Shown: positions 1 to 64,000 of the stretch, in pieces
Layout: every line of letters starts with the position of its first letter
Numbering within the stretch: the first letter of the stretch is position 1
NCBI GenBank assembly: GCA_014896295.1
Contig: JADBKR010000008.1
Coordinates: 434,001 to 498,000 of the forward strand
DNA from: Limnochordaceae bacterium
GTDB taxonomy: Bacteria > Bacillota > Limnochordia > Limnochordales > Geochordaceae
DNA length: 64,000 nucleotides
Reading direction: 5' to 3'
Made by a program: the position numbers and the translations under genes
Notes under the pieces: model-generated
Seen by the model: the letters and a program-made list of their open reading frames with translations, nothing else
Told to the model about the DNA's origin: nothing
Databases searched by the model: none

Positions 1-1947
1 CCGATGGGCTCCCAGGGCGTCTTCGCCGGAGGTCCCGGCTCCCAGGTAGAGCCCACCCCAGTCCTGGCCCCAGACCGGCTCCCAGTAAGCCGGGCGCAGG
101 GACTCGAGCGGGTCGTACGGGCGTACCTTCCACGCTGCCGAGCCGGGCGAGCGCGACCCGCCCGGGCTACCCGCCTGGCGCGACCGGGAGTCGCCCACCA
201 CCGGATCCCACCGAAGCGCCTGCCAGTCGAGCCGCGCCAGGTGATAGCCGCCCTGGCCGAACCACGAGAAGAAGACCGTCTGGCCGTCCGGGCTCACGGC
301 CGGGTCGAACGCCCCGGTCAACACGTTGGTCAGGCGCGCCAGCTGGCCGGTCCGGGTGTCGCAGGCGTAGAGGTTGTACACGCCGTCCCGATCGGAGTGG
401 AAGAGGAGGTACCGGCCGTCCGGGCTCCAGGAGGGCCGGTCGTCGACCGCCACGTCGTCGGTGACGGCCTGCGCCGGACCGATGCGCGGCGGATCACCGC
501 GCCGCTCCTGCTCGACCGGCAGGATCAGGACGTCGGAGCCGCCGCCCGGCTTCCACGCGGAGAGGGCCAGGCGCTTGCCGTCGGGGCTCCAGGCGAGATG
601 AAGCAGTTGCCAGCCCTCCGGGGGCTTCCATACCTTCCGGGGCGGCTCGACACCCGGTGCCCCCGTCCACCATACCGCCGTCTCGAGGCCCTCTCGGGCC
701 AGGAACGCCAGCTGACCTCCGGGCCCGGCCACCGGGGCCCACGCCCGCTGTCCCGAGGTGATCCGCTGCCTGCGCCCGGAGCCCGGCTCGATCCGGTAAA
801 TGTCGGAAAAGAAGCCCTCCCCGGCCTCGTCCACCGCCGCGTAGTACAGGTACCGCCCGTCCGGAGCCCAGGCGATCCCCCCTGGGGCAATCACCAGCCC
901 CACCGTGAGCTGGCGATCCTGCCCCGTGGCCCATTCGACCATGCGCAGGTCCTGCAGGTACGGCCCCGAAGCTGCGTACGCCACCCACCGGCCATCGGGG
1001 GAGGGCCGGGGCGAAAGCGCCACCCACGCACCCGAACCGGGGAGCAGCCGCGGCTCGGTCAAGCCGGCGCGGCGGATGGCCTCGATCTGCGCGGCGAAGC
1101 GCTCGCCGGCCTCCTTCTCGAGGTCCTTCCAGATGGCCTCCATGCTCTCCCCGAAGGCCCTCCGGACCGCCTCCCCCGGCCGGGTGACACCGGAGGTGGC
1201 GAACTCCTGCTGGAACTCCTCAATGGCGTCTTCGCCCCATCGCCGGGCCACGTACTCCCACCAGGCGTAGCCGTAGAGGTACACATGGCCCGCCGGCTGG
1301 AAGTAACCGAGGTCGTACTGGCCCAGCGCCTCGTCCATCCTGGGCCATTTCGACTCCAGGACCGCCGTCCGCAAGAACATGTCGAACAGGGGATCGCCGC
1401 CTCGTCCCCCGGTCACCAGCTCGGTCTCTTCGAAGGTGGCGATGCCCTCGATGAACGCCATGGGTTGCAGCAGATTGGGCGTCGAAAAGCCCGGTACGTG
1501 CCCGAACACCTGCCGCAGCCCCCGGGCGGCCCCCTCCGCCATGTCCAGGTGCACCGCGTGCACCATCTCATGGGTGACGACCAGCCGGATCCAGTCGGCC
1601 ATCCTCAGGCTCAGGCCCGTGGTATAGCCGAGCCCCACCGGGAAAACGGGCAGGATGATGATGCGCCCGTAGTACGTGACATCCGTGTAGCCGTTGGCCA
1701 GGTCGGTGTCGTCGACCAGCGCCACGTGGACGGGCCGGTCGGGCACCGAGCCCAGGCGCTGCCGCAGGGCCTCCACGGCATCCTCCCCGGCGACGGCGGC
1801 GTCCATGGCAGCCGTCTCGTATCCCGGTCGGAAGTGTACCCGTAGGTGAGGCGTCTCGAGGGTCATCCATCCGGCTGCTACGGCCGGCGCCGGAGCCCGG
1901 AGGACGAGCAAGACGGCGATGGCCCCGAGGGCCCGCGCGATCCGCAT
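1..1947 (-). CDS. Secreted gluzincin-like peptidase with WD40-like beta-propeller (C-terminus outside window)
   Basis: The reading frame is open from an ATG at 1947 to the left edge (649 codons visible), so the C-terminus is missing. It begins with a signal peptide of about 25 residues ending in APAVAAG. A zinc motif HEMVH lies at residues 126-130, and a downstream FIEG glutamate (about 168) could be the third ligand, as in peptidase-MA-like gluzincins. From about residue 300 the protein shows repeated blade motifs of the TolB/PD40 type (LSPRPSPDGRW, AWSPDGKRL, SWSPDGRYL, AVSPDGQTV). It probably acts outside the cytoplasmic membrane as a protease or as a substrate-binding propeller. A purine-rich GGAGAAGGCGG precedes the ATG by about 12 bases. 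The substrate is unknown. The frame was translated by hand from the complementary strand; the long open frame on the plus strand here is its shadow. Confidence 0.8.
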   Translation of the reverse strand, partial: MRIARALGAIAVLLVLRAPAPAVAAGWMTLETPHLRVHFRPGYETAAMDAAVAGEDAVEALRQRLGSVPDRPVHVALVDDTDLANGYTDVTYYGRIIILPVFPVGLGYTTGLSLRMADWIRLVVTHEMVHAVHLDMAEGAARGLRQVFGHVPGFSTPNLLQPMAFIEGIATFEETELVTGGRGGDPLFDMFLRTAVLESKWPRMDEALGQYDLGYFQPAGHVYLYGYAWWEYVARRWGEDAIEEFQQEFATSGVTRPGEAVRRAFGESMEAIWKDLEKEAGERFAAQIEAIRRAGLTEPRLLPGSGAWVALSPRPSPDGRWVAYAASGPYLQDLRMVEWATGQDRQLTVGLVIAPGGIAWAPDGRYLYYAAVDEAGEGFFSDIYRIEPGSGRRQRITSGQRAWAPVAGPGGQLAFLAREGLETAVWWTGAPGVEPPRKVWKPPEGWQLLHLAWSPDGKRLALSAWKPGGGSDVLILPVEQERRGDPPRIGPAQAVTDDVAVDDRPSWSPDGRYLLFHSDRDGVYNLYACDTRTGQLARLTNVLTGAFDPAVSPDGQTVFFSWFGQGGYHLARLDWQALRWDPVVGDSRSRQAGSPGGSRSPGSAAWKVRPYDPLESLRPAYWEPVWGQDWGGLYLGAGTSGEDALGAHR

Positions 1948-2045
1948 GGCCAGACAGTTCCGCCTTCTCCAGGAGCCTCCTGCCTCGCCAGAGACAGGTG
2001 GGAGACGCCAACGGCACCCAGTCTGCCGGGAGGCAGGCCGGCGCC

Positions 2046-2075
2046 TTGTTGGACCGAGGTGCCACCCCGTACAAT
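2046..2075 (+). promoter_or_regulatory. Candidate sigma-A promoter for the DUF2203 gene
   Basis: TTGTTG (2046-2051) and TACAAT (2070-2075) are separated by 18 bases, just upstream of the DUF2203 gene. If this is the promoter, the ATG at 2074 lies inside the -10 box and cannot be the start, which supports the downstream TTG at 2107. Confidence 0.4.
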
Positions 2076-2106
2076 GTCGGTGAAACGGAAGGGAGGGGCC
2101 GCCTCG

Positions 2107-2565
2107 TTGCCGGCCCAGCGGGTGTTCACCATAGCGGAAGCCAACGCGTTGGTCCCGTTCCTGACGGAGACGATGACGGCACTGCAGCGCCTCTACCGCG
2201 AGAGCAAGGCAGCCCACCGGGAGGTACAGCTCTGCGAGGCGGTAGGCCAGGGCGCCGATGGCCGCTGGATCATGGAGGTGGACCACCGGGAGGCTACAGA
2301 GCGCCTCCACCGGGCCGTCGAACAGATGAAGAGCCTGATCCAGCAGGTCCACGAGCACGGGTGCCAGATCAAGCACCTGGAGATGGGCCTCGTCGACTTC
2401 CCCTCCCGCCTGTTCGGCGAAGAGGTCCTCTTGTGCTGGAAGCTCGGCGAGCCGTCGATCGAGTACTACCACGGCACGGCCGACGGCTTCGCCGGACGGC
2501 GGCGGATCCCGCCCGACGTCCTGCGCCGCGCGGCGAGGCCCAGGCGTCAGCGCCGGGCCATGTGA
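2107..2565 (+). CDS. DUF2203 family protein
   Basis: This is a small soluble protein of about 152 residues. It starts RVFTIAEANALVPFLTETM and carries LGEPSIEYYHG near the C-terminus, a pattern I associate with the DUF2203 family of unknown function. It is mostly helical and has no membrane segment or signal peptide. I chose the TTG at 2107 because GGGAGGGG ends 8 bases upstream; an in-frame ATG at 2074 overlaps a likely -10 box. The last 19 bases overlap the end of the convergent dihydrolipoamide dehydrogenase gene. No function can be assigned. Confidence 0.75.
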   Translation: MPAQRVFTIAEANALVPFLTETMTALQRLYRESKAAHREVQLCEAVGQGADGRWIMEVDHREATERLHRAVEQMKSLIQQVHEHGCQIKHLEMGLVDFPSRLFGEEVLLCWKLGEPSIEYYHGTADGFAGRRRIPPDVLRRAARPRRQRRAM

Positions 2566-4022
2566 ATCGGCAACCCCACCAGCGCGTGCGCCGCCTCGCC
2601 CACCGCCTCGGACAGGGTCGGGTGCGCGTGGATCGCCTCCGCCAGTTCCTCGGCCGTCGCACCGAAGCGCATGGCCAGCACGCCCTCGTGGATGAGTTCG
2701 CACGCCCCCCGGCCGATGATGTGGAGCCCCACGATCTCGCCCTCGTCAGGCGGCTCGGCCCGGGCCAGGATCTTGACGACGCCCTCCGTCTCGCCCTCGA
2801 CGTGCGCCCGGCCCAGGGCGCCGTACAGGAACCGCCCGATCCGCACCGGGATCCCGGCCGCCTGCGCCGCTTCCTCGGTCAGGCCCGCCCAGGCCACCTC
2901 GGGGAACGTGAACACGGCCGACGGGACGGGCGAGGTCCCCCAAGGGCGCACTTTCCGGCCCGCCGCATGCTCGACCGCCAGCAGCCCCTGGGCGGAGGCC
3001 GCGTGCGCGAGCGGGGAAAGGCCGTTGACGTCCCCGATGGCGTACACGCCGGGCCGGGTCGTCTGCATGGTTTCGTCGACCTTGATGCCCGCCCGGGTGA
3101 CCTCGATCCCCAACTCGGCCGGGTCGAACCCCGTGTAGGCAGGGCGTCGCCCGACCGCGACCAGGACCACGTCGGCCTCCACCGTGCCCGGCCGGTCTTG
3201 CCCGTCCGTGAAGTGCACCTGCTTGGGCGGGCCGAACGGCGTCTGGCCGGGCTGCGCCTCGATGGCCTCCACCCTCACCCCGGTGCGTGCCTCGATCCCC
3301 GCCCGCCGGAAGCTGGTGGCCAGGCGCCGGGAGATCTCCTGGTCGGCGACCGGCAGTAGCGACGGCAGCAGCTCCAGGATGGTCACCTTGCTTCCGAACG
3401 CGTGGAAGATGCTCGCAAACTCCACGCCCACGATGCCGCCCCCGATGATGACCAGCCGCTCGGGCACCCGGTCGAGCGCCAGCAACCCGTCGCTATCGAC
3501 GACTCCCGGCAGATCCGCGCCCGGGATGGGTAGATGCGCAGCCTGGGAGCCGGTAGCCAGGATGAGCCGCCGGCCCCTGAGCGCCACCCGCTGTTGCTCG
3601 CTGCCGCTGCCGGCACCCCCGGCCGGCATCACCTCGACCGTGCCGTCCCGGAGCACGGCGCCGTGGCCCGGGAAGACCTGCACGCCGTTGGAGCGCATCA
3701 GCTGCTCCAGGCCGTGGACGAGGCCGTCCACCACCTCCTGGCGGCGCGCGACGACCCGTCGGAAGTCGACGGCCGCCCCCTCGACCCGGACGCCGAAGGT
3801 CTCCGCCTTCTTCGCCGTCAGCAGCACCTCGGCGCTCTTGACCATCGCCTTGGTGGGAATGCACCCGCGGTTGAGGCAGAGCCCGCCGAGGCGGTCCTTC
3901 TCCACCAGGGCCACCCGCATCCCGATCTGGGCCCCTCGGATGGCCGCCACGTAGCCCCCGGGGCCTGCCCCCAGGATGACCAGGTCCCACTCCTGCACCG
4001 TACCGTGGGCATTGGTTCCCAT
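2547..4022 (-). CDS. lpdA: Dihydrolipoyl dehydrogenase (E3)
   Basis: This 491-residue flavoenzyme has the usual length for dihydrolipoamide dehydrogenase. The FAD-binding GAGPGGYVAA is at about residues 18-27 and the redox-active disulphide motif GGLCLNRGCIPTK at about 46-58. A second dinucleotide fold (IIGGGIVGVEF) follows, then the second FAD motif (YAIGDV) and the catalytic HAHPTLSEAV near the C-terminus. It would reoxidise lipoyl groups of 2-oxoacid dehydrogenases or the glycine cleavage system using NAD+. No E1 or E2 gene lies beside it. The upstream neighbour on the same strand is another FAD/NAD(P) oxidoreductase, 46 bases away, so the two may be co-transcribed. AAGGAGGT precedes the ATG by about 12 bases. 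Confidence 0.95.
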   Translation of the reverse strand: MGTNAHGTVQEWDLVILGAGPGGYVAAIRGAQIGMRVALVEKDRLGGLCLNRGCIPTKAMVKSAEVLLTAKKAETFGVRVEGAAVDFRRVVARRQEVVDGLVHGLEQLMRSNGVQVFPGHGAVLRDGTVEVMPAGGAGSGSEQQRVALRGRRLILATGSQAAHLPIPGADLPGVVDSDGLLALDRVPERLVIIGGGIVGVEFASIFHAFGSKVTILELLPSLLPVADQEISRRLATSFRRAGIEARTGVRVEAIEAQPGQTPFGPPKQVHFTDGQDRPGTVEADVVLVAVGRRPAYTGFDPAELGIEVTRAGIKVDETMQTTRPGVYAIGDVNGLSPLAHAASAQGLLAVEHAAGRKVRPWGTSPVPSAVFTFPEVAWAGLTEEAAQAAGIPVRIGRFLYGALGRAHVEGETEGVVKILARAEPPDEGEIVGLHIIGRGACELIHEGVLAMRFGATAEELAEAIHAHPTLSEAVGEAAHALVGLPIHMARR

Positions 4023-4068
4023 GTCTGGGCACGGACCTCCTTATCCTCCGGACGGATCGGGCGCCGCC

Positions 4069-5316
4069 TCACTGCACCGACAAGAGCGCCGTGCGATCCG
4101 CCTCGGGCACCTTCTCCCGGTTGCGGATCATCTGTTTCAGGATGCGCCGGCCGCCGCGGTCGCCGATCATCACGGCCCCGACCAGGTGCTCTCCCCGAAA
4201 GAAGAGGCGCCGGTACTGCCTCTGTCCCATATCCACCCGCACGACGGACTCCAGGCCCGGGTCGTACTCGGGGGTGAGGCCCAGGACGTACAGGGTCGAG
4301 TCGAACAGCGTACTGGTGTAGCTCGGGACCTCGCGAAGGGGCTGGTTGGCCCCCAGCACGTTGAGCGCCGCCAGCCGCCCGTGCGTCGAAGCGTTGTCCC
4401 ACGTGCCCATGGTGTGGTGGCGCTCCAAGAACGCGTCGAAAAACTCGGCCACGTCGCCCGCGGCGTAGATGCCCGGAATGTTGGTGGCGAGCGTCTCGTC
4501 GGTGCGGACCCCCTTCCCGATCTCGACCCCCGACCCCTGCAACAACTCCGTGGAGAAGCTGAGGCCGAGCCCGCACGCCACGACCTGGGCCTCCAGGGTA
4601 CGGCCGGCGGTGGTCACGACGCCCCTGACCGCCCCGCCCTGCACCACCAGGCTGGCGACCTCCTCCCCGTGGATGACCTCGACGCCGTGGTCGGCAGCGA
4701 TCCGGTCCACGAGCAGCCCACCCTGCTCCTCCAGGACCCGGCGCAGGAAATGGGGCCCCCGCATGAGCCACGTCACCTCGAGCCCGCGCCGGCGTAGCCC
4801 CTCCGTCAGCTCGTACGCGATGTAGCTCCCGCCGACCGTCACCGCACGCCGGGCCCGGGAGATCAGACCCAGGATGTGACGGGTGTCGTCCAGGGTTTGG
4901 AAGTAGACCAGCCCCTCGGGACGCGGCTCGGCGCCGGGCACCCGTAACGGGCTGGGCCTCCCGCCCGTAGCCACGATGAGCGCGTCGAAGGGCAGCACGT
5001 CCTCCCGCTCGCCCGAGGTGTACACGACGCGCTCGGCAGCGTCGACCCTCACGATGCGAGTCGCGAAGTGAATGGCATACCCCATCCGGAGATGGTGCTC
5101 GGGGTCCCGCATGAAAACCCGCTGCTCGGGCAGGTCTCCGCGCAACAGGCGTGGCAGCGCCACGCGATTGTACAGTGGGTACGGCTCCTCAGCGACGACC
5201 TGGACCTCCAGATCGGGCCGCTCCTTGCGCAGCGTCTCGGCTGCCAGCGTGCCCGCCACGCCGTTGCCGGCGATTACGACGCGCCTCAACTCCCGAGAAG
5301 GGCGCGGCTCTCCCAC
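4069..5316 (-). CDS. NAD(P)/FAD-dependent oxidoreductase of the nitrite/rubredoxin reductase type
   Basis: This 415-residue protein has an N-terminal FAD motif (VVIAGNGVAGTLAAETL), the ATGGRPSPLRVPG hinge, an NAD(P) motif (AVTVGGSYIAYELTEGL) and the second FAD motif (GIYAAGDVAEF). It matches the pyr_redox_2 enzymes that serve nitrite reductase, rubredoxin or ferredoxin. It lacks the C-x4-C disulphide of LpdA, so it should be a simple electron transferase. The electron acceptor is not evident; no ferredoxin or rubredoxin gene is adjacent. The GTG start at 5316 is supported by GGGGAGG about 7 bases upstream. It precedes lpdA on the same strand. Confidence 0.85.
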   Translation of the reverse strand: MGEPRPSRELRRVVIAGNGVAGTLAAETLRKERPDLEVQVVAEEPYPLYNRVALPRLLRGDLPEQRVFMRDPEHHLRMGYAIHFATRIVRVDAAERVVYTSGEREDVLPFDALIVATGGRPSPLRVPGAEPRPEGLVYFQTLDDTRHILGLISRARRAVTVGGSYIAYELTEGLRRRGLEVTWLMRGPHFLRRVLEEQGGLLVDRIAADHGVEVIHGEEVASLVVQGGAVRGVVTTAGRTLEAQVVACGLGLSFSTELLQGSGVEIGKGVRTDETLATNIPGIYAAGDVAEFFDAFLERHHTMGTWDNASTHGRLAALNVLGANQPLREVPSYTSTLFDSTLYVLGLTPEYDPGLESVVRVDMGQRQYRRLFFRGEHLVGAVMIGDRGGRRILKQMIRNREKVPEADRTALLSVQ

Positions 5317-5430
5317 CTGGTAACCTCCCCACCCAAGCCAGCCTCGAGCCCCGTATGCCGGGTTGCCTGCAAACGCCCCTTCGATTCGAGAAGGCCGGAG
5401 CGACTCCTCCGGCGTGGGATCCCAAGGACC

Positions 5431-6003
5431 TCACCGGCGCCAGGGTACGTCGGCCACGCCTCCCCGGCGGTTGGCCACGCGGGCCATGACGAACAGCAGG
5501 TCCGACAACCGGTTGAGGTACGCGAGCACCTCGGGACGCACCTTATCCCGGCCCGCGAGGGCCACCACCTGCCGTTCGGCCCGCCGGGCCACCGTGCGGG
5601 CGACGTGCAGGGCGGCGCCGGCGGCCGACCCGCCGGGCAGGATGAACTGGGTGAGCGCAGGCAGCTCCGACTGGAGCGCGTCGATGAGCCTTTCCATCTC
5701 GGCGACCCGGGCGCCGTCCAGGAGTGGCAGCCCCTCGGGCATCTCCTGGCCGCCGTCGACGGCCAGCTCGGCTCCCACGGCGAAGAGGTCCCGCTGGACC
5801 TGCTCCAGCGCGCCGATCACGTCGTCGAGCGCCCCGGCGCTCCGGGCTTGGGCCACGCAAAGCCCCAGGTGCGCGTTGAGCTCGTCGATGCACCCGTACG
5901 CCTCGACCCGCAGGTCGTCCTTGCGCACCCGGCGTCGACCGAGAAGACTCGTCTCCCCGGCATCACCCGTACGGGTGTAGATGCGCGAACCCCCGGCCTT
6001 CAT
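5431..6003 (-). CDS. Cob(I)yrinic acid a,c-diamide adenosyltransferase, PduO type
   Basis: This 190-residue protein begins with the PduO-family signature IYTRTGDAGETSLLGRRRVRKD, continues with YGCIDELNAHLG and carries the C-terminal LNRLSDLLFVMAR helix. It transfers adenosyl from ATP to cob(I)alamin to make the coenzyme B12 form. The ATG at 6003 overlaps the TGA of the upstream HtrA-like gene by four bases (ATGA), so the two are translationally coupled. That linkage to a stress protease is unusual. I saw no cobalamin riboswitch upstream. The same frame reads open far upstream of 6003, but that part is a shadow of the protease gene. Confidence 0.93.
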   Translation of the reverse strand: MKAGGSRIYTRTGDAGETSLLGRRRVRKDDLRVEAYGCIDELNAHLGLCVAQARSAGALDDVIGALEQVQRDLFAVGAELAVDGGQEMPEGLPLLDGARVAEMERLIDALQSELPALTQFILPGGSAAGAALHVARTVARRAERQVVALAGRDKVRPEVLAYLNRLSDLLFVMARVANRRGGVADVPWRR

Positions 6004-6983
6004 CGCCCAGGCGCCACCTCCCCGAGGTGCCCCAGCACCAGGCCGACGCGAAGCAGCCGGCCGGACCGCTCGATCTCCAGCTCGACCCGCTCCCCTGCGG
6101 CCCGCTTTGCGAGCAGGGCGCGCAAGCCGTCGTGGCCTTCGGCCGGCTTGCCGTCGACCGCCCGGATGACGTCCATGGGTTGGATCCCTGCCCGCCAGGC
6201 CGGGCTGCCCTCGACGACCTGGAGCACCAGGGCGCCCAGGCTCCCGTCTTCGAGGTACTGGCTGACCGCCTGGATCCCGAGGTAACCCGCCCCGGCCTCG
6301 CCCGTGCGGCCGAAGCGCACCAGGAGGTCCCTCACCCGGGAGACGGGCACGGCAAAGCCGATCCCCTGGGCGCCGGCGACCATGGCCGTGTTGATTCCGA
6401 CCACCCGCCCGCGCGCGTCGACCAGAGGCCCGCCCGAGTTGCCCGGGTTGATGGACGCGTCGGTCTGGATGAGCTCGTCCATGATCCCTGCCGGAGTCCT
6501 CAAAGCGCGGTGCAGCGCGCTGACCACTCCGGTCGTGACCGTCGCCTGCAGCCCCAGGGGGTTGCCGATGGCGACGACGAGCTGGCCCACGCGCAAGCCT
6601 TCCGAAGAGCCCAGCTGGGCAGCAGGGAAACCCTTGCCCTCGAGCCTGAGCAGCGCCAGGTCGTGCGAAGGGTCGCGCCCCAGCACGCGGGCGGCCACGG
6701 CCCGGCCGTCTTGAAGGACCGCATGGAGCTCGGACGCCCCCGCCACCACGTGATCGTTGGTGACCGCCAGCCCCTCGGGGTCGACGATCACCGCCGACCC
6801 GACGCCCTCCCGCTGCGAGGGCCACGGCCCGTAAAAGGGCTGGGCTTCCGCGCGCGTGGAGATCCGCACCACCGAGGGCCCCACGAGCTTTACCGCCCGC
6901 GTGACCGCCCTCGAGAAGGCGTCCAGGAGATCCTCGTCGCCGGCCGCGTCGTCGCGGCCGCCGGCATCCTCGTCCCAGGCCAT
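6000..6983 (-). CDS. HtrA-like trypsin-type serine protease with PDZ domain, no membrane anchor
   Basis: The 327-residue protein has the HtrA layout: trypsin-like domain (about 30-210) and one PDZ domain (about 225-315). The catalytic triad is present: His78 in TNDHVV, Asp108 in SHDLALL and Ser183 in GNSGGP. Unlike most HtrA proteins it has neither a signal peptide nor a transmembrane helix; the N-terminus is acidic (MAWDEDAGG), so it is probably cytoplasmic. Expression should be under heat-shock control because a perfect CtsR operator lies just downstream of a strong sigma-A promoter. It is the first gene of a unit with the PduO adenosyltransferase. A second, membrane-anchored HtrA is encoded at 14.4 kb. 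Confidence 0.92.
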   Translation of the reverse strand: MAWDEDAGGRDDAAGDEDLLDAFSRAVTRAVKLVGPSVVRISTRAEAQPFYGPWPSQREGVGSAVIVDPEGLAVTNDHVVAGASELHAVLQDGRAVAARVLGRDPSHDLALLRLEGKGFPAAQLGSSEGLRVGQLVVAIGNPLGLQATVTTGVVSALHRALRTPAGIMDELIQTDASINPGNSGGPLVDARGRVVGINTAMVAGAQGIGFAVPVSRVRDLLVRFGRTGEAGAGYLGIQAVSQYLEDGSLGALVLQVVEGSPAWRAGIQPMDVIRAVDGKPAEGHDGLRALLAKRAAGERVELEIERSGRLLRVGLVLGHLGEVAPGR

Positions 6984-7012
6984 CGTTGCATCCCTCTCTT
7001 CCGCGAGCGGAC

Positions 7013-7068
7013 TTTGACCTTTTTTGACCTTTCTGCGGCATTATACAGGCCCGCCCGGGTGGCGTCAA
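7013..7068 (-). promoter_or_regulatory. Sigma-A promoter with a perfect CtsR operator, upstream of the HtrA-like gene
   Basis: Read on the minus strand, TTGACG (7068-7063) and TATAAT (7045-7040) are separated by exactly 17 bases. The direct repeat GGTCAAA-AAA-GGTCAAA (7029-7013) follows at roughly +5 to +21. This matches the class III heat-shock repressor CtsR heptad operator (GGTCAAA-NAN-GGTCAAA) at every position. CtsR bound here would block transcription start. No ctsR gene lies in the window. Confidence 0.85.
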
Positions 7069-7126
7069 ACGCCGGGTCTCCAGGAATTGGGGCGCGCTCC
7101 GTGGAATCCCCGTTCCCCAGATGGGG

Positions 7127-7156
7127 TTGCACGATTCGTCATCGTTACGGCACAAT
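7127..7156 (+). promoter_or_regulatory. Weak candidate promoter for the lipid kinase gene
   Basis: TTGCAC (7127-7132) and CACAAT (7151-7156) are spaced by 18 bases, about 40 bases before the lipid kinase start. Agreement with the -10 consensus is only moderate. Confidence 0.3.
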
Positions 7157-7196
7157 CGGGACATGCTGGCAGTGTCGGCAGGGGTGGCACCGTTGC

Positions 7197-8348
7197 ATGA
7201 AAAGTGAGCTCCTTTTCATCGTCAACCCGGTGGCGGGGCACGGGCGTTCCATGCGGGTGTTCTCGCGCCTCGAGTCCGTCATGGACCAGGTGGCGGGCCT
7301 CAAGCGGCTCGTGTGGCTCACCCGGGGTCCCGGCCACGCGTTGGAGCTGGCCCGCCGGGCAGCGCTCGAAGGTTACGACCGGATCGTGGCCGTGGGCGGG
7401 GACGGCACGGTGCACGAGGCGATCAACGGCCTGATGGGTTTGAAACCCGAGATTCTCAACCGGGTCAGCTTCGGAGTGGTGCCGGCCGGCTCGGGCAACG
7501 ACTTCTCCCGCAACCTCGGCATCCCCACCGACGTGGGCGCCCTTGCTACGCTGCTCGCCAGCGGGTCCAGCGGGCTGGCCGACGTGGGCACGGTCAACGG
7601 GCACTACTTCGCCAACGTGGCCGGCGTTGGCTTCGACGCCGAGGTGGCCCGCATGGCCAACCGGATGCCCAAGCTGGTGCCCGGGACGCTCACCTACGTG
7701 ACGTGTGCCCTCGCACAGCTGGCCGTCTACCGCAACGCCGCCGTGCGCCTCACCCTCGACGGGCAGGTGCTGGAGCGGCGGGCCCTGCTCGTCGCGGTGG
7801 GAAACGGGGCCCGCTACGCCGGAGGCATGACCATCTGCCCGGGAGCACGCATGGACGACGGCGTGTTCCGGGTGGTGGTGGCCGGCGACCTCTCCCGCGC
7901 CCAGGTGCTCCGGGTGCTCCCCCAGGTATTTCCCGGGCGGCACGTCGCGCATCCCCTGGTGGAGGTATGGGACGCCCGAGAGGTGCACGTGGAGGCCGAC
8001 CGCCCCCTTTCCATCCAGGCCGACGGCGAGGTGATCGGCGCCGTTCCGGCGACCTTCCGCCTGCTGCCGAGGGCTCTCGCCGTGATCGGGCTGCGTACTC
8101 CCGAGCCCGGCGGGGCTGACGCGGAGCTCCGAGAGGCCGAGGGTGCCCGCGAGCCGGCGCCGGAAACGGAGGCTTCGGCTCCTGCCGCGGATCCGGCAGG
8201 TCCGAGGGCCAGGCGTGAGCCTGCAAGGCGCGAGCCGGCCTCCGAATCGGGGCGCAAGCCGGCCCTCCCGCAGGCAAGCGACGAGGATTCGCTGCCCGGG
8301 GGCGGCAACGGGTATTTCGAACGGCGCCGCCGGCGTGACAGCGCGTGA
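7197..8348 (+). CDS. Diacylglycerol kinase family lipid kinase (YegS/DgkB type)
   Basis: The 383-residue protein has the lipid kinase catalytic fold. It begins LLFIVNPVAGHGRS, has the ATP-binding AVGGDGTVHEAING (GGDGT at 67-71) and the conserved PAGSGNDFSRNLG at about 98-110. The C-terminal beta domain includes DGVFRVVVAG. It phosphorylates diacylglycerol or a related lipid at the membrane face. Residues after about 300 form an Ala/Pro/Arg/Glu-rich, probably disordered tail longer than usual for the family. The ATG at 7197 has a GGGGTGG about 8 bases upstream. It is divergent from the htrA-pduO unit and is followed by the DUF2953 gene on the same strand. Confidence 0.9.
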   Translation: MKSELLFIVNPVAGHGRSMRVFSRLESVMDQVAGLKRLVWLTRGPGHALELARRAALEGYDRIVAVGGDGTVHEAINGLMGLKPEILNRVSFGVVPAGSGNDFSRNLGIPTDVGALATLLASGSSGLADVGTVNGHYFANVAGVGFDAEVARMANRMPKLVPGTLTYVTCALAQLAVYRNAAVRLTLDGQVLERRALLVAVGNGARYAGGMTICPGARMDDGVFRVVVAGDLSRAQVLRVLPQVFPGRHVAHPLVEVWDAREVHVEADRPLSIQADGEVIGAVPATFRLLPRALAVIGLRTPEPGGADAELREAEGAREPAPETEASAPAADPAGPRARREPARREPASESGRKPALPQASDEDSLPGGGNGYFERRRRRDSA

Positions 8349-8396
8349 ATCCCGGTCATAAAAAGCGAGCAACGCCGTCACGATGAAACCAGACCG

Positions 8397-9134
8397 ATGA
8401 GCCCGTTGTGGCGGGGCTTCCTGATTTTCCAGGCAGGGTCCAACCTCCTCAACTTGATCCTCTCCCTCGTCTGGGTGCGGCTGGGCCTGGCCTGGCGCAT
8501 CCGGGTGAGCCGGGCCGGAGAGGCCCGGAGTTGCGGCTACGTCTCCTACTTGCTGCTCTCGGCCCGTTTCGACGCCCGCCTGCGCCGGTCGGGCAAAGCG
8601 TGGCGCCTGACCCTCGACGTGCGGCCCGTCCTCGCCGGCCTCCGGTGTGGGCACATCCACGTCGAGCGGGCGGTGGCCGTCCCTGTTTCGCCGAGCGTCC
8701 GGGCGCCCGCCGGCGGCACGGGAGCACCGTCCGGCGAGGCCTCGCGGCCCTGGCTCGCGCCGGCTCTGAAGGCCGCCGCCGCGTCGCTACGGGGCAAGGT
8801 GGTGGCCTCCTGCGTCGACGTGCACCTGTGCGTGGGGGTGGGCGACGCCATGTGGAGCGCGCTGTCAGCAGGCGCCGCTTACGCCGGGCTTTCCCTCACC
8901 GCCCGCGCGCTCGGCTCGTGGACGAGCTTCGAGCGCCGCCCCCGCCTGCGCGTGCGCCCGCTGTACGGGCGGCCTCATCTTTCGGCCCGGGGACGGCTCG
9001 AGGCCCGGGTGCGCGCCGGCTGGCTCCTCCTGGCGCTCGTCAAAGGGGCGATCGCGGGCCTCCGGGCCCGGAAGCCGGCCCGCACCCCGGCCGCCGCCCC
9101 TCAGCGTGCCAGGGCCCAGAGGGCCGCCGCATAG
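8397..9134 (+). CDS. DUF2953 domain-containing membrane-associated protein
   Basis: This 245-residue protein starts with a hydrophobic segment (about 5-32) followed by a domain with LCVGVGDAMWSALSAGAAYA, the GxGDA-type motif of the DUF2953 (YtfI) family. YtfI-like genes accompany the ytfJ sporulation gene in Bacilli, but no ytfJ is seen here. The C-terminus is Arg/Ala/Pro-rich. It follows the lipid kinase by 48 bases and may be co-transcribed. Its last 34 bases overlap the end of the convergent dipeptidase gene. The biochemical role is unknown. Confidence 0.65.
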   Translation: MSPLWRGFLIFQAGSNLLNLILSLVWVRLGLAWRIRVSRAGEARSCGYVSYLLLSARFDARLRRSGKAWRLTLDVRPVLAGLRCGHIHVERAVAVPVSPSVRAPAGGTGAPSGEASRPWLAPALKAAAASLRGKVVASCVDVHLCVGVGDAMWSALSAGAAYAGLSLTARALGSWTSFERRPRLRVRPLYGRPHLSARGRLEARVRAGWLLLALVKGAIAGLRARKPARTPAAAPQRARAQRAAA

Positions 9135-10528
9135 ATCCGGGCCAGCTTGCGCAAGTGGTCGAGCTCGATGCTCTCGTCCTTCTCGTGCGGCACGACCCCC
9201 GAGAAGGGCAGCACCGGCCCGTACGCCACGCCCCCCGGTACCGCCCGGGCGTAGGTCCCTCCACCGATGGCCAGGGGCGGTGTCTCGTCGTCGCCGGTCT
9301 CCCTCCGGTAGACCTCGAGCAGCGTGCGCACGAGGAAGCTATCCCTGGGTACGTGGTGAGGCGGGTCGTCGTCCGCCCGCAGCACCTGCAGGCCTGCCTC
9401 GGACGCCCGTTCTCGCACTCTGGCCACCAGGCCGTCCGCCCTGGCAATGGCCACGGGATAGCGGACGTTGAAGGTGGCCCGCAGCTCGCCTCCCTCGAGC
9501 CGCAAGACGCCCAGGTTGGCCGTCAGGGGGCCCGAGACGTCGTCCCTTTCGGCGATTCCCAGACCCTGCCCGTGCAACCCTTTCCCCGCCCGGGCAATGA
9601 ACCGCAGCGCACCGGTGGGGTCCAGCAGGCCATCCCCGTCGCCGTCCACCAGGCAGCCGAGGAGCTGCGCGGCGGCGTTGATCCCCTTCTCCGGCGTGCT
9701 GCCGTGGGTGGCGACCCCGTAACTTTCGACCACGATCCGGCCGTCCGGGGCCGCCGATGCCTCGATGCGGGCGCGATAGCGGGTGGCCGCAGACCGTATC
9801 GCCTCGATCCACCGGCCGGCGTCATGGCCGGGAGGCAGCTCCAGCCAGGCGGTGGCCCGGTCGGGCACGACGTTGGGTCGCTGGCCGCCCACCAGGCGTA
9901 CCAGGGGCCCTGCGGGGAGCTCGCCCCCCAGCGTCAGATCCAGGACCCCTTTCTCCGCGAAGACCACCGGGAAGAGGGCGTCCGGCGCAAACGCCATGGC
10001 CGGATAGGGATGGCGCCGGAAGTAATGGCGCACGCACTGAAACCCGGTCTCCTCGTCACCCCCGACGATCAGCCGCAGGCCGCGCCGCACCGGCGCCCCC
10101 ACCGCCACCAGCGACGCCAGCGCGAACAACGCGGCGGCCGTCGGGCCTTTGTCGTCGATGGCGCCCCGGCCCACCAGCCGCCCGTCGCGGATGATCCCTC
10201 CGAACGGCGGCACGCTCCAGCCTTCCCCGGCCGGTACCACATCCACGTGGGTCAGCACCCCGACGTCTTCGCCCGGCGGGCCCCAGCGCGCATGCACCGC
10301 ATAGCCGTCGACGTCGAGCGTTTCGAGCCCTAACCGGTCGCCCTCGCTCACGACCAGTCCCAGAGCCTCGGCCACCCCCGATCCGAACGGCCGGCCCGGG
10401 GAGGCAGGCCCCTCCACGGACTCGATCCGGATCAGGCGAACGGCGAAGTCCACGAGCTCCGCGTCGTGAGCCTGGAGCCAGGCTCTGGCGGCCTGTTCCA
10501 CGGGATCCATCGCCGATGGGGCCGTCAT
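9101..10528 (-). CDS. PepV-like dipeptidase (M20 family)
   Basis: The 475-residue protein matches the Sapep/PepV branch of M20 metallopeptidases. The first zinc ligand is in LTHVDVVPAG, the bridging aspartate in GRGAIDDKGPT, and the catalytic/metal glutamates in VGGDEETG; a C-terminal GVVPHEKDESI supplies a His. A lid domain (about 190-320) sits inside the catalytic domain. It would hydrolyse dipeptides in the cytoplasm, and no signal peptide is present. I took the ATG at 10528 (MTAPSAMDP), preceded by AAAGGGGT; the open frame runs further upstream without homology. The gene is divergent from the LysM protein. Confidence 0.9.
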   Translation of the reverse strand: MTAPSAMDPVEQAARAWLQAHDAELVDFAVRLIRIESVEGPASPGRPFGSGVAEALGLVVSEGDRLGLETLDVDGYAVHARWGPPGEDVGVLTHVDVVPAGEGWSVPPFGGIIRDGRLVGRGAIDDKGPTAAALFALASLVAVGAPVRRGLRLIVGGDEETGFQCVRHYFRRHPYPAMAFAPDALFPVVFAEKGVLDLTLGGELPAGPLVRLVGGQRPNVVPDRATAWLELPPGHDAGRWIEAIRSAATRYRARIEASAAPDGRIVVESYGVATHGSTPEKGINAAAQLLGCLVDGDGDGLLDPTGALRFIARAGKGLHGQGLGIAERDDVSGPLTANLGVLRLEGGELRATFNVRYPVAIARADGLVARVRERASEAGLQVLRADDDPPHHVPRDSFLVRTLLEVYRRETGDDETPPLAIGGGTYARAVPGGVAYGPVLPFSGVVPHEKDESIELDHLRKLARIYAAALWALAR

Positions 10529-10628
10529 GCCGTCGGTACCCCTTTCGCGCGGGCGTCCTGGCACTCCGGGCACCCCCACTTCATAGCTTTTCGTGAACGC
10601 ATCCGCCAGCAGCGAGGAGGTTGAGGCC

Positions 10629-11549
10629 TTGTACCAGGCCAACCTGCAACGCCCTCCCGGCGGCCAACCCTGTCCCCATTGCCCCGACACGGCTCCCGGT
10701 CAAACCGCGTCGGCTGCCGACGTGTGGGGAGCTTACGCGGGAGGCCGCGTGCCGGCCACGTGCCCGCCCGGCTTCCAGGGACGCTACACGGTCCAGCCGG
10801 GGGACACCATGTGGCTCATCGCCCAGCGCCTGGGCGTCAACATCGACGCCCTGATCGCCGCCAACCCCCACATCCCCAATCCAGCCGCCCTCTTCCCCGG
10901 AGACGTGCTGTGCGTCCCCGGAGCGCCGCCGCGGCCGCCCTGCCGCGTGCCGGCCGGTTGTCCGACCGGGTTCGTCCGTTACACGGTGGTCGCCGGCGAT
11001 ACCATGTTCAGCCTGGCCCGCCGGTTCGGCATCCCGCTCAGCCAGCTCATCGCCGTCAACCCGCACATCCCCGATCCGTCGCTCCTGTTCCCGTGCGACG
11101 TGCTCTGCGTCCCGGCGGCGGTCAGCTGCCCGCCGGGCTTCCGGACCTACACGGTCCAGCCGGGGGACAGCATGTTCAGCATCGCGCGGCGATTCGGCAT
11201 CACGCTGGACGCGCTCATCGCGGCCAACCCGCAGATCCCCAACCCCAACGTGCTGTTCCCGGGAGACGTGCTTTGCGTCCCGCAAGCCCCTGCATGCCCG
11301 CCGGGCTCTCAAGTCTACACGGTGCGACCGGGCGACACGATGTTCACCATCGCGCAGCGCTTCGGCGTGAGCCTGGACGCGCTGATCGCGGCCAACCCGC
11401 AAATCCCCAATCCGGCGCAGATCTTCGCCGGCGACGTCCTGTGCATCCCGCCGTCGTCCATCTCCGGCGCGGCGGCGCCGTCCGGTGCTCCCGAGACGGC
11501 GGGAGAGGAGTCGCCCTCCCGCTCCCAGGCCACCGATCCGGCCAGCTGA
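10629..11549 (+). CDS. Cysteine-rich protein with four LysM domains (probable spore coat/peptidoglycan binding)
   Basis: About 306 residues hold four nearly identical LysM units, each beginning YTVQPGDTM, YTVVAGDTM, YTVQPGDSM or YTVRPGDTM and ending in a conserved DVLC(V/I)P. They are separated by Cys/Pro-rich linkers such as CPPGF. LysM binds the glycan of peptidoglycan. The regular cysteines suggest disulphide cross-linking, as in spore coat or exosporium proteins. No signal peptide is visible, which fits coat proteins made in the mother cell. I chose the TTG at 10629 because GGAGG (10616-10620) lies 8 bases upstream; a GTG at 10593 has no such site. A strong hairpin terminator follows. The repeats are also visible at DNA level (period about 150-170 bases). 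Confidence 0.85.
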   Translation: MYQANLQRPPGGQPCPHCPDTAPGQTASAADVWGAYAGGRVPATCPPGFQGRYTVQPGDTMWLIAQRLGVNIDALIAANPHIPNPAALFPGDVLCVPGAPPRPPCRVPAGCPTGFVRYTVVAGDTMFSLARRFGIPLSQLIAVNPHIPDPSLLFPCDVLCVPAAVSCPPGFRTYTVQPGDSMFSIARRFGITLDALIAANPQIPNPNVLFPGDVLCVPQAPACPPGSQVYTVRPGDTMFTIAQRFGVSLDALIAANPQIPNPAQIFAGDVLCIPPSSISGAAAPSGAPETAGEESPSRSQATDPAS

Positions 11550-11590
11550 CGGCTCTCCCCTCCGGTTGTGTCGCCCGGCCGGGGCGGCAA

Positions 11591-11621
11591 CGGGTCTCCG
11601 GCCCGTCGGGCCGGAGACCCG
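11591..11621. terminator. Strong hairpin terminator between convergent genes
   Basis: A perfect 14-bp inverted repeat (11591-11604 with 11608-11621) encloses a 3-base loop. It sits between the LysM gene and the convergent cysteine hydrolase gene. A short CTTT follows on the plus strand, so the T-tract is poor. It could serve both directions. Confidence 0.7.
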
Positions 11622-11662
11622 CTTTGGGCCCTGACGCCGGCAGAGTGCAGCCGGCCCGGCGC

Positions 11663-12274
11663 TCAAGGCGACGCGTGGGCCACGATGCCGTCCGAGCGCG
11701 TCAGGATCCCCCTGAACAGGAACGACACCTGGCGCAGCGCGGACTCCATGTCGAAAGGCGTCAGCGCCGAGATCGCGTCGACCGGGAGCACGACCTTGTA
11801 CCATCGCAGCGCCGCGCTCGCGGCCGTGTAGTGCACGCAGATGTTGGCGACCGTGCCGCAGATGATGAGGGTGTCGGCTCCCGCCAGGCGCAGGTCGTGG
11901 TCCAGGCTCGTCCCGTAAAAGGCGTCGTAGCGCACCTTGCGGATCACGCGCTCGCCCGGTCGCGGCGCCAGCTCGTCGATGATGCGGGCACCCCAGGTGT
12001 CTTCCAGTACGTGCTCGCCCCAGATGGCGAATTCGGGATCTCCCGGGCGGTGCCAGTCCTGGGTGAAGAAGACGGGCATGTGGTGGGATCGGGCGAGCTC
12101 GAGCAGGCGGGCGATGGCCCCGACGGTGCGCGGCGCGTCGGGCACGAAGAGCTTCCCCTCAGGCCGGCAGAAGTCGTTTTGCATGTCCACGACGACCAGG
12201 GCCGTGCGTTCCGGGTCGAGCTCGACCCTGGGCGTCACCGTGTACTCGGGCACCTCGACCGTTCGAGCGGACAT
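11663..12274 (-). CDS. Isochorismatase/nicotinamidase-family cysteine hydrolase
   Basis: This 203-residue protein has the isochorismatase-like fold. The Asp of the triad is in ALVVVDMQNDF (about 24-34), the Lys in VIRKVRYDAFYGT and the nucleophilic Cys in GTVANICVHYTA. The WHRPGDPEF stretch resembles nicotinamidases, where Asp and His bind zinc, so nicotinamidase activity is plausible. The VANICVHYTA form is also common in general cysteine hydrolases, so the substrate stays open. The ATG at 12274 gives MSARTVEVPEYTV. It is convergent with the LysM gene and divergent from the glycoside-hydrolase-like gene. Confidence 0.88.
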   Translation of the reverse strand: MSARTVEVPEYTVTPRVELDPERTALVVVDMQNDFCRPEGKLFVPDAPRTVGAIARLLELARSHHMPVFFTQDWHRPGDPEFAIWGEHVLEDTWGARIIDELAPRPGERVIRKVRYDAFYGTSLDHDLRLAGADTLIICGTVANICVHYTAASAALRWYKVVLPVDAISALTPFDMESALRQVSFLFRGILTRSDGIVAHASP

Positions 12275-12401
12275 TTCGGCCTCCACCCCTGCCCTATTCT
12301 CGCCGTCCTCTGACAGGGGTGTCAAACTCCGGCGCCCAATAGGTCCGGCGTGGAGGGGGCAACCCAGACCTGGGGACAGGAGCACGGGAGGGATCCGGGT
12401 G

Positions 12402-14208
12402 ATGATGCGCGGCAGGCGCCGGTGCGCGGCCCGGCTGGCGGCGGCGATCGTCCTGGCAGGCGCGCTTGCGGCGGGGGCAGGGCCCGCACGGGGGGCGGCA
12501 CCGGCTGCGGGGGGCGATGAGCAGCCGTCCCCGGTGGCCGTGGAGATGCGGGGCATCTGGGTGGACAACGGGACGCTCGCGCGGCTCGGAGGACCCGAGG
12601 GAATCGGGCGCCTGATGCGCCAGGTGCGGCAGGCAGGGTTCAACAGCGTGCTGGTGGAGACCATCTACCGCGGCAACACGTTGTTTCCCGGGCCGTACCA
12701 GGATCCCCGGTTCGCCCGGTGGGGGCAAGATCCGCTGGAGGCCGTGATCCGGGAGGCCCGTGCCCAGGGCCTGTTCGTGCACGCGTGGGTGTGGGCCCTG
12801 GCCGCGGGGATTTACGGCCGGCCGGGTCCGCTCCTGGCCGATCATCCGGAGTGGGCGGACCGCAACCTTGCAGGCAGTGCGTACTCCGGCCTCCCGACGG
12901 CCGTTGGATGGCTGGATCCGTCTCGCCCCGAGGTGCGGGAATGGATCGCAGAGCAGGCAGCCATGCTCGCACACCGCTACGGGGTCGACGGCATCCACCT
13001 CGACTACGCCCGTTACAACGACGACCTCCACGACCCCTTCGGATACTCGCCCCACGCGCAGCAGGCCTTCCGCGCCGAGACGGGCGTCGATCTGGCAGGG
13101 AGGGCCCCTCAGGCGCTGCCCCCTCCCGTGAGGCGGGCCTGGGCCGCGTGGCGGGAAGAGCCAGGTCACGGCCGTCGTGGCCGCCGTCCGGGACGCCCTC
13201 GACCGGGCAGGGAGCCGGGCGCTGCTCTCGGCGGCGGTCATGCCCGACCTCGGCCAGGCCCGGCTGGTCCACCTGCAGGATTGGCGCCGGTGGCTCGCCG
13301 ACGGGCTGGTCGACCTCGTGATGCCGATGGCGTACACTTCGTCGGGCGCCAACCTGGAGGACATCCTCGACGGCCTGGACGGGAGCCTGGACGCCATCCG
13401 GGCCTGGCGGGATCCCGGGCCCCTTCGCCGCGCGATCGTGCCCGGGCTGGCTTTGTTCGCGGCGCGCCCGGACACGATCGCAGCCAGCGTCGACGCGGTT
13501 CGACGCCGCGGCTTCGGGGGCGTGGTGGCGTTCAGCACGGCCTACCTCAGCCTTCCTCTGCAACGGGCGCTGGCGGAGCAGGCGTTCAAGGAGGCGGCCG
13601 CGCCTCCTTCCCCGCAGGCCAGCCTGCGCAAGCGGTGGGCGGCCATGGATCCCTTGCCGCCGCAGCCGGTCCCCGAGACGCCCCCGGTCTCGTACGCGGC
13701 GACAGGCGCTCCGGGCACCACCAACCTGGCCCGGGACGCCACGGTGTCCGTCGACTCGTCGTTCCGGGGATACGGCCCGGAGGCGCTCCATGACGGGCAG
13801 CGCAACGACGTCCTCGAGGTGGGGCGCTGGGGAGAAGTCGCATGGGCATCCGCTGAGCGCTCCGCCGATCACTGGATCGTGCTGCGCTGGCCGACCCCGC
13901 GGGCCATCCACCAGGTCGACGTCTACTGGGCCCTCGATCGCGGCCGCTTCTTCTCGTCGACCCGTCTGCGGATCGAGGTCTACGACGACGCGTCCGAAAA
14001 GTGGCGGCCCGTCTGGGAGTACCAGGGCCTGCCCACCCATGAGGTGAGCCGGACGAGTGTGAGCTTCGCCCCGGTCACCACCACGGGCCTGCGCCTGTGG
14101 CAACCGGAGGGCGGCGGGCCCCTCGGGCGTCCCGGCCTCATGTGGGTGGCAGAAGTGGAGGTCTACGGGCCCCCGGCGGCCGAAGAGGCCGCCAGGGCGA
14201 CCCCGTGA
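12402..14208 (+). pseudogene. Secreted GHL10-type glycoside-hydrolase-like protein with discoidin-like domain, frameshifted
   Basis: Two overlapping frames together encode about 600 residues. The first (from ATG 12402, GGGAGGG 9 bases upstream) gives an Arg-rich signal peptide, VEMRGIWVDNG and HRYGVDGIHLDYARYN. These are hallmarks of the GHL10 (formerly DUF187/YngK) barrel. The homology then moves to the next frame at about 13161, in the run GAGCCAGG. Removing one C joins AWREEQ to VTAVVAAVRDALDRAGSRALLS. The second frame completes the barrel (LVDLVMPMAYTSSGA) and adds a galactose-binding (F5/8 type C-like) beta domain (about 440-590). It would act outside the membrane on polysaccharide or peptidoglycan. 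A sequencing error and a real inactivating mutation are both possible. Both halves look well conserved, which favours an error or a very recent mutation. Confidence 0.8.
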
Positions 14209-14377
14209 GGCTTCCTGCGCCCTTCACGGGATCGTCAACGGATCTTCGTCATCCATTCAAAACCCATGGCCCGCATCCCCCAGCTCCCTGCGATAGGTGT
14301 AGAGCAGCCGGGTTGCGGACGGGAGGTGCCGCAGGAGCCCTCCCTGTTGCCTACCCCGCCCGGCCGCGGCGAGGATC

Positions 14378-14383
14378 TATAAT
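14378..14383 (+). promoter_or_regulatory. Candidate -10 element upstream of the membrane HtrA gene
   Basis: A perfect TATAAT lies about 38 bases before the htrA start, but no good -35 box is found at 16-18 bases. It overlaps an in-frame ATG at 14382, which argues for the later start at 14421. Confidence 0.4.
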
Positions 14384-14420
14384 GCAGCCTGTGATGGGCG
14401 AAGCAGAGGGGGCTTGGGTC

Positions 14421-15650
14421 ATGGAGCGATGGAAGCGGTCGGCCCGGTGGCGCCGGCTCTCCGGGCTCGCGCTGCTGGCGATGCTCAGTTTCCTGGCAGG
14501 AGCGTTCCTGACCACCAACGTGCTGGACGTGCACCTGTGGGCGCAGAGTTCGCCTGCGCCTCCGGTCGCGCCGGGCGCATCTGCGCCGGCTTCGGATGCC
14601 GTTCTGGCGCAGGCGCCGGGTATCGGTAACCCCTATCTGCTCGCGGACATCGCCGAGCAGGTGAGCCCGGCGGTCGTCTTCGTGCAGGCCAAGTTCCCGA
14701 AGCCCCAGGTCGTGCGGGATCCGTTCTTCGAGTTCTGGTTCGGGCCCATGCCCGCCCCGCAGGCGCCGGTCAGCGCCGGAACGGGGTTCATCATCTCCGA
14801 GGACGGTTACATCCTGACCAACCAGCACGTCGTGGGCAGCGTCGGGGATAACCAGAAGCTCACCGTGAAGTTGGACGTCCCCAACTTCACGGCGGAGGTG
14901 CCGGCCAAGCTGGTCGGCTCGAGCTTCAGCCTCGACCTGGCGGTGCTCAAGATCGACAAGCCCAAGGGGCTCGATCGGCTCCCGGTCGTCAAGCTCGGGG
15001 ACTCGGACAAGACCCGCCCCGGGGAGTGGGTCATCGCCATCGGCAACCCCTACGGCGAGCAGCTGGAGCACACCGTGACGGTGGGCGTGGTGAGCGCCAA
15101 GGGTCGCCAGATCGAGGTACCCGACCAGGAAGCCGGCCGGATGCGGCGCTACGACAACCTGCTGCAGACCGACGCCGCCATCAACCCCGGCAATTCGGGC
15201 GGCCCGCTGGTCAACATCCGGGGTGAGGTCATCGGCATCAACACGGCCATCAACGCGCAGGGGCAAAACATCGGCTTCGCGATCCCCATCAACGCGGCCA
15301 AGAAGGTGCTCAACGACCTCATCACCCGGGGCGGCATCCAGGTGGTACGCCCGTACATGGGCGTCGGCCTGGAGGACCTGACCCCGCGGATGGCCGGCTA
15401 CCTGGGGCTGCCCGATACCGACGGCGCGCTGGTCAACCAGGTGGAGCCGGGATCGCCGGCGGACAAGGCAGGGCTCAAGGTCTACGACGTCATCCGGCGC
15501 ATGGGCCAGGCGCGTATCCGGTCTGCCAACGACGTCATCTCGGAACTCGGCAAGTACAAGCCCAAGCAGCAGGTCCCCTTGCAGGTGTGGCGGGACGGGC
15601 GTACGGTCACCCTGGTGGTCGAGCTCGGCGAACGCACCGTTCAGGATTGA
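14421..15650 (+). CDS. Membrane-anchored HtrA/DegP-type serine protease
   Basis: The 409-residue protein has an N-terminal membrane anchor (about 12-34), an Ala/Pro-rich linker and a trypsin-like domain with TNQHVV (His), SLDLAVLK (Asp) and GNSGGP (Ser). One C-terminal PDZ domain follows (about 305-400, PYMGVGLEDLTPRMAGYLG). It would degrade or refold damaged proteins outside the cytoplasmic membrane. The ATG at 14421 has AGAGGGGG about 8 bases upstream; an earlier ATG at 14382 falls in a probable -10 box. It is followed 12 bases later by tilS, so tilS may be read from the same transcript. It lacks the CtsR site found at the other htrA-like gene. Confidence 0.93.
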   Translation: MERWKRSARWRRLSGLALLAMLSFLAGAFLTTNVLDVHLWAQSSPAPPVAPGASAPASDAVLAQAPGIGNPYLLADIAEQVSPAVVFVQAKFPKPQVVRDPFFEFWFGPMPAPQAPVSAGTGFIISEDGYILTNQHVVGSVGDNQKLTVKLDVPNFTAEVPAKLVGSSFSLDLAVLKIDKPKGLDRLPVVKLGDSDKTRPGEWVIAIGNPYGEQLEHTVTVGVVSAKGRQIEVPDQEAGRMRRYDNLLQTDAAINPGNSGGPLVNIRGEVIGINTAINAQGQNIGFAIPINAAKKVLNDLITRGGIQVVRPYMGVGLEDLTPRMAGYLGLPDTDGALVNQVEPGSPADKAGLKVYDVIRRMGQARIRSANDVISELGKYKPKQQVPLQVWRDGRTVTLVVELGERTVQD

Positions 15651-15662
15651 GGACGCCCTGAG

Positions 15663-16718
15663 GTGAGACCTGGCGCTTCCGAGGAGGCGGCGCGGGCCGG
15701 GGAGGCGCCGGCCGCCTCCTTGCGCCGTACGAGGCTTTTCCTCGGCATGGCGCGCACCATCGCCCGCCACCAGATGCTGCAGCCGGGCGACCGCGTGCTG
15801 GTCGGGCTCTCGGGCGGGCCGGACTCGAGCGCGCTGCTCCACGCGCTGCGGCTCTTCGCACCTCGCATGGGCCTGGAGCTCGCGGCCGCGCACGTGCACC
15901 ACCACATCCGGGGGCGTTCCGCAGACCGGGACGCCCGGCTCTCCGAGGAGTACGCGGCACGCCTCGGGGTGCCGTTTCATCTCGTGCACGTGGATGCCCC
16001 GGCCCACGCGCGCTCCGAGCGCGTCTCGCTCGAGACCGCGGCCCGCACGCTTCGCCTGGACGCGCTCCAGCGCCTCGCCGAGGAGTACGGTTACCGGCGG
16101 GTGGCCCTCGGGCACACGGCGGACGATCAGGCCGAGACGGTGCTCATGTGGGTGCTCAGGGGTACGTCGCCGGCGGGGCTCGGCGGCATCCCCCCCGTGC
16201 GCGGCATGCTCGTCCGGCCGCTGCTGGACGTCTGGAGGGAGGACGTGGAAGCGTACTGCCGGGCGGCGGGCATCGAGCCCACACGGGACGAGACCAACCT
16301 CTCGCCCGACATGGCGCGCAACCGGATCCGGGCCGAGCTGTTGCCGCTCATCGAAAGCCGCATCCGGCCGGGGGCGAAAAGAGCCCTGGTGCGCCTCGCG
16401 CGGCTGGCCCGCGAGGACGAGGCCTGGATGCAACAGCAGGCGCAAGAGGCCTGGGACGCCTTACGCCCCGTGCGGGCCGAGGGGCGCTTGATCATCGACC
16501 GCCGGGCGCTGGCGGCCCTTCCCGCTCCCCTGGCGCGGCGCATACTGGTAAGAGCGTTCGAAGAGGTGTCGGGCGGGCACCGGGGACAGTTGTCGCTGCG
16601 CCACGTCGAGGCGCTGCAACAAGCAGTCGCCCGCGGGCGCGGTGGTGCGGTCGTGGTATTGCCCGAAAGAGTGCGGGGGGTCGTGGAGCAGGGGGAGCTT
16701 CGCCTGCAATCCCTGTGA
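15663..16718 (+). CDS. tilS: tRNA(Ile)-lysidine synthase
   Basis: The 351-residue protein has the PP-loop SGGPDSSALLHAL (about 50-62), AHVHHHIRG, and LGHTADDQAETVLM with the downstream RNRIRAELLP motif, all typical of TilS. It converts C34 of the CAU anticodon of tRNA-Ile2 to lysidine so that AUA is read as Ile. The protein is shorter than the Bacillus enzyme and its C-terminal domain is reduced, like the short form known from Aquifex. The GTG start follows htrA closely. In Bacillus, tilS is followed by hprT and then ftsH; here hprT is absent and ftsH follows after its own promoter. Confidence 0.93.
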   Translation: MRPGASEEAARAGEAPAASLRRTRLFLGMARTIARHQMLQPGDRVLVGLSGGPDSSALLHALRLFAPRMGLELAAAHVHHHIRGRSADRDARLSEEYAARLGVPFHLVHVDAPAHARSERVSLETAARTLRLDALQRLAEEYGYRRVALGHTADDQAETVLMWVLRGTSPAGLGGIPPVRGMLVRPLLDVWREDVEAYCRAAGIEPTRDETNLSPDMARNRIRAELLPLIESRIRPGAKRALVRLARLAREDEAWMQQQAQEAWDALRPVRAEGRLIIDRRALAALPAPLARRILVRAFEEVSGGHRGQLSLRHVEALQQAVARGRGGAVVVLPERVRGVVEQGELRLQSL

Positions 16719-16743
16719 ATCCCCCGGTGGCGGGCTTGCCGTG

Positions 16744-16752
16744 TGCTATAAT
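16744..16752 (+). promoter_or_regulatory. Extended -10 promoter of ftsH
   Basis: TGCTATAAT (16744-16752) is a perfect extended -10 element (TGnTATAAT). No good -35 hexamer is present 17 bases upstream, which is usual for extended -10 promoters. It lies between tilS and ftsH. Confidence 0.6.
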
Positions 16753-16767
16753 GACCCTGGAATCGAG

Positions 16768-16792
16768 GGCGCCGGGCCAGGGGCCCGGCGCC
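16768..16792 (+). promoter_or_regulatory. GC-rich hairpin in the ftsH 5' leader
   Basis: A perfect 11-bp inverted repeat (16768-16778 with 16782-16792) with a 3-base loop begins about 9 bases after the expected start of the ftsH transcript. The ribosome binding site is about 50 bases further on. No T-tract follows, so it looks more like a stabilising or attenuating leader structure than a tilS terminator, though termination cannot be ruled out. Confidence 0.5.
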
Positions 16793-16854
16793 ACCCGTCC
16801 ATGGAGGATGTGAAGGCGTAGATGGGCCGTAGGGAGCGGAGGGGAGGGCCGGAG

Positions 16855-18801
16855 ATGAACAGGTTTTTGAGAGGCGTCATGCTTTACCTGTTGATCGCCA
16901 TCGTCCTCGTCTCCATCGTCAGCACCTTTTACTCCCCCTCCGAGAGCAAGCGGCAGATCGAATATTACCAGTTCACGAGACTCCTGGATTCCGGGCAGGT
17001 CGCCAGCGTGCGGTTCGTCGGCGACCAGAGGCTCGAGGGCACCCTCAAGGACAACACCAGCTTTTCCACGTACATCCCGGCGGGTAGCACGCAAGAGGTC
17101 ATGCGCAACCTCGAGGCGAAGGGCGTGGCCATCTCGGCCGAGCCACCGCCCAACCCGCCTTGGTGGCTCAACTTGCTGCCCAACTTGTTGATGCTGGTGG
17201 TCTTCGTCGGCATCTGGCTGTTCATCCTCAACCAGATGCAGGGCGGCTCCAACCGGGCCATGTCGTTCGGCAAGAGCCGGGCGCGGCTGCACACGGAAGA
17301 GAAGACCAAGGTCACGTTCAACGACGTGGCCGGCCTGGACGAGGCCAAGCAGGAGCTCCAGGAGGTCGTGGAGTTCCTCAAGCATCCCAAGAAGTTCGTC
17401 GACATCGGCGCGCGGGTGCCGAAGGGCATTTTGCTGGTAGGCCCGCCGGGCACCGGCAAGACGCTTCTGGCACGAGCAGTGGCGGGCGAGGCCGGTGTCC
17501 CCTTCTTCAGCATCAGCGGCTCGGACTTCGTCGAGATGTTCGTGGGCGTAGGAGCCGCCCGCGTGCGCGATCTCTTCGAGACGGCCAAGAAAAACAGCCC
17601 GTGCATCGTCTTCATCGACGAGCTGGACGCGGTCGGTCGCCAGCGGGGCGCGGGCCTCGGCGGCGGTCACGACGAGCGGGAGCAGACCCTCAACCAGCTT
17701 CTGGTGGAGATGGACGGGTTCGAGCCCAACAGCGGGATCATCATCATGGCCGCCACCAACCGCCCGGACGTCCTGGACCCGGCCCTGCTGCGGCCGGGAC
17801 GCTTCGACCGCAAAGTGGTGGTCGACCGGCCGGACGTCGAGGGGCGCTATGAGATCCTCAGGGTGCACAGCCGCAACAAGCCCCTCGCGCCGGACGTGGA
17901 CCTCAAGCTGCTCGCCCGGCGCACGCCCGGCTTCGTGGGCGCGGATCTCGAAAACGTCATGAACGAGGCGGCCATCCTCGCGGCCCGCCGCGGCAAGAAG
18001 CGGATCACCATGGACGAGTGCGAGGAGGCCATCGACCGGGTGATCATGGGGCCCGAGCGGCGGCACAGGGTCATCCGGCCACAGGACAAGAAAGTGCTGG
18101 CCTATCACGAGGCCGGACATGCTCTCGTGGCCCACTTCCTGCCTCACTCCGACCCCGTGCACAAGGTGACCATCGTGGGGCGGGGATTGGCCGGCGGGTA
18201 CACCATGGTGCTCCCGGATGAAGACCGCATGGTGGAGACGCGCAGCGAGCTCCTGGATCGCCTCGCCCACATCCTGGGAGGCCGGGCCGCCGAGCAGCTC
18301 GCCTTCTCCGAGATCAGCACGGGCGCCCAAAACGACCTCGAGCAGGCCACCAAGCTGGCCCGCCAGATGGTCATGGCGTGGGGCATGAGCGAGAAGCTGG
18401 GGCCTCTGACCTTCGGCCGCCAGCACGAGGACCTCATCTTCCTGGGCCGCGACATCGCCCGGGACCGCAACTACAGCGAGCAGGTGGCCGCGGCCATCGA
18501 TGACGAGGTGCGCCGCCTCATCGAGGAGGCGTACAGCAAGGCGGCTACCATCCTCAAGGACCACCGCGACGCGCTCGAGCGCGTGGTGGAGGCGCTCATG
18601 GAGAAGGAGACGCTCAACCGGGAGGCCTTCGTGGCCACGGTCGAGGGCCGGGAGCTCCCGGCCGAGGCGCCGGCGCCATCCGCGCCCGCCGCCTCTCCCG
18701 AGGCTCGCCCGGCTGCCGGAGCGGATAGGCCGCGGCGGGCTCTCGACAAGGACGGCCTGCTGGAGCCGCCGGGCAAGCAGCCCAGGCCGGCTGAGGGCTG
18801 A
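16855..18801 (+). CDS. ftsH: ATP-dependent zinc metalloprotease FtsH
   Basis: The 648-residue protein has two transmembrane helices (about 5-25 and 104-126) flanking an extracytoplasmic region. The AAA+ module has Walker A GPPGTGKT (196-203), Walker [11 protein letters not shown] and the second region of homology ([19 protein letters not shown]). The M41 protease domain has the zinc motif HEAGH (418-422). It degrades misfolded membrane proteins and some cytosolic regulators, and in Bacillus it is needed for sporulation. I chose the ATG at 16855 (MNRFLRG), with GGAGGGGAGGG upstream; an ATG at 16822 would add 11 charged residues. The C-terminal 40 residues are Pro/Ala-rich. Two hairpins follow the stop. 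Confidence 0.97.
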
Positions 18802-18826
18802 CGGGTAAAGTCCCGTGACAACGGAG

Positions 18827-18850
18827 ACGGCCCGCCTCCGGGCGGGCCGT
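18827..18850. terminator. Hairpin after ftsH
   Basis: A perfect 10-bp inverted repeat (18827-18836 with 18841-18850) with loop TCCG lies 25 bases after the ftsH stop. A smaller one (ACGGG/CCCGT, 18801-18815) precedes it. There is no T-tract. It separates ftsH from the convergent SPW-spoIIE genes. Confidence 0.5.
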
Positions 18851-18943
18851 CAGGTAGCGGTTGTCGAAGGCAGCGCGTCTTTCTCACCCGTCGATGAGGA
18901 CACGCACGCCCGTCACGTAAACGAAGACCGGACCTCCCTCACC

Positions 18944-19108
18944 TCAGGCGCCCGTCTTGGACTGCGCCTGGGTGTTGGCCCAATACGCCAGGACCGCTAC
19001 GATGACGCCGCCGATCACGCTGATCCACTTGAGCGGATCGGCCGTGACCACGAACGGTAAGATAATCAGCAGTACGCCAACGACCACGTTCACCCAGTTT
19101 TGCCACAT
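18944..19108 (-). CDS. Small SPW-repeat-like membrane protein (54 aa)
   Basis: A 54-residue frame begins MWQNWVNVVVGVLLIILPF and ends in a short polar tail. It has two hydrophobic helices (about 6-22 and 29-45) joined by TADPLKW. The W-x2-W-x-N-x2-G-x3-I-x2-PF pattern is that of the SPW repeat, a bacterial membrane-protein motif of unknown function. It starts 7 bases after spoIIE ends, on the same strand, so it is probably co-transcribed. AAGGGAG lies about 11 bases before the ATG. No function can be assigned. Confidence 0.7.
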   Translation of the reverse strand: MWQNWVNVVVGVLLIILPFVVTADPLKWISVIGGVIVAVLAYWANTQAQSKTGA

Positions 19109-19115
19109 GGCATGG

Positions 19116-21728
19116 TCAACTCCCTTCTCTACCGAAGGGCTGGGCGCCCGTTGTCACCAAGCAACGTCGCTGGCGCTGCCTCCCCACCGCTACCCACGGC
19201 CTGGCGGGCCGCCTGGATCCGGCTCCGGATCCAGCATCAGTATAGGCTGGCAGTAAGGGAGCGTCAAGCTGGCGCACCGTCATGACGGCCACCGTGACGT
19301 CGTCGGGCCACCGGCCCCGGGCCACCTGCTCGAGGCAGGAGCTCAGCGCGTCGGCGAGCGCGGCCGCCTCGCCACGAGCGCTTCCCAGGGTCTGCAGGAC
19401 GTGCTGCAGGCACGACTCCCCGGCCTCCCCGAGCTCGGCGGCGCCGTCCGTAGCCATGACGATCACGTCGCCGTCGAGGAGCCTGCGGCGTACCGGCTCC
19501 ACCTCCACCGCCTGCAGGATGCCCGCGGGGATGGCCCGGCCTTCGAGGCGTTCCACGCTCCCGCTTCGGAGGACGAACGTCGGGTACGCCCCTGCCTTGG
19601 CCAGCTCCAGTTCGCCCGAGACGAGATCGAAGACGGCGAGATCCAGCGTGGCGAACCGTTCGTCGGGGGAACGGGCCAGCAACACCGCGTTGGCGAACTG
19701 GATCGCCTGCCCCGCGTCGAACCCTGCCACCAGCGCCGCCTCCGCCAGCCGCACGGCCCCGGTGCTTTCCCGGGCCGCCTCCGGCCCGCTGCCCATCCCG
19801 TCGCTGAGCACCACGGCAACCAGGCCGGGGGCGAGCTGCACGCGGCGGAAGGTGTCTCCCGAACTGTTTTGATCCCAGCGGGTGCGAGAGGTGAACGCCA
19901 CGTCCAGCTGCCAGGCGGCCCGGGGAACCAGGCGCACCTCGCACCCGGCCTCGTCGCGCCGCCCCCCGGCCGGCGCCGGCCCGTGCCGGCAATGCTCGTC
20001 CACCACGGCCAGCGGGATCCCTTCGCTCTCCTGGGCCGCCCGGAGCACCCGGCGGCTGCAGGAGTGAGGAGCCCCGCACGGCTCCCGTAACCGCACCACC
20101 ACTTCGCGCCGGCAGCCCGCGCCGGCCACCACCGCCTCGCGGTACGGGATCCCCAGGCGGGCCATGTGGCGCATGAGCCGCGAGGCCGCAGGCACATCGA
20201 GCGGAAGCCCGCTCTCCTCCAGGTGCGCCCTCAACCGCCGCAGCATGCCGGCGGCCGCGCCGACTTCGGACATGAGGCGCCGGGACTCGGTCTCTGCCCC
20301 CTTGCGGGCGCGCTTGAAGGCGGCCATCAACGCGGCCGTGTCGCTCACGGCGGCCGCCAGGCGGAAGGGCTGGATGCAGCGCCGCCGCAGCTCTGCAGGC
20401 ATGTCGGACTCGACGGCCTCTCCGCGCTGCTCGGCCCGCTCCAGGAAGGCGAGGACGTCCCAGAAGCTCGCGTTGGCGTGGCTTTCCCAGCAGTGGGCAA
20501 AAGAGGGGCACTGCCGGCACGCCCGCTCCTGCACCTTGCCCACGTAGCCGGGGCCGTCGGCCCGGGCCGTCCCGTCCATCGCCGAGGCGGCGGTCTCATA
20601 CGTCGCCCGCAGCGCCTCCACGATGCCGGCAGCGCTCTCCACGCCCTCGAGGGCCCGGCGGTGCGCCCACTCCGCCACCAGCACGCCGGGCGGCCCGGTC
20701 GCCGCCATCGCTCCGGCGCCGGCGACGCCCCCGTCCGGGGTTGCCGGAAGCCCGAACTCGCGCCCCCGGCGCTCGAGCGCCACGAGCCACGCTCCAGGCA
20801 TGATCAGGTACAGAAGCGCCCCCGCCAGCGTGTGCCCGAGCGCCCATGCCACCCACTCTGCGGACGACGCGGCCAGGCCGGCAGCAGCGGTCACGCCGGC
20901 CATGGAAAGGGCCGCCCACTCCTTGCGCCCTCCGGATAGCGCCGCGGCCCCCAGCGCGCCCGCCGCCTGCGCCAGGGCGAACAAGAGCCACCGCGGGCTC
21001 GCTACGGCCATCAGGAACCCCGACACCACGGCCAGCGCCACGCCCAGGGAGGGGCCGGCAGAGGCCGTCGTGACCAAAGTGAGGAGCGGCCCGGCGACGG
21101 CAGCCAGGTGGACGGGCCCCACCCCGATCGGCACCAGCCCCACCAAGAGCGCCGCCCCGGCGGTCACCAGGCCGGCCGCCCGCTCGACGAGGCCGGCGCT
21201 CTGGCCCCGCGTGGCTGCTCCGGCGACGGCGCCGTCCGCCGAACCGCCGTCGGCCCCCGCAGCGGCTCCACCCACCGGCCCGGCCGCGCTACCCCCTCCT
21301 CCCAGGAAGGCGGCAACCGGCGACCACAGGTGAGCGAGCGCCGCGGCGGCCATCGCCTCTGCCACGGTCTCGATCCACCACAGGGGAGCCTGGCCGATCC
21401 CCAGGCCGCCCGCCACCAACCGGGCAGCCATCACGGCCGGGGCCGCCAGCAAGTGCCGCCGCCGGCGCAGGCGATAGCTCCCCTTGGGCCCCGCCAGGGC
21501 CCATCCCAGGGCGACCGCCGCCAGCACGACAGGGCCATGCGCGGGTGCGAACAGCGCAGCGCCGGCCACCGTGCCCACGGCGGCCGCGGCCGACAACACG
21601 GCTCCCGTCTCGAGGGTGCTGAAGAAGAAGGCCAGCGCGAACGGCCCCAGGTTACCGACGCGGGCCGACGAGAGCAGCACTCCGGCGAGCATCGCCAAAG
21701 CGGGGCCAGCGACGTGTCGCACGACCAC
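19116..21728 (-). CDS. spoIIE: Stage II sporulation protein E (serine phosphatase)
   Basis: The 870-residue protein has the SpoIIE layout: a long polytopic membrane region (about 1-340), a middle oligomerisation/FtsZ-interaction region with a cysteine cluster (CRQCPSFAHCW) and a C-terminal PP2C phosphatase domain. Phosphatase metal sites are visible as SSGDTF and LSDGMGSGPEA, and near the end as MATDGAAEL and PDDVTVAVM. SpoIIE dephosphorylates SpoIIAA to release sigma-F in the forespore and acts at the polar septum. The start is a GTG at 21728. In Bacillus spoIIE lies upstream of tilS-ftsH on the same strand; here it is convergent with ftsH. Confidence 0.95.
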   Translation of the reverse strand: MVVRHVAGPALAMLAGVLLSSARVGNLGPFALAFFFSTLETGAVLSAAAAVGTVAGAALFAPAHGPVVLAAVALGWALAGPKGSYRLRRRRHLLAAPAVMAARLVAGGLGIGQAPLWWIETVAEAMAAAALAHLWSPVAAFLGGGGSAAGPVGGAAAGADGGSADGAVAGAATRGQSAGLVERAAGLVTAGAALLVGLVPIGVGPVHLAAVAGPLLTLVTTASAGPSLGVALAVVSGFLMAVASPRWLLFALAQAAGALGAAALSGGRKEWAALSMAGVTAAAGLAASSAEWVAWALGHTLAGALLYLIMPGAWLVALERRGREFGLPATPDGGVAGAGAMAATGPPGVLVAEWAHRRALEGVESAAGIVEALRATYETAASAMDGTARADGPGYVGKVQERACRQCPSFAHCWESHANASFWDVLAFLERAEQRGEAVESDMPAELRRRCIQPFRLAAAVSDTAALMAAFKRARKGAETESRRLMSEVGAAAGMLRRLRAHLEESGLPLDVPAASRLMRHMARLGIPYREAVVAGAGCRREVVVRLREPCGAPHSCSRRVLRAAQESEGIPLAVVDEHCRHGPAPAGGRRDEAGCEVRLVPRAAWQLDVAFTSRTRWDQNSSGDTFRRVQLAPGLVAVVLSDGMGSGPEAARESTGAVRLAEAALVAGFDAGQAIQFANAVLLARSPDERFATLDLAVFDLVSGELELAKAGAYPTFVLRSGSVERLEGRAIPAGILQAVEVEPVRRRLLDGDVIVMATDGAAELGEAGESCLQHVLQTLGSARGEAAALADALSSCLEQVARGRWPDDVTVAVMTVRQLDAPLLPAYTDAGSGAGSRRPARPWVAVGRQRQRRCLVTTGAQPFGREGS

Positions 21729-21821
21729 TCCCCGCCGGCCAGGGTACCATGCAGGCTGGACCCCGTGTGTCGATCCCCCTTCTACGCCTTCCGAGGGAAT
21801 CGGTCGCAGGATCCCGCCGGC

Positions 21822-22463
21822 TCAGACACGGTCCCCGCGGTACGGGCGATCTTCCGAAAGGCGCCGGGCCAACTCGCGCAGCCAGTCGAGTTGCCCTTTC
21901 TTGGAGCCGAAGTCGGCGTCGTTGCGGTAGGAAAAGGTGACGCTCAGGCGGCGGATCCCGCCGAGATCTTCATCGACGACGCGAAATCCCTGGTGATCTT
22001 TCAGGAGAACGGCAAACCTCGCACCGGCGTCCAGATTACCCGCTCGCGCGGGGTCGGGGGCGTCCGTGAACTCGTAAGACAGGGTGAGTTGCCCGCCCTC
22101 GTCGGGCCGCTCCGGGATGACCCCCAGATCCCGGAGCTGGCAGGCGTGCTCGGTCAGCACCTCGCAAGCACGGAGCAGCACGTCCAGCTCCCCGGATTCC
22201 TCCAACGCCCCATCCGCGGGCTCCTCCCGGCCGGAAAGGCGGCCCTCTTCCTCGTCCAGCCACGCATCCCCGCCTCCGCCGCCCAGGCGCCACATCCAGG
22301 CGTCGCCGACCTCGCAGCGCCCCGTCTCCCGGTCCCACTCGAAGGGGTTGATGCGCCAGCCGTCCAGGAGACGACCGAGGACCGCCATCTCCTGCGCCGA
22401 CAGGTGCCGGGCGAGCAGCGACCGGATGGCGCCGATACGACCGCGTTGCCCGGAAGCGGCCAC
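21822..22463 (-). CDS. Hypothetical protein (213 aa), unrecognised
   Basis: I do not recognise a family. The 213-residue frame is soluble and acidic in the middle (LDEEEGRLSGREEPADGALEESGE), with a C-terminal half of alternating hydrophobic residues (QLTLSYEFTDAP, RRLSVTFSYRND) that suggests beta strands. It ends 93 bases before the spoIIE start and begins 3 bases after the histidine kinase stop, all on one strand. It may therefore be co-transcribed with the two-component system. No signal peptide or membrane helix is seen. It is a real gene by its spacing in a compact same-strand run, but its role is unknown. Confidence 0.6.
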   Translation of the reverse strand: MAASGQRGRIGAIRSLLARHLSAQEMAVLGRLLDGWRINPFEWDRETGRCEVGDAWMWRLGGGGGDAWLDEEEGRLSGREEPADGALEESGELDVLLRACEVLTEHACQLRDLGVIPERPDEGGQLTLSYEFTDAPDPARAGNLDAGARFAVLLKDHQGFRVVDEDLGGIRRLSVTFSYRNDADFGSKKGQLDWLRELARRLSEDRPYRGDRV

Positions 22464-22465
22464 GC

Positions 22466-23725
22466 TCAGATCACACCCCTCCGGCCGTCCAGCGAAGGCA
22501 CCCGCCCGTCGGGGACGGCCGCCCGGCGCGTCTCGTCACGCCGTGCCCTTTCGCCGGCGGCGGGCAGGACGAACGTGAAGCGCGCCCCGCCTTCGGGCCG
22601 GTTTTCCGCGAAGACGCGCCCTCCGTGCGCCTCGATGACGGACCGCACGACGGCAAGGCCGATGCCCGAGCCCCCCGTGCTGCGGGCCCGAGCCAGGTCC
22701 GCCCGGAAGAAGTGGTCGAAGATGTGCGGCAGGCTCCCCTCCGGGATCCCGGGCCCGTTGTCCTCCACCGAGACCACCACCTCCCGGCCGCCGGCGGCCG
22801 GCTCCACCCGGATGCGCACCTCGCCCCCCTCTGCAGGCAGGTGCCGCACCGCGTTGCTCAGCAAATTGGCCATGACCTGGCCGATGCGGTCCGGATCGGC
22901 CAGCACCTGGGGGCTCGGCGCACGCGTGACCGTGAGCCGGGCGTGCAGCTCGTCGAAGCGCGGGCGCCACAGGTCCGCCGCCGCCTCCACCAGGTCGGCC
23001 AGGTCGACCCGCTCCCGGTGCACCGGCAGCTCCCCGGCCTCGGCCATGGCGAGATCCCGCAGGTCGTTGACCAGCCGGGCCAGGAGGACCACCTGGGTGT
23101 GGATCCCCGCGATGCGCTGGGGAGTGGCCGGCGTGACGTCGTCGAGCATGGCCTCGAGGTTGGCCTGGACCACCGTCAGGGGCGTCTTGAGCTCGTGGGC
23201 GATGTCGGCCAGCAGCTGGCGGCGCTGCTGCTCCTTGCGCTCCAGGGTCCGCTCCATGGTCGTGAAGGCCGCGTCCAGCCGGTCGAGCTCGTCACCGGTC
23301 TCGGGCAGCCCCGCGTGCGCCGCCGCTCCGATGGCCAGGGCGCGCTGGGAGAGACGGTGCAGCCGGCGGGTCATGGTCGAGGCCATGACGACGCCCATCC
23401 CGGCTCCCACCGCCGCGGCCACCACGCCCACCTGCCAGAGCACCTCCCGGACCCGGGTCAAGAAGCGTCGCTCCGGCAGGCCCATGAAATAGCCGATGGC
23501 CGGACCCCACCCCTGGCCCATCATGCGGCGCATCCATCCAGGATGGTCGCCCTGCGCCGGTACCGTGCCCGGCTCCCCGGGCGAGGCGCTCTCCACCCGC
23601 ACGCGGAAGAGGTAATACTGGAACTCCTGGTTGACGGCCCACTGGGCGGCCACACCGACGGCGACCACCGTCAAGACGGCCACCAGCGCGAAGGCCGCGG
23701 CCATCTTGAAGACCACGCTGTTCAC
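22466..23725 (-). CDS. Sensor histidine kinase
   Basis: The 419-residue protein has transmembrane helices at about 8-28 and 97-116 around a short extracytoplasmic sensor region. A HAMP linker, a dimerisation/phosphoacceptor helix with His177 in ADIAHELKTPLT and a Bergerat ATPase domain follow (N box NLLSNAVRHLP, G1 DNGPGIP, G2 GGSGIGLAV). The GTG start at 23725 overlaps the stop of the response regulator by four bases (GTGA), so the pair is translationally coupled. The signal is unknown; the sensor loop of about 65 residues is Met/Gly/Pro-rich (WMRRMMGQGWG). A metal or envelope-stress signal is possible but unsupported. Confidence 0.93.
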   Translation of the reverse strand: MNSVVFKMAAAFALVAVLTVVAVGVAAQWAVNQEFQYYLFRVRVESASPGEPGTVPAQGDHPGWMRRMMGQGWGPAIGYFMGLPERRFLTRVREVLWQVGVVAAAVGAGMGVVMASTMTRRLHRLSQRALAIGAAAHAGLPETGDELDRLDAAFTTMERTLERKEQQRRQLLADIAHELKTPLTVVQANLEAMLDDVTPATPQRIAGIHTQVVLLARLVNDLRDLAMAEAGELPVHRERVDLADLVEAAADLWRPRFDELHARLTVTRAPSPQVLADPDRIGQVMANLLSNAVRHLPAEGGEVRIRVEPAAGGREVVVSVEDNGPGIPEGSLPHIFDHFFRADLARARSTGGSGIGLAVVRSVIEAHGGRVFAENRPEGGARFTFVLPAAGERARRDETRRAAVPDGRVPSLDGRRGVI

Positions 23726-24510
23726 TCGCCTCGCCCCCCGCTCGGCGGGCTCTCCTGGGGCACCAGCTTGTACCCCACGCCGTACACCGTGGCGATGAAC
23801 CGGGGATGGCGAGGGTCGTCTCCGAGCTTTTGGCGCAGGTTTTTGATGTGCGCGTCGATGGTGCGCTCGTAGCCCTCGAAGGCCATGCCCTGCACCCGCT
23901 CCACCAGCTGTAACCGGGTAAACACCCGGCCGGGGTGCGATGCCAGCGTTGCCAGGATCTTGAACTCGGTGGGCGTGAGATCGAGCTCCCGCCCCCGCAG
24001 GGTCGCCTGGTGGCGGGGCACGTCCACCGTCAACTCGCCGACCCGGTGCACTTCGTCCTCTGCGCCCCGAGCGACCGGCGCAGCTCCCGCCCCCGGCGCC
24101 GGCGCAGCCCCGCCTTGTGAACGGGCGTGAGCCCGACGTAGCACGGCCCGCACCCGCGCGACCACCTCGCGGGGGCTGAACGGTTTGGTGATGTAGTCGT
24201 CGGCTCCGAGCTCCAACCCGACGACCCGGTCGACCTCGTCTCCCCGCGCCGTCAGCATGATGATGGGAAGGTCCGACTCGTTGCGGAGGCGCCGGCACAC
24301 CTCGCGGCCGTCGAGCCCGGGCAACAGCAGGTCGAGCAGTACGAGGTCCACGCCCCGGGAACGGGCCAGCCCGAGAGCCTCCAGACCGTCGCCCGCGATC
24401 ACGACCCGGAAGCCTTCGGCCTCCAGGTACGCGCGCAGCACCTGGGTGATCTCGGGCTCGTCGTCGACCACGAGAATCGTCTTGCCCGCCGCCGGCGCCG
24501 CCGGTTGCAC
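23722..24510 (-). CDS. OmpR/PhoB-family response regulator
   Basis: The 262-residue protein has a receiver domain (about 10-125) with acidic pocket VVDDEPE, phosphoacceptor Asp60 in VDLVLLDLLLPG and the conserved Lys in DDYITKPFSP. After an Ala/Pro/Gly-rich linker comes a winged-helix OmpR domain (about 155-250) with RELDLTPTEFKIL and TVYGVGYKL. The start is a GTG at 24510 with no strong ribosome binding site, so its exact position is uncertain. It is the first gene of a unit with the histidine kinase and is divergent from galE. Confidence 0.93.
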   Translation of the reverse strand: MQPAAPAAGKTILVVDDEPEITQVLRAYLEAEGFRVVIAGDGLEALGLARSRGVDLVLLDLLLPGLDGREVCRRLRNESDLPIIMLTARGDEVDRVVGLELGADDYITKPFSPREVVARVRAVLRRAHARSQGGAAPAPGAGAAPVARGAEDEVHRVGELTVDVPRHQATLRGRELDLTPTEFKILATLASHPGRVFTRLQLVERVQGMAFEGYERTIDAHIKNLRQKLGDDPRHPRFIATVYGVGYKLVPQESPPSGGRGE

Positions 24511-24644
24511 TCTATCCGTCGCTCACCCATCTCCGCCCCTTCTAGCTTCTCCTGTCGCCCGTCATGCGTCAAGCCACGACGGCAGGTGCGACCGCGGGCC
24601 GGGAGGAATCCCTCTCCCCGGCGAAAGGCGGGTGCAGGCAAGGG

Positions 24645-25619
24645 TTGAACGTACTGGTGACCGGTGGAGCGGGCTACGTCGGGAGCCACGCCGTGCTGGC
24701 GTTGTTGGAGGCAGGGCACGACGTGACGGTGCTCGACGACCTGTCGAGCGGGCATCCGGAGGCGGTACGGGACGTGCCGCTGGCCGTGGCCGACGTCACG
24801 GACCGCGGCGCGGTGGAGCGCCTCGTCCGGGAGCGTGGCCCCTTCGATGCGGCCATGCACTTCGCGGGCAAGATCCAGGTCGGCGAGTCGGTGCGAAAGC
24901 CCGACCTCTACTTCCACGTCAACGTGGTGGGCACCCTTCACCTGCTGGAGCTGCTGGCCCGGCACGGCACCCGGTGGTTCGTCTTCTCGTCGTCGGCCGC
25001 GGTGTATGGAGAGCCGGAGACCGTGCCGATTCCGGAAGAGCACCCCCTGCGCCCGACCAGCCCGTACGGGGAGACCAAGCGCGCGGTGGAGGCCATGCTT
25101 CCCTGGTGGGAAAAGGCGTACGGCCTGCGCTGGGTGAGCCTGCGCTACTTCAACGCCGCCGGCGCCGACCCGCGAGGCCGGGCCGGCGAGCGGCACGACC
25201 CCGAGACCCATCTCATCCCGATCGTGCTGCAGGTCGCTCTCGGGCGGCGCGACGCGGTGGAGGTGTACGGGACCGACTGGCCCACCGCGGACGGGACGTG
25301 CGTGCGCGACTTCGTGCACGTGAGCGACCTGGCGACGGCCCACCGCCTGGCCCTCGAGCATCTGGGAAACGGTGGGGCCAGCGGCTGCTTCAACCTCGGC
25401 GGCGGTCAGGGATGGTCGGTGCGGCAGGTCATCGAAGTGTGCCGGCAGGTGACGGGGCGGCCCATCCCCGTGCGAGAGGCCCCGCGCCGGCCGGGCGACC
25501 CGGCCGTGCTCGTGGCCGACCCCGCCCGGGCGCGCAGGCAGTTGCGGTGGCAGCCGCAGTTTTCCTCGCTCGAGACCATCGTCCGCACGGCCTGGGATTG
25601 GCACAAGGCAGGCTATTGA
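24645..25619 (+). CDS. galE: UDP-glucose 4-epimerase
   Basis: The protein is a short-chain dehydrogenase-type sugar epimerase of about 324 residues. The NAD-binding motif VLVTGGAGYVGSHAV is at the N-terminus, followed by DDLSSGH, HFAGKIQVGESV and the catalytic SPYGETK (Tyr-x3-Lys). The late NVVGT and RYFNAAGADPRG motifs are typical of GalE. It interconverts UDP-glucose and UDP-galactose for cell-surface sugars. I chose the TTG at 24645, which puts the first strand at the usual position. An ATG at 24564 would add 27 residues without homology. The stop codon overlaps the -35 box of the next promoter. Confidence 0.9.
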   Translation: MNVLVTGGAGYVGSHAVLALLEAGHDVTVLDDLSSGHPEAVRDVPLAVADVTDRGAVERLVRERGPFDAAMHFAGKIQVGESVRKPDLYFHVNVVGTLHLLELLARHGTRWFVFSSSAAVYGEPETVPIPEEHPLRPTSPYGETKRAVEAMLPWWEKAYGLRWVSLRYFNAAGADPRGRAGERHDPETHLIPIVLQVALGRRDAVEVYGTDWPTADGTCVRDFVHVSDLATAHRLALEHLGNGGASGCFNLGGGQGWSVRQVIEVCRQVTGRPIPVREAPRRPGDPAVLVADPARARRQLRWQPQFSSLETIVRTAWDWHKAGY

Positions 25620-25644
25620 CAGTCGCGCGTCACCCTTCTAGAAT
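25616..25644 (+). promoter_or_regulatory. Sigma-A promoter of the ATP-grasp/kamA unit
   Basis: TTGACA (25616-25621) and TAGAAT (25639-25644) are separated by 17 bases, a near-consensus sigma-A promoter. The -35 box overlaps the galE stop codon. The transcript would have a leader of about 120 bases before the ATP-grasp gene. Confidence 0.75.
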
Positions 25645-25770
25645 CGAGCCAGCCTGAGGGCCTGGCCGTGTCGCCGGTGCCATCCGGGCGGCAGGCGCCC
25701 CACAGAGGTGCACGACCGGCGTTCGGGCGCAGACGGGTTTGGGGCGGGAGATGACGGCCCCCTTCCAAAG

Positions 25771-26937
25771 ATGCAGCGAGTGCGCCTGGGGCTGGCTTTC
25801 AACCTGCGTCGCGAGGCGAAGCGCGACGGACCCGAGGACCAGGACGCGGAGTACGACGCGTGGAGTACGGTCTCGGCTCTGGCCGAGGCCCTTTCTTTTG
25901 GCAACACCTGTCAGGTCATCCCGCTCCCGGTGGAGCGGGATTTCGCGTCGTTGCTCGAGCGCCATCCGGTCGACGCCGTCTTCAACATGGCCGAGGGGTG
26001 GGGCGGTAGGAGCCGCGAGCTCCTGGCGCCTGCGGTGCTCGAGATGGCAGGGGTACCCTACACGGGCTCGGATCCGGTCGCGCTGGGCCTGGCCATGGAC
26101 AAGGCCATCGCCAAGGCCGTCGTGCAAAGCGCCGGCGTCCCGACGGCCCCCTCCGTCGTCGTGTCCCGCCTGGAGGAGCTCGAGGCGGTCGCCCCGGAGT
26201 GTTCCTACCCCGCCTTCGTCAAGCCCGTGGCGGAGGGCTCGAGCAAGGGCGTCCGGGTCGAGTCGCGGGTCGATACGCCCGAGCAGCTCGCCCGCCAGGT
26301 GGAGCGGGTGCTGCGCGTCTACCGGCAGCCGGCGCTCGTCGAGGCGTTCCTGCCCGGAAGAGAGTTCAGCGTGGGGATCCTGGGCAACGACCGGCTGAGA
26401 TGCCTGCCCGTTCTGGAGGTTCGCCCGCTCGTTCCTCCCGACGATCCCGGGAGGTTTATTTATTGCTATCACACCAAGAGCCGCAACCTGGAGGCCTTCT
26501 TGTGCCCCGCGCCGATTGACGGCGCGCTGGAAGCGCGCCTGGTCGCGCTCACGCAGACGGTCTTCCGGGCGCTTTCCCTGCGGGACGTGGCGCGGGTCGA
26601 CTTCCGCCTGGACAGCGCCGGCCAGCCGCGATTCCTGGAGGTCAACCCGCTGCCGGGGCTTTCTGCGGCCAGCCTGCTGACGGCCCAGGGCGCGGCGGCG
26701 GGACTCGACCTGCCGCACCTGGTCGCCTCCATCGTCGCGGCGGCGGCGTCCCGCTGGGTCCAGGAGCCGGGCCTGGGCGGCGACCGGCTGGGCCGCCTGA
26801 TGGCGCTCCGGCGGGTGGCGTCGGAGATGGCGGCAGCGGCCGTGCCACGGCTCCACGACGAGGCGGCGGCTCATGGGGCGATGGCCGCGGGCGGCCACGG
26901 GACGCCAGCCGGGAGCCAGGCACCCGTCCAGGGGTAA
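25771..26937 (+). CDS. D-Ala-D-Ala ligase-like ATP-grasp enzyme
   Basis: The 388-residue protein has the D-Ala-D-Ala ligase type ATP-grasp fold: VFNMAEGWGGRSREL, GVPYTGSDPVALGLAMDK, the ATP-binding YPAFVKPVAEGSSKGVR and the metal-binding end RVDFRLDSAGQPRFLEVNP. The N-terminus lacks the GGxSxEHxVS motif of true Ddl and instead reads LGLAFNLRREAK. It is therefore probably not the cell-wall Ddl but a carboxylate-amine ligase with another amino-acid substrate. It lies 89 bases before kamA in a unit with its own promoter and terminator, so beta-lysine or another kamA product is a candidate substrate (inference). No clear ribosome binding site precedes the ATG; a start at GTG 25780 is possible. 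Confidence 0.8.
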   Translation: MQRVRLGLAFNLRREAKRDGPEDQDAEYDAWSTVSALAEALSFGNTCQVIPLPVERDFASLLERHPVDAVFNMAEGWGGRSRELLAPAVLEMAGVPYTGSDPVALGLAMDKAIAKAVVQSAGVPTAPSVVVSRLEELEAVAPECSYPAFVKPVAEGSSKGVRVESRVDTPEQLARQVERVLRVYRQPALVEAFLPGREFSVGILGNDRLRCLPVLEVRPLVPPDDPGRFIYCYHTKSRNLEAFLCPAPIDGALEARLVALTQTVFRALSLRDVARVDFRLDSAGQPRFLEVNPLPGLSAASLLTAQGAAAGLDLPHLVASIVAAAASRWVQEPGLGGDRLGRLMALRRVASEMAAAAVPRLHDEAAAHGAMAAGGHGTPAGSQAPVQG

Positions 26938-27025
26938 AGGTTTGCCCGCCGGACGGCTCCCGACGGGCGTCGCCGCGGCGGGAATTACGGCCGGCCACGG
27001 CCGGTAGGAGGCGAAACGCACAGGC

Positions 27026-28216
27026 ATGAGCGGTGATGACGAAAAGCCTGGAGGAACATCGTGGAAGGATTGGCGTTGGCAGTTCCGTCACCGTGTGCGC
27101 ACCGCAGAGCAGCTCGCCCAGCATACCCAGGTGACACCGGAGATGGCCCAGGCCATCGAAGCGTGCTCGCACGAGTTTCGCTTCGCGATCACACCGTACT
27201 ACCTGAGCCTCATCGACTGGTCCGATCCCAACGACCCGATCCGGCGGCAGGCCATCCCCAGCGCCGACGAGCTGGAGGACCCGCTCGGAGGCCGTGACCC
27301 CCTGCACGAGGAGGACCACTCCCCCGTGAAGGGTCTCGTGCACATGTATCCGGACCGGGTCGCGTTCCTGGTCACGGCGGATTGCGCCATCTATTGCCGG
27401 CACTGCACCCGCAAGCGGTTCGTCGGCAAGGGCGGCAAGATGACCGACGAAGACGTGGACAGGGGCATTGAATACATCCGGCGCACGCCTGCCATCCGTG
27501 ACGTGTTGATCACCGGAGGCGATCCCCTGGTCGCCTCCGACGCGTGGCTCGAGGGGCTGATTTCCAGAATCCGGGCGATTCCCCACGTCGAGATCATCCG
27601 GATCGGGACCCGGATGCCGGTCACGATGCCCCAGCGCATCACCCAGGAACTGTGCGACATGCTCCAGAAGTACCACCCCATCTGGGTCAACACGCACTTC
27701 AACCATCCGCGCGAGATCACGCCGGAGTCGGCCGCCGCCGTAGATCGGCTCTTGCGGGCGGGCATTCCCGTCGGCAACCAGACGGTCCTGCTCAAGGGGG
27801 TCAACGATGACCCGGCAGTCATGCGGGAGCTGGTACAGGGGCTCTTGAAGATCCGGGTACGGCCGTACTACCTGTACCAGTGCGACATGCTGCGGGGGAC
27901 GGCCCACTTCCGCACGCCCATCGAGACCGGGCTCGAAATCATCCGGGCCCTACAGGGGTGGACGACGGGGTTTGCCGTTCCCACGTTCGTCGTGGACTCG
28001 CCGATCGGGAAGATCCCGATCATGCCCCAAAATCTGGTCGAACGCGGGGACGGCTACATCGTGCTGCGCAACTACGAAGGCCGCACCGTGCGGCTTCCCA
28101 ACCCGTCTCCATCGCTCCCGGAGCAAGCGGTGACGGCCGCGGCGGCCGTCTCGACCAACGGACGTGCGTCGGCCAACGGGCATTCCAAGGACGGGGCCGG
28201 AGCTTCCGGAAAGTAG
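27026..28216 (+). CDS. kamA: KamA-family radical SAM aminomutase (lysine 2,3-aminomutase-like)
   Basis: The 396-residue protein is a PLP-dependent radical SAM enzyme. Cys120, Cys124 and Cys127 in CAIYCRHC bind the [4Fe-4S] cluster, and LITGGDPL is the SAM-binding GGE-type motif. Asp287 (YLYQCDML) and Asp324 (FVVDSP) correspond to the two aspartates that bind the lysine side chain in clostridial lysine 2,3-aminomutase. That favours L-lysine to beta-lysine conversion over glutamate. The PLP-lysine loop is short: SPIGKIP instead of the usual Gly-rich APGGGGK. The C-terminal 40 residues are low-complexity. No abl acetyltransferase gene follows, so the known N-acetyl-beta-lysine osmolyte route is not complete here. 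Confidence 0.88.
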   Translation: MSGDDEKPGGTSWKDWRWQFRHRVRTAEQLAQHTQVTPEMAQAIEACSHEFRFAITPYYLSLIDWSDPNDPIRRQAIPSADELEDPLGGRDPLHEEDHSPVKGLVHMYPDRVAFLVTADCAIYCRHCTRKRFVGKGGKMTDEDVDRGIEYIRRTPAIRDVLITGGDPLVASDAWLEGLISRIRAIPHVEIIRIGTRMPVTMPQRITQELCDMLQKYHPIWVNTHFNHPREITPESAAAVDRLLRAGIPVGNQTVLLKGVNDDPAVMRELVQGLLKIRVRPYYLYQCDMLRGTAHFRTPIETGLEIIRALQGWTTGFAVPTFVVDSPIGKIPIMPQNLVERGDGYIVLRNYEGRTVRLPNPSPSLPEQAVTAAAAVSTNGRASANGHSKDGAGASGK

Positions 28217-28256
28217 GCATTGGCCGCCCCCATCGGCCCGTTCGTGCAGCGGACAG

Positions 28257-28285
28257 GAGCCGGGCTTGACAGCCCGGCTCTTTTT
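28257..28285 (+). terminator. Intrinsic terminator after kamA
   Basis: A perfect 9-bp stem, GAGCCGGGC (28257-28265) with GCCCGGCTC (28272-28280), has a 6-base loop and is followed by TTTTT. It is the clearest Rho-independent terminator in the window. Confidence 0.92.
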
Positions 28286-28310
28286 CTGTTTGTTGAATGG
28301 GCAGGGTGCG

Positions 28311-28340
28311 TTGGAAGGAGCGGTGCAGGGCAAATAGAAT
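28311..28340 (+). promoter_or_regulatory. Candidate sigma-A promoter for the Myb-like/outer-membrane-protein gene pair
   Basis: TTGGAA (28311-28316) and TAGAAT (28335-28340) are spaced by 18 bases, just after the kamA terminator and about 80 bases before the next start. A second TAGAAT follows at 28342. Confidence 0.55.
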
Positions 28341-28418
28341 CTAGAATGTCTGGAACCCGAGTGCTTCCCCGGAGATCCGTTGAAACGTCGATCTCGACGA
28401 GAGGAGCGTGTGCAGAGC

Positions 28419-29312
28419 ATGCCGGACAACCCGGAGCGCACCGAGCAGTGGTCTGGTTCGACGAACGGCGGTGACGACGAGGACTTCAACGGCCTCGATC
28501 TCGCGGAAGTGCCGACTGCCCCTGCCCATCTCGAAGACGAGCAAGGTGGGACAGCCGAGCCCGCTCAGGCGAGCCCGGCCCAGCCGGGACGGGTCGCCGC
28601 GGAGGCGGCGCAAGCCCCCGTTCGGCGGCGGCGCGGCGGGCGCCCGCGGGTCACCGCGGAGCAAGACCAGCGTATTCTAGAAGCGTTCGAGCGGGCAAAG
28701 AAAGAAAACCGCTCGCTGCGCGAAGTGGCCAACGAGCTCGCCCGAGAGCTCGGCCAGCCGGCCGATTACATCAACCAGCGGTACTACTACCTGCAGCGCA
28801 AGGCCCGGCCCGAAGGAGTGGGTGGCCGGGTAGCGGGCGGGCGGCGCCGCGGGGCAGCCGGACGAGCCGAGGCGCCCGCGGCGGCAGCGGCCGCGGCGCC
28901 GGCAGCCGGCGCGCCGGACCGGGCAGAGAAGGCCCCTGCTCCCGCGGCAGGCCGCAGGGGAGGGCGACGGGCGGCCGGGGCAAGGACGGCTCCGGCAGCC
29001 CCCGCGGTAGCCCCCACGGCAGCGCCGGCACCGGCGCCGGCGGCGGGAGACCTCGCCGCGATCTCGCGCGCTTTGAGTGAACTCAGCGAACTGACCCGCA
29101 GCCAGTTGACCGCCATCGTCGATCGGCTGCAAAAGTTGGAATCTCGCCTCACCTCTCTCGAGCGGCAGCCGGCGGGTGGCGACGCCAACGTGGACGAGGT
29201 GCTCGAGCGGCTCGGGCAGGTGCTCCAGGAGCGAAGCCGCGCCGCCAGGAGCCGGGATCGGGTCAAGGGCGCGCTTCAGGAATTCCTGAAAACTCTCGAA
29301 GAGAGTGTATAG
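28419..29312 (+). CDS. Myb/RsfA-like HTH protein with Ala/Pro-rich linker and coiled coil
   Basis: This protein of about 297 residues has an acidic N-terminus and a basic helical domain at about 75-130 (GRPRVTAEQDQRILEAFERA ... INQRYYYLQRKA). The domain resembles the Myb/SANT-like DNA-binding fold of prespore regulators such as RsfA. A long Ala/Pro/Arg low-complexity linker and a C-terminal coiled coil (about 215-297) follow. The arrangement suggests a DNA-binding protein that oligomerises through its C-terminus. I used the ATG at 28419 with GAGGAG 12 bases upstream; a TTG at 28380 with GGAG is an alternative. It lies 43 bases before the outer-membrane-type protein gene. The family assignment is tentative. 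Confidence 0.6.
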   Translation: MPDNPERTEQWSGSTNGGDDEDFNGLDLAEVPTAPAHLEDEQGGTAEPAQASPAQPGRVAAEAAQAPVRRRRGGRPRVTAEQDQRILEAFERAKKENRSLREVANELARELGQPADYINQRYYYLQRKARPEGVGGRVAGGRRRGAAGRAEAPAAAAAAAPAAGAPDRAEKAPAPAAGRRGGRRAAGARTAPAAPAVAPTAAPAPAPAAGDLAAISRALSELSELTRSQLTAIVDRLQKLESRLTSLERQPAGGDANVDEVLERLGQVLQERSRAARSRDRVKGALQEFLKTLEESV

Positions 29313-29355
29313 CGAGAGGTACTGCCCGGCGCCAACCAGGGAGGTCTACGAGGTC

Positions 29356-30537
29356 ATGCGCAGGTGGACGTTCGGGGTCGTAGGGGCCGCGGTCCTGGCG
29401 TGGTCCGGGGTGGCTCAGGCAGCGGGCGGGGCCGTCGCGCCCTCCCCGTACCTGGTGCTCGGCAGCCCGGTGGCCGCCAATCCTGCCGCCTTCGCGTGGC
29501 AGGCTTTGTCCCTGTCGGCGGGACCCGTGAGCCTGGAGTCGTTCTCCAGCGCCTGGACCGTGGGGGACGTGGTGCGATCCGCGACGTCCGGGGATCCATG
29601 GAAAGCCATCGGAGAGCTCGCCGGCCGGTACCCCGGGAGGCCGAGGTCCTCCGGTATGTCGGGTGCGGCCCGGCTGCGGGCCAACGTCATGGCGTTCGAG
29701 GTGGGCTACGGCCTGATGGCCCAGGCCGGCGCTCATCTTCCCGCGGGTTTCCTGAAGCTCGCGGCCGACGCGGCCCGCCAGGCGCTCGGCGGACCTTACG
29801 ACCTCACCGGGACACGCCTCGTCAGCGCGGCGTGGTCCGACCTCTCGGTTCGGGCCAACACGCCGGTACCGGTCATCCCAAGGGCGCTCGGGCTCTCCAG
29901 CTTCTCCGTGGGAGCGGGCGTCCACTTCCTGAAGGGCCACGGGTATTATGCGTTGAACGCCGACGGCCAGTTCTCGCCACCGGCTGCAACCGGCCCGGAC
30001 CTCCGGGCGTGGAGATCGAGTGACGGCACCGGCTACGCCGTGGATGCCGGCATCGTGGCCGGCCTGCGCCCGAGCTTCTCGATGGAGGCTGCCGTGGTGG
30101 GCTACGGACAGCTCCAGTGGACCGGCGTCGAAGAGGCAACCGCGCTCCAAGCCGATGGCACCTTGGTCTGGCAGCCCACGAAAGACGTTACGTACGTCCT
30201 TCCCGCCACGGCGCTGGTCGCGGCGCACTGGCGGCCGCTCCCGGCAGGGCTGCTCGAGCTGACCGGCGGCTATGCCCGGGTCGGGATCAACAAGCCCGGC
30301 GAGGAGGCGTTCAACCGGCTCTACGCCCAGGCGGACGCCGGCCTGGGGCGCTTCGTGCGCGCCGGGCTCGGGGTGGTCAAGGATTCCGTCGATCCCGAAG
30401 CCCGGGTGTATGGTTCGATCAGCGGGGGCGCCGGCGTCGTCACCGCTTCGCTCCAGGTGGTCAACGTCCAGGAGCTGCCGAAAGGCGCCGACGCCAAGTC
30501 GCTGGGTCTCGGGCTCATGGTGAGCGGCGGATTTTGA
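29356..30537 (+). CDS. Probable outer-membrane beta-barrel protein (TraF_2-like)
   Basis: The 393-residue protein has a signal peptide (MRRWTFGVVGAAVLAWSGVAQA, cut after about 22). Many amphipathic beta strands follow, for example SFSVGAGVHFLKGHGYYALN and YAQADAGLGRFVRAGLGVV. The last residue is Phe, in LGLGLMVSGGF, which matches the C-terminal aromatic signal of BAM-inserted barrels. The N-terminal SPVAANPAAFAW resembles the conjugal-transfer TraF-like/PorV-type barrels. An outer membrane location would require a diderm envelope, which is known in some spore-formers. The ATG at 29356 is preceded by GGGAGG. The ligand or cargo is unknown. Confidence 0.65.
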   Translation: MRRWTFGVVGAAVLAWSGVAQAAGGAVAPSPYLVLGSPVAANPAAFAWQALSLSAGPVSLESFSSAWTVGDVVRSATSGDPWKAIGELAGRYPGRPRSSGMSGAARLRANVMAFEVGYGLMAQAGAHLPAGFLKLAADAARQALGGPYDLTGTRLVSAAWSDLSVRANTPVPVIPRALGLSSFSVGAGVHFLKGHGYYALNADGQFSPPAATGPDLRAWRSSDGTGYAVDAGIVAGLRPSFSMEAAVVGYGQLQWTGVEEATALQADGTLVWQPTKDVTYVLPATALVAAHWRPLPAGLLELTGGYARVGINKPGEEAFNRLYAQADAGLGRFVRAGLGVVKDSVDPEARVYGSISGGAGVVTASLQVVNVQELPKGADAKSLGLGLMVSGGF

Positions 30538-30581
30538 CGAGGGCCCGGGCGTCGGCGAGGGGCTCGAGGCTCGGTAAGCAA

Positions 30582-30622
30582 GAGGAGGGGGCGCAGGGCA
30601 GGGAACACGCCCCCCTCTCCTC
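30582..30622. terminator. Bidirectional hairpin between convergent genes
   Basis: GAGGAGGGGGCG (30582-30593) pairs imperfectly with CGCCCCCCTCTCCTC (30608-30622) around a 14-base loop. It lies between the outer-membrane protein gene and the convergent degV gene. No T-tract is present. Confidence 0.5.
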
Positions 30623-30640
30623 GTCAGTCTCCTGCCGGCT

Positions 30641-31495
30641 TCATGTTTCCCACCAGTACGACACGCCCACGAGGCCGGGCCCGGTGTGCGTCGCCACCGC
30701 CGGCGTGAAGTAGCCGAAGTACCGCTCGACGATGGGGAAGCGCTCCTCAATCCGCTCCAGGACGGCCTGCCCATCCTCTCTTGCTTCGGCGTGCATCACG
30801 CCCACGTGCAACCGGCCACCTGACATCGCGGGCCGCTCGGAGGCGATCAACTCCACCAACCGCTCCAGAGCCCGCCCCCACGAACGCACGCGATCCGCCG
30901 TGTCCACCACGCCGTCTTGCCCAATCGTGATGATCGGCTTGATCTGCAGCAAAGACCCCACGGCCGCGGCCGCCCGTCCCACCCGGCCGGTGCGCTGCAG
31001 GTACCGCAGCGTGTGCACGGCGGCATACATGGCGACTCGGGGCCGGAGCTGGCGCACCCTGGCCTCCACCTCCGCAGCGCTGGCCCCCGCACTCGCAAAG
31101 CGCGCCGCCTCCAGCACCAGGAACCCCTGTGCGATGGAGGCCGTCTTGGTGTCGACGATCGTCGCCCGCCCGCCCCACTCCCGCGCCGCCGTCATGGCCG
31201 CGTCGTAGGCACCGCTCAGGCGAGCCGAGGGCGTGAGCACCACGACCTCCTCGGCCTCCCGGGAAGCATCCTCGAACGCCTCGAGATACGACTGGGGCGT
31301 CGGCCGGGAGGTGATCGGCAGCGGGTCCGCCAGGGCCAACCGCCGGTAGAACTCCTCCAGGGTCAGATCGATCCCTTCCCGGTAGGACGTCTCGCCGAAG
31401 ATCACGATCTGCGGCACGACCCGTACGGCGTACTGGCGGTAGACCGCCTCCGGCAGGTTGGCGACGGTGTCCGTGATGACGGCGACGCGAGTCAC
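30641..31495 (-). CDS. DegV family fatty-acid-binding protein
   Basis: The 284-residue protein begins VAVITDTVANLPEAV and contains TSRPTPQSYLEAFE, LTPSARLSGAYDAA and the C-terminal HTGPGLVGVSYWW, all diagnostic of the DegV/FakB family. Such proteins hold a fatty acid and present it to the FakA kinase for phosphorylation. No fakA gene is visible in this window. The GTG at 31495 has GAGGGGGAGG just upstream; the longer frame upstream is not conserved. It is convergent with the outer-membrane-type protein gene. Confidence 0.9.
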   Translation of the reverse strand: MTRVAVITDTVANLPEAVYRQYAVRVVPQIVIFGETSYREGIDLTLEEFYRRLALADPLPITSRPTPQSYLEAFEDASREAEEVVVLTPSARLSGAYDAAMTAAREWGGRATIVDTKTASIAQGFLVLEAARFASAGASAAEVEARVRQLRPRVAMYAAVHTLRYLQRTGRVGRAAAAVGSLLQIKPIITIGQDGVVDTADRVRSWGRALERLVELIASERPAMSGGRLHVGVMHAEAREDGQAVLERIEERFPIVERYFGYFTPAVATHTGPGLVGVSYWWET

Positions 31496-31637
31496 GGGCC
31501 TCCCCCCTCGCTGTCTGGCTGCCGCGGGGCCCATGCATTCCGAGGCATATCGTACCATACCCTGGAAGAGCGCCGGTTGCTGCGACTCGGGGTTTGAGCC
31601 TCCAAGGGATCCACCGGGCAACGGGCGCGAGGTTGGC

Positions 31638-32252
31638 TCACGCGCGGGTCGGCCGCGATGCCGCCCCTGCGGGCCGCCCGGCAGCTACGGCAGGTGAGAC
31701 CCAACAGCGCAGGCAACGGGGCTCGTACGACTCGGCCCCTCCGATGAGCACCCGCTCGCCGGGCCCTGCCGGCTGCCCGTCGACCAGGCGCTGGGTGCGG
31801 GTGGCGTCCGCCCCGCACCGCACGCAGATCGCAGAAAGCTTCACGACTTCGTCGGCGAGGGCGAGGAGCACGGGCATGGGCCCGAAGGGCTGTCCGTGAT
31901 AGTCGAGATCGAGACCTGCCACCGCCACCTCGTGGCCACGCTCGACGAGGTCGACGACGACCCCGGCAATCCCGTCGTCGAAGAACTGCCCCTCGTCGAT
32001 GGCCACCAGGGTGTTGGGCGCCTGGCCCGCCAGGTAGGCGATCTCCGAGGCCGAACGCACGATGTGGGCCTCCATGAGCAAGCCGTCGTGGCTCGAGATC
32101 CCGTGGCTACGGGTATCGACCCACGGCTTGAACAGCAGGACCGGGCGCCGGGCATGCAGGGCGCGCCGGATCCTGCGCAATAGCTCGCTGGACTTGCCCG
32201 CGAACATGGGGCCACAGATGACGGTCAGCCTCCCTGCCACGCCTTCTCCCAT
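31638..32252 (-). CDS. tdk: Thymidine kinase (TK1 type)
   Basis: The 204-residue protein has the P-loop LTVICGPMFAGKSSELLRR, the DEGQFFDD motif of the lid and catalytic Glu region, and a zinc site made of CVRCGADATRTQR and EPRCLRC. It phosphorylates thymidine to dTMP in the salvage pathway. The C-terminal 20 residues are Ala/Arg/Pro-rich. The ATG at 32252 gives MGEGVAGRLTV; a GTG five codons later with GGGAGAAGG upstream is an alternative. It is divergent from the etf operon. Confidence 0.93.
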   Translation of the reverse strand: MGEGVAGRLTVICGPMFAGKSSELLRRIRRALHARRPVLLFKPWVDTRSHGISSHDGLLMEAHIVRSASEIAYLAGQAPNTLVAIDEGQFFDDGIAGVVVDLVERGHEVAVAGLDLDYHGQPFGPMPVLLALADEVVKLSAICVRCGADATRTQRLVDGQPAGPGERVLIGGAESYEPRCLRCWVSPAVAAGRPAGAASRPTRA

Positions 32253-32401
32253 CCCCCTCGGGCCGATCGGGTCCGTCCGATCCCCCTGCCAGGCGTTCGC
32301 CGCCCGTGCCGGCACTCCCTGGCCAGCCCGGAGCATTCGGGACAATCGGCCCCGTTGCATGTCCCGTAGATGCCGAGAAGCGTCCGTGGTAATCTTAGCC
32401 T

Positions 32402-32417
32402 TGTGAAGTCTTTCACG
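32402..32417. promoter_or_regulatory. CRP/FNR-like dyad upstream of etfB
   Basis: TGTGA-AGTCTT-TCACG (32402-32417) matches the TGTGA-N6-TCACA consensus of CRP-family regulators at nine of ten positions. It lies 53 bases before the etfB start and in the region divergent to tdk. No clear promoter boxes were identified around it. Confidence 0.35.
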
Positions 32418-32469
32418 AGCCGCGCGCCCGGCAGTACGAAGGGCGGCGTCTCGGCGGGAGGGGTTTGGG

Positions 32470-33324
32470 CTGCACATCGTCGTGTGCATCAAGCAGGTGC
32501 CGGACAGCCGCGAAATCCGGGTCGATCCCAAGACCAACACCTTGATGCGCCAGGGCGTTCCGTCCGTCGTCAACCCGTACGACCTCCACGCCGTCGAGGA
32601 GGCCGTCCGCATCAAGGGGCGGTTCCCGGGGACCCGCGTCACGGCGCTTTCCATGGGGCCGATGATGGCCGTGAGCGCCGTCAAGGAGTGCGTGGCCCTG
32701 GGCGCAGACGAGGGCGTGCTCATCAGCGACCGGGCGTTTGCCGGAGCCGATACGCTGGCGACCTCGTACGCCCTCGCCGAGGGGATCCGCAAGGCCGCGT
32801 CCTTGTGGGGGCCGGTCGACCTCGTGCTGTGCGGGAAGCAGACCATCGACGGCGACACGGGGCAGGTAGGCCCAGGCCTGGCAGCCCGGCTGGAGTTCGA
32901 GCAGCTCACGTACGTCGACGCCATCGATCGGCTGGACCCGTCCGAGCGGCGGATCCGGGTGCGCCGCCACCTCGAGGACGGCGTGGAGGTGGTCGAGACA
33001 TCCTTGCCCGCGGTGCTGACCGTCATGGAGACCATCAACAAGGTCCACCGGGCATCCCTGCCGGCGGTGCTCCGGGCCGTGCGCTACCAGCCCATCGTCT
33101 GGACCCTGAAGGATTTCCCGGAAATCGACCGCAGCCAGATCGGGCTCAAGGGGTCTCCGACCGTGGTCGGCAAGGCGTGGGTCCCCGAACCGATCCGGAG
33201 AGCGGGCCAGCGCCTGGAGGGGCAGCCTCCTGAGGCCGCGGCTCACGCGCTCTTCGAGCTCTTGGACCACCGCCGGCTGCCCGAGAAGCTCGGGTGGGCA
33301 CCCGCGGCAGCTGCGAAGGGGTGA
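32470..33324 (+). CDS. etfB: Electron transfer flavoprotein beta subunit (probable CTG start)
   Basis: The protein of about 284 residues has the ETF-beta pattern: HIVVCIKQVPDSREI at the N-terminus, NPYDLHAVEEAVRIK, and the AMP-binding CGKQTIDGDTGQVGPGLAARL. With EtfA it forms a FAD/AMP heterodimer that carries electrons from acyl-CoA or other dehydrogenases. The first GTG (32482) would delete the conserved first beta strand. The in-frame CTG at 32470 gives the canonical M-HIVVCIKQVPD start and has GGGAGGGG 6 bases upstream. No ATG, GTG or TTG lies in frame between the upstream stop at 32404 and 32482. It is the first gene of etfB-etfA-fixC-fixX. Confidence 0.9.
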   Translation: MHIVVCIKQVPDSREIRVDPKTNTLMRQGVPSVVNPYDLHAVEEAVRIKGRFPGTRVTALSMGPMMAVSAVKECVALGADEGVLISDRAFAGADTLATSYALAEGIRKAASLWGPVDLVLCGKQTIDGDTGQVGPGLAARLEFEQLTYVDAIDRLDPSERRIRVRRHLEDGVEVVETSLPAVLTVMETINKVHRASLPAVLRAVRYQPIVWTLKDFPEIDRSQIGLKGSPTVVGKAWVPEPIRRAGQRLEGQPPEAAAHALFELLDHRRLPEKLGWAPAAAAKG

Positions 33325-33331
33325 CGAAGAG

Positions 33332-34453
33332 GTGACCAATTCCGTGGCGCCACGCCTGGAGCCGGATGAGACAGCAGCGGCCGAGCAGAGCGCTTCGCCG
33401 GAGGCTCAGGAGTGGCGGGGGATCCTGGTCGTGGTCGAGCAGCACGACGGCGAGGCTCGCCCCGTCAGCTGGCAATTGCTCGGGCAGGCGCGGCGCATGG
33501 CCGAGAAGCTGGGATGCGAGGTCATGGCGCTGGTGATGGGGCACGGGGTCGAGCCCGTCGCTCGCCAGGCCATCGCCTACGGTGCGGACGTCGCGTACCT
33601 CGCGGACCACCCGGCCCTCGCGACGTACCGTACGCAGCCTTACAGCGAGGCCGTGCTCCATGTCATCCGCCACTTCCGGCCCGAGATCGTCTTGGTCGGC
33701 GCGACTTACACGGGCAGGGACCTCGCCGGGGCGATCGCCACGCGGATACCGACAGGCTTGACGGCCGACTGCACGATGCTCGACGTCGAGCCGCCCCCCT
33801 CCCGGCTCCTGCTGGCCAGCCGCCCCGCCTTCAGCGAGAAGCTCATGGCCACCATCCTGTGCAAGCGGCACCGGCCCCAGATGGCCACGGCGCGCCCGGG
33901 GGTGTTCGAGGCGCTGGAGCCCGACCCCGAGCGCACGGGCCGCATCCAACCGGTGGAGGTCGTGCTGGACGAGTCGCGCATCGCGGCCAGCGTCGTGGAG
34001 ATCGCCCGCTCCCACGATCGAGTCCGCCTCGAGGAGGCCCGGGTCATCGTGGCCGGCGGCCGGGGGCTGGGCGGCCCTCAAGGGTTTCGCCTGCTGCGGG
34101 AGCTGGCAGACGCCCTGGGAGGAGAGGTCGGCGCCAGCCGCCCGGCGGTCGAGGCCGGCTGGATCGACCACGCCCACCAGGTCGGGCAGACCGGGCACAC
34201 GGTGCGACCCCGGTTGTACATCGCCTGCGGCATCAGCGGCGCCGTGCAGCACCTGGTCGGCATGAGCGGGGCCGAGACCGTGGTCGCCGTCAACCGCGAC
34301 CCGGACGCTCCCATCATGGCTGCGGCCGACGTGGCCATCGTGGGCGATCTCTACGAGGTGGTGCCCGCCCTCATCGAAGAAGCCCGCAGGCGGCGAGGGC
34401 TCGCGGCGCCGGCCCTCGCCTCTCGAAGAAGTGGTGACGATGATGGCCGCTGA
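33332..34453 (+). CDS. etfA: Electron transfer flavoprotein alpha subunit
   Basis: The 373-residue protein has the ETF-alpha FAD-binding signature LYIACGISGAVQHLVGM followed by VAVNRDPDAPIMAAADVAIVGD. The N-terminal half shows the ETF fold (ILVVVEQHDGE, GATYTGRDLAGAIATRI). It starts with a GTG at 33332, eight bases after etfB, and its end overlaps the fixC start. The first 30 residues are an unconserved acidic extension. It partners EtfB and passes electrons to the FixC-type oxidoreductase. Confidence 0.95.
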   Translation: MTNSVAPRLEPDETAAAEQSASPEAQEWRGILVVVEQHDGEARPVSWQLLGQARRMAEKLGCEVMALVMGHGVEPVARQAIAYGADVAYLADHPALATYRTQPYSEAVLHVIRHFRPEIVLVGATYTGRDLAGAIATRIPTGLTADCTMLDVEPPPSRLLLASRPAFSEKLMATILCKRHRPQMATARPGVFEALEPDPERTGRIQPVEVVLDESRIAASVVEIARSHDRVRLEEARVIVAGGRGLGGPQGFRLLRELADALGGEVGASRPAVEAGWIDHAHQVGQTGHTVRPRLYIACGISGAVQHLVGMSGAETVVAVNRDPDAPIMAAADVAIVGDLYEVVPALIEEARRRRGLAAPALASRRSGDDDGR

Positions 34454-35762
34454 GCATTTCGATGCCGTCGTCGTGGGCGCAGGCCCGGCAGGCGCGTCGG
34501 CGGCGCTGGTGCTCGCTTCCGCCGGGCTGTCGGTGGTGCTCCTCGATCGGGGCGAGTTCCCCGGAGCCAAGAACATGTTCGGCGGGGTGCTGTACCGCCA
34601 CGCGATCGAGGCGCTGGTCGGCGAAGCATGGAAGGAAAACGGCTTTCCGGTCGAGCGCGTGATCACCGAGCAGCGCTACTGGTTGCTCGGCCCGGAGTCC
34701 ATGGTGACCGTGGGCCACCGGCACGAGGCGTTCGGGCGGGAGCCCAACGCGTGGACCGCCTTCCGGGCGCGGTTCGACCCCTGGTTCGCCGCCAAGGCCG
34801 AGGAGGCCGGCGCCCTGGGCGTCTACCAGACCACGGCCGTCGACCTTTTGCGCGACCCGAAGACCGGCCGGGTGACGGGCGTCCTGACCGATCGAGACGA
34901 GGGGGAGCTTTACGCCGACGTGGTCGTGATCGCCGACGGGGTCAACTCGCTGCTCCGGGAGAAGCTGGGTCTGCCCCGGTGGCGTCCCGACCAGGTGAGC
35001 CTGGCGGTCAAGGAAGTGCTGGCGCTGCCCCGGGAGACCATCGAAAGCCGCTTCAACCTCGAGGGCAACGAGGGAGTCACCATCGAGTTCCTGGGGGATA
35101 CCTCGCAAGGGATGGTGGGCCTGGGCTTCCTCTACACCAACAAGGAAAGCCTGTCGCTCGGCATCGGCGTCATGATCGACGACCTGGCCCGCCACCGCAT
35201 CGCGCCATACGAACTGCTGGAGTCCGTCAAGCGCCACCCGATGATCCGGCGGCTGATCGCGGGGGCGGAGAGCGTCGAATACTCCGCCCACATGATCCCG
35301 GAGGGCGCTTACGATGCGCTCCCGCCCGCTCTGGCCGGCGATGGGTGGGTGCTCTGCGGAGATGCGGCAGGGCTGGTCAACTTCCTCAACCGGGAGGGGA
35401 CCAACCTGGCGATGCTCTCCGGCCAGATGGCCGGCCAGGTCATCGCCGAGGCCCACCGGCGGGGCGATCTCAGCGCCCGCAGCTTGATGGCGTATGACCG
35501 GAAGCTGCGCGCCTCCGCCATCGGGAGGGACCTCCGCAAGATCCGGCGCATGCCCTCCATGTTGCACCGGTGGGGCGGGCGCCGGTTGTTCGGCGATCTC
35601 GTGGGCGGCGTCAACCGGGCGGCTTACCGGTACTTCCTGGCCGACGGCACGCCCAAGCGGCAGGCAGAAGCCCAGGCGCTGCGGGAGATCGTCCGGGCGG
35701 CAGGCGGCTGGAGGCCGTTGATGCGTCTCGCCTGGGACGGATTTCGGGGGGTGCGAGGATGA
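34440..35762 (+). CDS. fixC: FixC-type ETF:quinone oxidoreductase flavoprotein
   Basis: The 440-residue protein begins FDAVVVGAGPAGASAALVLA (FAD site), contains GEFPGAKNMFGGVLY, GVNSLLREKLG and the second FAD site WVLCGDAAGLVNFLNREGTN, as in FixC and ETF-quinone oxidoreductases. It takes electrons from EtfAB. The iron-sulphur partner is encoded separately by the next gene, as in the FixCX type. The ATG at 34440 overlaps etfA by 14 bases, with GAAGAAG 8 bases upstream; a second ATG follows immediately. Whether the acceptor is quinone or a low-potential ferredoxin/nitrogenase-type chain cannot be told from this sequence. Confidence 0.92.
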   Translation: MMAAEHFDAVVVGAGPAGASAALVLASAGLSVVLLDRGEFPGAKNMFGGVLYRHAIEALVGEAWKENGFPVERVITEQRYWLLGPESMVTVGHRHEAFGREPNAWTAFRARFDPWFAAKAEEAGALGVYQTTAVDLLRDPKTGRVTGVLTDRDEGELYADVVVIADGVNSLLREKLGLPRWRPDQVSLAVKEVLALPRETIESRFNLEGNEGVTIEFLGDTSQGMVGLGFLYTNKESLSLGIGVMIDDLARHRIAPYELLESVKRHPMIRRLIAGAESVEYSAHMIPEGAYDALPPALAGDGWVLCGDAAGLVNFLNREGTNLAMLSGQMAGQVIAEAHRRGDLSARSLMAYDRKLRASAIGRDLRKIRRMPSMLHRWGGRRLFGDLVGGVNRAAYRYFLADGTPKRQAEAQALREIVRAAGGWRPLMRLAWDGFRGVRG

Positions 35763-36127
35763 AGACGGCTCCTGCCACGACGGCCGGCGCGAGCGCCGCG
35801 GCGGTGGACGCCAGCGACGGGAGGCCCCACGGGCAGCAGGCGAAGCCTCCCTCCCCGGCCGCCGTCGAGAAAAAGCTCTTTTCCATCCGCTACCGGGCGG
35901 ACGAGGCGTCCCACCTGTCCCTGGCCGATCCGGAGCTCTGCACGAGGTGCGAGCGCCCGTGCCTTTGGTTTTGCCCGGCCGCCGTCTACCAGTGGGAAGA
36001 CGGCCACATGCGCCTGGCGTACGAAAACTGCCTCGAATGCGGCACGTGCCGGATCGCCTGCCCCTCGGCCAACGTGGTGTGGCACTACCCGACGGGCGGA
36101 TGCGGCATCGCCTACAAGAGGGGCTGA
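35759..36127 (+). CDS. fixX: FixX-type ferredoxin
   Basis: The 122-residue protein carries two cysteine groups, CTRCERPCLWFCP and CLECGTCRIACP, near the C-terminus, followed by WHYPTGGCGIAYKRG, the FixX hallmark. The first 35 residues are an unconserved Ala-rich extension. It would be the iron-sulphur subunit paired with FixC. The ATG overlaps the fixC TGA (ATGA), so it is translationally coupled. It ends the etf operon; the tRNA cluster on the opposite strand follows. Confidence 0.93.
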   Translation: MKTAPATTAGASAAAVDASDGRPHGQQAKPPSPAAVEKKLFSIRYRADEASHLSLADPELCTRCERPCLWFCPAAVYQWEDGHMRLAYENCLECGTCRIACPSANVVWHYPTGGCGIAYKRG

Positions 36128-36222
36128 CCGAGGCCCGGAGGGATGGAGCGAGAAGAAGACGCCGTCCGGCGCGTCGCTTGCCGCCTGCACCGGACGGCTC
36201 CTGCCCATGGACTTGGGAGAAG

Positions 36223-36298
<76 letters not shown>

Positions 36299-36315
36299 AC
36301 CGGCTCGGACGAGGT

Positions 36316-36392
36316 TGGTAGCGGCGGCTGGACTCGAACCAGCGACTCCGCGGGTATGAACCGCGTGCTCTGACCAACTGAGCTACGCCGCC
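36316..36392 (-). tRNA. tRNA-Met(CAT), elongator
   Basis: The 77-base minus-strand sequence has the acceptor GGCGGCG paired with CGCCGCT, an encoded CCA and anticodon stem CGCGG/CCGCG around loop TTCATAC. Acceptor sequence and loop match elongator tRNA-Met as in Bacillus rather than tRNA-Ile2, whose loop reads CTCATAA. Confidence 0.93.
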
Positions 36393-36396
36393 AAGG

Positions 36397-36473
<77 letters not shown>

Positions 36474-36520
36474 TCGTCACACCCGTCCGATCTGCTCGCC
36501 GCGTTCGCGAGCACCCATAA

Positions 36521-36549
36521 CATATACACCCATCGGCCGTTTCCGTCAA
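36521..36549 (-). promoter_or_regulatory. Sigma-A promoter of the tRNA cluster
   Basis: On the minus strand TTGACG (36549-36544) and TATATG (36526-36521) are spaced by 17 bases, about 45 bases before tRNA-fMet. It lies between the stop of the DtxR-type gene and the tRNA genes, so the tRNAs need not depend on that gene's transcript. Confidence 0.7.
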
Positions 36550-36550
36550 C

Positions 36551-37204
36551 TCACGCGCCCACGAAGACGGACTCCGCCACGCGGTGGCCGACGACCTGCT
36601 CCTTGCCGTCGACGACCAGGGTGATGGGCTCGTCGAAAGGGCGCAGCGCCTCGACCCGCACCCGGGCGCCCGGTACGAGCCCGCAGCCGCGCAGGTACCG
36701 CAACAGCTCGGGGTCATCCTCCCGTACCCGCACGACGGCCCCCTCCTCGCCCGGCTGCATCTGCGCAAGGGGCTTGGCCGGACGCTCGACGACCCTCCCA
36801 TCGGACGTCGGAATGGGATAGCCGTGCGGGCACGTGGTCGGTGCTCCGAGCAACCGGTCGAACCCCTCCAGCACTTCCCGCGGCAGGGCGTGCTCCATGC
36901 GATGGGCCATCTCGTCGACCCGGTCCCACGGGATCTCCAGGATGTCCGTCAAGAACCGCTCCGCCAGCCGGTGCCTCCGGATGACGTCGAGCGCCAGGCG
37001 CTCTCCGTGGGGCGTCAGGGACACTCCCGCATACTCCCGGTACTCGACCAGCCCCTCGGCCGCCAGTTTCTGGAACATCGCCGTGGCGGACGCGGCCGAT
37101 ACTCCCAGCCTGGAGGCCACGACCGTCGTGGAACCCTTCTCCCCCTGCTGGGTGAGCCGGTAGATCGCCGCCAGGTAATCCTCTTTGGACTGGGACAGCT
37201 CCAT
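36551..37204 (-). CDS. DtxR/IdeR-type metal-dependent transcriptional regulator
   Basis: The 217-residue protein has an N-terminal winged helix (SKEDYLAAIYRL, LGVSAASATAMFQKLAAEGLV), a dimerisation domain with metal ligands (RRHRLAERFLTDIL, DEMAHRMEHAL) and CPHGYPIP. A C-terminal FeoA-like SH3 domain follows (about 150-217). The CPHGxPIP segment is found in iron-responsive DtxR/IdeR members. The Glu11 ligand of Bacillus MntR is replaced by Ala (KEDYLAAIY), so iron sensing is more likely than manganese. The ATG at 37204 is preceded by GGCGGAG. Its targets are not evident here. Confidence 0.88.
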   Translation of the reverse strand: MELSQSKEDYLAAIYRLTQQGEKGSTTVVASRLGVSAASATAMFQKLAAEGLVEYREYAGVSLTPHGERLALDVIRRHRLAERFLTDILEIPWDRVDEMAHRMEHALPREVLEGFDRLLGAPTTCPHGYPIPTSDGRVVERPAKPLAQMQPGEEGAVVRVREDDPELLRYLRGCGLVPGARVRVEALRPFDEPITLVVDGKEQVVGHRVAESVFVGA

Positions 37205-37397
37205 GCGCTCCGCCGTCCTCGCGGGATCAGGCCTGCACCTGATCATAGACTCCCGCGCTCCCCCGCCGTCAACCGCCCTGGCCCCCGTGGGGGTACGGGC
37301 GCCCGTATGGCGCCGGGACGATGGCAGGTGCGCCGCGTCGTCACATGGTACTGGAGCGGGTGAGAGCGAGGGCCCGGGGGAGGGTGGGACGGCTCTC

Positions 37398-38924
37398 GTG
37401 GCGCCACCCCTGTTTGCGGCCGTGGACATGGGGTCGAGCGGGGTGCGCTCGCTGGTCGTAGACGGCGACGCTCGACCGGTGGGCGAGGCTGCGGTCGAGG
37501 TGCCCGTCGAGACTGCAGAGCCCGGCCAGGCCGAGGTCTCCCCTGACGCCATCTGGGGCGGCGTGCTCGGCACGCTCCGCCGTGCCCTGGAGCAGGCCAG
37601 GGCGACCCGGCCCGGCGCACGGCTGGAAGGCATCGGGCTCAGCTCCGCCCTGTTCACCCTGCTGGGCGTGGACGCCGGCGGGCAGCCGGTCACGCCGGTC
37701 TACACCTGGATGGACCGGCGCGCCGCCCCCGAAGTCGCCACGTACCGTCACGACCCCGTCGCTCGGGGCCTGTACCGGAGGACCGGCTGCCCCTTGCACG
37801 CGCTCCACCCTCTGGCCAAAGTGCGGTGGCTGCGGCGCACCCGGCCGGAGAGCTTCGAGCGGGCCGCCCGCTGGATCTCCGCGAAGGAGTACGTGCTCTC
37901 CCGGTGGTTCGGTCGCTACGTGGTCGACGTCTCCATCGCGTCGAGCACGGGCTACTTCAACATCCTCACCCACGACTGGGATGACGAGGCGCTGGCCTTC
38001 GCCGGCCTGCGACGCTCCCAGCTCTCCGATCCGGTCGACGCGGCCTTCGCGCTCACCGGCATGGACCCGGCCATCGCCTCCTACCTGGGCATCGATCCCG
38101 CGACGCCGGTGGCGGCCGGAGCCGGCGATGGGATGCTCGCGCACGTGGCGAGCGGCGGCACGGGCCTCTCCGTTTTCAGCTCCACCGTGGGCACCAGCGG
38201 CGCGGTACGCGTGCTCCACGACCGCCCGCTCCTCGATCCGCTGCAGCGCACCTGGTGCTACTGCCTCGACCGGCAGTGGTGGGTCGCGGGAGGCGCCATC
38301 AACAACGGCGGCGTCGTGCTGCAGTGGCTGCGCCGCCTGCTGGTGCAAGGCACCTCTCCCGACGGCAACCGCGGCCTCTCTTACCAGGAGTTCGACCGGC
38401 TGGCCGCCTCGGTGCCACCGGGCAGCCGGGGCCTTGTGTTCGTGCCCCTGCTGACCGGGGAGCGGAGCCCGGGGTGGAACGACCGGGCGTCCGGCGTGGT
38501 GGCCGGGCTTCGGATCGACCACGGGCCAGCCGAGTGGGCGCGGGCCGCCATGGAAGGCGTGACGTACCGGATGCTGCAGGTGTACCGGGCGCTGGTCGAG
38601 CTCACCGGAGCCGAAGGGGAGCTGAGGGCAAGCGGCGGCTACACCCGCTCCGAGACGTGGCTGCAGATGCAGGCGGACGTCTTCGGCAGGCCCGTCACGG
38701 CCCTGGAGCTGCGGGAGGCGTCGGCGCTCGGCGCGGCCATCGCCGCCATGAAGGCGGTGGGGTTCATCGAAAGCTGGGCCGCTGCCGAGCGGCTCGTGGC
38801 CTCCGGCCGGCGCTACCGTCCGGACCCCGATCGCCACGCCGTCTACCGGCGGGGCTACGACGTTTTCCAGAAGGTCTACGCGGCCATGGAGCCGCTCTTC
38901 GACGAGCTGGCGGGTCTGGCATAG
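37398..38924 (+). CDS. FGGY-family carbohydrate kinase (gluconokinase/xylulokinase-like)
   Basis: The 508-residue protein has the FGGY fold with two actin-like domains. The phosphate-1 motif is AAVDMGSSGVRSLVVD; YTWMDRRAAPE lies in the sugar pocket and GAGDGMLAHVASGG is the second-domain start. The C-terminal FGGY-2 region reads LRASGGYTRSETWLQMQADVFGRPV. It phosphorylates a sugar or sugar acid with ATP. The AVDMGSSGVRSLVVD form resembles gluconokinases, but the substrate is not certain. It starts at a GTG (37398) with GGTGGGA 8 bases upstream. No transporter or sugar dehydrogenase gene is adjacent. Confidence 0.88.
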   Translation: MAPPLFAAVDMGSSGVRSLVVDGDARPVGEAAVEVPVETAEPGQAEVSPDAIWGGVLGTLRRALEQARATRPGARLEGIGLSSALFTLLGVDAGGQPVTPVYTWMDRRAAPEVATYRHDPVARGLYRRTGCPLHALHPLAKVRWLRRTRPESFERAARWISAKEYVLSRWFGRYVVDVSIASSTGYFNILTHDWDDEALAFAGLRRSQLSDPVDAAFALTGMDPAIASYLGIDPATPVAAGAGDGMLAHVASGGTGLSVFSSTVGTSGAVRVLHDRPLLDPLQRTWCYCLDRQWWVAGGAINNGGVVLQWLRRLLVQGTSPDGNRGLSYQEFDRLAASVPPGSRGLVFVPLLTGERSPGWNDRASGVVAGLRIDHGPAEWARAAMEGVTYRMLQVYRALVELTGAEGELRASGGYTRSETWLQMQADVFGRPVTALELREASALGAAIAAMKAVGFIESWAAAERLVASGRRYRPDPDRHAVYRRGYDVFQKVYAAMEPLFDELAGLA

Positions 38925-39006
38925 CCGGCGCCCGTTTCTCCCCCGGCACCGGCTCGCCGGGTGGTGCCGGCCTCTTCCTCCCACCGCTTCGGCGGGGCCG
39001 GCGTGC

Positions 39007-39095
39007 TGGTGCCGGGAGCGGGATTCGAACCCGCACGGGCTTCGCCAGCCCAGAGGATTTTAAGTCCCCCGCGTCTGCCGTTTCGCCACCCCGGC
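39007..39095 (-). tRNA. tRNA-Leu(TAA)
   Basis: The 89-base minus-strand class II tRNA has acceptor GCCGGGG paired with TCCCGGC and an encoded CCA. The anticodon stem is GGGGA/TCCTC around CTTAAAA (anticodon TAA), and the long variable arm is typical of tRNA-Leu. Confidence 0.95.
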
Positions 39096-39143
39096 TCCAG
39101 AAACCCTAAGGAGGCGCCGCCCTCGTACTTCCGAACCCTGCCC

Positions 39144-39839
39144 TCATTCTACGGGCATGCGCCTGCTGCGGCAAGGTGGGGCCTCGCCCTCGCCCCCGCA
39201 CCCGGCCCGCTCGCACCGGCACTCGGCCGACCCGCTCAGGTCGACCCCGGTCGCGGCCAGCTGCCTCGTGACCCACTCTCCGATCGGGTTGTCGCCCCGC
39301 CCGAGGTAGTCCGCCAGGTGGGCGTGCAGGCACTTGATGCCGACCGGCTCCCGGATGCCCGCGACGCCGCTCGTGGCCAGCCGCTCGAGTGCGTGGGGAG
39401 GAAGGCCTCCAGCGCTCGGAGGGGGGCCGCCGGCGCCGGGCGCCGCCGTTGTCCCCATCAGCAGCCTGCGGAGGCGGGCAGCCCCCCGGTGCGCCGCCTC
39501 GAGGCGGGCGGCCAGCGCCTGGTCGCGGCGCACCTCCGTCGCCAGGCGGTGGATCGACCCTTGCGACTCGATGCGGCTCACCGCTTCGACCAGGTACGGG
39601 CAGGTCAGCCACAACGTGGTGGGAAACGGGCGGAGCCGCCCATGGCGGTCGGGGACGAGCGGAGCCGTCACCGTCACGAGAGGCTTGCCAAACCGGCAGC
39701 GGGCCCCGACGGCCACGATCCCGCGAGCCGGTCGCCCCAGCTGCTGGCCGGCGATCGCCTCGTCGCCCGGCCCCACGGGGTCCCACCACCCGGGCAACTC
39801 CCCCGGTCTTGCGCCCGCAACGAAGGAGCGGCCGGTCAC
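39144..39839 (-). CDS. DUF501 family protein
   Basis: The protein of about 231 residues contains ARCRFGKPLVTVTAPLVPD, PFPTTLWLTCPYLVEAVSR and IREPVGIKCLHAHLADYL, the conserved blocks of DUF501. This family is often encoded beside divIC, S1-domain and exopolyphosphatase genes in Bacillota and Actinobacteria; its function is unknown. I chose the GTG at 39839 because GGGGAG lies 8 bases upstream; a GTG at 39878 is also in frame. It lies downstream of the S1 gene on the same strand. The C-terminus has a Cys-rich stretch (AECRCERAGCGG). Confidence 0.8.
   Translation of the reverse strand: MTGRSFVAGARPGELPGWWDPVGPGDEAIAGQQLGRPARGIVAVGARCRFGKPLVTVTAPLVPDRHGRLRPFPTTLWLTCPYLVEAVSRIESQGSIHRLATEVRRDQALAARLEAAHRGAARLRRLLMGTTAAPGAGGPPPSAGGLPPHALERLATSGVAGIREPVGIKCLHAHLADYLGRGDNPIGEWVTRQLAATGVDLSGSAECRCERAGCGGEGEAPPCRSRRMPVE
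39146..39174 (-). promoter_or_regulatory. Candidate promoter of tRNA-Leu
   Basis: On the minus strand TTGCCG (39174-39169) and TAGAAT (39151-39146) are spaced by 17 bases. The predicted start is about 45 bases before tRNA-Leu. It overlaps the 3' end of the DUF501 gene. Confidence 0.55.
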
Positions 39840-39893
39840 CCCGGCCGCTCCCCTGTCGTCCCCATGGTCACGGATCACGCCGAGACGAGCCCG

Positions 39894-40280
39894 TCAACCC
39901 CGGCGAGTGCCGCGCCCGCCCCGCTTGGAATCCATGCTGCGCCGCAGGTCCTGCTGGCGCTGCTCGCTCTCCTTCATGAAGCGCTGGAGCTTCTCCTCGA
40001 ACGAAGACCCTCGCCCCCGGGCTCCGCGGCCGCCACTGCGCTGAGGGGGCCCGTACACCTGCCGGATGGAAAGCCCCACCCTGCCGTCCGACACGTTGAT
40101 GACCTTGACTTTGACGACCTGGTTTTCCGTCAGGTAATCGCGCACGTCCCGGACGTACGTATCCGCTATCTCCGAGATGTGCACCAAACCGGTCACCCCG
40201 TCAGGCAGCTCCACGAACGCTCCGAAATGGGTAATCCCGGTAACCTTCCCCTCCAGAACGCTGCCGACTTCAACGGCCAT
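39894..40280 (-). CDS. yabR: S1 RNA-binding domain protein (YabR-like)
   Basis: The 128-residue protein has one S1 domain (about 4-75: VGSVLEGKVTGITHFGAFVEL, GLVHISEIAD, VINVSDGRVGLSIRQV) and a basic Gly/Arg/Gln-rich C-terminal half. It matches the general stress protein 13/YabR type that binds RNA or ribosomes. In Bacillus yabR follows divIC; here it follows mazG on the same strand and divIC lies 4 kb away. GGAGG is about 14 bases upstream of the ATG at 40280. Confidence 0.85.
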   Translation of the reverse strand: MAVEVGSVLEGKVTGITHFGAFVELPDGVTGLVHISEIADTYVRDVRDYLTENQVVKVKVINVSDGRVGLSIRQVYGPPQRSGGRGARGRGSSFEEKLQRFMKESEQRQQDLRRSMDSKRGGRGTRRG

Positions 40281-40400
40281 GCGGAAGCCAATTCCTCCCC
40301 CGTCGTCGAGGCTTGTGCCCGAAGGGCCTACCACGGGCACCCCGATTATAGGAGGCGGCGCAATTCCTGTCAATACGGCGATTGGCGGCCCTGCAAGCGA

Positions 40401-41246
40401 TTAACTCCCGCCCTTTTCGAGTTTGCCCGAGTCGGTTCGAACCGCCGGACCTCCGCGGCGCCGCTCCGGAGCATCCTGGAGCTCCCGTTTCGCCTCGTCC
40501 CAAAGCGCGTCCATCTCCTCCAGGCTCATCTCGTCCAGGATCCGGCCCTGCTCCTTCGCCTTCTCCTCCACCATACGAAAGCGCCGGGCGAAACGGTGCA
40601 CGGCGTCGCGCAACGCGAGTTCGGCGTCGACGTGCATGTAGCGGGCGACGTTGACGATCGCGAACAAGAGGTCGCCCAGTTCCCGGTGGGTGGCATCGGG
40701 GTCCTGGTCGGCCCATGCCCGGCGGAGCTCCAGGGCCTCCTCCACCGCCTTGCGCCCCGCCCCCGAGACGTCGGGCCACTCGAAGCCCACCTCGGCCGCC
40801 TTGCGCTGGATGGCGTCGGCGTACGCCAGCGCCGGCAAGGCCCGCGCCACGTCGTCCATGCGGCTCGACGGCGCCGCCGGCTCGCCCTTCTCCTGCCGTT
40901 CTTCCCGCTTGATGGCTTCCCAGCGCTGCAGCACCTCGGCGGCGGTCCTGGCGGTCGCGTCCCCGAAGACGTGGGGGTGGCGCCGTACCAGCTTGGCCCG
41001 CAGGCGTTCGATCACCCCCGCCAGGTCGAAGAGCCCCTGCTCGTCGGCGATCTGCGCCTGGAACAGCACCTGCAGCAGGAGGTCGCCCAGCTCCTCCTCC
41101 AGGCCCGCCATGTCATCGCGCTCGATGGCGTCGCACACCTCGTACGCCTCTTCGATCACGTACTTGCGCAGCGACATCGGGCTCTGGCGGCGATCCCACG
41201 GGCAGCCGTCCGGAGCACGCAGCCTGGCCATCACCCTGGCCAGCAC
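40401..41246 (-). CDS. mazG: MazG nucleotide pyrophosphohydrolase
   Basis: The 281-residue protein has two MazG-type all-alpha domains. The first contains LRAPDGCPWDRRQS and EEAYEVCDAI with metal-binding EELGDLLLQVLF; the second contains EEALELRRAW and HRELGDLLFAIVNVARYM. It hydrolyses NTPs or aberrant dNTPs to the monophosphate. In Bacillus this module is fused to a methylase-like domain in YabN. Here it starts at a GTG (41246) with GGGAGGG 7 bases upstream and overlaps the upstream methylase-like gene by 16 bases. Some MazG-type sequence (AWPWEGIEVLARVM) extends in this frame just upstream of the start, so an ancestral or disrupted fusion is possible. Confidence 0.9.
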   Translation of the reverse strand: MLARVMARLRAPDGCPWDRRQSPMSLRKYVIEEAYEVCDAIERDDMAGLEEELGDLLLQVLFQAQIADEQGLFDLAGVIERLRAKLVRRHPHVFGDATARTAAEVLQRWEAIKREERQEKGEPAAPSSRMDDVARALPALAYADAIQRKAAEVGFEWPDVSGAGRKAVEEALELRRAWADQDPDATHRELGDLLFAIVNVARYMHVDAELALRDAVHRFARRFRMVEEKAKEQGRILDEMSLEEMDALWDEAKRELQDAPERRRGGPAVRTDSGKLEKGGS

Positions 41247-42034
41247 TTCGATGCCCTCCCAGGGCCAGGCACCGTCCCGGGATCCGCCGGCGGCACGTAC
41301 ACCGCCGTCTCGTGATCGAAGCGCCGCCCGCGATCGAGCTCGTGCAGGGGCAGCCACTCGATGTGCGCGGCTGCTCCCGCTCCCGCGCGCCGGATGAGCG
41401 CCACGGGCTGATCGTCGCCCCGGAGCTGGCCCAGCACCGCCTTGACCTGGGAGGCGAGCACCGGGCTGTCGACCTGGAGCACGAGATAGCCCCGACGCCG
41501 TTCCCACGCCCGTCCCGCCGGGGGCGGCAGGGTCTGCGGCGACGAGGGCGCGCTCGCCAGGTCGTGGGCGTCCACGAAGGTCGCCCCCACCTCCAGAGGG
41601 TCCACGCCCAGCTCGGCCCACGCCGCTTCCGCGCTACTCAAGCTGGGGATGACCTCGACCTGCACGCCCCGCTCCCGGGCCCTGGCGAGCAGGAGCGTCA
41701 CGCTGCGCTCCCCTATCAGGGGATGGCCGGGCACGGCGAAGGTCACGCCGCCACCCCCTCCTGTGGCCGGGCTGCCCGATGTCTCCCCCGAGGCGTCCAT
41801 CTCCAGGAGCGCCTCCGCCATGGCTTCGTAGACCTGGTCGAAGGTCTCGTAGCGCTCGTACAGTTGGTCGAACGTGGAGAACGCCACGCCCCACTCGCGC
41901 AGGGTCGCGGCCATGGCATGCTTCGCCGTTCGCAGGACGAGCGTGCCGGCCTGCCGGAGCGCTCGCTCTGCCCGCACCGAGAGGAGGTCGGCCGGCCCGG
42001 GACCGAGGCCCACTACCGTGATCGCCATGCCCAT
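41231..42034 (-). CDS. Tetrapyrrole methylase-like protein (N-terminal half of a YabN-type pair)
   Basis: The 267-residue protein begins ITVVGLGPGPADLLSVRAERAL and contains VTFAVPGHPLIGERSV and VEVIPSLSSAEAAWAELGVD. These are motifs of the SAM-binding tetrapyrrole methylase fold in the YabN branch, where the domain is linked to MazG and its reaction is unknown. Its last codons overlap mazG in another frame, and the TGA sits in GTGATG. A Ser/Gly-rich insert (GETSGSPATGGGGG) lies at about residue 100. The start is taken at ATG 42034; GTG 42040 and ATG 42028 are in frame. Confidence 0.82.
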   Translation of the reverse strand: MGMAITVVGLGPGPADLLSVRAERALRQAGTLVLRTAKHAMAATLREWGVAFSTFDQLYERYETFDQVYEAMAEALLEMDASGETSGSPATGGGGGVTFAVPGHPLIGERSVTLLLARARERGVQVEVIPSLSSAEAAWAELGVDPLEVGATFVDAHDLASAPSSPQTLPPPAGRAWERRRGYLVLQVDSPVLASQVKAVLGQLRGDDQPVALIRRAGAGAAAHIEWLPLHELDRGRRFDHETAVYVPPADPGTVPGPGRASKCWPG

Positions 42035-42187
42035 CGCCACCTGCCCTGGGTTTCCAACACTGGCGATTCTAGCTGCCCTCGCCCCACCCGTACAAGCGCG
42101 CGGCCGTCCCGTGACACACTAGCCAGGCGAAGAGGGCCTATCCAAGCTCCAGTCGATGGCCCGGAGGAGGCACGCTGACACCCCGAC

Positions 42188-43165
42188 ATGTCAAACCGCA
42201 AGCGAACTGCCGTCCTGACCACCTTGGGACTCCTGATCGTGGCGGGGGCGGTGTTCTACCTCTCAGGATTTCCCGGAAATCCTCCGCCGGAGCGCGGGCA
42301 GCCCGGCCAGGTCCAGCGCTTCCAGAGCGAACCCCGCATCTCCCTTTACGTCAACCAGACCGGCCAGCGCACGGAGATCCCCATCGAACAGTACGTGGCC
42401 GGCGTCGTAGCCGGCGAGATGTGGGAAAACTGGCCGGAGAGCGCGTACGCCGCCCAGGCGATCCTGGCCCGCACCTTCACCCTGGAGATGATGTCCAGGG
42501 GCGGCACCCGCTCGCTCCACGGCACGGACATGTCGACCGATCCGGTCGAGGCCCAGGCCTACAACCCCTCTCGCATCAGCCCGGCCATTCGCCGGGCGGT
42601 CGACAGCACCCGGGGGCAGGTGTTGACGTACCAGGGACGCTACGCCAAGGCGTGGTTCCACGCCTACAGCGGCGGCCAGACTACGACGCCACAGGAAGGG
42701 TTGGGGCTTCCCAACGAACAGGCGCCCTACCTGCGTCCCGTGAAGCTGCCGTCCAACCCGCTGGTGCCGGGCCAGTTCCGCTCCTGGCGGGCGGAGTTTT
42801 CCGAGGCGGAAGTGCGTAGCGCCCTGGCCAAGAAGGGGATCACGGTCGGCACGATCCAGTCCATCCACGTCACCTCGAGGGGCCCGACGGGCCGGATCAC
42901 CCAGGTCGAGGTGGTCGGCTCCGGGGGGCGGCGCACCATCAGCGGCAACGACCTGAGGGTCGCGCTGGGGTCGGACCGCATGCGCTCTACCCTGGCGCGC
43001 ACCTTCGCCTTTGCCAAGGGCCGGCTGGTGGTGGAGGGGACCGGCTCCGGGCACGGGGTCGGCTTGAGCCAGTGGGATGCGCTGTTGATGGCGCGCCAGG
43101 GACGCTCGGCCCAGCAGATCGTGCAGGCCTTCTATCCCGGCGCTCGCATCGAGAAGTTGTGGTGA
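42188..43165 (+). CDS. SpoIID/LytB-domain protein
   Basis: The 325-residue protein has an N-terminal membrane helix (about 8-28) and a SpoIID domain: ISLYVNQTGQRTEIPIEQYVAGVVAGEM, the catalytic-type AAQAILARTFTLEMM, FHAYSGGQTT and the C-terminal GTGSGHGVGLSQWDALLMA. SpoIID-type enzymes are lytic transglycosylases acting on denuded glycan strands during engulfment. It is encoded just before yabP, so it is probably sporulation-related, either SpoIID itself or a paralogue. The ATG at 42188 opens the plus-strand run spoIID-like, yabP, yabQ, divIC. Confidence 0.88.
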   Translation: MSNRKRTAVLTTLGLLIVAGAVFYLSGFPGNPPPERGQPGQVQRFQSEPRISLYVNQTGQRTEIPIEQYVAGVVAGEMWENWPESAYAAQAILARTFTLEMMSRGGTRSLHGTDMSTDPVEAQAYNPSRISPAIRRAVDSTRGQVLTYQGRYAKAWFHAYSGGQTTTPQEGLGLPNEQAPYLRPVKLPSNPLVPGQFRSWRAEFSEAEVRSALAKKGITVGTIQSIHVTSRGPTGRITQVEVVGSGGRRTISGNDLRVALGSDRMRSTLARTFAFAKGRLVVEGTGSGHGVGLSQWDALLMARQGRSAQQIVQAFYPGARIEKLW

Positions 43166-43201
43166 GCGGGCTGCATATAGATGGCCCGGAGGTGCGCGCC
43201 G

Positions 43202-43492
43202 GTGGCGGAGCGGGGGGAACAGCCGGGACAGGTTCGCCATCAGCTCCTGCTCAAGGGGCGCCAGCAGCTGGAGCTGCAGGGCGTCCTCAGCGTCGACAGC
43301 TTCGACGAACAGGTGATGACGCTGCAGACCGACGCGGGCACGCTGATCATTCGCGGGGAGGGCATGCAGATTCACGCCCTCGACGTCGATCAGGGCACGA
43401 TGGCCGTCACCGGCCTCGTCCACAGCCTCGAGTACGCACAGGAGGCGGCGAAGCGCAGGGTGCGCGGCATCCTGCGCCGGCTCACCCGGTGA
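43202..43492 (+). CDS. yabP: Sporulation protein YabP
   Basis: This protein of about 96 residues has the YabP pattern: HQLLLKGRQQLELQGVLSVDSFDEQVM, TLQTDAGTLIIRGEGMQIHALDVDQGTMAVTG and the terminal basic helix. YabP is needed for spore coat/cortex assembly in the mother cell in Bacillus. I chose the GTG at 43202 because GGAGG (43188-43192) is 9 bases upstream; an ATG at 43181 has no ribosome binding site. It is followed by yabQ as in Bacillus. Confidence 0.9.
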   Translation: MAERGEQPGQVRHQLLLKGRQQLELQGVLSVDSFDEQVMTLQTDAGTLIIRGEGMQIHALDVDQGTMAVTGLVHSLEYAQEAAKRRVRGILRRLTR

Positions 43493-43623
43493 CCCCGAGG
43501 ACCCGCGCCCCGGCAGGGCGTCATGCCGTGCCGTCCGCTCACGCTCGCTCTCGCCGTCTTTTCACCTCTTCCGCCCCACCCCCATAGCATGGTGAGCGTC
43601 GCCGGATAGGGGGTTGGGCGGAC

Positions 43624-44073
43624 ATGATCACGCTCCTGGGCCAGATGGCCCTGGTGGGGAGGGTCGCGCTGGCCGGCGTCGTCCTGGGCCTGGCGTGGGA
43701 CCTCTACCGTTGCTTCAAAGGCATGATGCGTTTCGGGCGCCGCTCGCCCGCGCTGTTCGTGCTCGACCTCGTCTTCCTCGCCGTGCTCGGGCCCGTCGCC
43801 TTCACCCTGCTCCTCGTCGCCGACGGGGCCCAGATGCGGCTGTCCACGCTCGTGGGGCTCGGGACCGGTGCTGTGGTCTACTTCGTCACGTTGAGCCCGC
43901 TCGTGGAGCAGGCGTGCTGGTCGGTGTGGGCCGGCCTGGGAGCCCTGGCCCGGCGCGCCTTCGGCGCGTGGTGGGGATCGTGCGTCGCAGCCGCCCCTGG
44001 GGGGTGCCCTGAGCGCCCCGGGGCACCCGTTCTCGAACCCGGGCAGGAGCTCGGCCCCCGTCCGGGGAAGTAG
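43624..44073 (+). CDS. yabQ: Spore cortex biosynthesis protein YabQ
   Basis: The 149-residue protein has three to four hydrophobic segments: about 5-25 (MALVGRVALAGVVLGLAWDLYR), 44-64 and 73-90. This matches the YabQ family, an integral membrane protein required for the cortex. The C-terminal 45 residues are Gly/Pro-rich and not conserved. It lies between yabP and divIC, the order found in Bacillus. GGGGGTTGGG precedes the ATG. Confidence 0.85.
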   Translation: MITLLGQMALVGRVALAGVVLGLAWDLYRCFKGMMRFGRRSPALFVLDLVFLAVLGPVAFTLLLVADGAQMRLSTLVGLGTGAVVYFVTLSPLVEQACWSVWAGLGALARRAFGAWWGSCVAAAPGGCPERPGAPVLEPGQELGPRPGK

Positions 44074-44126
44074 GATGCTTCGCCGGCCGCAACGGCCGCT
44101 GGGGCCGGCGACGGGGGTCGGTCGGG

Positions 44127-44462
44127 GTGGTCTTCCACTTTCGGGGGCGGCGCTACCGCCTGGGCCGCAAGCTATGGGTGCGGGCCGGCGTGCTCGTCGC
44201 CCTCATGGGCATCGCTTCGTTCGCGGGAGCGGCCTACCGGACCTACGAGATGCACCGCAGGCTCGATCGCCTGCAGGCGGCCATCGCCGCGCAGCGATCG
44301 AGCAACGCCCGCCTGGAGAAAGCGCTGCGGGAGGCGTCCCAACCGGCTGCGGTGGAGTCGAGGGCACGGGTCATGCTGGGGCTCGTGAAGCCCGGGGAGC
44401 AGGTCTTCGAGCCGGCCGTGGTGGTGCCGCCGGGCGACCCGTATCGGGTGGACAAGCGTTAG
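44127..44462 (+). CDS. divIC: Septum formation initiator DivIC/FtsB family protein
   Basis: The 111-residue protein has a basic cytoplasmic N-terminus, one transmembrane helix (about 19-38) and a coiled coil (about 40-72, YEMHRRLDRLQAAIAAQRSS). A short C-terminal domain follows with VESRARVMLGLVKPGEQVF, typical of DivIC/FtsB. It forms part of the FtsB-FtsL-DivIB complex in the divisome. The start is a GTG at 44127 with GGGGGTCGG upstream. It closes the yabP-yabQ-divIC run and is convergent with spoVT. Confidence 0.9.
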   Translation: MVFHFRGRRYRLGRKLWVRAGVLVALMGIASFAGAAYRTYEMHRRLDRLQAAIAAQRSSNARLEKALREASQPAAVESRARVMLGLVKPGEQVFEPAVVVPPGDPYRVDKR

Positions 44463-44482
44463 CACCGGTCTCCGCTCCGCCC

Positions 44483-44515
44483 CCCACGCCCGTGCTGCCC
44501 GTGCGCGGGCGTGGG
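44483..44515. terminator. Hairpin between convergent divIC and spoVT
   Basis: CCCACGCCCG (44483-44492) pairs perfectly with CGGGCGTGGG (44506-44515) around a 13-base loop. There is no T-tract. It lies 20 bases after the divIC stop and 70 bases from the spoVT stop. Confidence 0.5.
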
Positions 44516-44585
44516 CCGGTGCTTGCCGGGGCGGCCGGGGGAAGCGTGAAGGCACGGTGGCGTTCGTGCCGCGCGCGGACCGCCT

Positions 44586-45140
44586 TTACTGCTCCATCTG
44601 CTTGGCCAGAAAACCGGCGGCCGTCTCCGCCAGCTTCAGTTCGAGCTCACCGACGCGCTTGTCGGGCTCCTTGGTCCCCAGCACCACCGCTCCGATGGGA
44701 TCCCCTTCGGCGATGATGGGGGCGACGACCATGGAGATGAACTCCCAGCGCTCTTCCTCCTCACCCTCCCCCGGGGCTCGGGTCTCTCCGGGGCGGGGGA
44801 AGAGCACCGGTTTGCGGCCTTCCATGACCCGCTCGATCGCGGGGGTCACCGGCTTGTCCATCCATTGCTTCTTGGGCGCACCGGCTACCGCCACCACCGC
44901 GTCCCGGTCGGTAATGATCGCGATATGGCCGGTCGTCTCGTAGAGCGAGTCTGCGTACTCCTGGGCAAACTCCCCCAGCTCGCCGATGGGGGAGTATTTC
45001 TTCAGGATGACCTCGCCCTCGCGGTCCACGAAAATCTCCAGCGGGTCTCCCTCACGAATCCTGAGGGTCCTGCGGATCTCCTTGGGTATGACCACTCGCC
45101 CGAGGTCGTCGATGCGCCGGACGATCCCGGTAGCCTTCAC
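44586..45140 (-). CDS. spoVT: Stage V sporulation protein T
   Basis: The 184-residue protein has an N-terminal AbrB-type swapped-hairpin DNA-binding domain (KATGIVRRIDDLGRVVIPKEI, residues 2-50) and a C-terminal GAF-like domain (about 60-180). This is the SpoVT layout. It regulates sigma-G-dependent genes in the forespore. The GTG at 45140 has GGAGGGG about 6 bases upstream. A sequence resembling a sigma-G promoter lies about 100 bases upstream. Gene order mfd-spoVT is as in Bacillus. The GAF domain contains an unusual acidic insert (RAPGEGEEEERWEF). Confidence 0.95.
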   Translation of the reverse strand: MKATGIVRRIDDLGRVVIPKEIRRTLRIREGDPLEIFVDREGEVILKKYSPIGELGEFAQEYADSLYETTGHIAIITDRDAVVAVAGAPKKQWMDKPVTPAIERVMEGRKPVLFPRPGETRAPGEGEEEERWEFISMVVAPIIAEGDPIGAVVLGTKEPDKRVGELELKLAETAAGFLAKQMEQ

Positions 45141-45237
45141 GTGCCACCCCTCCACATCACAACCTGCACTTCCACGACTGCCGCCGGCCGGTTGCCTGCC
45201 GTAGCGCCTGCCGCGATCTTCTCCTGCTTCCCGGCCG

Positions 45238-45267
45238 TAGTATACAGCCGTGCAATTTGACCTATAC
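45238..45267 (-). promoter_or_regulatory. Candidate sigma-G promoter of spoVT
   Basis: On the minus strand GTATA (45267-45263) and TATACTA (45244-45238) are separated by 18 bases. This fits the forespore sigma-G consensus (GNATR, 18 bases, CATNNTA) at all but one position. It overlaps the end of mfd. In Bacillus spoVT is a sigma-G gene, which supports the assignment. Confidence 0.5.
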
Positions 45268-48200
45268 AGGGCGGTTTTCGCCGGGTTTCATCGCCATGGT
45301 AGCGATAGATACCCCCTGGCTCTTCACTCCGCCGCTTACCGTCGCCTCAACGCCCTTGGCCTGGGGCCACGCCTCCCGGACCTGTTCCAGAAGCGTGCGC
45401 AACGCCGCCAGCAACTGCCCGTCGTCCAGCCCCGCCCGCCGCAGCCACACCACGTCGGTCCGGTTGGGGCGGAAGCTCAGGCGCCCCCGGAGCATCGAGG
45501 CGGCTCTGGCGACTCCCTCCGGCGGTAGCTGGATCCCCGGCCAGGCTTTGACGGCTGCGCTGTCGCGCTCCAGCGTGATCGTCGCCACGCCCGTCTCCCG
45601 AGCCAGGAGCTTGAGCCGGGCCACCTCCAACAGGTGCTCGACGCTGACCGGCAGCTCCCCGAAACGGTCCCTCAGGTCGGCCGCAATCGCCTCGATTTCG
45701 TCGTAACCTTCAGCGGCGGCGATCCGCCGGTAAAACTCGACCTTCTGCGCCGCATCCGGTACGTACTCGTCCGGCAGGTACGCATCGACACTCAGATCCA
45801 GCACGGGCTCGGGCGGCTTCTGCACCGTCTCGCCCTTCACCTCACGGACCGCCTCTTCCAGTAGCCGGCAATACATCTCGAACCCGACCGAAGCGATGTG
45901 ACCGTGCTGCTCGGGCCCCAAGAGATTCCCGGCGCCCCGGATCTCCAGGTCTCGCAGCGCGATCTTGAAGCCCGAGCCCAGCTCCGTGAACTCCCGGATC
46001 GCCTCCAGCCGGCGCTCCGCATCCTCCGAGAGCACCCGCTCCTTGCGGTACGTGAAGTACGCGTACGCCACCCGGTGCGAGCGCCCGACCCGGCCCCGCA
46101 ACTGGTACAGCTGGGCGAGGCCCATCCGGTCGGCGTCGTACACGATCAGCGTATTGACGTTGCCAATGTCCATGCCCGTCTCGATGATGGTCGTGCAGAC
46201 CAGCACGTCGTACTGGCCGTTGAGGAAATCGAGCATGACCTGCTCGAGGCGGGACTCGTCCATCTGCCCATGCGCCACCGCCACCCTGGCCTCCGGCACC
46301 AGCGCCTGGACGTGGGCAGCCATGCGGTCGATGGTCTGGACCCGGTTGTAGACGAAGTAGACCTGTCCCTGCCGCGCCAGCTCCCGGGTGATGGCGTCCC
46401 GGATGAGATCGTCCTGGAACTCTACCACATACGTTCGAACCGGATAACGCCCTTCTGGGGGGGTCTCAATCACGCTCATGTCCCGCAGCCCTGACAGCGC
46501 CATGTGCAGGGTACGGGGAATGGGGGTCGCGGTCATCGTCAAGACGTCGACCGTACGGCGCAGTTCTTTCAAGCGCTCCTTCTGGGCCACGCCGAAGCGC
46601 TGCTCCTCGTCCACGATGACCAGGCCGAGGTTCTTGAACTGCACGTCCTTCGACAACAACCGGTGGGTGCCGATCACGACGTCGATCGTGCCCAGCCGAA
46701 GCCCCTCGATGATGGCCGCCTGCTCGCTCGCGGATTGGAAGCGGGAGAGCATCTCGAGCCGCACCGGGTAGCCGGTCATCCGCTCCGAGAACGTGCGGTA
46801 GTGCTGCTGGGCCAGGATCGTCGTCGGTACCAGCACGGCCACCTGCCGCCCGTCGGCCACCGCTTTGAACGCGGCCCGCATGGCCACCTCGGTCTTGCCG
46901 TACCCGACGTCACCGCACAAGAGCCGGTCCATGGGGCGCGGCCGCTCCATGTCTCGCTTGACCTCTTCGGTGGCCCGTAGCTGGTCCGGGGTCTCCTCGT
47001 ACGGGAACGCCTCCTCGAACTCCCGTTGCCACGGCGAATCAGGGCCAAAGGCGATGCCGGGCTGGGCCTGGCGGGCCGCATAGAGTTCCAGCAGCGACCT
47101 GGCCATCTCGTGAACGGATTCTTCCACCCGCTTCTTGACCCTGGCCCACTCGCCCCCGCCGAGCCGGTGCAGCTTGGGCGGCTCGTCGTCGCTGCCGATG
47201 TACTTTTGCAGCAGGTGGACCTGGTCGGTCGGCACGTACAGCCGGTCTTCTCCGGCGTAGCGCACTACCAGGTAGTCCCGCCGTACTCCCGCGACGTCCA
47301 TCGTTTGAATGCCCTGGTAGCGGCCGATGCCGTGGTTGACGTGCACCACGTAGTCGCCCTCGCGCAGCTCCAGGTAGTCCGTGATCCGCGCCCCGGCCTC
47401 CGTGGGCGCCGTCCTGGCGCGCCGGGCCGGGCGCCTTGGGGTGCCGTACACCTCCGCCTCGGTGAGCACCAGCAGCCGCAGCTCGGCCAGCTCGAATCCC
47501 GACTCCAGGGGTGCCGGCACCACCACCACGTTGCCGGGCTTGAGCTGGCCGTCGAGCCGCTCCGAAAGGATCGCGGGCACCGACTCGCCTACCAGCCCCT
47601 CACGTACCCGCTCCGCCCGGCCCTGCCCGCTCAGGGCCAGGAGCACGCGGAAGCGCTGCCGCTGGCGGTTGCGCAGCTCGTCGGCGAGAAGCTGCCAGTT
47701 GCCGTGGAACGAGTCGGCGGGGCGGACGGGCAGTGGTGTGCACGTGCTGGGGTTCGGTCTCCGCCAGGCGACGCGGCAGGAGGGTCAGGTACAACGTTCG
47801 GCTGCGGCGGGATGCCCGAATCAGGTCATCCCACCACCCGAACACCCGGTCCTCCTCGGGGAGGACCCGCCCTCGCTCCAGCAGGGAAGTGAAGGTTTCG
47901 CTCCACTCGGTCTGCGCCGCACTCACCCGCTCCTTCAAGCGCGAGGGGTCGTCCAGCACCACCAGGGCCGGGGCGCCATACTCGGGCAACAGGGGGAGCC
48001 GGCCGAAGAAGAGCGGCCGGTACTGGTCGGCGCCCTCGACGTACCCTTGTTGCGAGATGCGCTCCAGATGGGCGCCCGTACGATCGAGGAGCTTTTGCGC
48101 CTCCTCCTCCTTGCCCATCGCGCAGCCGCTGCGCCTGCCGGCGCGCCGACGCCTCCAGGCGCGCCAGGCCCTCGCCGGGGCCGTCGGCGGGTAGCAGGAA

Positions 48201-48914
48201 CTCCCGGGCCGGTCCGAGCACCACCTCCTCCAGGTGCCCGGCCGAACGCTGGCTCTCCACGTCGAAGAGGCGGATGGATTCCACCACGTCGTCGAACCAC
48301 TCGATCCGCACCCCTGCGCTGCGGTCCAGGGGCAGGCAGTCCAAGATGTCTCCCCGCAAGCTCAGCTGCCCGGGCCCCTGCACTTTCGTGCGGCGCTCGT
48401 AACCCGCCGCCGTCAGGGCGCGGGCGAGCTCCGCTGGATCCCTCCGATCTCCCACCCGGATCCGGTGCACGTGGCGGGCGAGCACGTCGGCCGGCACGAG
48501 CCGCTCGGTGGCCGCCGTCACCTCCGCCACCACCACGGAGACCGGGCGACCTGCGCCGGCCAGGCGCATCAGCGCGTCCAGCCGCTGCCCGACCAGTTCG
48601 GGAGACGGGGAGACCTCTTCGTGGGGCAGGGTCTCCACGGCCGGGAAGTAGCCGACCCGCTCCTCGCCGACGAGGTGCAGCAGGTCGTCCCTCCAGCGCT
48701 CGGCCGTGGTGCGCGTGTGGGTGAGCACCAGGACCGGTAGCGGCTCCTGGGCCCTACCGTTGAGCTCTTCGAAGAGCGCGGCCACGAGCGTGCTTTTCTG
48801 GGAACCCGTGACCCCCACGACCATCTGCTCGGACGGAACCTCAGAAAAGCCCCGCACGATGCGCCGAACGCTCTCCGCCTCGCGTACCAGGCTCACCAGC
48901 CCTGCCAGTACCAT
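45262..48914 (-). pseudogene. mfd: Transcription-repair coupling factor Mfd, split by two frameshifts
   Basis: Three consecutive minus-strand frames together encode a full-length Mfd of about 1,215 residues. The first (48914 to about 48120) has the degenerate UvrB-like N-terminus (VGVTGSQKSTLVAALFEEL, LPHEEVSPSPELVGQRLDAL, LSLRGDILDCLP). The second (about 48118-47720) covers the middle. The third (about 47720-45262) has the RNA-polymerase-interacting domain (GDYVVHVNHGIGRYQGI), the helicase motifs (LLCGDVGYGKTEVAMRAAF, DEEQRFG, TATPIPRTL, QLRGRVGRS) and the C-terminal TRCF domain. The second junction is in a run of four G (47719-47722); dropping one base restores TTARPADSFHGNW. The first is at about 48117-48125. 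Both read as one extra base. Either assembly error or true inactivation fits. Confidence 0.88.
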
Positions 48915-48947
48915 GCTCGACGCCAACTCCTCACCACGCGCCCTCGG

Positions 48948-48978
48948 CCGGCCTGCTCCGCTGGTGGGGAGCGGCCGG
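48948..48978. terminator. Candidate hairpin between pth and mfd
   Basis: CCGGCC-T-GCTCC (48948-48959) pairs with GGAGC-GGCCGG (48968-48978) with one bulged base and an 8-base loop. No T-tract is seen, so it may be only partial or a processing site. Confidence 0.35.
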
Positions 48979-49034
48979 CTTCACCGTCCTCGCCGAAGCT
49001 TTCTTCTTGGATCGTGAGGCCTGCGGCGACGCTG

Positions 49035-49646
49035 TCAAGGACGCTTTTCTCCGGGCGACGCCGCGTTGAATCGGGCCATGGCCTCCTCGACGCCGTAACG
49101 GCCCCAGCACTCGGCCGCCTGCGCGGCCATCGCCACGGCGTCGTCCAGCAGGGGCTCCTCGTCCGGCCCGGGCGGCTGCAGCACGTAGTCGACGCCGCTC
49201 ACTCCGGGAGGGGGCTCGCCGATGCCGATCCGGAGTCTCGCAACCTGGGAGGTGCCCAGGTGATCGAGGATCGACTGCATACCCTTATGCGCGCCGCTGC
49301 TCCCGCCGCGCCGGATCCGGATACGGCCCGGGGGCAGCGCCATGTCGTCGTACACGACGAGGACGGCGTCCAGAGGCACGCGCCACCGGTCGACCAGGCA
49401 TGCCACCGCCCGGCCGCTATCGTTCATGTAGGTCAACGGGTAGGCGAGGAGCCACTCGATGTCCGCGGAGCGGGCCCGCACCACCATCGCCTCGCACAAC
49501 GCGACGGGCCGGGCGCCGCCCAGCCGGCGCGCCAGGTGGTCGAGCGCGCGAAAACCCATGTTGTGCCGTGTCGTCGCGTAGCGGGGCCCCGGGTTGCCGA
49601 GGCCCACCACCAACCGCACGGCAGAGACCGGGCCCGTTTCGCCCAC
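49035..49646 (-). CDS. pth: Peptidyl-tRNA hydrolase
   Basis: The 203-residue protein has LVVGLGNPGPRYATTRHNMGF with the catalytic His, YPLTYMNDSGRAV, VVYDDMALPPGRIRIRRGGSSGAHKGMQSI and LRIGIGEPP, all conserved in bacterial Pth. It releases tRNA from stalled peptidyl-tRNA. The GTG at 49646 has no strong ribosome binding site; an internal GTG (AVRLVVG) is possible. It lies 11 bases after the L25 gene, as in Bacillus (ctc-pth). Confidence 0.95.
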   Translation of the reverse strand: MGETGPVSAVRLVVGLGNPGPRYATTRHNMGFRALDHLARRLGGARPVALCEAMVVRARSADIEWLLAYPLTYMNDSGRAVACLVDRWRVPLDAVLVVYDDMALPPGRIRIRRGGSSGAHKGMQSILDHLGTSQVARLRIGIGEPPPGVSGVDYVLQPPGPDEEPLLDDAVAMAAQAAECWGRYGVEEAMARFNAASPGEKRP

Positions 49647-49657
49647 CGGACCGGATC

Positions 49658-50335
49658 TCAGCGCTCCTTCTCGTCCTCTTCTTCCTCAGCCTCGCGCTTT
49701 CTCGTGACCCGCTCCGGCTCGGCCGGCGCCGCCTCGACCGCGGCCGGCTGTGCCTGCTCCTCGGCCGTGGACCTCGGCACGATCGCGCTCACCAGCACGG
49801 TCTCCGGGTCGGTCAGGATGCGCAGCCCCTCAGGGACCGGAAGGTCTGCCACCGTGATGCTCTGGCCTGCATCCAGGGCCGCCACGTTGACCGCGAAGTA
49901 GGGCGGGATGGCCGTGGGCAGGCACTCCACCTCGATCTCGCGCTCGCCCATGGCCGGCACGAGCCCCCGCCGCTCGAGCTCCTCGGCCCCCTCCACGAGC
50001 ACCGGCACCGAGGCCCTGACCGGGCGGTCCATCGGAGGCGCGTAGAAGTCCACGTGGAGGATCTCCCCGCTCACGGGGTCCCGCTGGACCTCCTTCACCA
50101 GCGCCTGGCGCTCCGGCGCCCCATCGGTCTCTCCTTCCACCTTCACCCGGATCAGTTTCGCCCGCGACCCCTCGGAGCGCAACAGGCGGTCCAGGGCGCG
50201 ACCGTCCACCTCGATGGGCAGGGACGTCCCGGGACCGTAGAGGCTTCCCGGCACCCGGCCGCTCCGGCGCAGCTTGCGTGCCGCCCCTTTACCCGTCTGG
50301 GTGCGGGACGAGACAGCGATCTCCAGGTCTGCCAC
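49658..50335 (-). CDS. ctc: 50S ribosomal protein L25/general stress protein Ctc
   Basis: The 225-residue protein begins LEIAVSSRTQTGKGAARKLRRSGRVPGSLYGPG, the L25 domain that binds 5S rRNA. A C-terminal TL5-type domain (about 95-190, VPVLVEGAEELERRGLV) and an acidic tail (EAEEEEDEKER) follow. This is the long Ctc/TL5 form. A strong GGAGGTGA lies 9 bases before the GTG start. It is between prs and pth, as in Bacillus. Confidence 0.95.
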   Translation of the reverse strand: MADLEIAVSSRTQTGKGAARKLRRSGRVPGSLYGPGTSLPIEVDGRALDRLLRSEGSRAKLIRVKVEGETDGAPERQALVKEVQRDPVSGEILHVDFYAPPMDRPVRASVPVLVEGAEELERRGLVPAMGEREIEVECLPTAIPPYFAVNVAALDAGQSITVADLPVPEGLRILTDPETVLVSAIVPRSTAEEQAQPAAVEAAPAEPERVTRKREAEEEEDEKER

Positions 50336-50339
50336 GATC

Positions 50340-51350
50340 TCAGGTCACCTCCGCCCGCCTTGCGGCGGGAGTTGGAATCGTGAAGAGCCGGCTGACGGAC
50401 TCCTCGGTGAAAATGCTCCGGATGGCCTCGGCGAGCAGGGGCGCCACCGACAGCACCCGCAGGCGGTCGAAGGCCACCCTGGCGGGCAGGGGAATCGTAT
50501 CCGTGATCACGACCTCTACGATGGGCGCCGCGGCCATCCGCTCGAAGGCGCCCGGCGAGAAGATCCCGTGGGTGGCGCACCCGTACACCGCCCGTGCTCC
50601 TTCCTCGACCAGCGCGGTCGCCGCCTGGGCCAGCGTGCCGCCGGTGTCAATGATATCATCCACCAGGATGGCGGTGTGACCGGCCACGTCGCCGATGACG
50701 TGCATCACCTCGGCCACGTTGGGTTCGGGGCGCCGCTTGTCGCAGATCGCCAGCCCGCACCCGAGGCGCTCGGCCAGTTCACGGGCGCGCACGACGCCGC
50801 CCACGTCCGGCGCCACCACCACCGGCGAAGGCAGGTGGAGCGAGGCGAAGTAGTCGGCGAGGATGGGCAGCGCCTTGAGGTTGTCCACGGGAATGTCGAA
50901 AAACCCCTGGATCTGGCCGGCGTGCAGGTCGATGGTCAGCACCCGGTCCGCACCGGCGGCGGCGAGCAGGTTGGCGAGCAGCTTGGCCGAAATCGGGTCC
51001 CTGGCCTGCATCTTCCGGTCCTGCCGGGCGTATCCGTAGTACGGGACGACGGCGGCCACCTCTGCGGCGGAGGCGCGCTTCATGGCGTCGATCATGATGA
51101 GGAGTTCCATCACGTTCTCCGCGGGGGCGAACGTGGATTGGATGATGAAGACGTGAGCTCCCCGCACGCTCTCCAGGATCCGCACGTTGACCTCGCCGTC
51201 CCGGAACCGCCCCACCCTGGCGGCTCCGAGGTCGACGCCCAGGCAGGCGGCTACGTCCCGGGCCAGCTGTGGATTGGCGTTGCCGCTGAAGATCCGCAGG
51301 CGTTTGTGATGATGATCCAGCCGAGGCTCCAGGGAGGCGCCGTCGATCAT
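50340..51350 (-). CDS. prs: Ribose-phosphate pyrophosphokinase
   Basis: The 336-residue protein has the PRPP synthetase motifs: RIFSGNANPQLARDVAACLGV, GRFRDGEVNVRILESVRGAHVFIIQS, YYGYARQDRKMQARDPISAKLLANLL, and the PRPP-binding ILVDDIIDTGGTLAQAA. It makes PRPP for nucleotide, His and Trp synthesis. The ATG at 51350 overlaps the glmU stop (ATGA), so translation is coupled. The N-terminal 15 residues (MIDGASLEPRLDHHH) extend beyond the usual start. Confidence 0.96.
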   Translation of the reverse strand: MIDGASLEPRLDHHHKRLRIFSGNANPQLARDVAACLGVDLGAARVGRFRDGEVNVRILESVRGAHVFIIQSTFAPAENVMELLIMIDAMKRASAAEVAAVVPYYGYARQDRKMQARDPISAKLLANLLAAAGADRVLTIDLHAGQIQGFFDIPVDNLKALPILADYFASLHLPSPVVVAPDVGGVVRARELAERLGCGLAICDKRRPEPNVAEVMHVIGDVAGHTAILVDDIIDTGGTLAQAATALVEEGARAVYGCATHGIFSPGAFERMAAAPIVEVVITDTIPLPARVAFDRLRVLSVAPLLAEAIRSIFTEESVSRLFTIPTPAARRAEVT

Positions 51351-52579
51351 GCCCCTCCACCCCCTCTGGGATATCCGCCGGCGTCCGGAAAAGCGACCGC
51401 CCCCACCCGCGCGCCCGCCCGAATGCGAGTCCCTCTTGGTGCAATCCAGGCACCGGCACCAACGCGGGCACCCTTCCCCACCCGGCATTCGACGAGCATC
51501 GTGCCTTCTACGACCACGTCATCCTCCAGTTGACAGTCTATCAAAACGGCGCCAGGACCTATCCAGCACCGTTCTCCCAGGCGGGTCTCCCCCAAGAGCC
51601 AGGCTCCGGCATGCAAGACGCTGTCCCTGCCCACCTCCACCCAGGGATCCACCACGCACGGGGGATCGCCGGCGAACGTCACGCCCGAGGCCATGAGCCT
51701 GCCCCGGGCCGCCCCCCGCAACAACGCCTCCATCTGGTGCAGCTGGCTGCGGTCGTTGACGCCGAGGATCTCCTGCGGGTCTTCCACGGGGACGGCCACG
51801 ACGCCGCCGGCCGGGCTTGTGGCCAGCAAGCCCACCGCGTCGGTGAGATAATACTCGTGCTGGGCGTTGTCCGGGCGCAGGGCGGCAAGGGCGCGCTCGA
51901 GCGCCGGGCGTGCGAAGGCGTAGACGCCCGCGTTGATCTCCCGGATGGCGCGCTGCTCGGGGGTGGCGTCCCGCTCCTCCACCACGCCCGTGACCCGCTC
52001 CGGCTCTCCCGGAGCCCGGATGACGCGCCCGTAACCATGAGGGTCGTCCAGCACGGCGGTGAGCATGGCGAGCTCGGCGCCCGCGACCCGGCGGCGCTCG
52101 CAGAGCCGCTGCAGCGTCCCTTCGGAGACGAGGGGCGTATCCGCGTACGAGACCACCACCTCGTCCACGGAGGGGGCGAGGTGGGGCAGGGCTTGCAGCA
52201 CCGCGTGCCCGGTACCCAGTTGGGGTTGCTGGCGCGCGAACGTGACAGCCATGCCCATCCGGCGCGCCCACCGGCCGAGCTCCGCCTCGACCTGCTCGGC
52301 TTCGTGCCCGGTCACCACCACGACCTGAGCCGGCTGCCAGCGGCGGGCCGTCTCCAGCGCGAAGCTCCCGAGGGGCCTGCCACACAAAGGATGGAGCACC
52401 TTGGGCAGGGACGACTTCATGCGGGTGCCCATGCCGGCGGCCAGGAGGACCCACGCGGTGGCCGCGCGGGACGCTTCGCGTCCCTGACGGGCGCGAAACG
52501 ACCCTCCTGACGCGCTCTTTCCTGCCTCCCCGCCCGGTCCTGGCACCCCGACCCCGCCCCGGTGGCTCATGGCAGCCAT
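51347..52579 (-). CDS. glmU: GlmU-like UDP-GlcNAc pyrophosphorylase with shortened acetyltransferase part
   Basis: The protein of about 410 residues has the complete uridyltransferase domain: AWVLLAAGMGTRMKSSLPKVLHPLCGRPLG, QPQLGTGHAVLQALP, VSYADTPLVS, REINAGVYAF and NDRSQLHQME. The left-handed beta-helix then runs for only about 100 residues and stops at GARVGAVAFPDAGGYPRGGGGA. The coils that hold the acetyl-CoA site and the catalytic His of normal GlmU (about 450 residues after a typical start) are missing. It should make UDP-GlcNAc from GlcNAc-1-P, but probably cannot acetylate GlcN-1-P. The N-terminus has an extra 40 low-complexity residues and the start (ATG 52579 or 52570) is uncertain. 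Position before prs is as in Bacillus. Confidence 0.85.
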   Translation of the reverse strand: MAAMSHRGGVGVPGPGGEAGKSASGGSFRARQGREASRAATAWVLLAAGMGTRMKSSLPKVLHPLCGRPLGSFALETARRWQPAQVVVVTGHEAEQVEAELGRWARRMGMAVTFARQQPQLGTGHAVLQALPHLAPSVDEVVVSYADTPLVSEGTLQRLCERRRVAGAELAMLTAVLDDPHGYGRVIRAPGEPERVTGVVEERDATPEQRAIREINAGVYAFARPALERALAALRPDNAQHEYYLTDAVGLLATSPAGGVVAVPVEDPQEILGVNDRSQLHQMEALLRGAARGRLMASGVTFAGDPPCVVDPWVEVGRDSVLHAGAWLLGETRLGERCWIGPGAVLIDCQLEDDVVVEGTMLVECRVGKGARVGAGAWIAPRGTRIRAGARVGAVAFPDAGGYPRGGGGA

Positions 52580-52661
52580 GCCCACGCCGGCCGATCTTCC
52601 ATGACGCCTTTCATCGGTGCCCTGCATGGTTCGCCGAGCGACGTCGATTTCCTCCGGGCGG

Positions 52662-52696
52662 CAGCAGGACCCCCAGGTGGAGCGGGGGTCCTGCTG
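52662..52696. terminator. Long hairpin between the SASP gene and glmU
   Basis: A perfect 13-bp inverted repeat (52662-52674 with 52684-52696) encloses a 9-base loop. It sits between the stop of the SASP gene and the start of glmU on the minus strand. There is no T-tract, but its strength makes it a likely terminator or RNA stabiliser of the sspA-type mRNA. Confidence 0.6.
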
Positions 52697-52730
52697 TGGT
52701 GCCCCAACCGACCAGACCGGGGCTCCAAAC

Positions 52731-53036
52731 TTACCGGTTGTTGGTCTGGGCCGGCTGGGCCGGGTTCTGGACGGTGAGCGGGTTTTGCAGGGCCTGCTGG
52801 AATCCGGCCTTGACACCGGACGTGGCCTGCTCGATGAGCGCCTGCTCGGCCGCCGCGATCATGCGGCGTACCATGTGACCACCGACGGCGCCCGTCACCC
52901 GCGACGGCATGTCGCCCCAGTAGTCGCTCTGAGGTACCTGGACGCCCAGCTCGTTGGCGACTTCGTACTTGAACTGGTTGAGGTTGCGGGCCGCGTCCAG
53001 GACCAGGGGGCGGTTTCGCTTCTGCCCGAGAGCCAC
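52731..53036 (-). CDS. Alpha/beta-type small acid-soluble spore protein
   Basis: The 101-residue protein carries both SASP signatures: FKYEVANELGV with the GPR protease site region, and GDMPSRVTGAVGGHMVRRMIAAAEQAL. The tail is Gln/Asn/Pro-rich. Such proteins coat and protect DNA in the forespore and are cleaved by GPR at germination. The GTG at 53036 has GGGAGGTGA about 7 bases upstream. It is followed by glmU after a strong hairpin. I could not identify a convincing sigma-G promoter upstream. Confidence 0.93.
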   Translation of the reverse strand: MALGQKRNRPLVLDAARNLNQFKYEVANELGVQVPQSDYWGDMPSRVTGAVGGHMVRRMIAAAEQALIEQATSGVKAGFQQALQNPLTVQNPAQPAQTNNR

Positions 53037-53148
53037 CGACTCGTCACCTCCCTTGCCCGGGCCTAGTCTTGGGCAAGGCCGAGGCGCGCTATGGCGAGAG
53101 TTGTTTCCGCCCCTGCCAAAAGACCGAGCGCCCGGGCGAGGCGGCGGG

Positions 53149-54420
53149 TCACTTCTCGTACGGCTGACCGTCCGCCGCGGGGGGCACGACCCGGCCGACG
53201 ACGCCGGAAATGGCGATCATGGTCGCGATGTACGGCGCCATCAACAGGAACTCGGAGGGAATGGGCACCTGGAGGATCTGCAGTTTGGTTTGCAGCGAGT
53301 CGGCAAACCCGAAAACGAGCGATGAGGCGAAGGCTCCAAACGGCGTCCAGTTACCGAAGATCATGGCGGCAAGCCCAATGAAGCCGCGCCCCGCCGTCAT
53401 GACCTCGTCGAAGCGCCCCACGGATCCAATGGTGAAGTACGCTCCCCCGATGCCTGCTACCATGCCTCCCAACAGGACGCTCAGGTACCGGGTGCGCCAC
53501 ACGTTGATCCCGAGCGTATCGGCCGCCCTGGGGTGCTCCCCTACGGCCCGCATCCGCAGGCCGAAACGGGTGCGGAAGAGCAGCACGTGCACCCCGATGA
53601 CCAGCGCGAGCATGAGGTACGGGATCAGACTGTTCTCGAACAGCACCGGCCCGACGATCGGGATCTTGACCAGCCCCGGCACGGCCCAGACCGGTAACGT
53701 GCCGGAATTGTTGAGCCACATGTACTTCTCCAGGAAACGGGCGGAGGCGTAGCTCGTCGCGCCGACGGCGAAGATGTTGATCACCGTGCCGCTCACGATC
53801 TGATCGACCCGGTACTTGATGGCGAGCACGCCGTGGACCAGGCCCAGCAAGCCGCCCACGACGATGGCGGCCGCCAGCGCCAGGTACAGGTTGCCCGTCA
53901 CGCTCCCGACGACGACGGCCACCATCGCGGCGCTCAACATCATCCCCTCGATGGCGATGTTGATGACCGCCGCCCTTTCGCACAGCACCCCGCTCAGGGC
54001 TCCCAGCGCGATCGGGGTGGCCCGCAACAGCGTGCTCTCCAGCATCCCGAGCAGGTTGAGCGACTGTCCCTGCACCGCCCAGACCAGGAAGGCCACCACG
54101 AACGCGCTCACGGAAAGCCCGACGACCACCCCGCCGCGAAGCCGCGGCCAGGCCAGGTAGCCGCCTGCCAGCGCCGCGGCGACCACGGCCAGCACGTATA
54201 TGGCAGGAGCCGCAGGGATGACCAGATCCGGAAGCTCGACGGCCTGTGTGAACCCGCCGGGATTGAGCCCGAATACCGCGTCCACCCCCGCAGGGGTCGA
54301 CCGACCGAATAGCGCCACGATGGCCGCCGCGATGACGAACGCCACGACGGCAGGCGTGCTGCTTCGCCGCCCCAGCATCGCCTGCGAGACGGCCGTGGCC
54401 GGCGATACCGCGGTGCTCAC
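53149..54420 (-). CDS. nupQ: Nucleoside ABC transporter permease (NupQ/YufQ type)
   Basis: The 423-residue protein is polytopic with about ten helices and contains ERAAVINIAIEGMMLSAAMVAV and VGEHPRAADTLGINVWRTRYLSVLLGG, typical of the second permease of BMP-type nucleoside transporters. An extra N-terminal hydrophobic region of about 100 residues precedes the core. The GTG at 54420 overlaps the previous permease stop by four bases (GTGA). It is the last gene of bmpA-nupO-nupP-nupQ and imports nucleosides across the cytoplasmic membrane. Confidence 0.92.
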   Translation of the reverse strand: MSTAVSPATAVSQAMLGRRSSTPAVVAFVIAAAIVALFGRSTPAGVDAVFGLNPGGFTQAVELPDLVIPAAPAIYVLAVVAAALAGGYLAWPRLRGGVVVGLSVSAFVVAFLVWAVQGQSLNLLGMLESTLLRATPIALGALSGVLCERAAVINIAIEGMMLSAAMVAVVVGSVTGNLYLALAAAIVVGGLLGLVHGVLAIKYRVDQIVSGTVINIFAVGATSYASARFLEKYMWLNNSGTLPVWAVPGLVKIPIVGPVLFENSLIPYLMLALVIGVHVLLFRTRFGLRMRAVGEHPRAADTLGINVWRTRYLSVLLGGMVAGIGGAYFTIGSVGRFDEVMTAGRGFIGLAAMIFGNWTPFGAFASSLVFGFADSLQTKLQILQVPIPSEFLLMAPYIATMIAISGVVGRVVPPAADGQPYEK

Positions 54421-55583
54421 CCTTTCCCCCACCCCCGGGTCAGGACCGGGCCGGCTTCGGCGCGCGTACGCAGCCGGTAAAGGGCCCGGATCAGGGCCGG
54501 CGCCGCCACGAAGGCGATGATCAGCGCCTGCAGAATGGTGATGATGTCGATGGGAATGCCGGCGACCGACTGCATCCGGGTCGCTCCGCTCCGGAGCGTA
54601 CCGAACAGCAGCGAGGCCAGGATGACCCCCACCGGGTGCGACCCGCCCAGCAGCGCCAGGGCAATGCTGTCGAACCCGTAGCCCGGGGAGAAGCCCTGCC
54701 CCAGCCAGTGATCGACGCCCAGCACCTGGTTGGCCCCTGCCAGGCCTGCCAGCGCCCCGCTGATCGTCATGGCCACCACGTAGCTGCGCTCGACGGAGAT
54801 GCCCGCCGTGCGGGCCGCCGAAGGGTTGACCCCGACGCTGCGCAGCTCGAAGCCGAGCGGCGTGCGCCACAGCAGCCACCAGACCACCGCCGCGATCGCC
54901 AGCGCCAGGAAGAACCCCACGTGGAACCGGATAGGCGGTGCGAACAGCTGGGGCAGGTAGGCCGAAGGAAGCACCTCCGGGCTGACGGGCACGAACCCCG
55001 GGGTGCCGCCCGGGCCGGGCCGCTTCATGGGCCCGTTGAGCAGCCAGTCGCTCAGGCGGAAGGCCACGTAGTTCATCATGATCGTGTTGACGACTTCGTG
55101 GGCGCCGGTGCGCGCCTTGAGGTACCCGGGAATGGCCGCCCACACCGCCCCGGCGCCGGCGCCGGCCAGCAAGGCGAGCGGCAGGTGGAGGGCCGCCGGC
55201 AGCCCGCGGATCGCATAGCCCACCCAGACCGAGGCCAGCGCTCCCGCGAAGAGTTGCCCCTCGACCCCGATGTTGAACAGCCCCGCCCGGAACCCGAGCG
55301 CCACCGCCAGGCCCGCCAGGATGTACGGCGTCGCCGTGATCAAACTCTCCGAGACGGCATACGGGGAGCCGAGCGCACCCTCCCACAGCGCCCCGTAGGC
55401 GCGCGCTACGCTGTGCCACGTGGCGGCGGCCGCCGCCCCCCAGCCGGCCGGGCCGGCCGCCCAGGCGCGCAGCACCTCGAGATCCGTCACCACGATGATG
55501 ACGGCGCCCACGACGAGCCCTGTCAGGACGGCCAGCACCGGCACCGCCACGGCTCGCGCCGCCTGGAGCGCCCGCGCCTTCAC
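54417..55583 (-). CDS. nupP: Nucleoside ABC transporter permease (NupP/YufP type)
   Basis: The 388-residue protein has about nine helices and the family motifs LGFRAGLFNIGVEGQLFAGAL, GAHEVVNTIMMNYVAFRLSDWLL and GFELRSVGVNPSAARTAGISV. It pairs with NupQ to form the channel. The GTG at 55583 overlaps the ATPase gene stop (GTGA). An Ala/Gly-rich stretch (about 42-60) is unusual for the family. Confidence 0.93.
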   Translation of the reverse strand: MKARALQAARAVAVPVLAVLTGLVVGAVIIVVTDLEVLRAWAAGPAGWGAAAAATWHSVARAYGALWEGALGSPYAVSESLITATPYILAGLAVALGFRAGLFNIGVEGQLFAGALASVWVGYAIRGLPAALHLPLALLAGAGAGAVWAAIPGYLKARTGAHEVVNTIMMNYVAFRLSDWLLNGPMKRPGPGGTPGFVPVSPEVLPSAYLPQLFAPPIRFHVGFFLALAIAAVVWWLLWRTPLGFELRSVGVNPSAARTAGISVERSYVVAMTISGALAGLAGANQVLGVDHWLGQGFSPGYGFDSIALALLGGSHPVGVILASLLFGTLRSGATRMQSVAGIPIDIITILQALIIAFVAAPALIRALYRLRTRAEAGPVLTRGWGKG

Positions 55584-57095
55584 GCCGCCGCCCCCGCCAT
55601 CAGCAGGCCCAAGCGGTGCCGGTCCATCCGGGCGCGGTCCTCGAGCGCCACCACCTGGCCCCGGTACATCACGGCGATCCGATCGGACAGCCCCAGGATC
55701 TCCTCCAGCTCCGTAGAGACCAGCACCACGCCGGCGCCGGCCTCCCGCTGGTCCAGGATGCGGCGGTGGATGTACTCGACCGAGGCCACGTCGAGGCCCC
55801 GGGTCGGCTGGGAGGCGAGCAGCAACCGGATGGGCCTGGAAAACTCCCGTGCCATGATGACCTTTTGCTGGTTACCCCCCGACAGCGCGCTCACCGGCAT
55901 GTCCACCGACGGGGTGCGGATGTCGAAGGTCCGCACCAGCTCCTCGGCACGCCGGCGCAGGACGTCCATGTGCAGCATCCCGCGGCTCGACGCCGGAGGG
56001 CGATGGTAGTTGTTGAGGGCCAGATTCTCGTAAATGGGAAAAGGCAAGATGAGCCCGTCCCGCTGGCGGTCCTCGGGGACGTACGCGACCCCCATCTCCC
56101 AGAGGTCCCGCACGCTCAAACCCGCTGTGGAGCGGCCCAGCACGCGGATCTCCCCCGCCGCCACCGGCCGCAACCGGGCCAGGGCCTCCATCAGCTCGGT
56201 CTGCCCGTTGCCCTGCACGCCGGCGATCCCCAGGATCTCGCCTGCCCGCACCTCGAAGCTCACGCCCCGCACCGTGGCGACGCGCCGGTCGTCGACCACC
56301 CACAGGTTGCGCACCGCCAGTACCTCTGCGCCCGGGCGGGCCGGCGGCTTGTCCAGCTCGAGGCGTGACGGCGCGCCCCACCATCATGGCGGCGAGCTGC
56401 GCCTCGTCGCTCCGATCCGGGGTCGTGGCCCCCACGACCCGCCCCTGGCGGAGCACCACGATGCGGTCGGCGATCGCGAGCGCCTCTTTGAGCTTGTGGG
56501 TGATGAAGATGACCGAGTGCCCGGCGCGTGCCAGCCCCTGGAGGATGCCGAACAGCTCGTCCACTTCCTGCGGGGTGAGCACGGCCGTCGGCTCGTCCAG
56601 GATCAGCACCCGGGCGCTCCGGTACAGGAGTTTGATGATCTCGACCCGCTGCTGCACGCCCACCGGCAGGTCCCGCACCAGCGCGTCGGGCTCCACCTGA
56701 AGCCCGTAACGCTTCGAGATGTCGGCCACACGCCGGGCCGCCTCGCGCGCGTCGACGAAAAACCTCCCCCGCACCGGCTCCGCCCCGAGGACCACGTTTT
56801 CGGCCACGGTCATGACGGGGACCAGCATGAAGTGCTGGTGGACCATGCCGATCCCGGCACGCATGGCATCCGAGGGGCTGTCGAAGCGGACGCGCCGGCC
56901 CGCCACCCGGATCTCCCCCTCGTCGGGGGAGAGCAGGCCGTACAGCACGTTCATCAGGGTCGTCTTGCCGGCCCCGTTCTCCCCCAGAAGGGCCAGGATC
57001 TCTCCCTGGCGGAGCTCCAGGTCGACGTGGTCGTTGGCCACGACGCCCGGGAATCGCTTGACGATGCCTCGCAGCTGCAGGACGACGTCGCTCAA
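55580..57095 (-). pseudogene. nupO: Nucleoside ABC transporter ATPase (NupO/YufO type), frameshifted
   Basis: Two overlapping frames together give the double ABC ATPase of about 504 residues. The first (TTG 57095 to about 56365) holds ATPase domain 1: Walker A LLGENGAGKTTLMNVLYGLL, DLPVGVQQRVEIIKLLY and LILDEPTAVL. The second (about 56365-55580) holds domain 2: the degenerate Walker A GVQGNGQTELMEAL and LSGGNQQKVIMAREFSRP. The shift lies in GTCACGCCTCGAGCTGG (about 56362-56366); without one C it reads VTLELDKPPARPGAEVLAVRNLWV. It energises NupPQ. As with mfd, an extra base in a short C run is the simplest explanation, and both flanking permeases are intact. Confidence 0.88.
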
Positions 57096-57195
57096 TCTCC
57101 CGGCCTCACGATCTGCAGAAGGTGCAACGGGCAGGGGCGGGTGCACGCCTCCCGTTGACCGAGACGAGCCCGGCTCCGCCCCTGCCCACGAGCCG

Positions 57196-58227
57196 TCACC
57201 GAGAAGCCAGTACCTTGTCGACGCTGATTTCGCCGCTTACCAGCTTCGCCTTGACCTGCTCGAGCTCTTGCTTCAAAGAGGCGGGCACCTTCTCCTCGTA
57301 CTCGTGGAACGGTGCGATGCCCACCCCACCGTTGGCCAGCGTGCCGACGTAGGTGCCGCCCTTGAACGACCCGCTCTGGACCGCCTTGATGGCGTCGAAG
57401 ACGGCCACGTCCATGTTCTTCACGACGCTGGTCAGGTAGGTGCTGCGGTACTCCGGAGCGCTCACGTACCAGTCGGTGTCGACGCCGATGATCATCCGCT
57501 TGCGGTCCCGGGCGGCCGCCGCCGACCCGAGCCCGACGGGCCCGGCCACGGGCATCACGATGTCGGCGCCCTCGTCAAACAGCGACTCGGCAAACCGGCG
57601 CCCGTCGTCGGTGCTCTCGAAGTTGCCGGTGAACAGACCCTTGCCGGTGGCGCTGGTCCAGCCCAGCACCCGCACGTTCTTCCCCTTCACCTGGTTGTAG
57701 TACGTGACCCCGGCCTCGAAACCCCGCATGAAGATGGTGACCGGCGGGATGGCGATCCCTCCGAAGGTCCCCACCTTCCCCGTCTTGGTCATCCCGGCGG
57801 CGAGGTAGCCTGCGAGGAAGGCCGCCTGATCGGTGGCAAAGGTCAGCCCGAGGACGTTGGGCAAAGCCGGCTCGTAGCTGAAGTCCACGATGGCGAACTT
57901 TTGCTGCGGATAGCGCTGCGCGAACTCCTTGGTGGCGTCCCCGAGCAGGAAACCGACCGTGACGATGAGGTCGTACTTCTGCGAGACGAACTCCTGAATG
58001 TTCTTCGCATAGTCGGTCTGCTGTTGCGACTCCAGGTACCGGCCCTCGACCCCCAGCTTGTCGATGGCCTCCAGGACGCCCTTCCAGGCCGTGGCATTGA
58101 AACTCTTGTCGTCGATCCCTCCGACGTCCGTGACCTGCCCGACCCTGATCTTCGCGGCCGACGCCGACCCTACCGCCAGCGTCAGGGCCAAGGCCGCCAG
58201 GCCCAACGCGCGCAGAAACCGTTTCAA
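57196..58227 (-). CDS. bmpA: BMP-family nucleoside-binding protein of the ABC transporter
   Basis: The 343-residue protein has a signal peptide (MKRFLRALGLAALALTLAVG, cut after SASA) and the BMP/PnrA-type periplasmic-binding fold: GQVTDVGGIDDKSFNATAWKG, DLIVTVGFLLGDATKEFA and TLANGGVGIAPFHEYE. It binds nucleosides for the NupOPQ system. The signal sequence has no lipobox cysteine, whereas monoderm BMP proteins are usually lipoproteins. This fits a soluble periplasmic protein in a diderm cell. I chose the TTG at 58227 because GGGAGGGG is about 8 bases upstream; GTG 58236 is in frame. Confidence 0.93.
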   Translation of the reverse strand: MKRFLRALGLAALALTLAVGSASAAKIRVGQVTDVGGIDDKSFNATAWKGVLEAIDKLGVEGRYLESQQQTDYAKNIQEFVSQKYDLIVTVGFLLGDATKEFAQRYPQQKFAIVDFSYEPALPNVLGLTFATDQAAFLAGYLAAGMTKTGKVGTFGGIAIPPVTIFMRGFEAGVTYYNQVKGKNVRVLGWTSATGKGLFTGNFESTDDGRRFAESLFDEGADIVMPVAGPVGLGSAAAARDRKRMIIGVDTDWYVSAPEYRSTYLTSVVKNMDVAVFDAIKAVQSGSFKGGTYVGTLANGGVGIAPFHEYEEKVPASLKQELEQVKAKLVSGEISVDKVLASR

Positions 58228-58323
58228 CGGCGCCACCCCTCCCGGCGTTGAACTGGTATCGTGCCAGAGGCCCGAACCAAAACCCGGAGTTCGCCGGGGA
58301 GCGGGTCAACCCCTCTCGGCAGC

Positions 58324-60324
58324 CTAGCGGCCCGCCAGCGCGCGTTGCAGGAAAGCCGTCACCTCCGGCCGGGCGAATTCGGCCGGCACCGGCTCCCCGG
58401 CCCGCAGCCGCCGCCGCAGCTCGGTCCCGCTCAACACGACCCGGCCCGCGTGCCCGTGCGGGCAGGTGCGCTCGCTGGCCATACCCCCGCATGCCCGGCA
58501 GAAGAACGCTCCGCCGAACTTCAGGGGGACGATCCCGAGCACCCCCGGGTCGAACCGGTCGAAGAACGCCTGCGCCTCGTAAGGCCCGTAGAAGCCGCCG
58601 GCTCCGGCGTGGTCCCTGCCGACCACGAAGTGGGTGCACCCGTAGTTACGGCGCACGATCGCGTGGAAGACCGCCTCCCGCGGCCCGGCATAGCGCATCG
58701 GGGCCGGGAAGGCCGAAAGCACCGTCCGCTCCGGCGGATAATAGTGCCAGAGCAGGATCTCGTACGCCCGCATCCGGACGTCGGAGGGGAGGTCGGCGTC
58801 CCGGGTCGGGCCCACGAGGGGATGGATCAGGAGCCCGTCGACCTGCTCCAGCGCGCACTTCTGGAGGTGCTCGTGCGCCCGGTGGGCGGGGTTACGCGTC
58901 TGGAAGGCGGCCACGCTCCTCCACCCCGCCGCCGCGAAGAGGCGGCGCGTCCTCGCAGGCTTCATGGTCAACGACGCCGGCAGCCCCCTGGGGCGCCACC
59001 ACTCCAGGACCTCCACCGGGCCTCCCGCGCACCACTCCGGTGCCCGGAGCAGGCGGGCCACTCCCGGGTGGGAGGGGTCCTCCGTGCCGTAGACTCGCCG
59101 CGCCTCTTCCCGCAGGTCGACCTTCCAGACGTCGGTGACGGTGAGCCCGCCGGCCAGCACACCCGGCTGCCGGGCCGCCCCCGCGGCAGCGCGCTCCGGT
59201 GAATCGCCCTCCACGAGGGCCAGCGCGTCTCCCGGGCGCAGCCGCGCGGCCAGTGATCCGTCGACGCGCAACACGATCGGGATCGTCCAGGGCAACCCGC
59301 CGGGCAGGGTCATGCGGTAGACCACCTGTTCGTAGGCCTGCCGGTCCATGAAGCCTTCGAGCGGGCTGTACGCCCCGTCGGCGACCAGCATCAGGTCGTT
59401 GGCCTGTTCCTCGGACAGCCTCCAGACAGCGTCGAAGCTCCGGGTTCGGAGCTCGGCGGCTCGCCGCCCACGCACCCGGGCGTTGACCAGTCGCCCGCCG
59501 TAAGGGGCGATGGGGCCGGCGTCCCGGCAAGCGGGCCCGCTGTGGTTGCTCACGACGCAGGGGCCCTCCTCTTGCGCTCCCGTCCAGACCGGAAGCGCCC
59601 GACCGTCTGCCGGGAGCTGGGTGGCGTGGAGGCCGCACTCGGTCTTGGCCCGCCCTCTCCACCTTCCGGCCCGCTCCTCCTCCCCGTCGGCCACGGGCGA
59701 AGTGCAGGGCCAGCACCCGATGCTGGGGTAGCCCCGGTCGTGCAACGGGTTGTAGGGCACTCCGAGGGAACGGATGAACGCCCACACGTCCTCGCGGCTC
59801 CACGTGCACAGCGGGTTGACCTTGACGAGGCCCCATCTCCCGTCCCACTCCACGACCCGGGCGTTGCGCCGGGTAGGCGCCTGCTGGCGGCGGATGCCCG
59901 TCACCCAGGCCGAGTAGCCGCGCAAGAAGGCCTGGAGCGGCTCGACCTTCCGCAACTGGCAGCAGCGGTCCGGATCGCGCTCCCACAGGGCCTCGCCGTA
60001 GCGCCTCGCCTGCTGTTGGAGAGGGAGGGACGGCTCGACCCGGATGAGGTGGATGGGATAGAGCGCCCTTACCTCCTCGATGAGCCGGTACGTCTCCTCG
60101 AACAGCAACCCCGTGTCGAGGTAGAAGACGTCGACGCCCGGCCGGATGGACGCCGCGAGGTGCAGGATGACCATGTCTTCGGCCCCGAAACTGCACGCCA
60201 GGCAGACGCGCGAGCCAAAAGTACCCAGGGCCCACTCCAGGATCTCCTGGGCAGAGCGCGTCTCGAGCCGGGCCGCCTCGGCCGCGATCGCCTCCGGCGA
60301 GACTTGCGAACCGGACACGGACAT
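58324..60324 (-). CDS. cysH-sat: APS reductase (CysH) and ATP sulfurylase (Sat) in one reading frame
   Basis: A single 666-residue frame joins two enzymes. Residues 1-235 form CysH: CLACSFGAEDMVILHLA, the [4Fe-4S] cysteines 121/122 (RCCQLRKVEPL) and 204/207 (CWPC), and the catalytic Cys230 in KTECGLH. The extra cysteines indicate an APS rather than a PAPS reductase. Residues 280-666 form Sat: SPLEGFMDRQ, QTRNPAHRAHEHL and VVGRDHAG, with a C-terminal zinc-type CRACGG. The two would turn sulfate to APS and then to sulfite. A ribosome binding site GAGGAGGG and a GTG (59553) lie inside the linker, and a TGA overlaps that GTG in the +1 frame. A pair of coupled genes merged by a one-base error is therefore an alternative to a true fusion. 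Confidence 0.88.
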   Translation of the reverse strand: MSVSGSQVSPEAIAAEAARLETRSAQEILEWALGTFGSRVCLACSFGAEDMVILHLAASIRPGVDVFYLDTGLLFEETYRLIEEVRALYPIHLIRVEPSLPLQQQARRYGEALWERDPDRCCQLRKVEPLQAFLRGYSAWVTGIRRQQAPTRRNARVVEWDGRWGLVKVNPLCTWSREDVWAFIRSLGVPYNPLHDRGYPSIGCWPCTSPVADGEEERAGRWRGRAKTECGLHATQLPADGRALPVWTGAQEEGPCVVSNHSGPACRDAGPIAPYGGRLVNARVRGRRAAELRTRSFDAVWRLSEEQANDLMLVADGAYSPLEGFMDRQAYEQVVYRMTLPGGLPWTIPIVLRVDGSLAARLRPGDALALVEGDSPERAAAGAARQPGVLAGGLTVTDVWKVDLREEARRVYGTEDPSHPGVARLLRAPEWCAGGPVEVLEWWRPRGLPASLTMKPARTRRLFAAAGWRSVAAFQTRNPAHRAHEHLQKCALEQVDGLLIHPLVGPTRDADLPSDVRMRAYEILLWHYYPPERTVLSAFPAPMRYAGPREAVFHAIVRRNYGCTHFVVGRDHAGAGGFYGPYEAQAFFDRFDPGVLGIVPLKFGGAFFCRACGGMASERTCPHGHAGRVVLSGTELRRRLRAGEPVPAEFARPEVTAFLQRALAGR

Positions 60325-60498
60325 GCGAGTAGCCCTCCTCCATGGCCAACGGGCCGGAGTTTCCCGAAGCCGGTAGTGCGGGTGCACCATCCATTGCTAT
60401 GGCGCGGACCCGGGTCCTGCCACCGGATCCCGGGGCCGGATACGGTGTTGGCGAACGCGCGGTGCGCCGCCGGGCAGGAGATGGTCCCTTCTGTTGCG

Positions 60499-60511
60499 AA
60501 TACGACGTATT
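60499..60511. promoter_or_regulatory. Palindrome upstream of the copper-cluster regulator
   Basis: AATACG-A-CGTATT (60499-60511) is a perfect 13-base palindrome 34 bases before the regulator start. It overlaps a TTGCGA (60494-60499) that could be a -35 box, although no good -10 is visible. It is a candidate operator for the adjacent HTH protein. Confidence 0.4.
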
Positions 60512-60544
60512 AGCACATCACCGCACGGACGCCGGGGAGAAGGC

Positions 60545-61114
60545 ATGCTGGGGCCCGAGCGCCATCGTCGCATCCTCGAGCATCTACGCCAGCACGGCTC
60601 CGCCACAGTGCAAGGGCTGTGCCGGATGCTGGGCGTCTCGCGCATGACGGTCCAGCGGGATCTGGCCGCCCTCGCCCGGCACGGCGCGCTGGTCCGCGTG
60701 CGGGGCGGGGCCGTCCGATCGGACGTGCCACCTGCGGGCGCACCCGATCGCTGTGAGGTCTGCGGCGTGCCCGTTCGCGTACGGGATGCTTTCGTCGTCG
60801 TCGACGACAGGGGCAGGCGCCATCAGGCATGTTGCCCCCATTGCGGGGTGCTGCTGACCCGGATGGTGGCCCCTGCCACCGCCCTGGCGGCCGATTTCCT
60901 GACCGGCCGCGTCCTGGAGGCCCGGAGTGCCACGTACGTGGTGGACTCCGAGGTCCATACCTGCTGCTCTCCGTCCGTCCTGGCTTTCGCCGGGGCCGAC
61001 GAGGCCTCCCGGTTTCAGGGCGCGTTCGGCGGGAAGCTGGTCCGGTGGGCCGGCCTCTCGCGCGAGCTCACCCACCCTCGTGCGTTGCCCGGCCCGTCCC
61101 GTAACGTCTCGTAG
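60545..61114 (+). CDS. DeoR-type HTH regulator fused to a NosL-like metal-binding domain
   Basis: The 189-residue protein starts with a DeoR-type winged helix (residues 6-57: RHRRILEHLRQHGSATVQGL, MLGVSRMTVQRDLAAL, RVRGGAVR). Instead of a sugar-phosphate domain it continues with a Cys-rich region: Cys70/Cys73 (CEVCG), Cys96/97/100 (CCPHC) and Cys140/141. ADFLTGRVLEARSATYVVDS and FQGAFGGKLVRW follow, as in the copper-binding NosL family. A metal-responsive, probably copper-responsive, repressor is inferred. It lies 12 bases before sco and heads the copper run. GGGGAG is 5 bases upstream of the ATG at 60545. I do not know a characterised protein with this exact domain pair. Confidence 0.75.
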   Translation: MLGPERHRRILEHLRQHGSATVQGLCRMLGVSRMTVQRDLAALARHGALVRVRGGAVRSDVPPAGAPDRCEVCGVPVRVRDAFVVVDDRGRRHQACCPHCGVLLTRMVAPATALAADFLTGRVLEARSATYVVDSEVHTCCSPSVLAFAGADEASRFQGAFGGKLVRWAGLSRELTHPRALPGPSRNVS

Positions 61115-61126
61115 GAGGCAAGGAAG

Positions 61127-61759
61127 GTGGGCAAGCTCACCATGCAAAGGCTCCGCACGTCCTGGCGGATCTGGATCGTGGCAGCCCTCGTCGTGATCGC
61201 GGGCGCCGCGTCGGCCGTCGGATGGTTCCTGACCCGCCCGCGGGCGCCGAGTTTCCGGGGGGCCGCGGTCAATCCCCCGTACCCCGCCCCCGACTTCACC
61301 CTGGTCGACCAGAGGGGGGAGCCTTTTCGGTTCTCGTCCTTGCGCGGCAAAGTGGTCGCCCTCTACTTCGGGTACACCTTCTGCCCGGACGCCTGCCCCG
61401 GCACGCTCCTCAACTTCCGCCAGGCTCGCCAGCTGCTGGGCAGCCAGGCCGACCGGGTGCAGTTCGTCTTCGTGAGCGTCGATCCGGAGCGGGACTCGCC
61501 CGAAAGGATCCGGGAATACCTGTCCAACTTCGACCCGAGCTTCCTCGGGCTCACCGGCAAGCCGGCCGAGGTGACGCCCGTGCTCAGGCAGTACGGGGTG
61601 GTGGCGGAGAAAGTCTACGTCGAGGGCTCCAGCGCCGGGTATCTCATGAACCACACCGCCTCGGTCTATCTCATCGACCCCAACGGCATGATGCGGGTCA
61701 TGGTCTTCTACGGCCAGAGAGCGGAAGACCTGGCCCACGACATCCGGCAACTCCTGTGA
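61127..61759 (+). CDS. SCO1/SenC/PrrC family copper chaperone
   Basis: The 210-residue protein has a membrane anchor (about 14-36) and a thioredoxin-like domain with the copper ligands Cys86 and Cys90 in GYTFCPDACPGTLLNF and His176 in YLMNHTASVYLID. SCO proteins deliver copper to the CuA site of cytochrome c oxidase outside the membrane. The GTG at 61127 has GGAGG 8 bases upstream; MQRLRTSW (ATG) is an in-frame alternative. It lies between the HTH-NosL-like regulator and the PCuAC gene. Confidence 0.93.
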   Translation: MGKLTMQRLRTSWRIWIVAALVVIAGAASAVGWFLTRPRAPSFRGAAVNPPYPAPDFTLVDQRGEPFRFSSLRGKVVALYFGYTFCPDACPGTLLNFRQARQLLGSQADRVQFVFVSVDPERDSPERIREYLSNFDPSFLGLTGKPAEVTPVLRQYGVVAEKVYVEGSSAGYLMNHTASVYLIDPNGMMRVMVFYGQRAEDLAHDIRQLL

Positions 61760-61779
61760 GGGAAGGGACGGGGTACGGT

Positions 61780-62346
61780 ATGGCAGAGCGGTTGCGGAGC
61801 CGGTTGTTGGGGAGGTCGGGCGAGCTACGGCGCCCGGCCGGCGCTGGACTCGTGGCCGGCGCCGCGCTGGTGGCCGCCGCATTCGTGTGGGCGCTTTGGA
61901 CGGGCCTCGCCGGGGCCGCGGCGCCGGCAAAGGCGCCCGGCGCGGCCCAAGCGCCACCCCAAGGCATCCGGGTGGAGGACCCCTGGGCCAGGCCGGCCAA
62001 GGCCATGGGAGGCCATGCAGACGCCTCCATGGGGATGACCAGCGCCATTTTCCTCACGTTGGTCAACGACAGCGGGACCACGCGCTACCTGGTGGCGGCG
62101 AAGTCCGACGTGGCCGACGCGGTGGAGCTCCATGAGACCCGGATCGTCGACAACGTCATGAAGATGCAGCCGGTGGCCCGCATCGAGGTACCGGCCAAGG
62201 GGCGGGCCCAGCTCAAACCTGGCGGGTACCACATCATGCTGCTCGGGCTCCGCCGCACCCTGGCGCAAGGGGACCGCTTCCAGGCCACCCTGGTCTTCGA
62301 CGACGGCTCCGAGCTGGCGGTCGACGTACCCGTCGAGATGCGCTGA
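61780..62346 (+). CDS. PCuAC-family periplasmic copper chaperone
   Basis: The 188-residue protein has an N-terminal membrane helix or signal (about 22-46) and a cupredoxin-like PCuAC domain. The Cu(I) site is recognisable as VELHETRIVDNVMKMQPV and, after a beta segment, LKPGGYHIMLLGL, which gives the H...M...HxM pattern. An extra His/Met-rich loop, AMGGHADASMGM, near residue 70 could add metal-binding capacity. Such proteins hand Cu(I) to SCO or directly to cytochrome oxidase. It starts 20 bases after the SCO gene, so the two are co-transcribed. A strong hairpin follows. Confidence 0.9.
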   Translation: MAERLRSRLLGRSGELRRPAGAGLVAGAALVAAAFVWALWTGLAGAAAPAKAPGAAQAPPQGIRVEDPWARPAKAMGGHADASMGMTSAIFLTLVNDSGTTRYLVAAKSDVADAVELHETRIVDNVMKMQPVARIEVPAKGRAQLKPGGYHIMLLGLRRTLAQGDRFQATLVFDDGSELAVDVPVEMR

Positions 62347-62410
62347 AAGCGCCGCGCGACCCTCCTCCACCCGGGCCCGGGTCGCGGGGCGGCCGGTGGC
62401 CGACAACGCA

Positions 62411-62441
62411 CCCTGAGCGGCCACGCAGGGGCCGCTCAGGG
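62411..62441. terminator. Bidirectional hairpin between the PCuAC and sodC genes
   Basis: CCCTGAGCGGCC (62411-62422) pairs perfectly over 12 bp with GGCCGCTCAGGG (62430-62441) around a 7-base loop. It overlaps the last codons and stop of the convergent sodC gene. There is no T-tract. Confidence 0.6.
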
Positions 62442-63029
62442 CCTCTGGATGACGCCACAAGCGAGGCGCTTGCCGGAGGCCCCTGCCGGCTGTGTGCGAT
62501 AGTCGTCCGGGTTTTCGTGGATGATGACCGCGCGCCCGAGGATGGCCGCGACACTGAGGCGTGACGTGAAGAACGTCATGGACGCCCGGCCGGCGTTGGA
62601 GAAGAGCACCGGGAAGTCACCGGCATGGTTGCCGTGGGGCTGGCCGCTGTCGTCGAAATGCCCCCCTGCGGCCAGGAACGGATCGGTCGCGTCGCCCACC
62701 GTGCAGTCGCCCTTCTCGTGGATGTGGAACCCATGGGGCCCGATGGGCGCCCTCCCCGGCGTCGCCGGGGCGTAGGGCGGCAATCCCTCGACCTCCACGG
62801 TCACCCGAACGCCCCCTTGGGTCTCCTGGAAGCGGATCGTTCCGGAGATCTCAGGCGCCAGCGGCCCCCCGCGCACGTACGCCACGGCCTCCGGCGGCTT
62901 GCCGATGTTGCGCAGCACCCTCGCCGCGGCCAGGAGGGCCACGAGCGCCAGGACCAGCGCCGCCACCACGATCCGGTCTCGCCGGCCGGATGGGTCGCTC
63001 GCCCGCCTGCTGCCCACCAGGGGCACCAC
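62436..63029 (-). CDS. sodC: Cu/Zn superoxide dismutase (exported, membrane-anchored)
   Basis: The 197-residue protein has an N-terminal membrane helix (about 20-38) and a complete Cu/Zn SOD domain. The metal ligands are in GPHGFHIHEKGDC (His102, His104), GGHFDDSGQPHGNHAGDFP (zinc and bridging His, Asp) and VIIHENPDDY (copper His171). The active-site Arg region is SGKRLACGVI. It detoxifies superoxide outside the cytoplasm. It is convergent with the SCO-PCuAC genes, so copper supply and a copper enzyme are neighbours. The start is one of two adjacent GTG codons (63029 or 63026), with a weak ribosome binding site. Confidence 0.93.
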   Translation of the reverse strand: MVPLVGSRRASDPSGRRDRIVVAALVLALVALLAAARVLRNIGKPPEAVAYVRGGPLAPEISGTIRFQETQGGVRVTVEVEGLPPYAPATPGRAPIGPHGFHIHEKGDCTVGDATDPFLAAGGHFDDSGQPHGNHAGDFPVLFSNAGRASMTFFTSRLSVAAILGRAVIIHENPDDYRTQPAGASGKRLACGVIQRP

Positions 63030-63077
63030 CCCCGGGGAAACGATATGGGGGCGATGGCGGCGCCAGCACCGACGAGG

Positions 63078-64000
63078 CTATCCTTGCTCTTCCTCGGCCT
63101 TCCCCAGGTAGCGATCGAACCAGTCGACGATCCGGTCGAGGCGGAAGACCCGGTGCCACGGCTTACCGCCGCGGCTCAGGCCGTGGCTCTCCCCGGCGAA
63201 GCGCACGAACTCCACCGGAACCTTGCGCCACTTGAGCGCCGTGTAGAGCTGCTCCGCCTGTTCGATGGGACAGCGCAGGTCCATCTCTGAGTGCAGAATC
63301 AGGGTCGGCGTATGGATCTGGCCGGCGTAGTGGATGGGCGACATCGACAGGTAGCGGGGCGCGTCGGCCCACGGGGGCTGGCGCAGGTCGTAAAGGTCGA
63401 AGACGCCGATATCGCTCGTGCCGAAGAAACTGTGCTCGTTGGTCACGCTGCGCATGGTCACGGCCGCCTTGAAGCGGTCGGTGTGGCCGATGATCCAGTT
63501 GGTCATGTAGCCTCCGTAGCTGCCGCCCGCCACGCCCAACCGCTCGGGGTCGATGAAGTCGAACCGCTCCAGCGCGGCGTCGACCAGGGCCATGACGTCG
63601 CGGTAATCGAGATGGCCCCAGTCCCCCCGGATGGCCGCGCAGAACGCCTGCCCGTACCCCTGGCTGCCCCGCGGGTTGGTGTAGATGACGCCGTACCCCC
63701 GGGCGGCGAGCAACTGGAACTCGAAGAAGAAGGCGTGGGCGTACATGGCCATGGGCCCGCCGTGAATCTCGAGGACGACCGGGTAGCGCCGCCCCGGCCG
63801 GGCCCCTACGGGGCGGATGGCCCACCCGTCGAGGCGCAGCCCCCCGGACTCGAACGCGAAGGGCTCCGGCTCCGACAGCTCCACCTCCCCGAGGAGCGCC
63901 CCGTTGGCGTGGGAAAGCTGGCGCAAGCCCGCGAGGCTCCGGTACGGAGGCCCGTCCAGGCGACCGGCCCATACCTCTCCCGGTCGCAGCGGGTCGGTCA
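63078..64000 (-). CDS. S9-family (acylaminoacyl-peptidase-like) serine peptidase, N-terminus outside window
   Basis: The frame is open to the right edge, so only the last 307 codons are seen. They hold the alpha/beta-hydrolase domain of an S9C prolyl-oligopeptidase-type enzyme: VVLEIHGGPMAMYAHAF, YTNPRGSQGYGQAF, the nucleophile GVAGGSYGGYMTNW, the Asp in LILHSEMDLRCPIEQAEQL and the His in GESHGLSRGG. The N-terminal beta-propeller lies beyond the window; the visible start of this part reads LRPGEVWAGRLDG. It would cleave short peptides or acylated amino acids. Confidence 0.92.
   Translation of the reverse strand, partial: TDPLRPGEVWAGRLDGPPYRSLAGLRQLSHANGALLGEVELSEPEPFAFESGGLRLDGWAIRPVGARPGRRYPVVLEIHGGPMAMYAHAFFFEFQLLAARGYGVIYTNPRGSQGYGQAFCAAIRGDWGHLDYRDVMALVDAALERFDFIDPERLGVAGGSYGGYMTNWIIGHTDRFKAAVTMRSVTNEHSFFGTSDIGVFDLYDLRQPPWADAPRYLSMSPIHYAGQIHTPTLILHSEMDLRCPIEQAEQLYTALKWRKVPVEFVRFAGESHGLSRGGKPWHRVFRLDRIVDWFDRYLGKAEEEQG

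Follow-up and report, generated by a model that had tools for sequence, protein, structure and literature searches.

The window, the whole 64,000-nt stretch of DNA that we analysed, carries on its minus strand an htrA gene (6000..6983, with an ATG start at 6983) for an S1C serine protease of 327 aa, in which Pfam, alignment and hydropathy place a trypsin-like domain and one PDZ domain and find neither a signal peptide nor an anchor. Upstream of it, on the same strand, lies a direct repeat, GGTCAAA-AAA-GGTCAAA (7013..7029; half sites at 7029-7023 and 7019-7013), which in a pattern search has 0 mismatches to the CtsR operator, a tandem A/GGTCAAA N3 A/GGTCAAA. The repeat stands 46 bases upstream of htrA and 10 bases downstream of a TATAAT -10 box (7040..7045, minus strand), which a 17-base spacer separates from a TTGACG -35 box (7063..7068, minus strand); a probable ribosome binding site, GAGAGGGA, occupies 6991..6998 (minus strand). 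TTGACG-17-TATAAT is the sole promoter-like site that the promoter search returned in 5200-7250, where shuffles give 0.1, and every aligned relative also has TTGAC ahead of its htrA site. Assuming a transcription start some 7 bases beyond the -10 box, near 7033, the repeat would occupy about +5 to +21, overlying the initiation region of a sigma-A type promoter. A preliminary description of this DNA had reported a perfect CtsR direct repeat, a consensus promoter and this placement of one relative to the other; the repeat is indeed perfect, the promoter is near-consensus, and the coordinates and layout are right given the assumed start. Two neighbours complete the locus: a gene for a PduO-type cob(I)yrinic acid a,c-diamide adenosyltransferase (5431..6003, minus strand), whose start overlaps the htrA stop in an ATGA (6003-6000), and a divergent gene for a YegS/BmrU-type lipid (diacylglycerol) kinase (7197..8348, plus strand), which lies outside the predicted CtsR-controlled unit.

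In Bacillus subtilis, CtsR binds A/GGTCAAA NAN A/GGTCAAA over the transcription start or the -35/-10 boxes and leaves the DNA on heat (PMC12634643). The preliminary description had made its reading depend on a ctsR gene in the same genome, and one is present (G000:C7:492799-493011), in the gene order ctsR, mcsA, mcsB, clpC. The encoded protein has both the N- and the C-terminal Pfam domain of CtsR and a glycine-rich RGGGG stretch, which we take to be the counterpart of the thermosensor residues of Bacillus subtilis CtsR. In that species, the glycine-rich stretch has been identified as the thermosensor (PMC5506225). The ctsR promoter repeats the layout of the htrA promoter, with GATAAT, 10 bases and then GGTCAAAAAAGGTCAGA, a one-mismatch site, and we predict that the operon is autoregulated.

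Pattern searches across the 2.89-Mb genome, which the preliminary description had proposed as a check, returned exactly one perfect site, that of htrA, and one single-mismatch site, that of the ctsR promoter. These are the two best in the genome; no other site with at most one mismatch was found, and matches with two mismatches number five, close to what the reversed-pattern control yields, none of them with a visible promoter. The upstream regions of clpP in five genomes with an anchorless htrA, including the present one, hold no CtsR site, so the predicted regulon comprises two operons, and clpP, previously listed among the usual CtsR targets, does not carry over to this genome. We confidently predict from the sites that the CtsR regulon here consists of ctsR-mcsA-mcsB-clpC and htrA-adenosyltransferase. 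Each genome examined also has at least two CIRCE (HrcA) sites, so an HrcA regulon is present; none of these sites falls in the region of the window.

The htrA site is well conserved in relatives. All four genomes of the family (G000, its conspecific G041, G001 and G002) have a perfect site before htrA. Between genera of the family, the operator is 94-100% identical while the 50-base flanks are 28-42% identical (about 40% upstream of the promoter and about 30% downstream), a pattern expected from selection acting on the operator. The htrA orthologues of family f3 (G004 and G007), 50-53% identical, carry GGTCAAGGAAGGTCAGG, and the ctsR sites have also drifted, to GGTCAGGAAAGGTCAGT; in family f4, G010 has GGTCAGATTTGGTCAGA at htrA and GGTCAGGGAAGGTCAAT at ctsR. 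The drift of the htrA sites in both families is thus comparable to that of their ctsR sites. G005 has only a degraded form at the operator position (CATCAGGAATAGTCAAT; L076, upstream of 3901), which looks like a decaying CtsR site. The CtsR-htrA link is not universal, even within the order: anchorless htrA is absent from six of its genomes, and among the matches of family f2 and G008 there is no anchorless htrA, nor does any of their anchored htrA genes have a comparable site.

Beyond the class, we screened about 400 genomes of the phylum with a profile built from the anchorless proteins, and further members turned up in two places only: the genus g35, represented by four genomes (2.8-3.0 Mb), and G166. 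The g35 htrA promoter combines TTGACC and TAGAAT with, 9 bases further on, CGTCAGTGATAGTCAAA, CGTCAATGATGGTCAAA or TGTCAACGATGGTCAAA, the operator also being written CGTCARTGATRGTCAAA or TGTCAACGATGGTCAAA, and the g35 ctsR genes have the same arrangement with A/GGTCAAAGATGGTCAAA or sites close to it. The anchorless HtrA of G166 (L247) has a weak upstream match, CGTCAAAAAACAGCAAA, which, read by eye, follows a poor -10 candidate at a distance of about 17 bases. The distance from -10 box to operator is nearly always 9-11 bases, as it is at 10 of the 10 sites of the family, f3, f4 and g35; by sequence, the htrA site recurs with this fixed spacing in four families that belong to two classes. The earlier proposal that an anchorless HtrA is a likely member of the CtsR regulon thus gains from a conservation that extends across the family, the order and one genus outside the class.

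We also applied a matrix trained only on 18 ctsR operators (13 of them different) to the 250-base regions that precede the anchorless htrA genes. In every region the score exceeded those of all 4,000 background windows drawn from the present window. The sites of anchorless htrA genes reached 14.4-32.8, compared with at most 13.2 at 42 anchored htrA genes from the class, paralogues in the same genomes included, and the best matches all pointed in the htrA direction. When each region was itself shuffled with its dinucleotides kept, the observed score was attained in 0-3 of 2,000 cases for nine regions, and in 35 and 28 of 2,000 for G005 and G166; these two were therefore left out of the confirmed cases, and their htrA sites count as weak candidates. 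A chance repeat near the promoter, with a CtsR that does not act on htrA, is in light of these results very improbable. A match with up to three mismatches is expected 1.5 times in the window, where the operator is the only one; however, a perfect match is expected 0.0025 times in the whole genome (computed at the window's G+C content of 70.5%), the spacing from the -10 box is held across the four families, and the site is absent from anchored htrA genes.

The neighbouring genes offer another candidate purpose for the operator. TIGR00636 identifies the adenosyltransferase as PduO-type (195 bits, against a cut-off of 108). Its gene follows htrA in the family, with the partner read directly in G000, G001 and G002, and the ATGA overlap is present in those three genomes, suggesting that the two genes are probably co-transcribed and translationally coupled in the family. 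Heat induction of the adenosyltransferase, which we infer from the overlap, is the weakest part of the proposal. Because htrA has other neighbours in f3, f4 and g35, the cobalamin link is local to the present family; the operon partner named in the preliminary description therefore stands as far as gene order and overlap go, but as a partner conserved only within the family. If CtsR bound mainly for the sake of this cobalamin gene or of the lipid kinase, which is divergent from htrA in G000, G001 and G002, its effect on htrA would be incidental. We give this little credence, since G004, G007, G010 and g35 keep the site at htrA without these neighbours, and the site always lies over the start region of the htrA promoter, in the htrA direction. 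In f3 (G007, L074 3795-6193), genes resembling an HD-type phosphohydrolase and a sugar kinase come after htrA instead of an adenosyltransferase. Elsewhere in the window, 10593-11549 (plus strand) encodes a protein of repeated YTVQPGDTM-type (LysM-like) units.

The protease itself has the features of the HtrA type and an intact triad. Trypsin_2 matches with E=2.3e-37, PDZ_6 and PDZ_2 match within residues 233-313, giving at least one PDZ domain, and the His-Asp-Ser triad (H78, D108, S183) is invariant in the alignment. The sequence aligns with DegP-like solved structures, and the HtrA fold is defined here by these Pfam and PDB sequence matches; in NCBIfam the best score, 279 bits to degP_htrA_DO, lies below the cut-off of 416 for a named HtrA/DegP equivalog. 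As the preliminary description had proposed, the protein is anchorless: no hydrophobic segment was found even when the frame was extended to the upstream stop, and a cytoplasmic location is predicted. The maximum 19-residue hydropathy is -1.4 to 0.6 in the anchorless members and above 2 in nearly all of the anchored relatives sampled. Among the matches listed, most of which were distant anchored HtrA proteins, anchorless ones with an N-terminal D-A-Y/F-S start also occur in several other phyla, and in the tree a branch supported at 91/85 has all anchorless forms on the same side.

An otherwise ordinary envelope-stress HtrA with a swapped regulator, exported by an unrecognised route, would also account for a genuine operator, and Bacillota HtrA proteins are usually membrane anchored and act outside the cell (PMC8336468, PMC10633939). 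We regard export as highly unlikely, because no member shows a hydrophobic stretch up to its upstream stop, the anchorless forms cluster in the tree, and two further HtrA proteins of the same genome do score as anchored. Recent truncation of an anchored HtrA is ruled out by the anchorless forms in other phyla and the tree grouping. The window contains a second HtrA (14421-15650, plus strand), which has an N-terminal hydrophobic segment, is 43% identical to the anchorless one and has no CtsR site.

Taken together, these observations make it highly likely that the 17-base repeat is a working CtsR operator and that heat or protein stress derepresses a cytoplasmic htrA that is made together with ClpC. 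At normal temperature, CtsR would sit on the DNA just downstream of the -10 box and block initiation at the htrA promoter as a roadblock (about +5 to +21), in parallel with repression of the promoter of its own operon, ctsR-mcsA-mcsB-clpC. Under heat or protein stress, CtsR would come off the DNA, and the derepressed htrA gene would yield an ATP-independent HtrA/Deg protease that would be active in the cytoplasm alongside ClpC. The regulon would then pair an ATP-driven unfoldase with an ATP-independent protease. The recurrence of the site at the same promoter spot in several distant relatives argues that CtsR very probably controls the anchorless HtrA in this deep-branching group.

The predicted regulon resembles the class III regulon of Bacillus subtilis (ctsR-mcsA-mcsB-clpC, clpE, clpP) in having a ctsR-mcsA-mcsB-clpC operon with its own operator, and shares with the CtsR regulon of that species the same heptanucleotide tandem repeat, placed where a sigma-A type promoter starts transcription. 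In contrast, the site here belongs to a cytoplasmic htrA (with the adenosyltransferase), whereas clpP has none. The targets reported for CtsR are clp genes, joined in some species by groESL or the gene of a small heat-shock protein (PMC3842655, PMC10516426). Lactobacillus plantarum hsp1, the gene of a small heat-shock protein, is likewise a CtsR target outside the clp genes (PMC3842655), although its product is a chaperone in a lactic acid bacterium and unrelated to this HtrA. The HtrA proteins studied in Bacillota are membrane-anchored or surface-acting and under CssRS or CiaRH (PMC8336468, PMC10633939, PMC10516426). The protease described here shares the S1C trypsin-like domain and the PDZ domain with HtrA/HtrB of Bacillus subtilis and HtrA of Streptococcus pneumoniae, but it lacks their anchor or surface location and has a CtsR site in place of CssRS or CiaRH. 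Further counterparts are the anchorless DAYS-motif HtrA proteins of Chloroflexota, Acidobacteriota, Myxococcota, Armatimonadota and Vulcanimicrobiota, which likewise have D-A-Y/F-S or a close variant and group with it in the tree; upstream of their genes, among the matches listed, there is no comparable CtsR site. In open-access papers, we found none linking CtsR to htrA, and none naming CtsR together with Limnochordia or Thermaerobacter.

In the usual view, CtsR is the switch of the Clp system and HtrA an envelope-stress protease under other regulators. Here, an HtrA-type protease seems to have given up its anchor and become part of the cytoplasmic heat-shock regulon. Bacillota contain two subgroups of anchorless HtrA, both with CtsR-like sites, and the link would thus be old or gained twice. 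We lean, with some reserve, towards a wider reading in which deep-branching Bacillota have a cytoplasmic, ATP-independent HtrA as a fixed member of their CtsR regulon, either older than the split between the order and g35 or recruited twice, and paired with the ATP-driven Clp machines in place of extra clp genes. Regulon predictions for deep-branching Bacillota that are limited to clp genes would miss the CtsR-htrA link. The link raises two testable questions, namely which substrates a cytoplasmic HtrA degrades and whether it and ClpCP share tasks in thermophilic bacteria. A bench-testable prediction for cultivated thermophiles also follows; within the Geochordaceae, Geochorda and Carboxydochorda have growth optima of 65 and 55 degrees.

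Looser CtsR sites across the order were not accepted as further targets, as they are mostly G+C-rich matches that lie within genes or have no -10 box. A possible exception is a site in family f3 (L179, G007:C14:30603-30618), where TATAAT is followed by 6 bases and GGTCAGGGCGGGTCAGA; it precedes a FolD-like protein starting MAATILDGKALAQARRAQI, which may be a further CtsR target in that family. In addition, G010:C13:2942-2957 reads GGTCAGGAAAGGTCAG, 16 bases identical to the ctsR site of G004 and G007.
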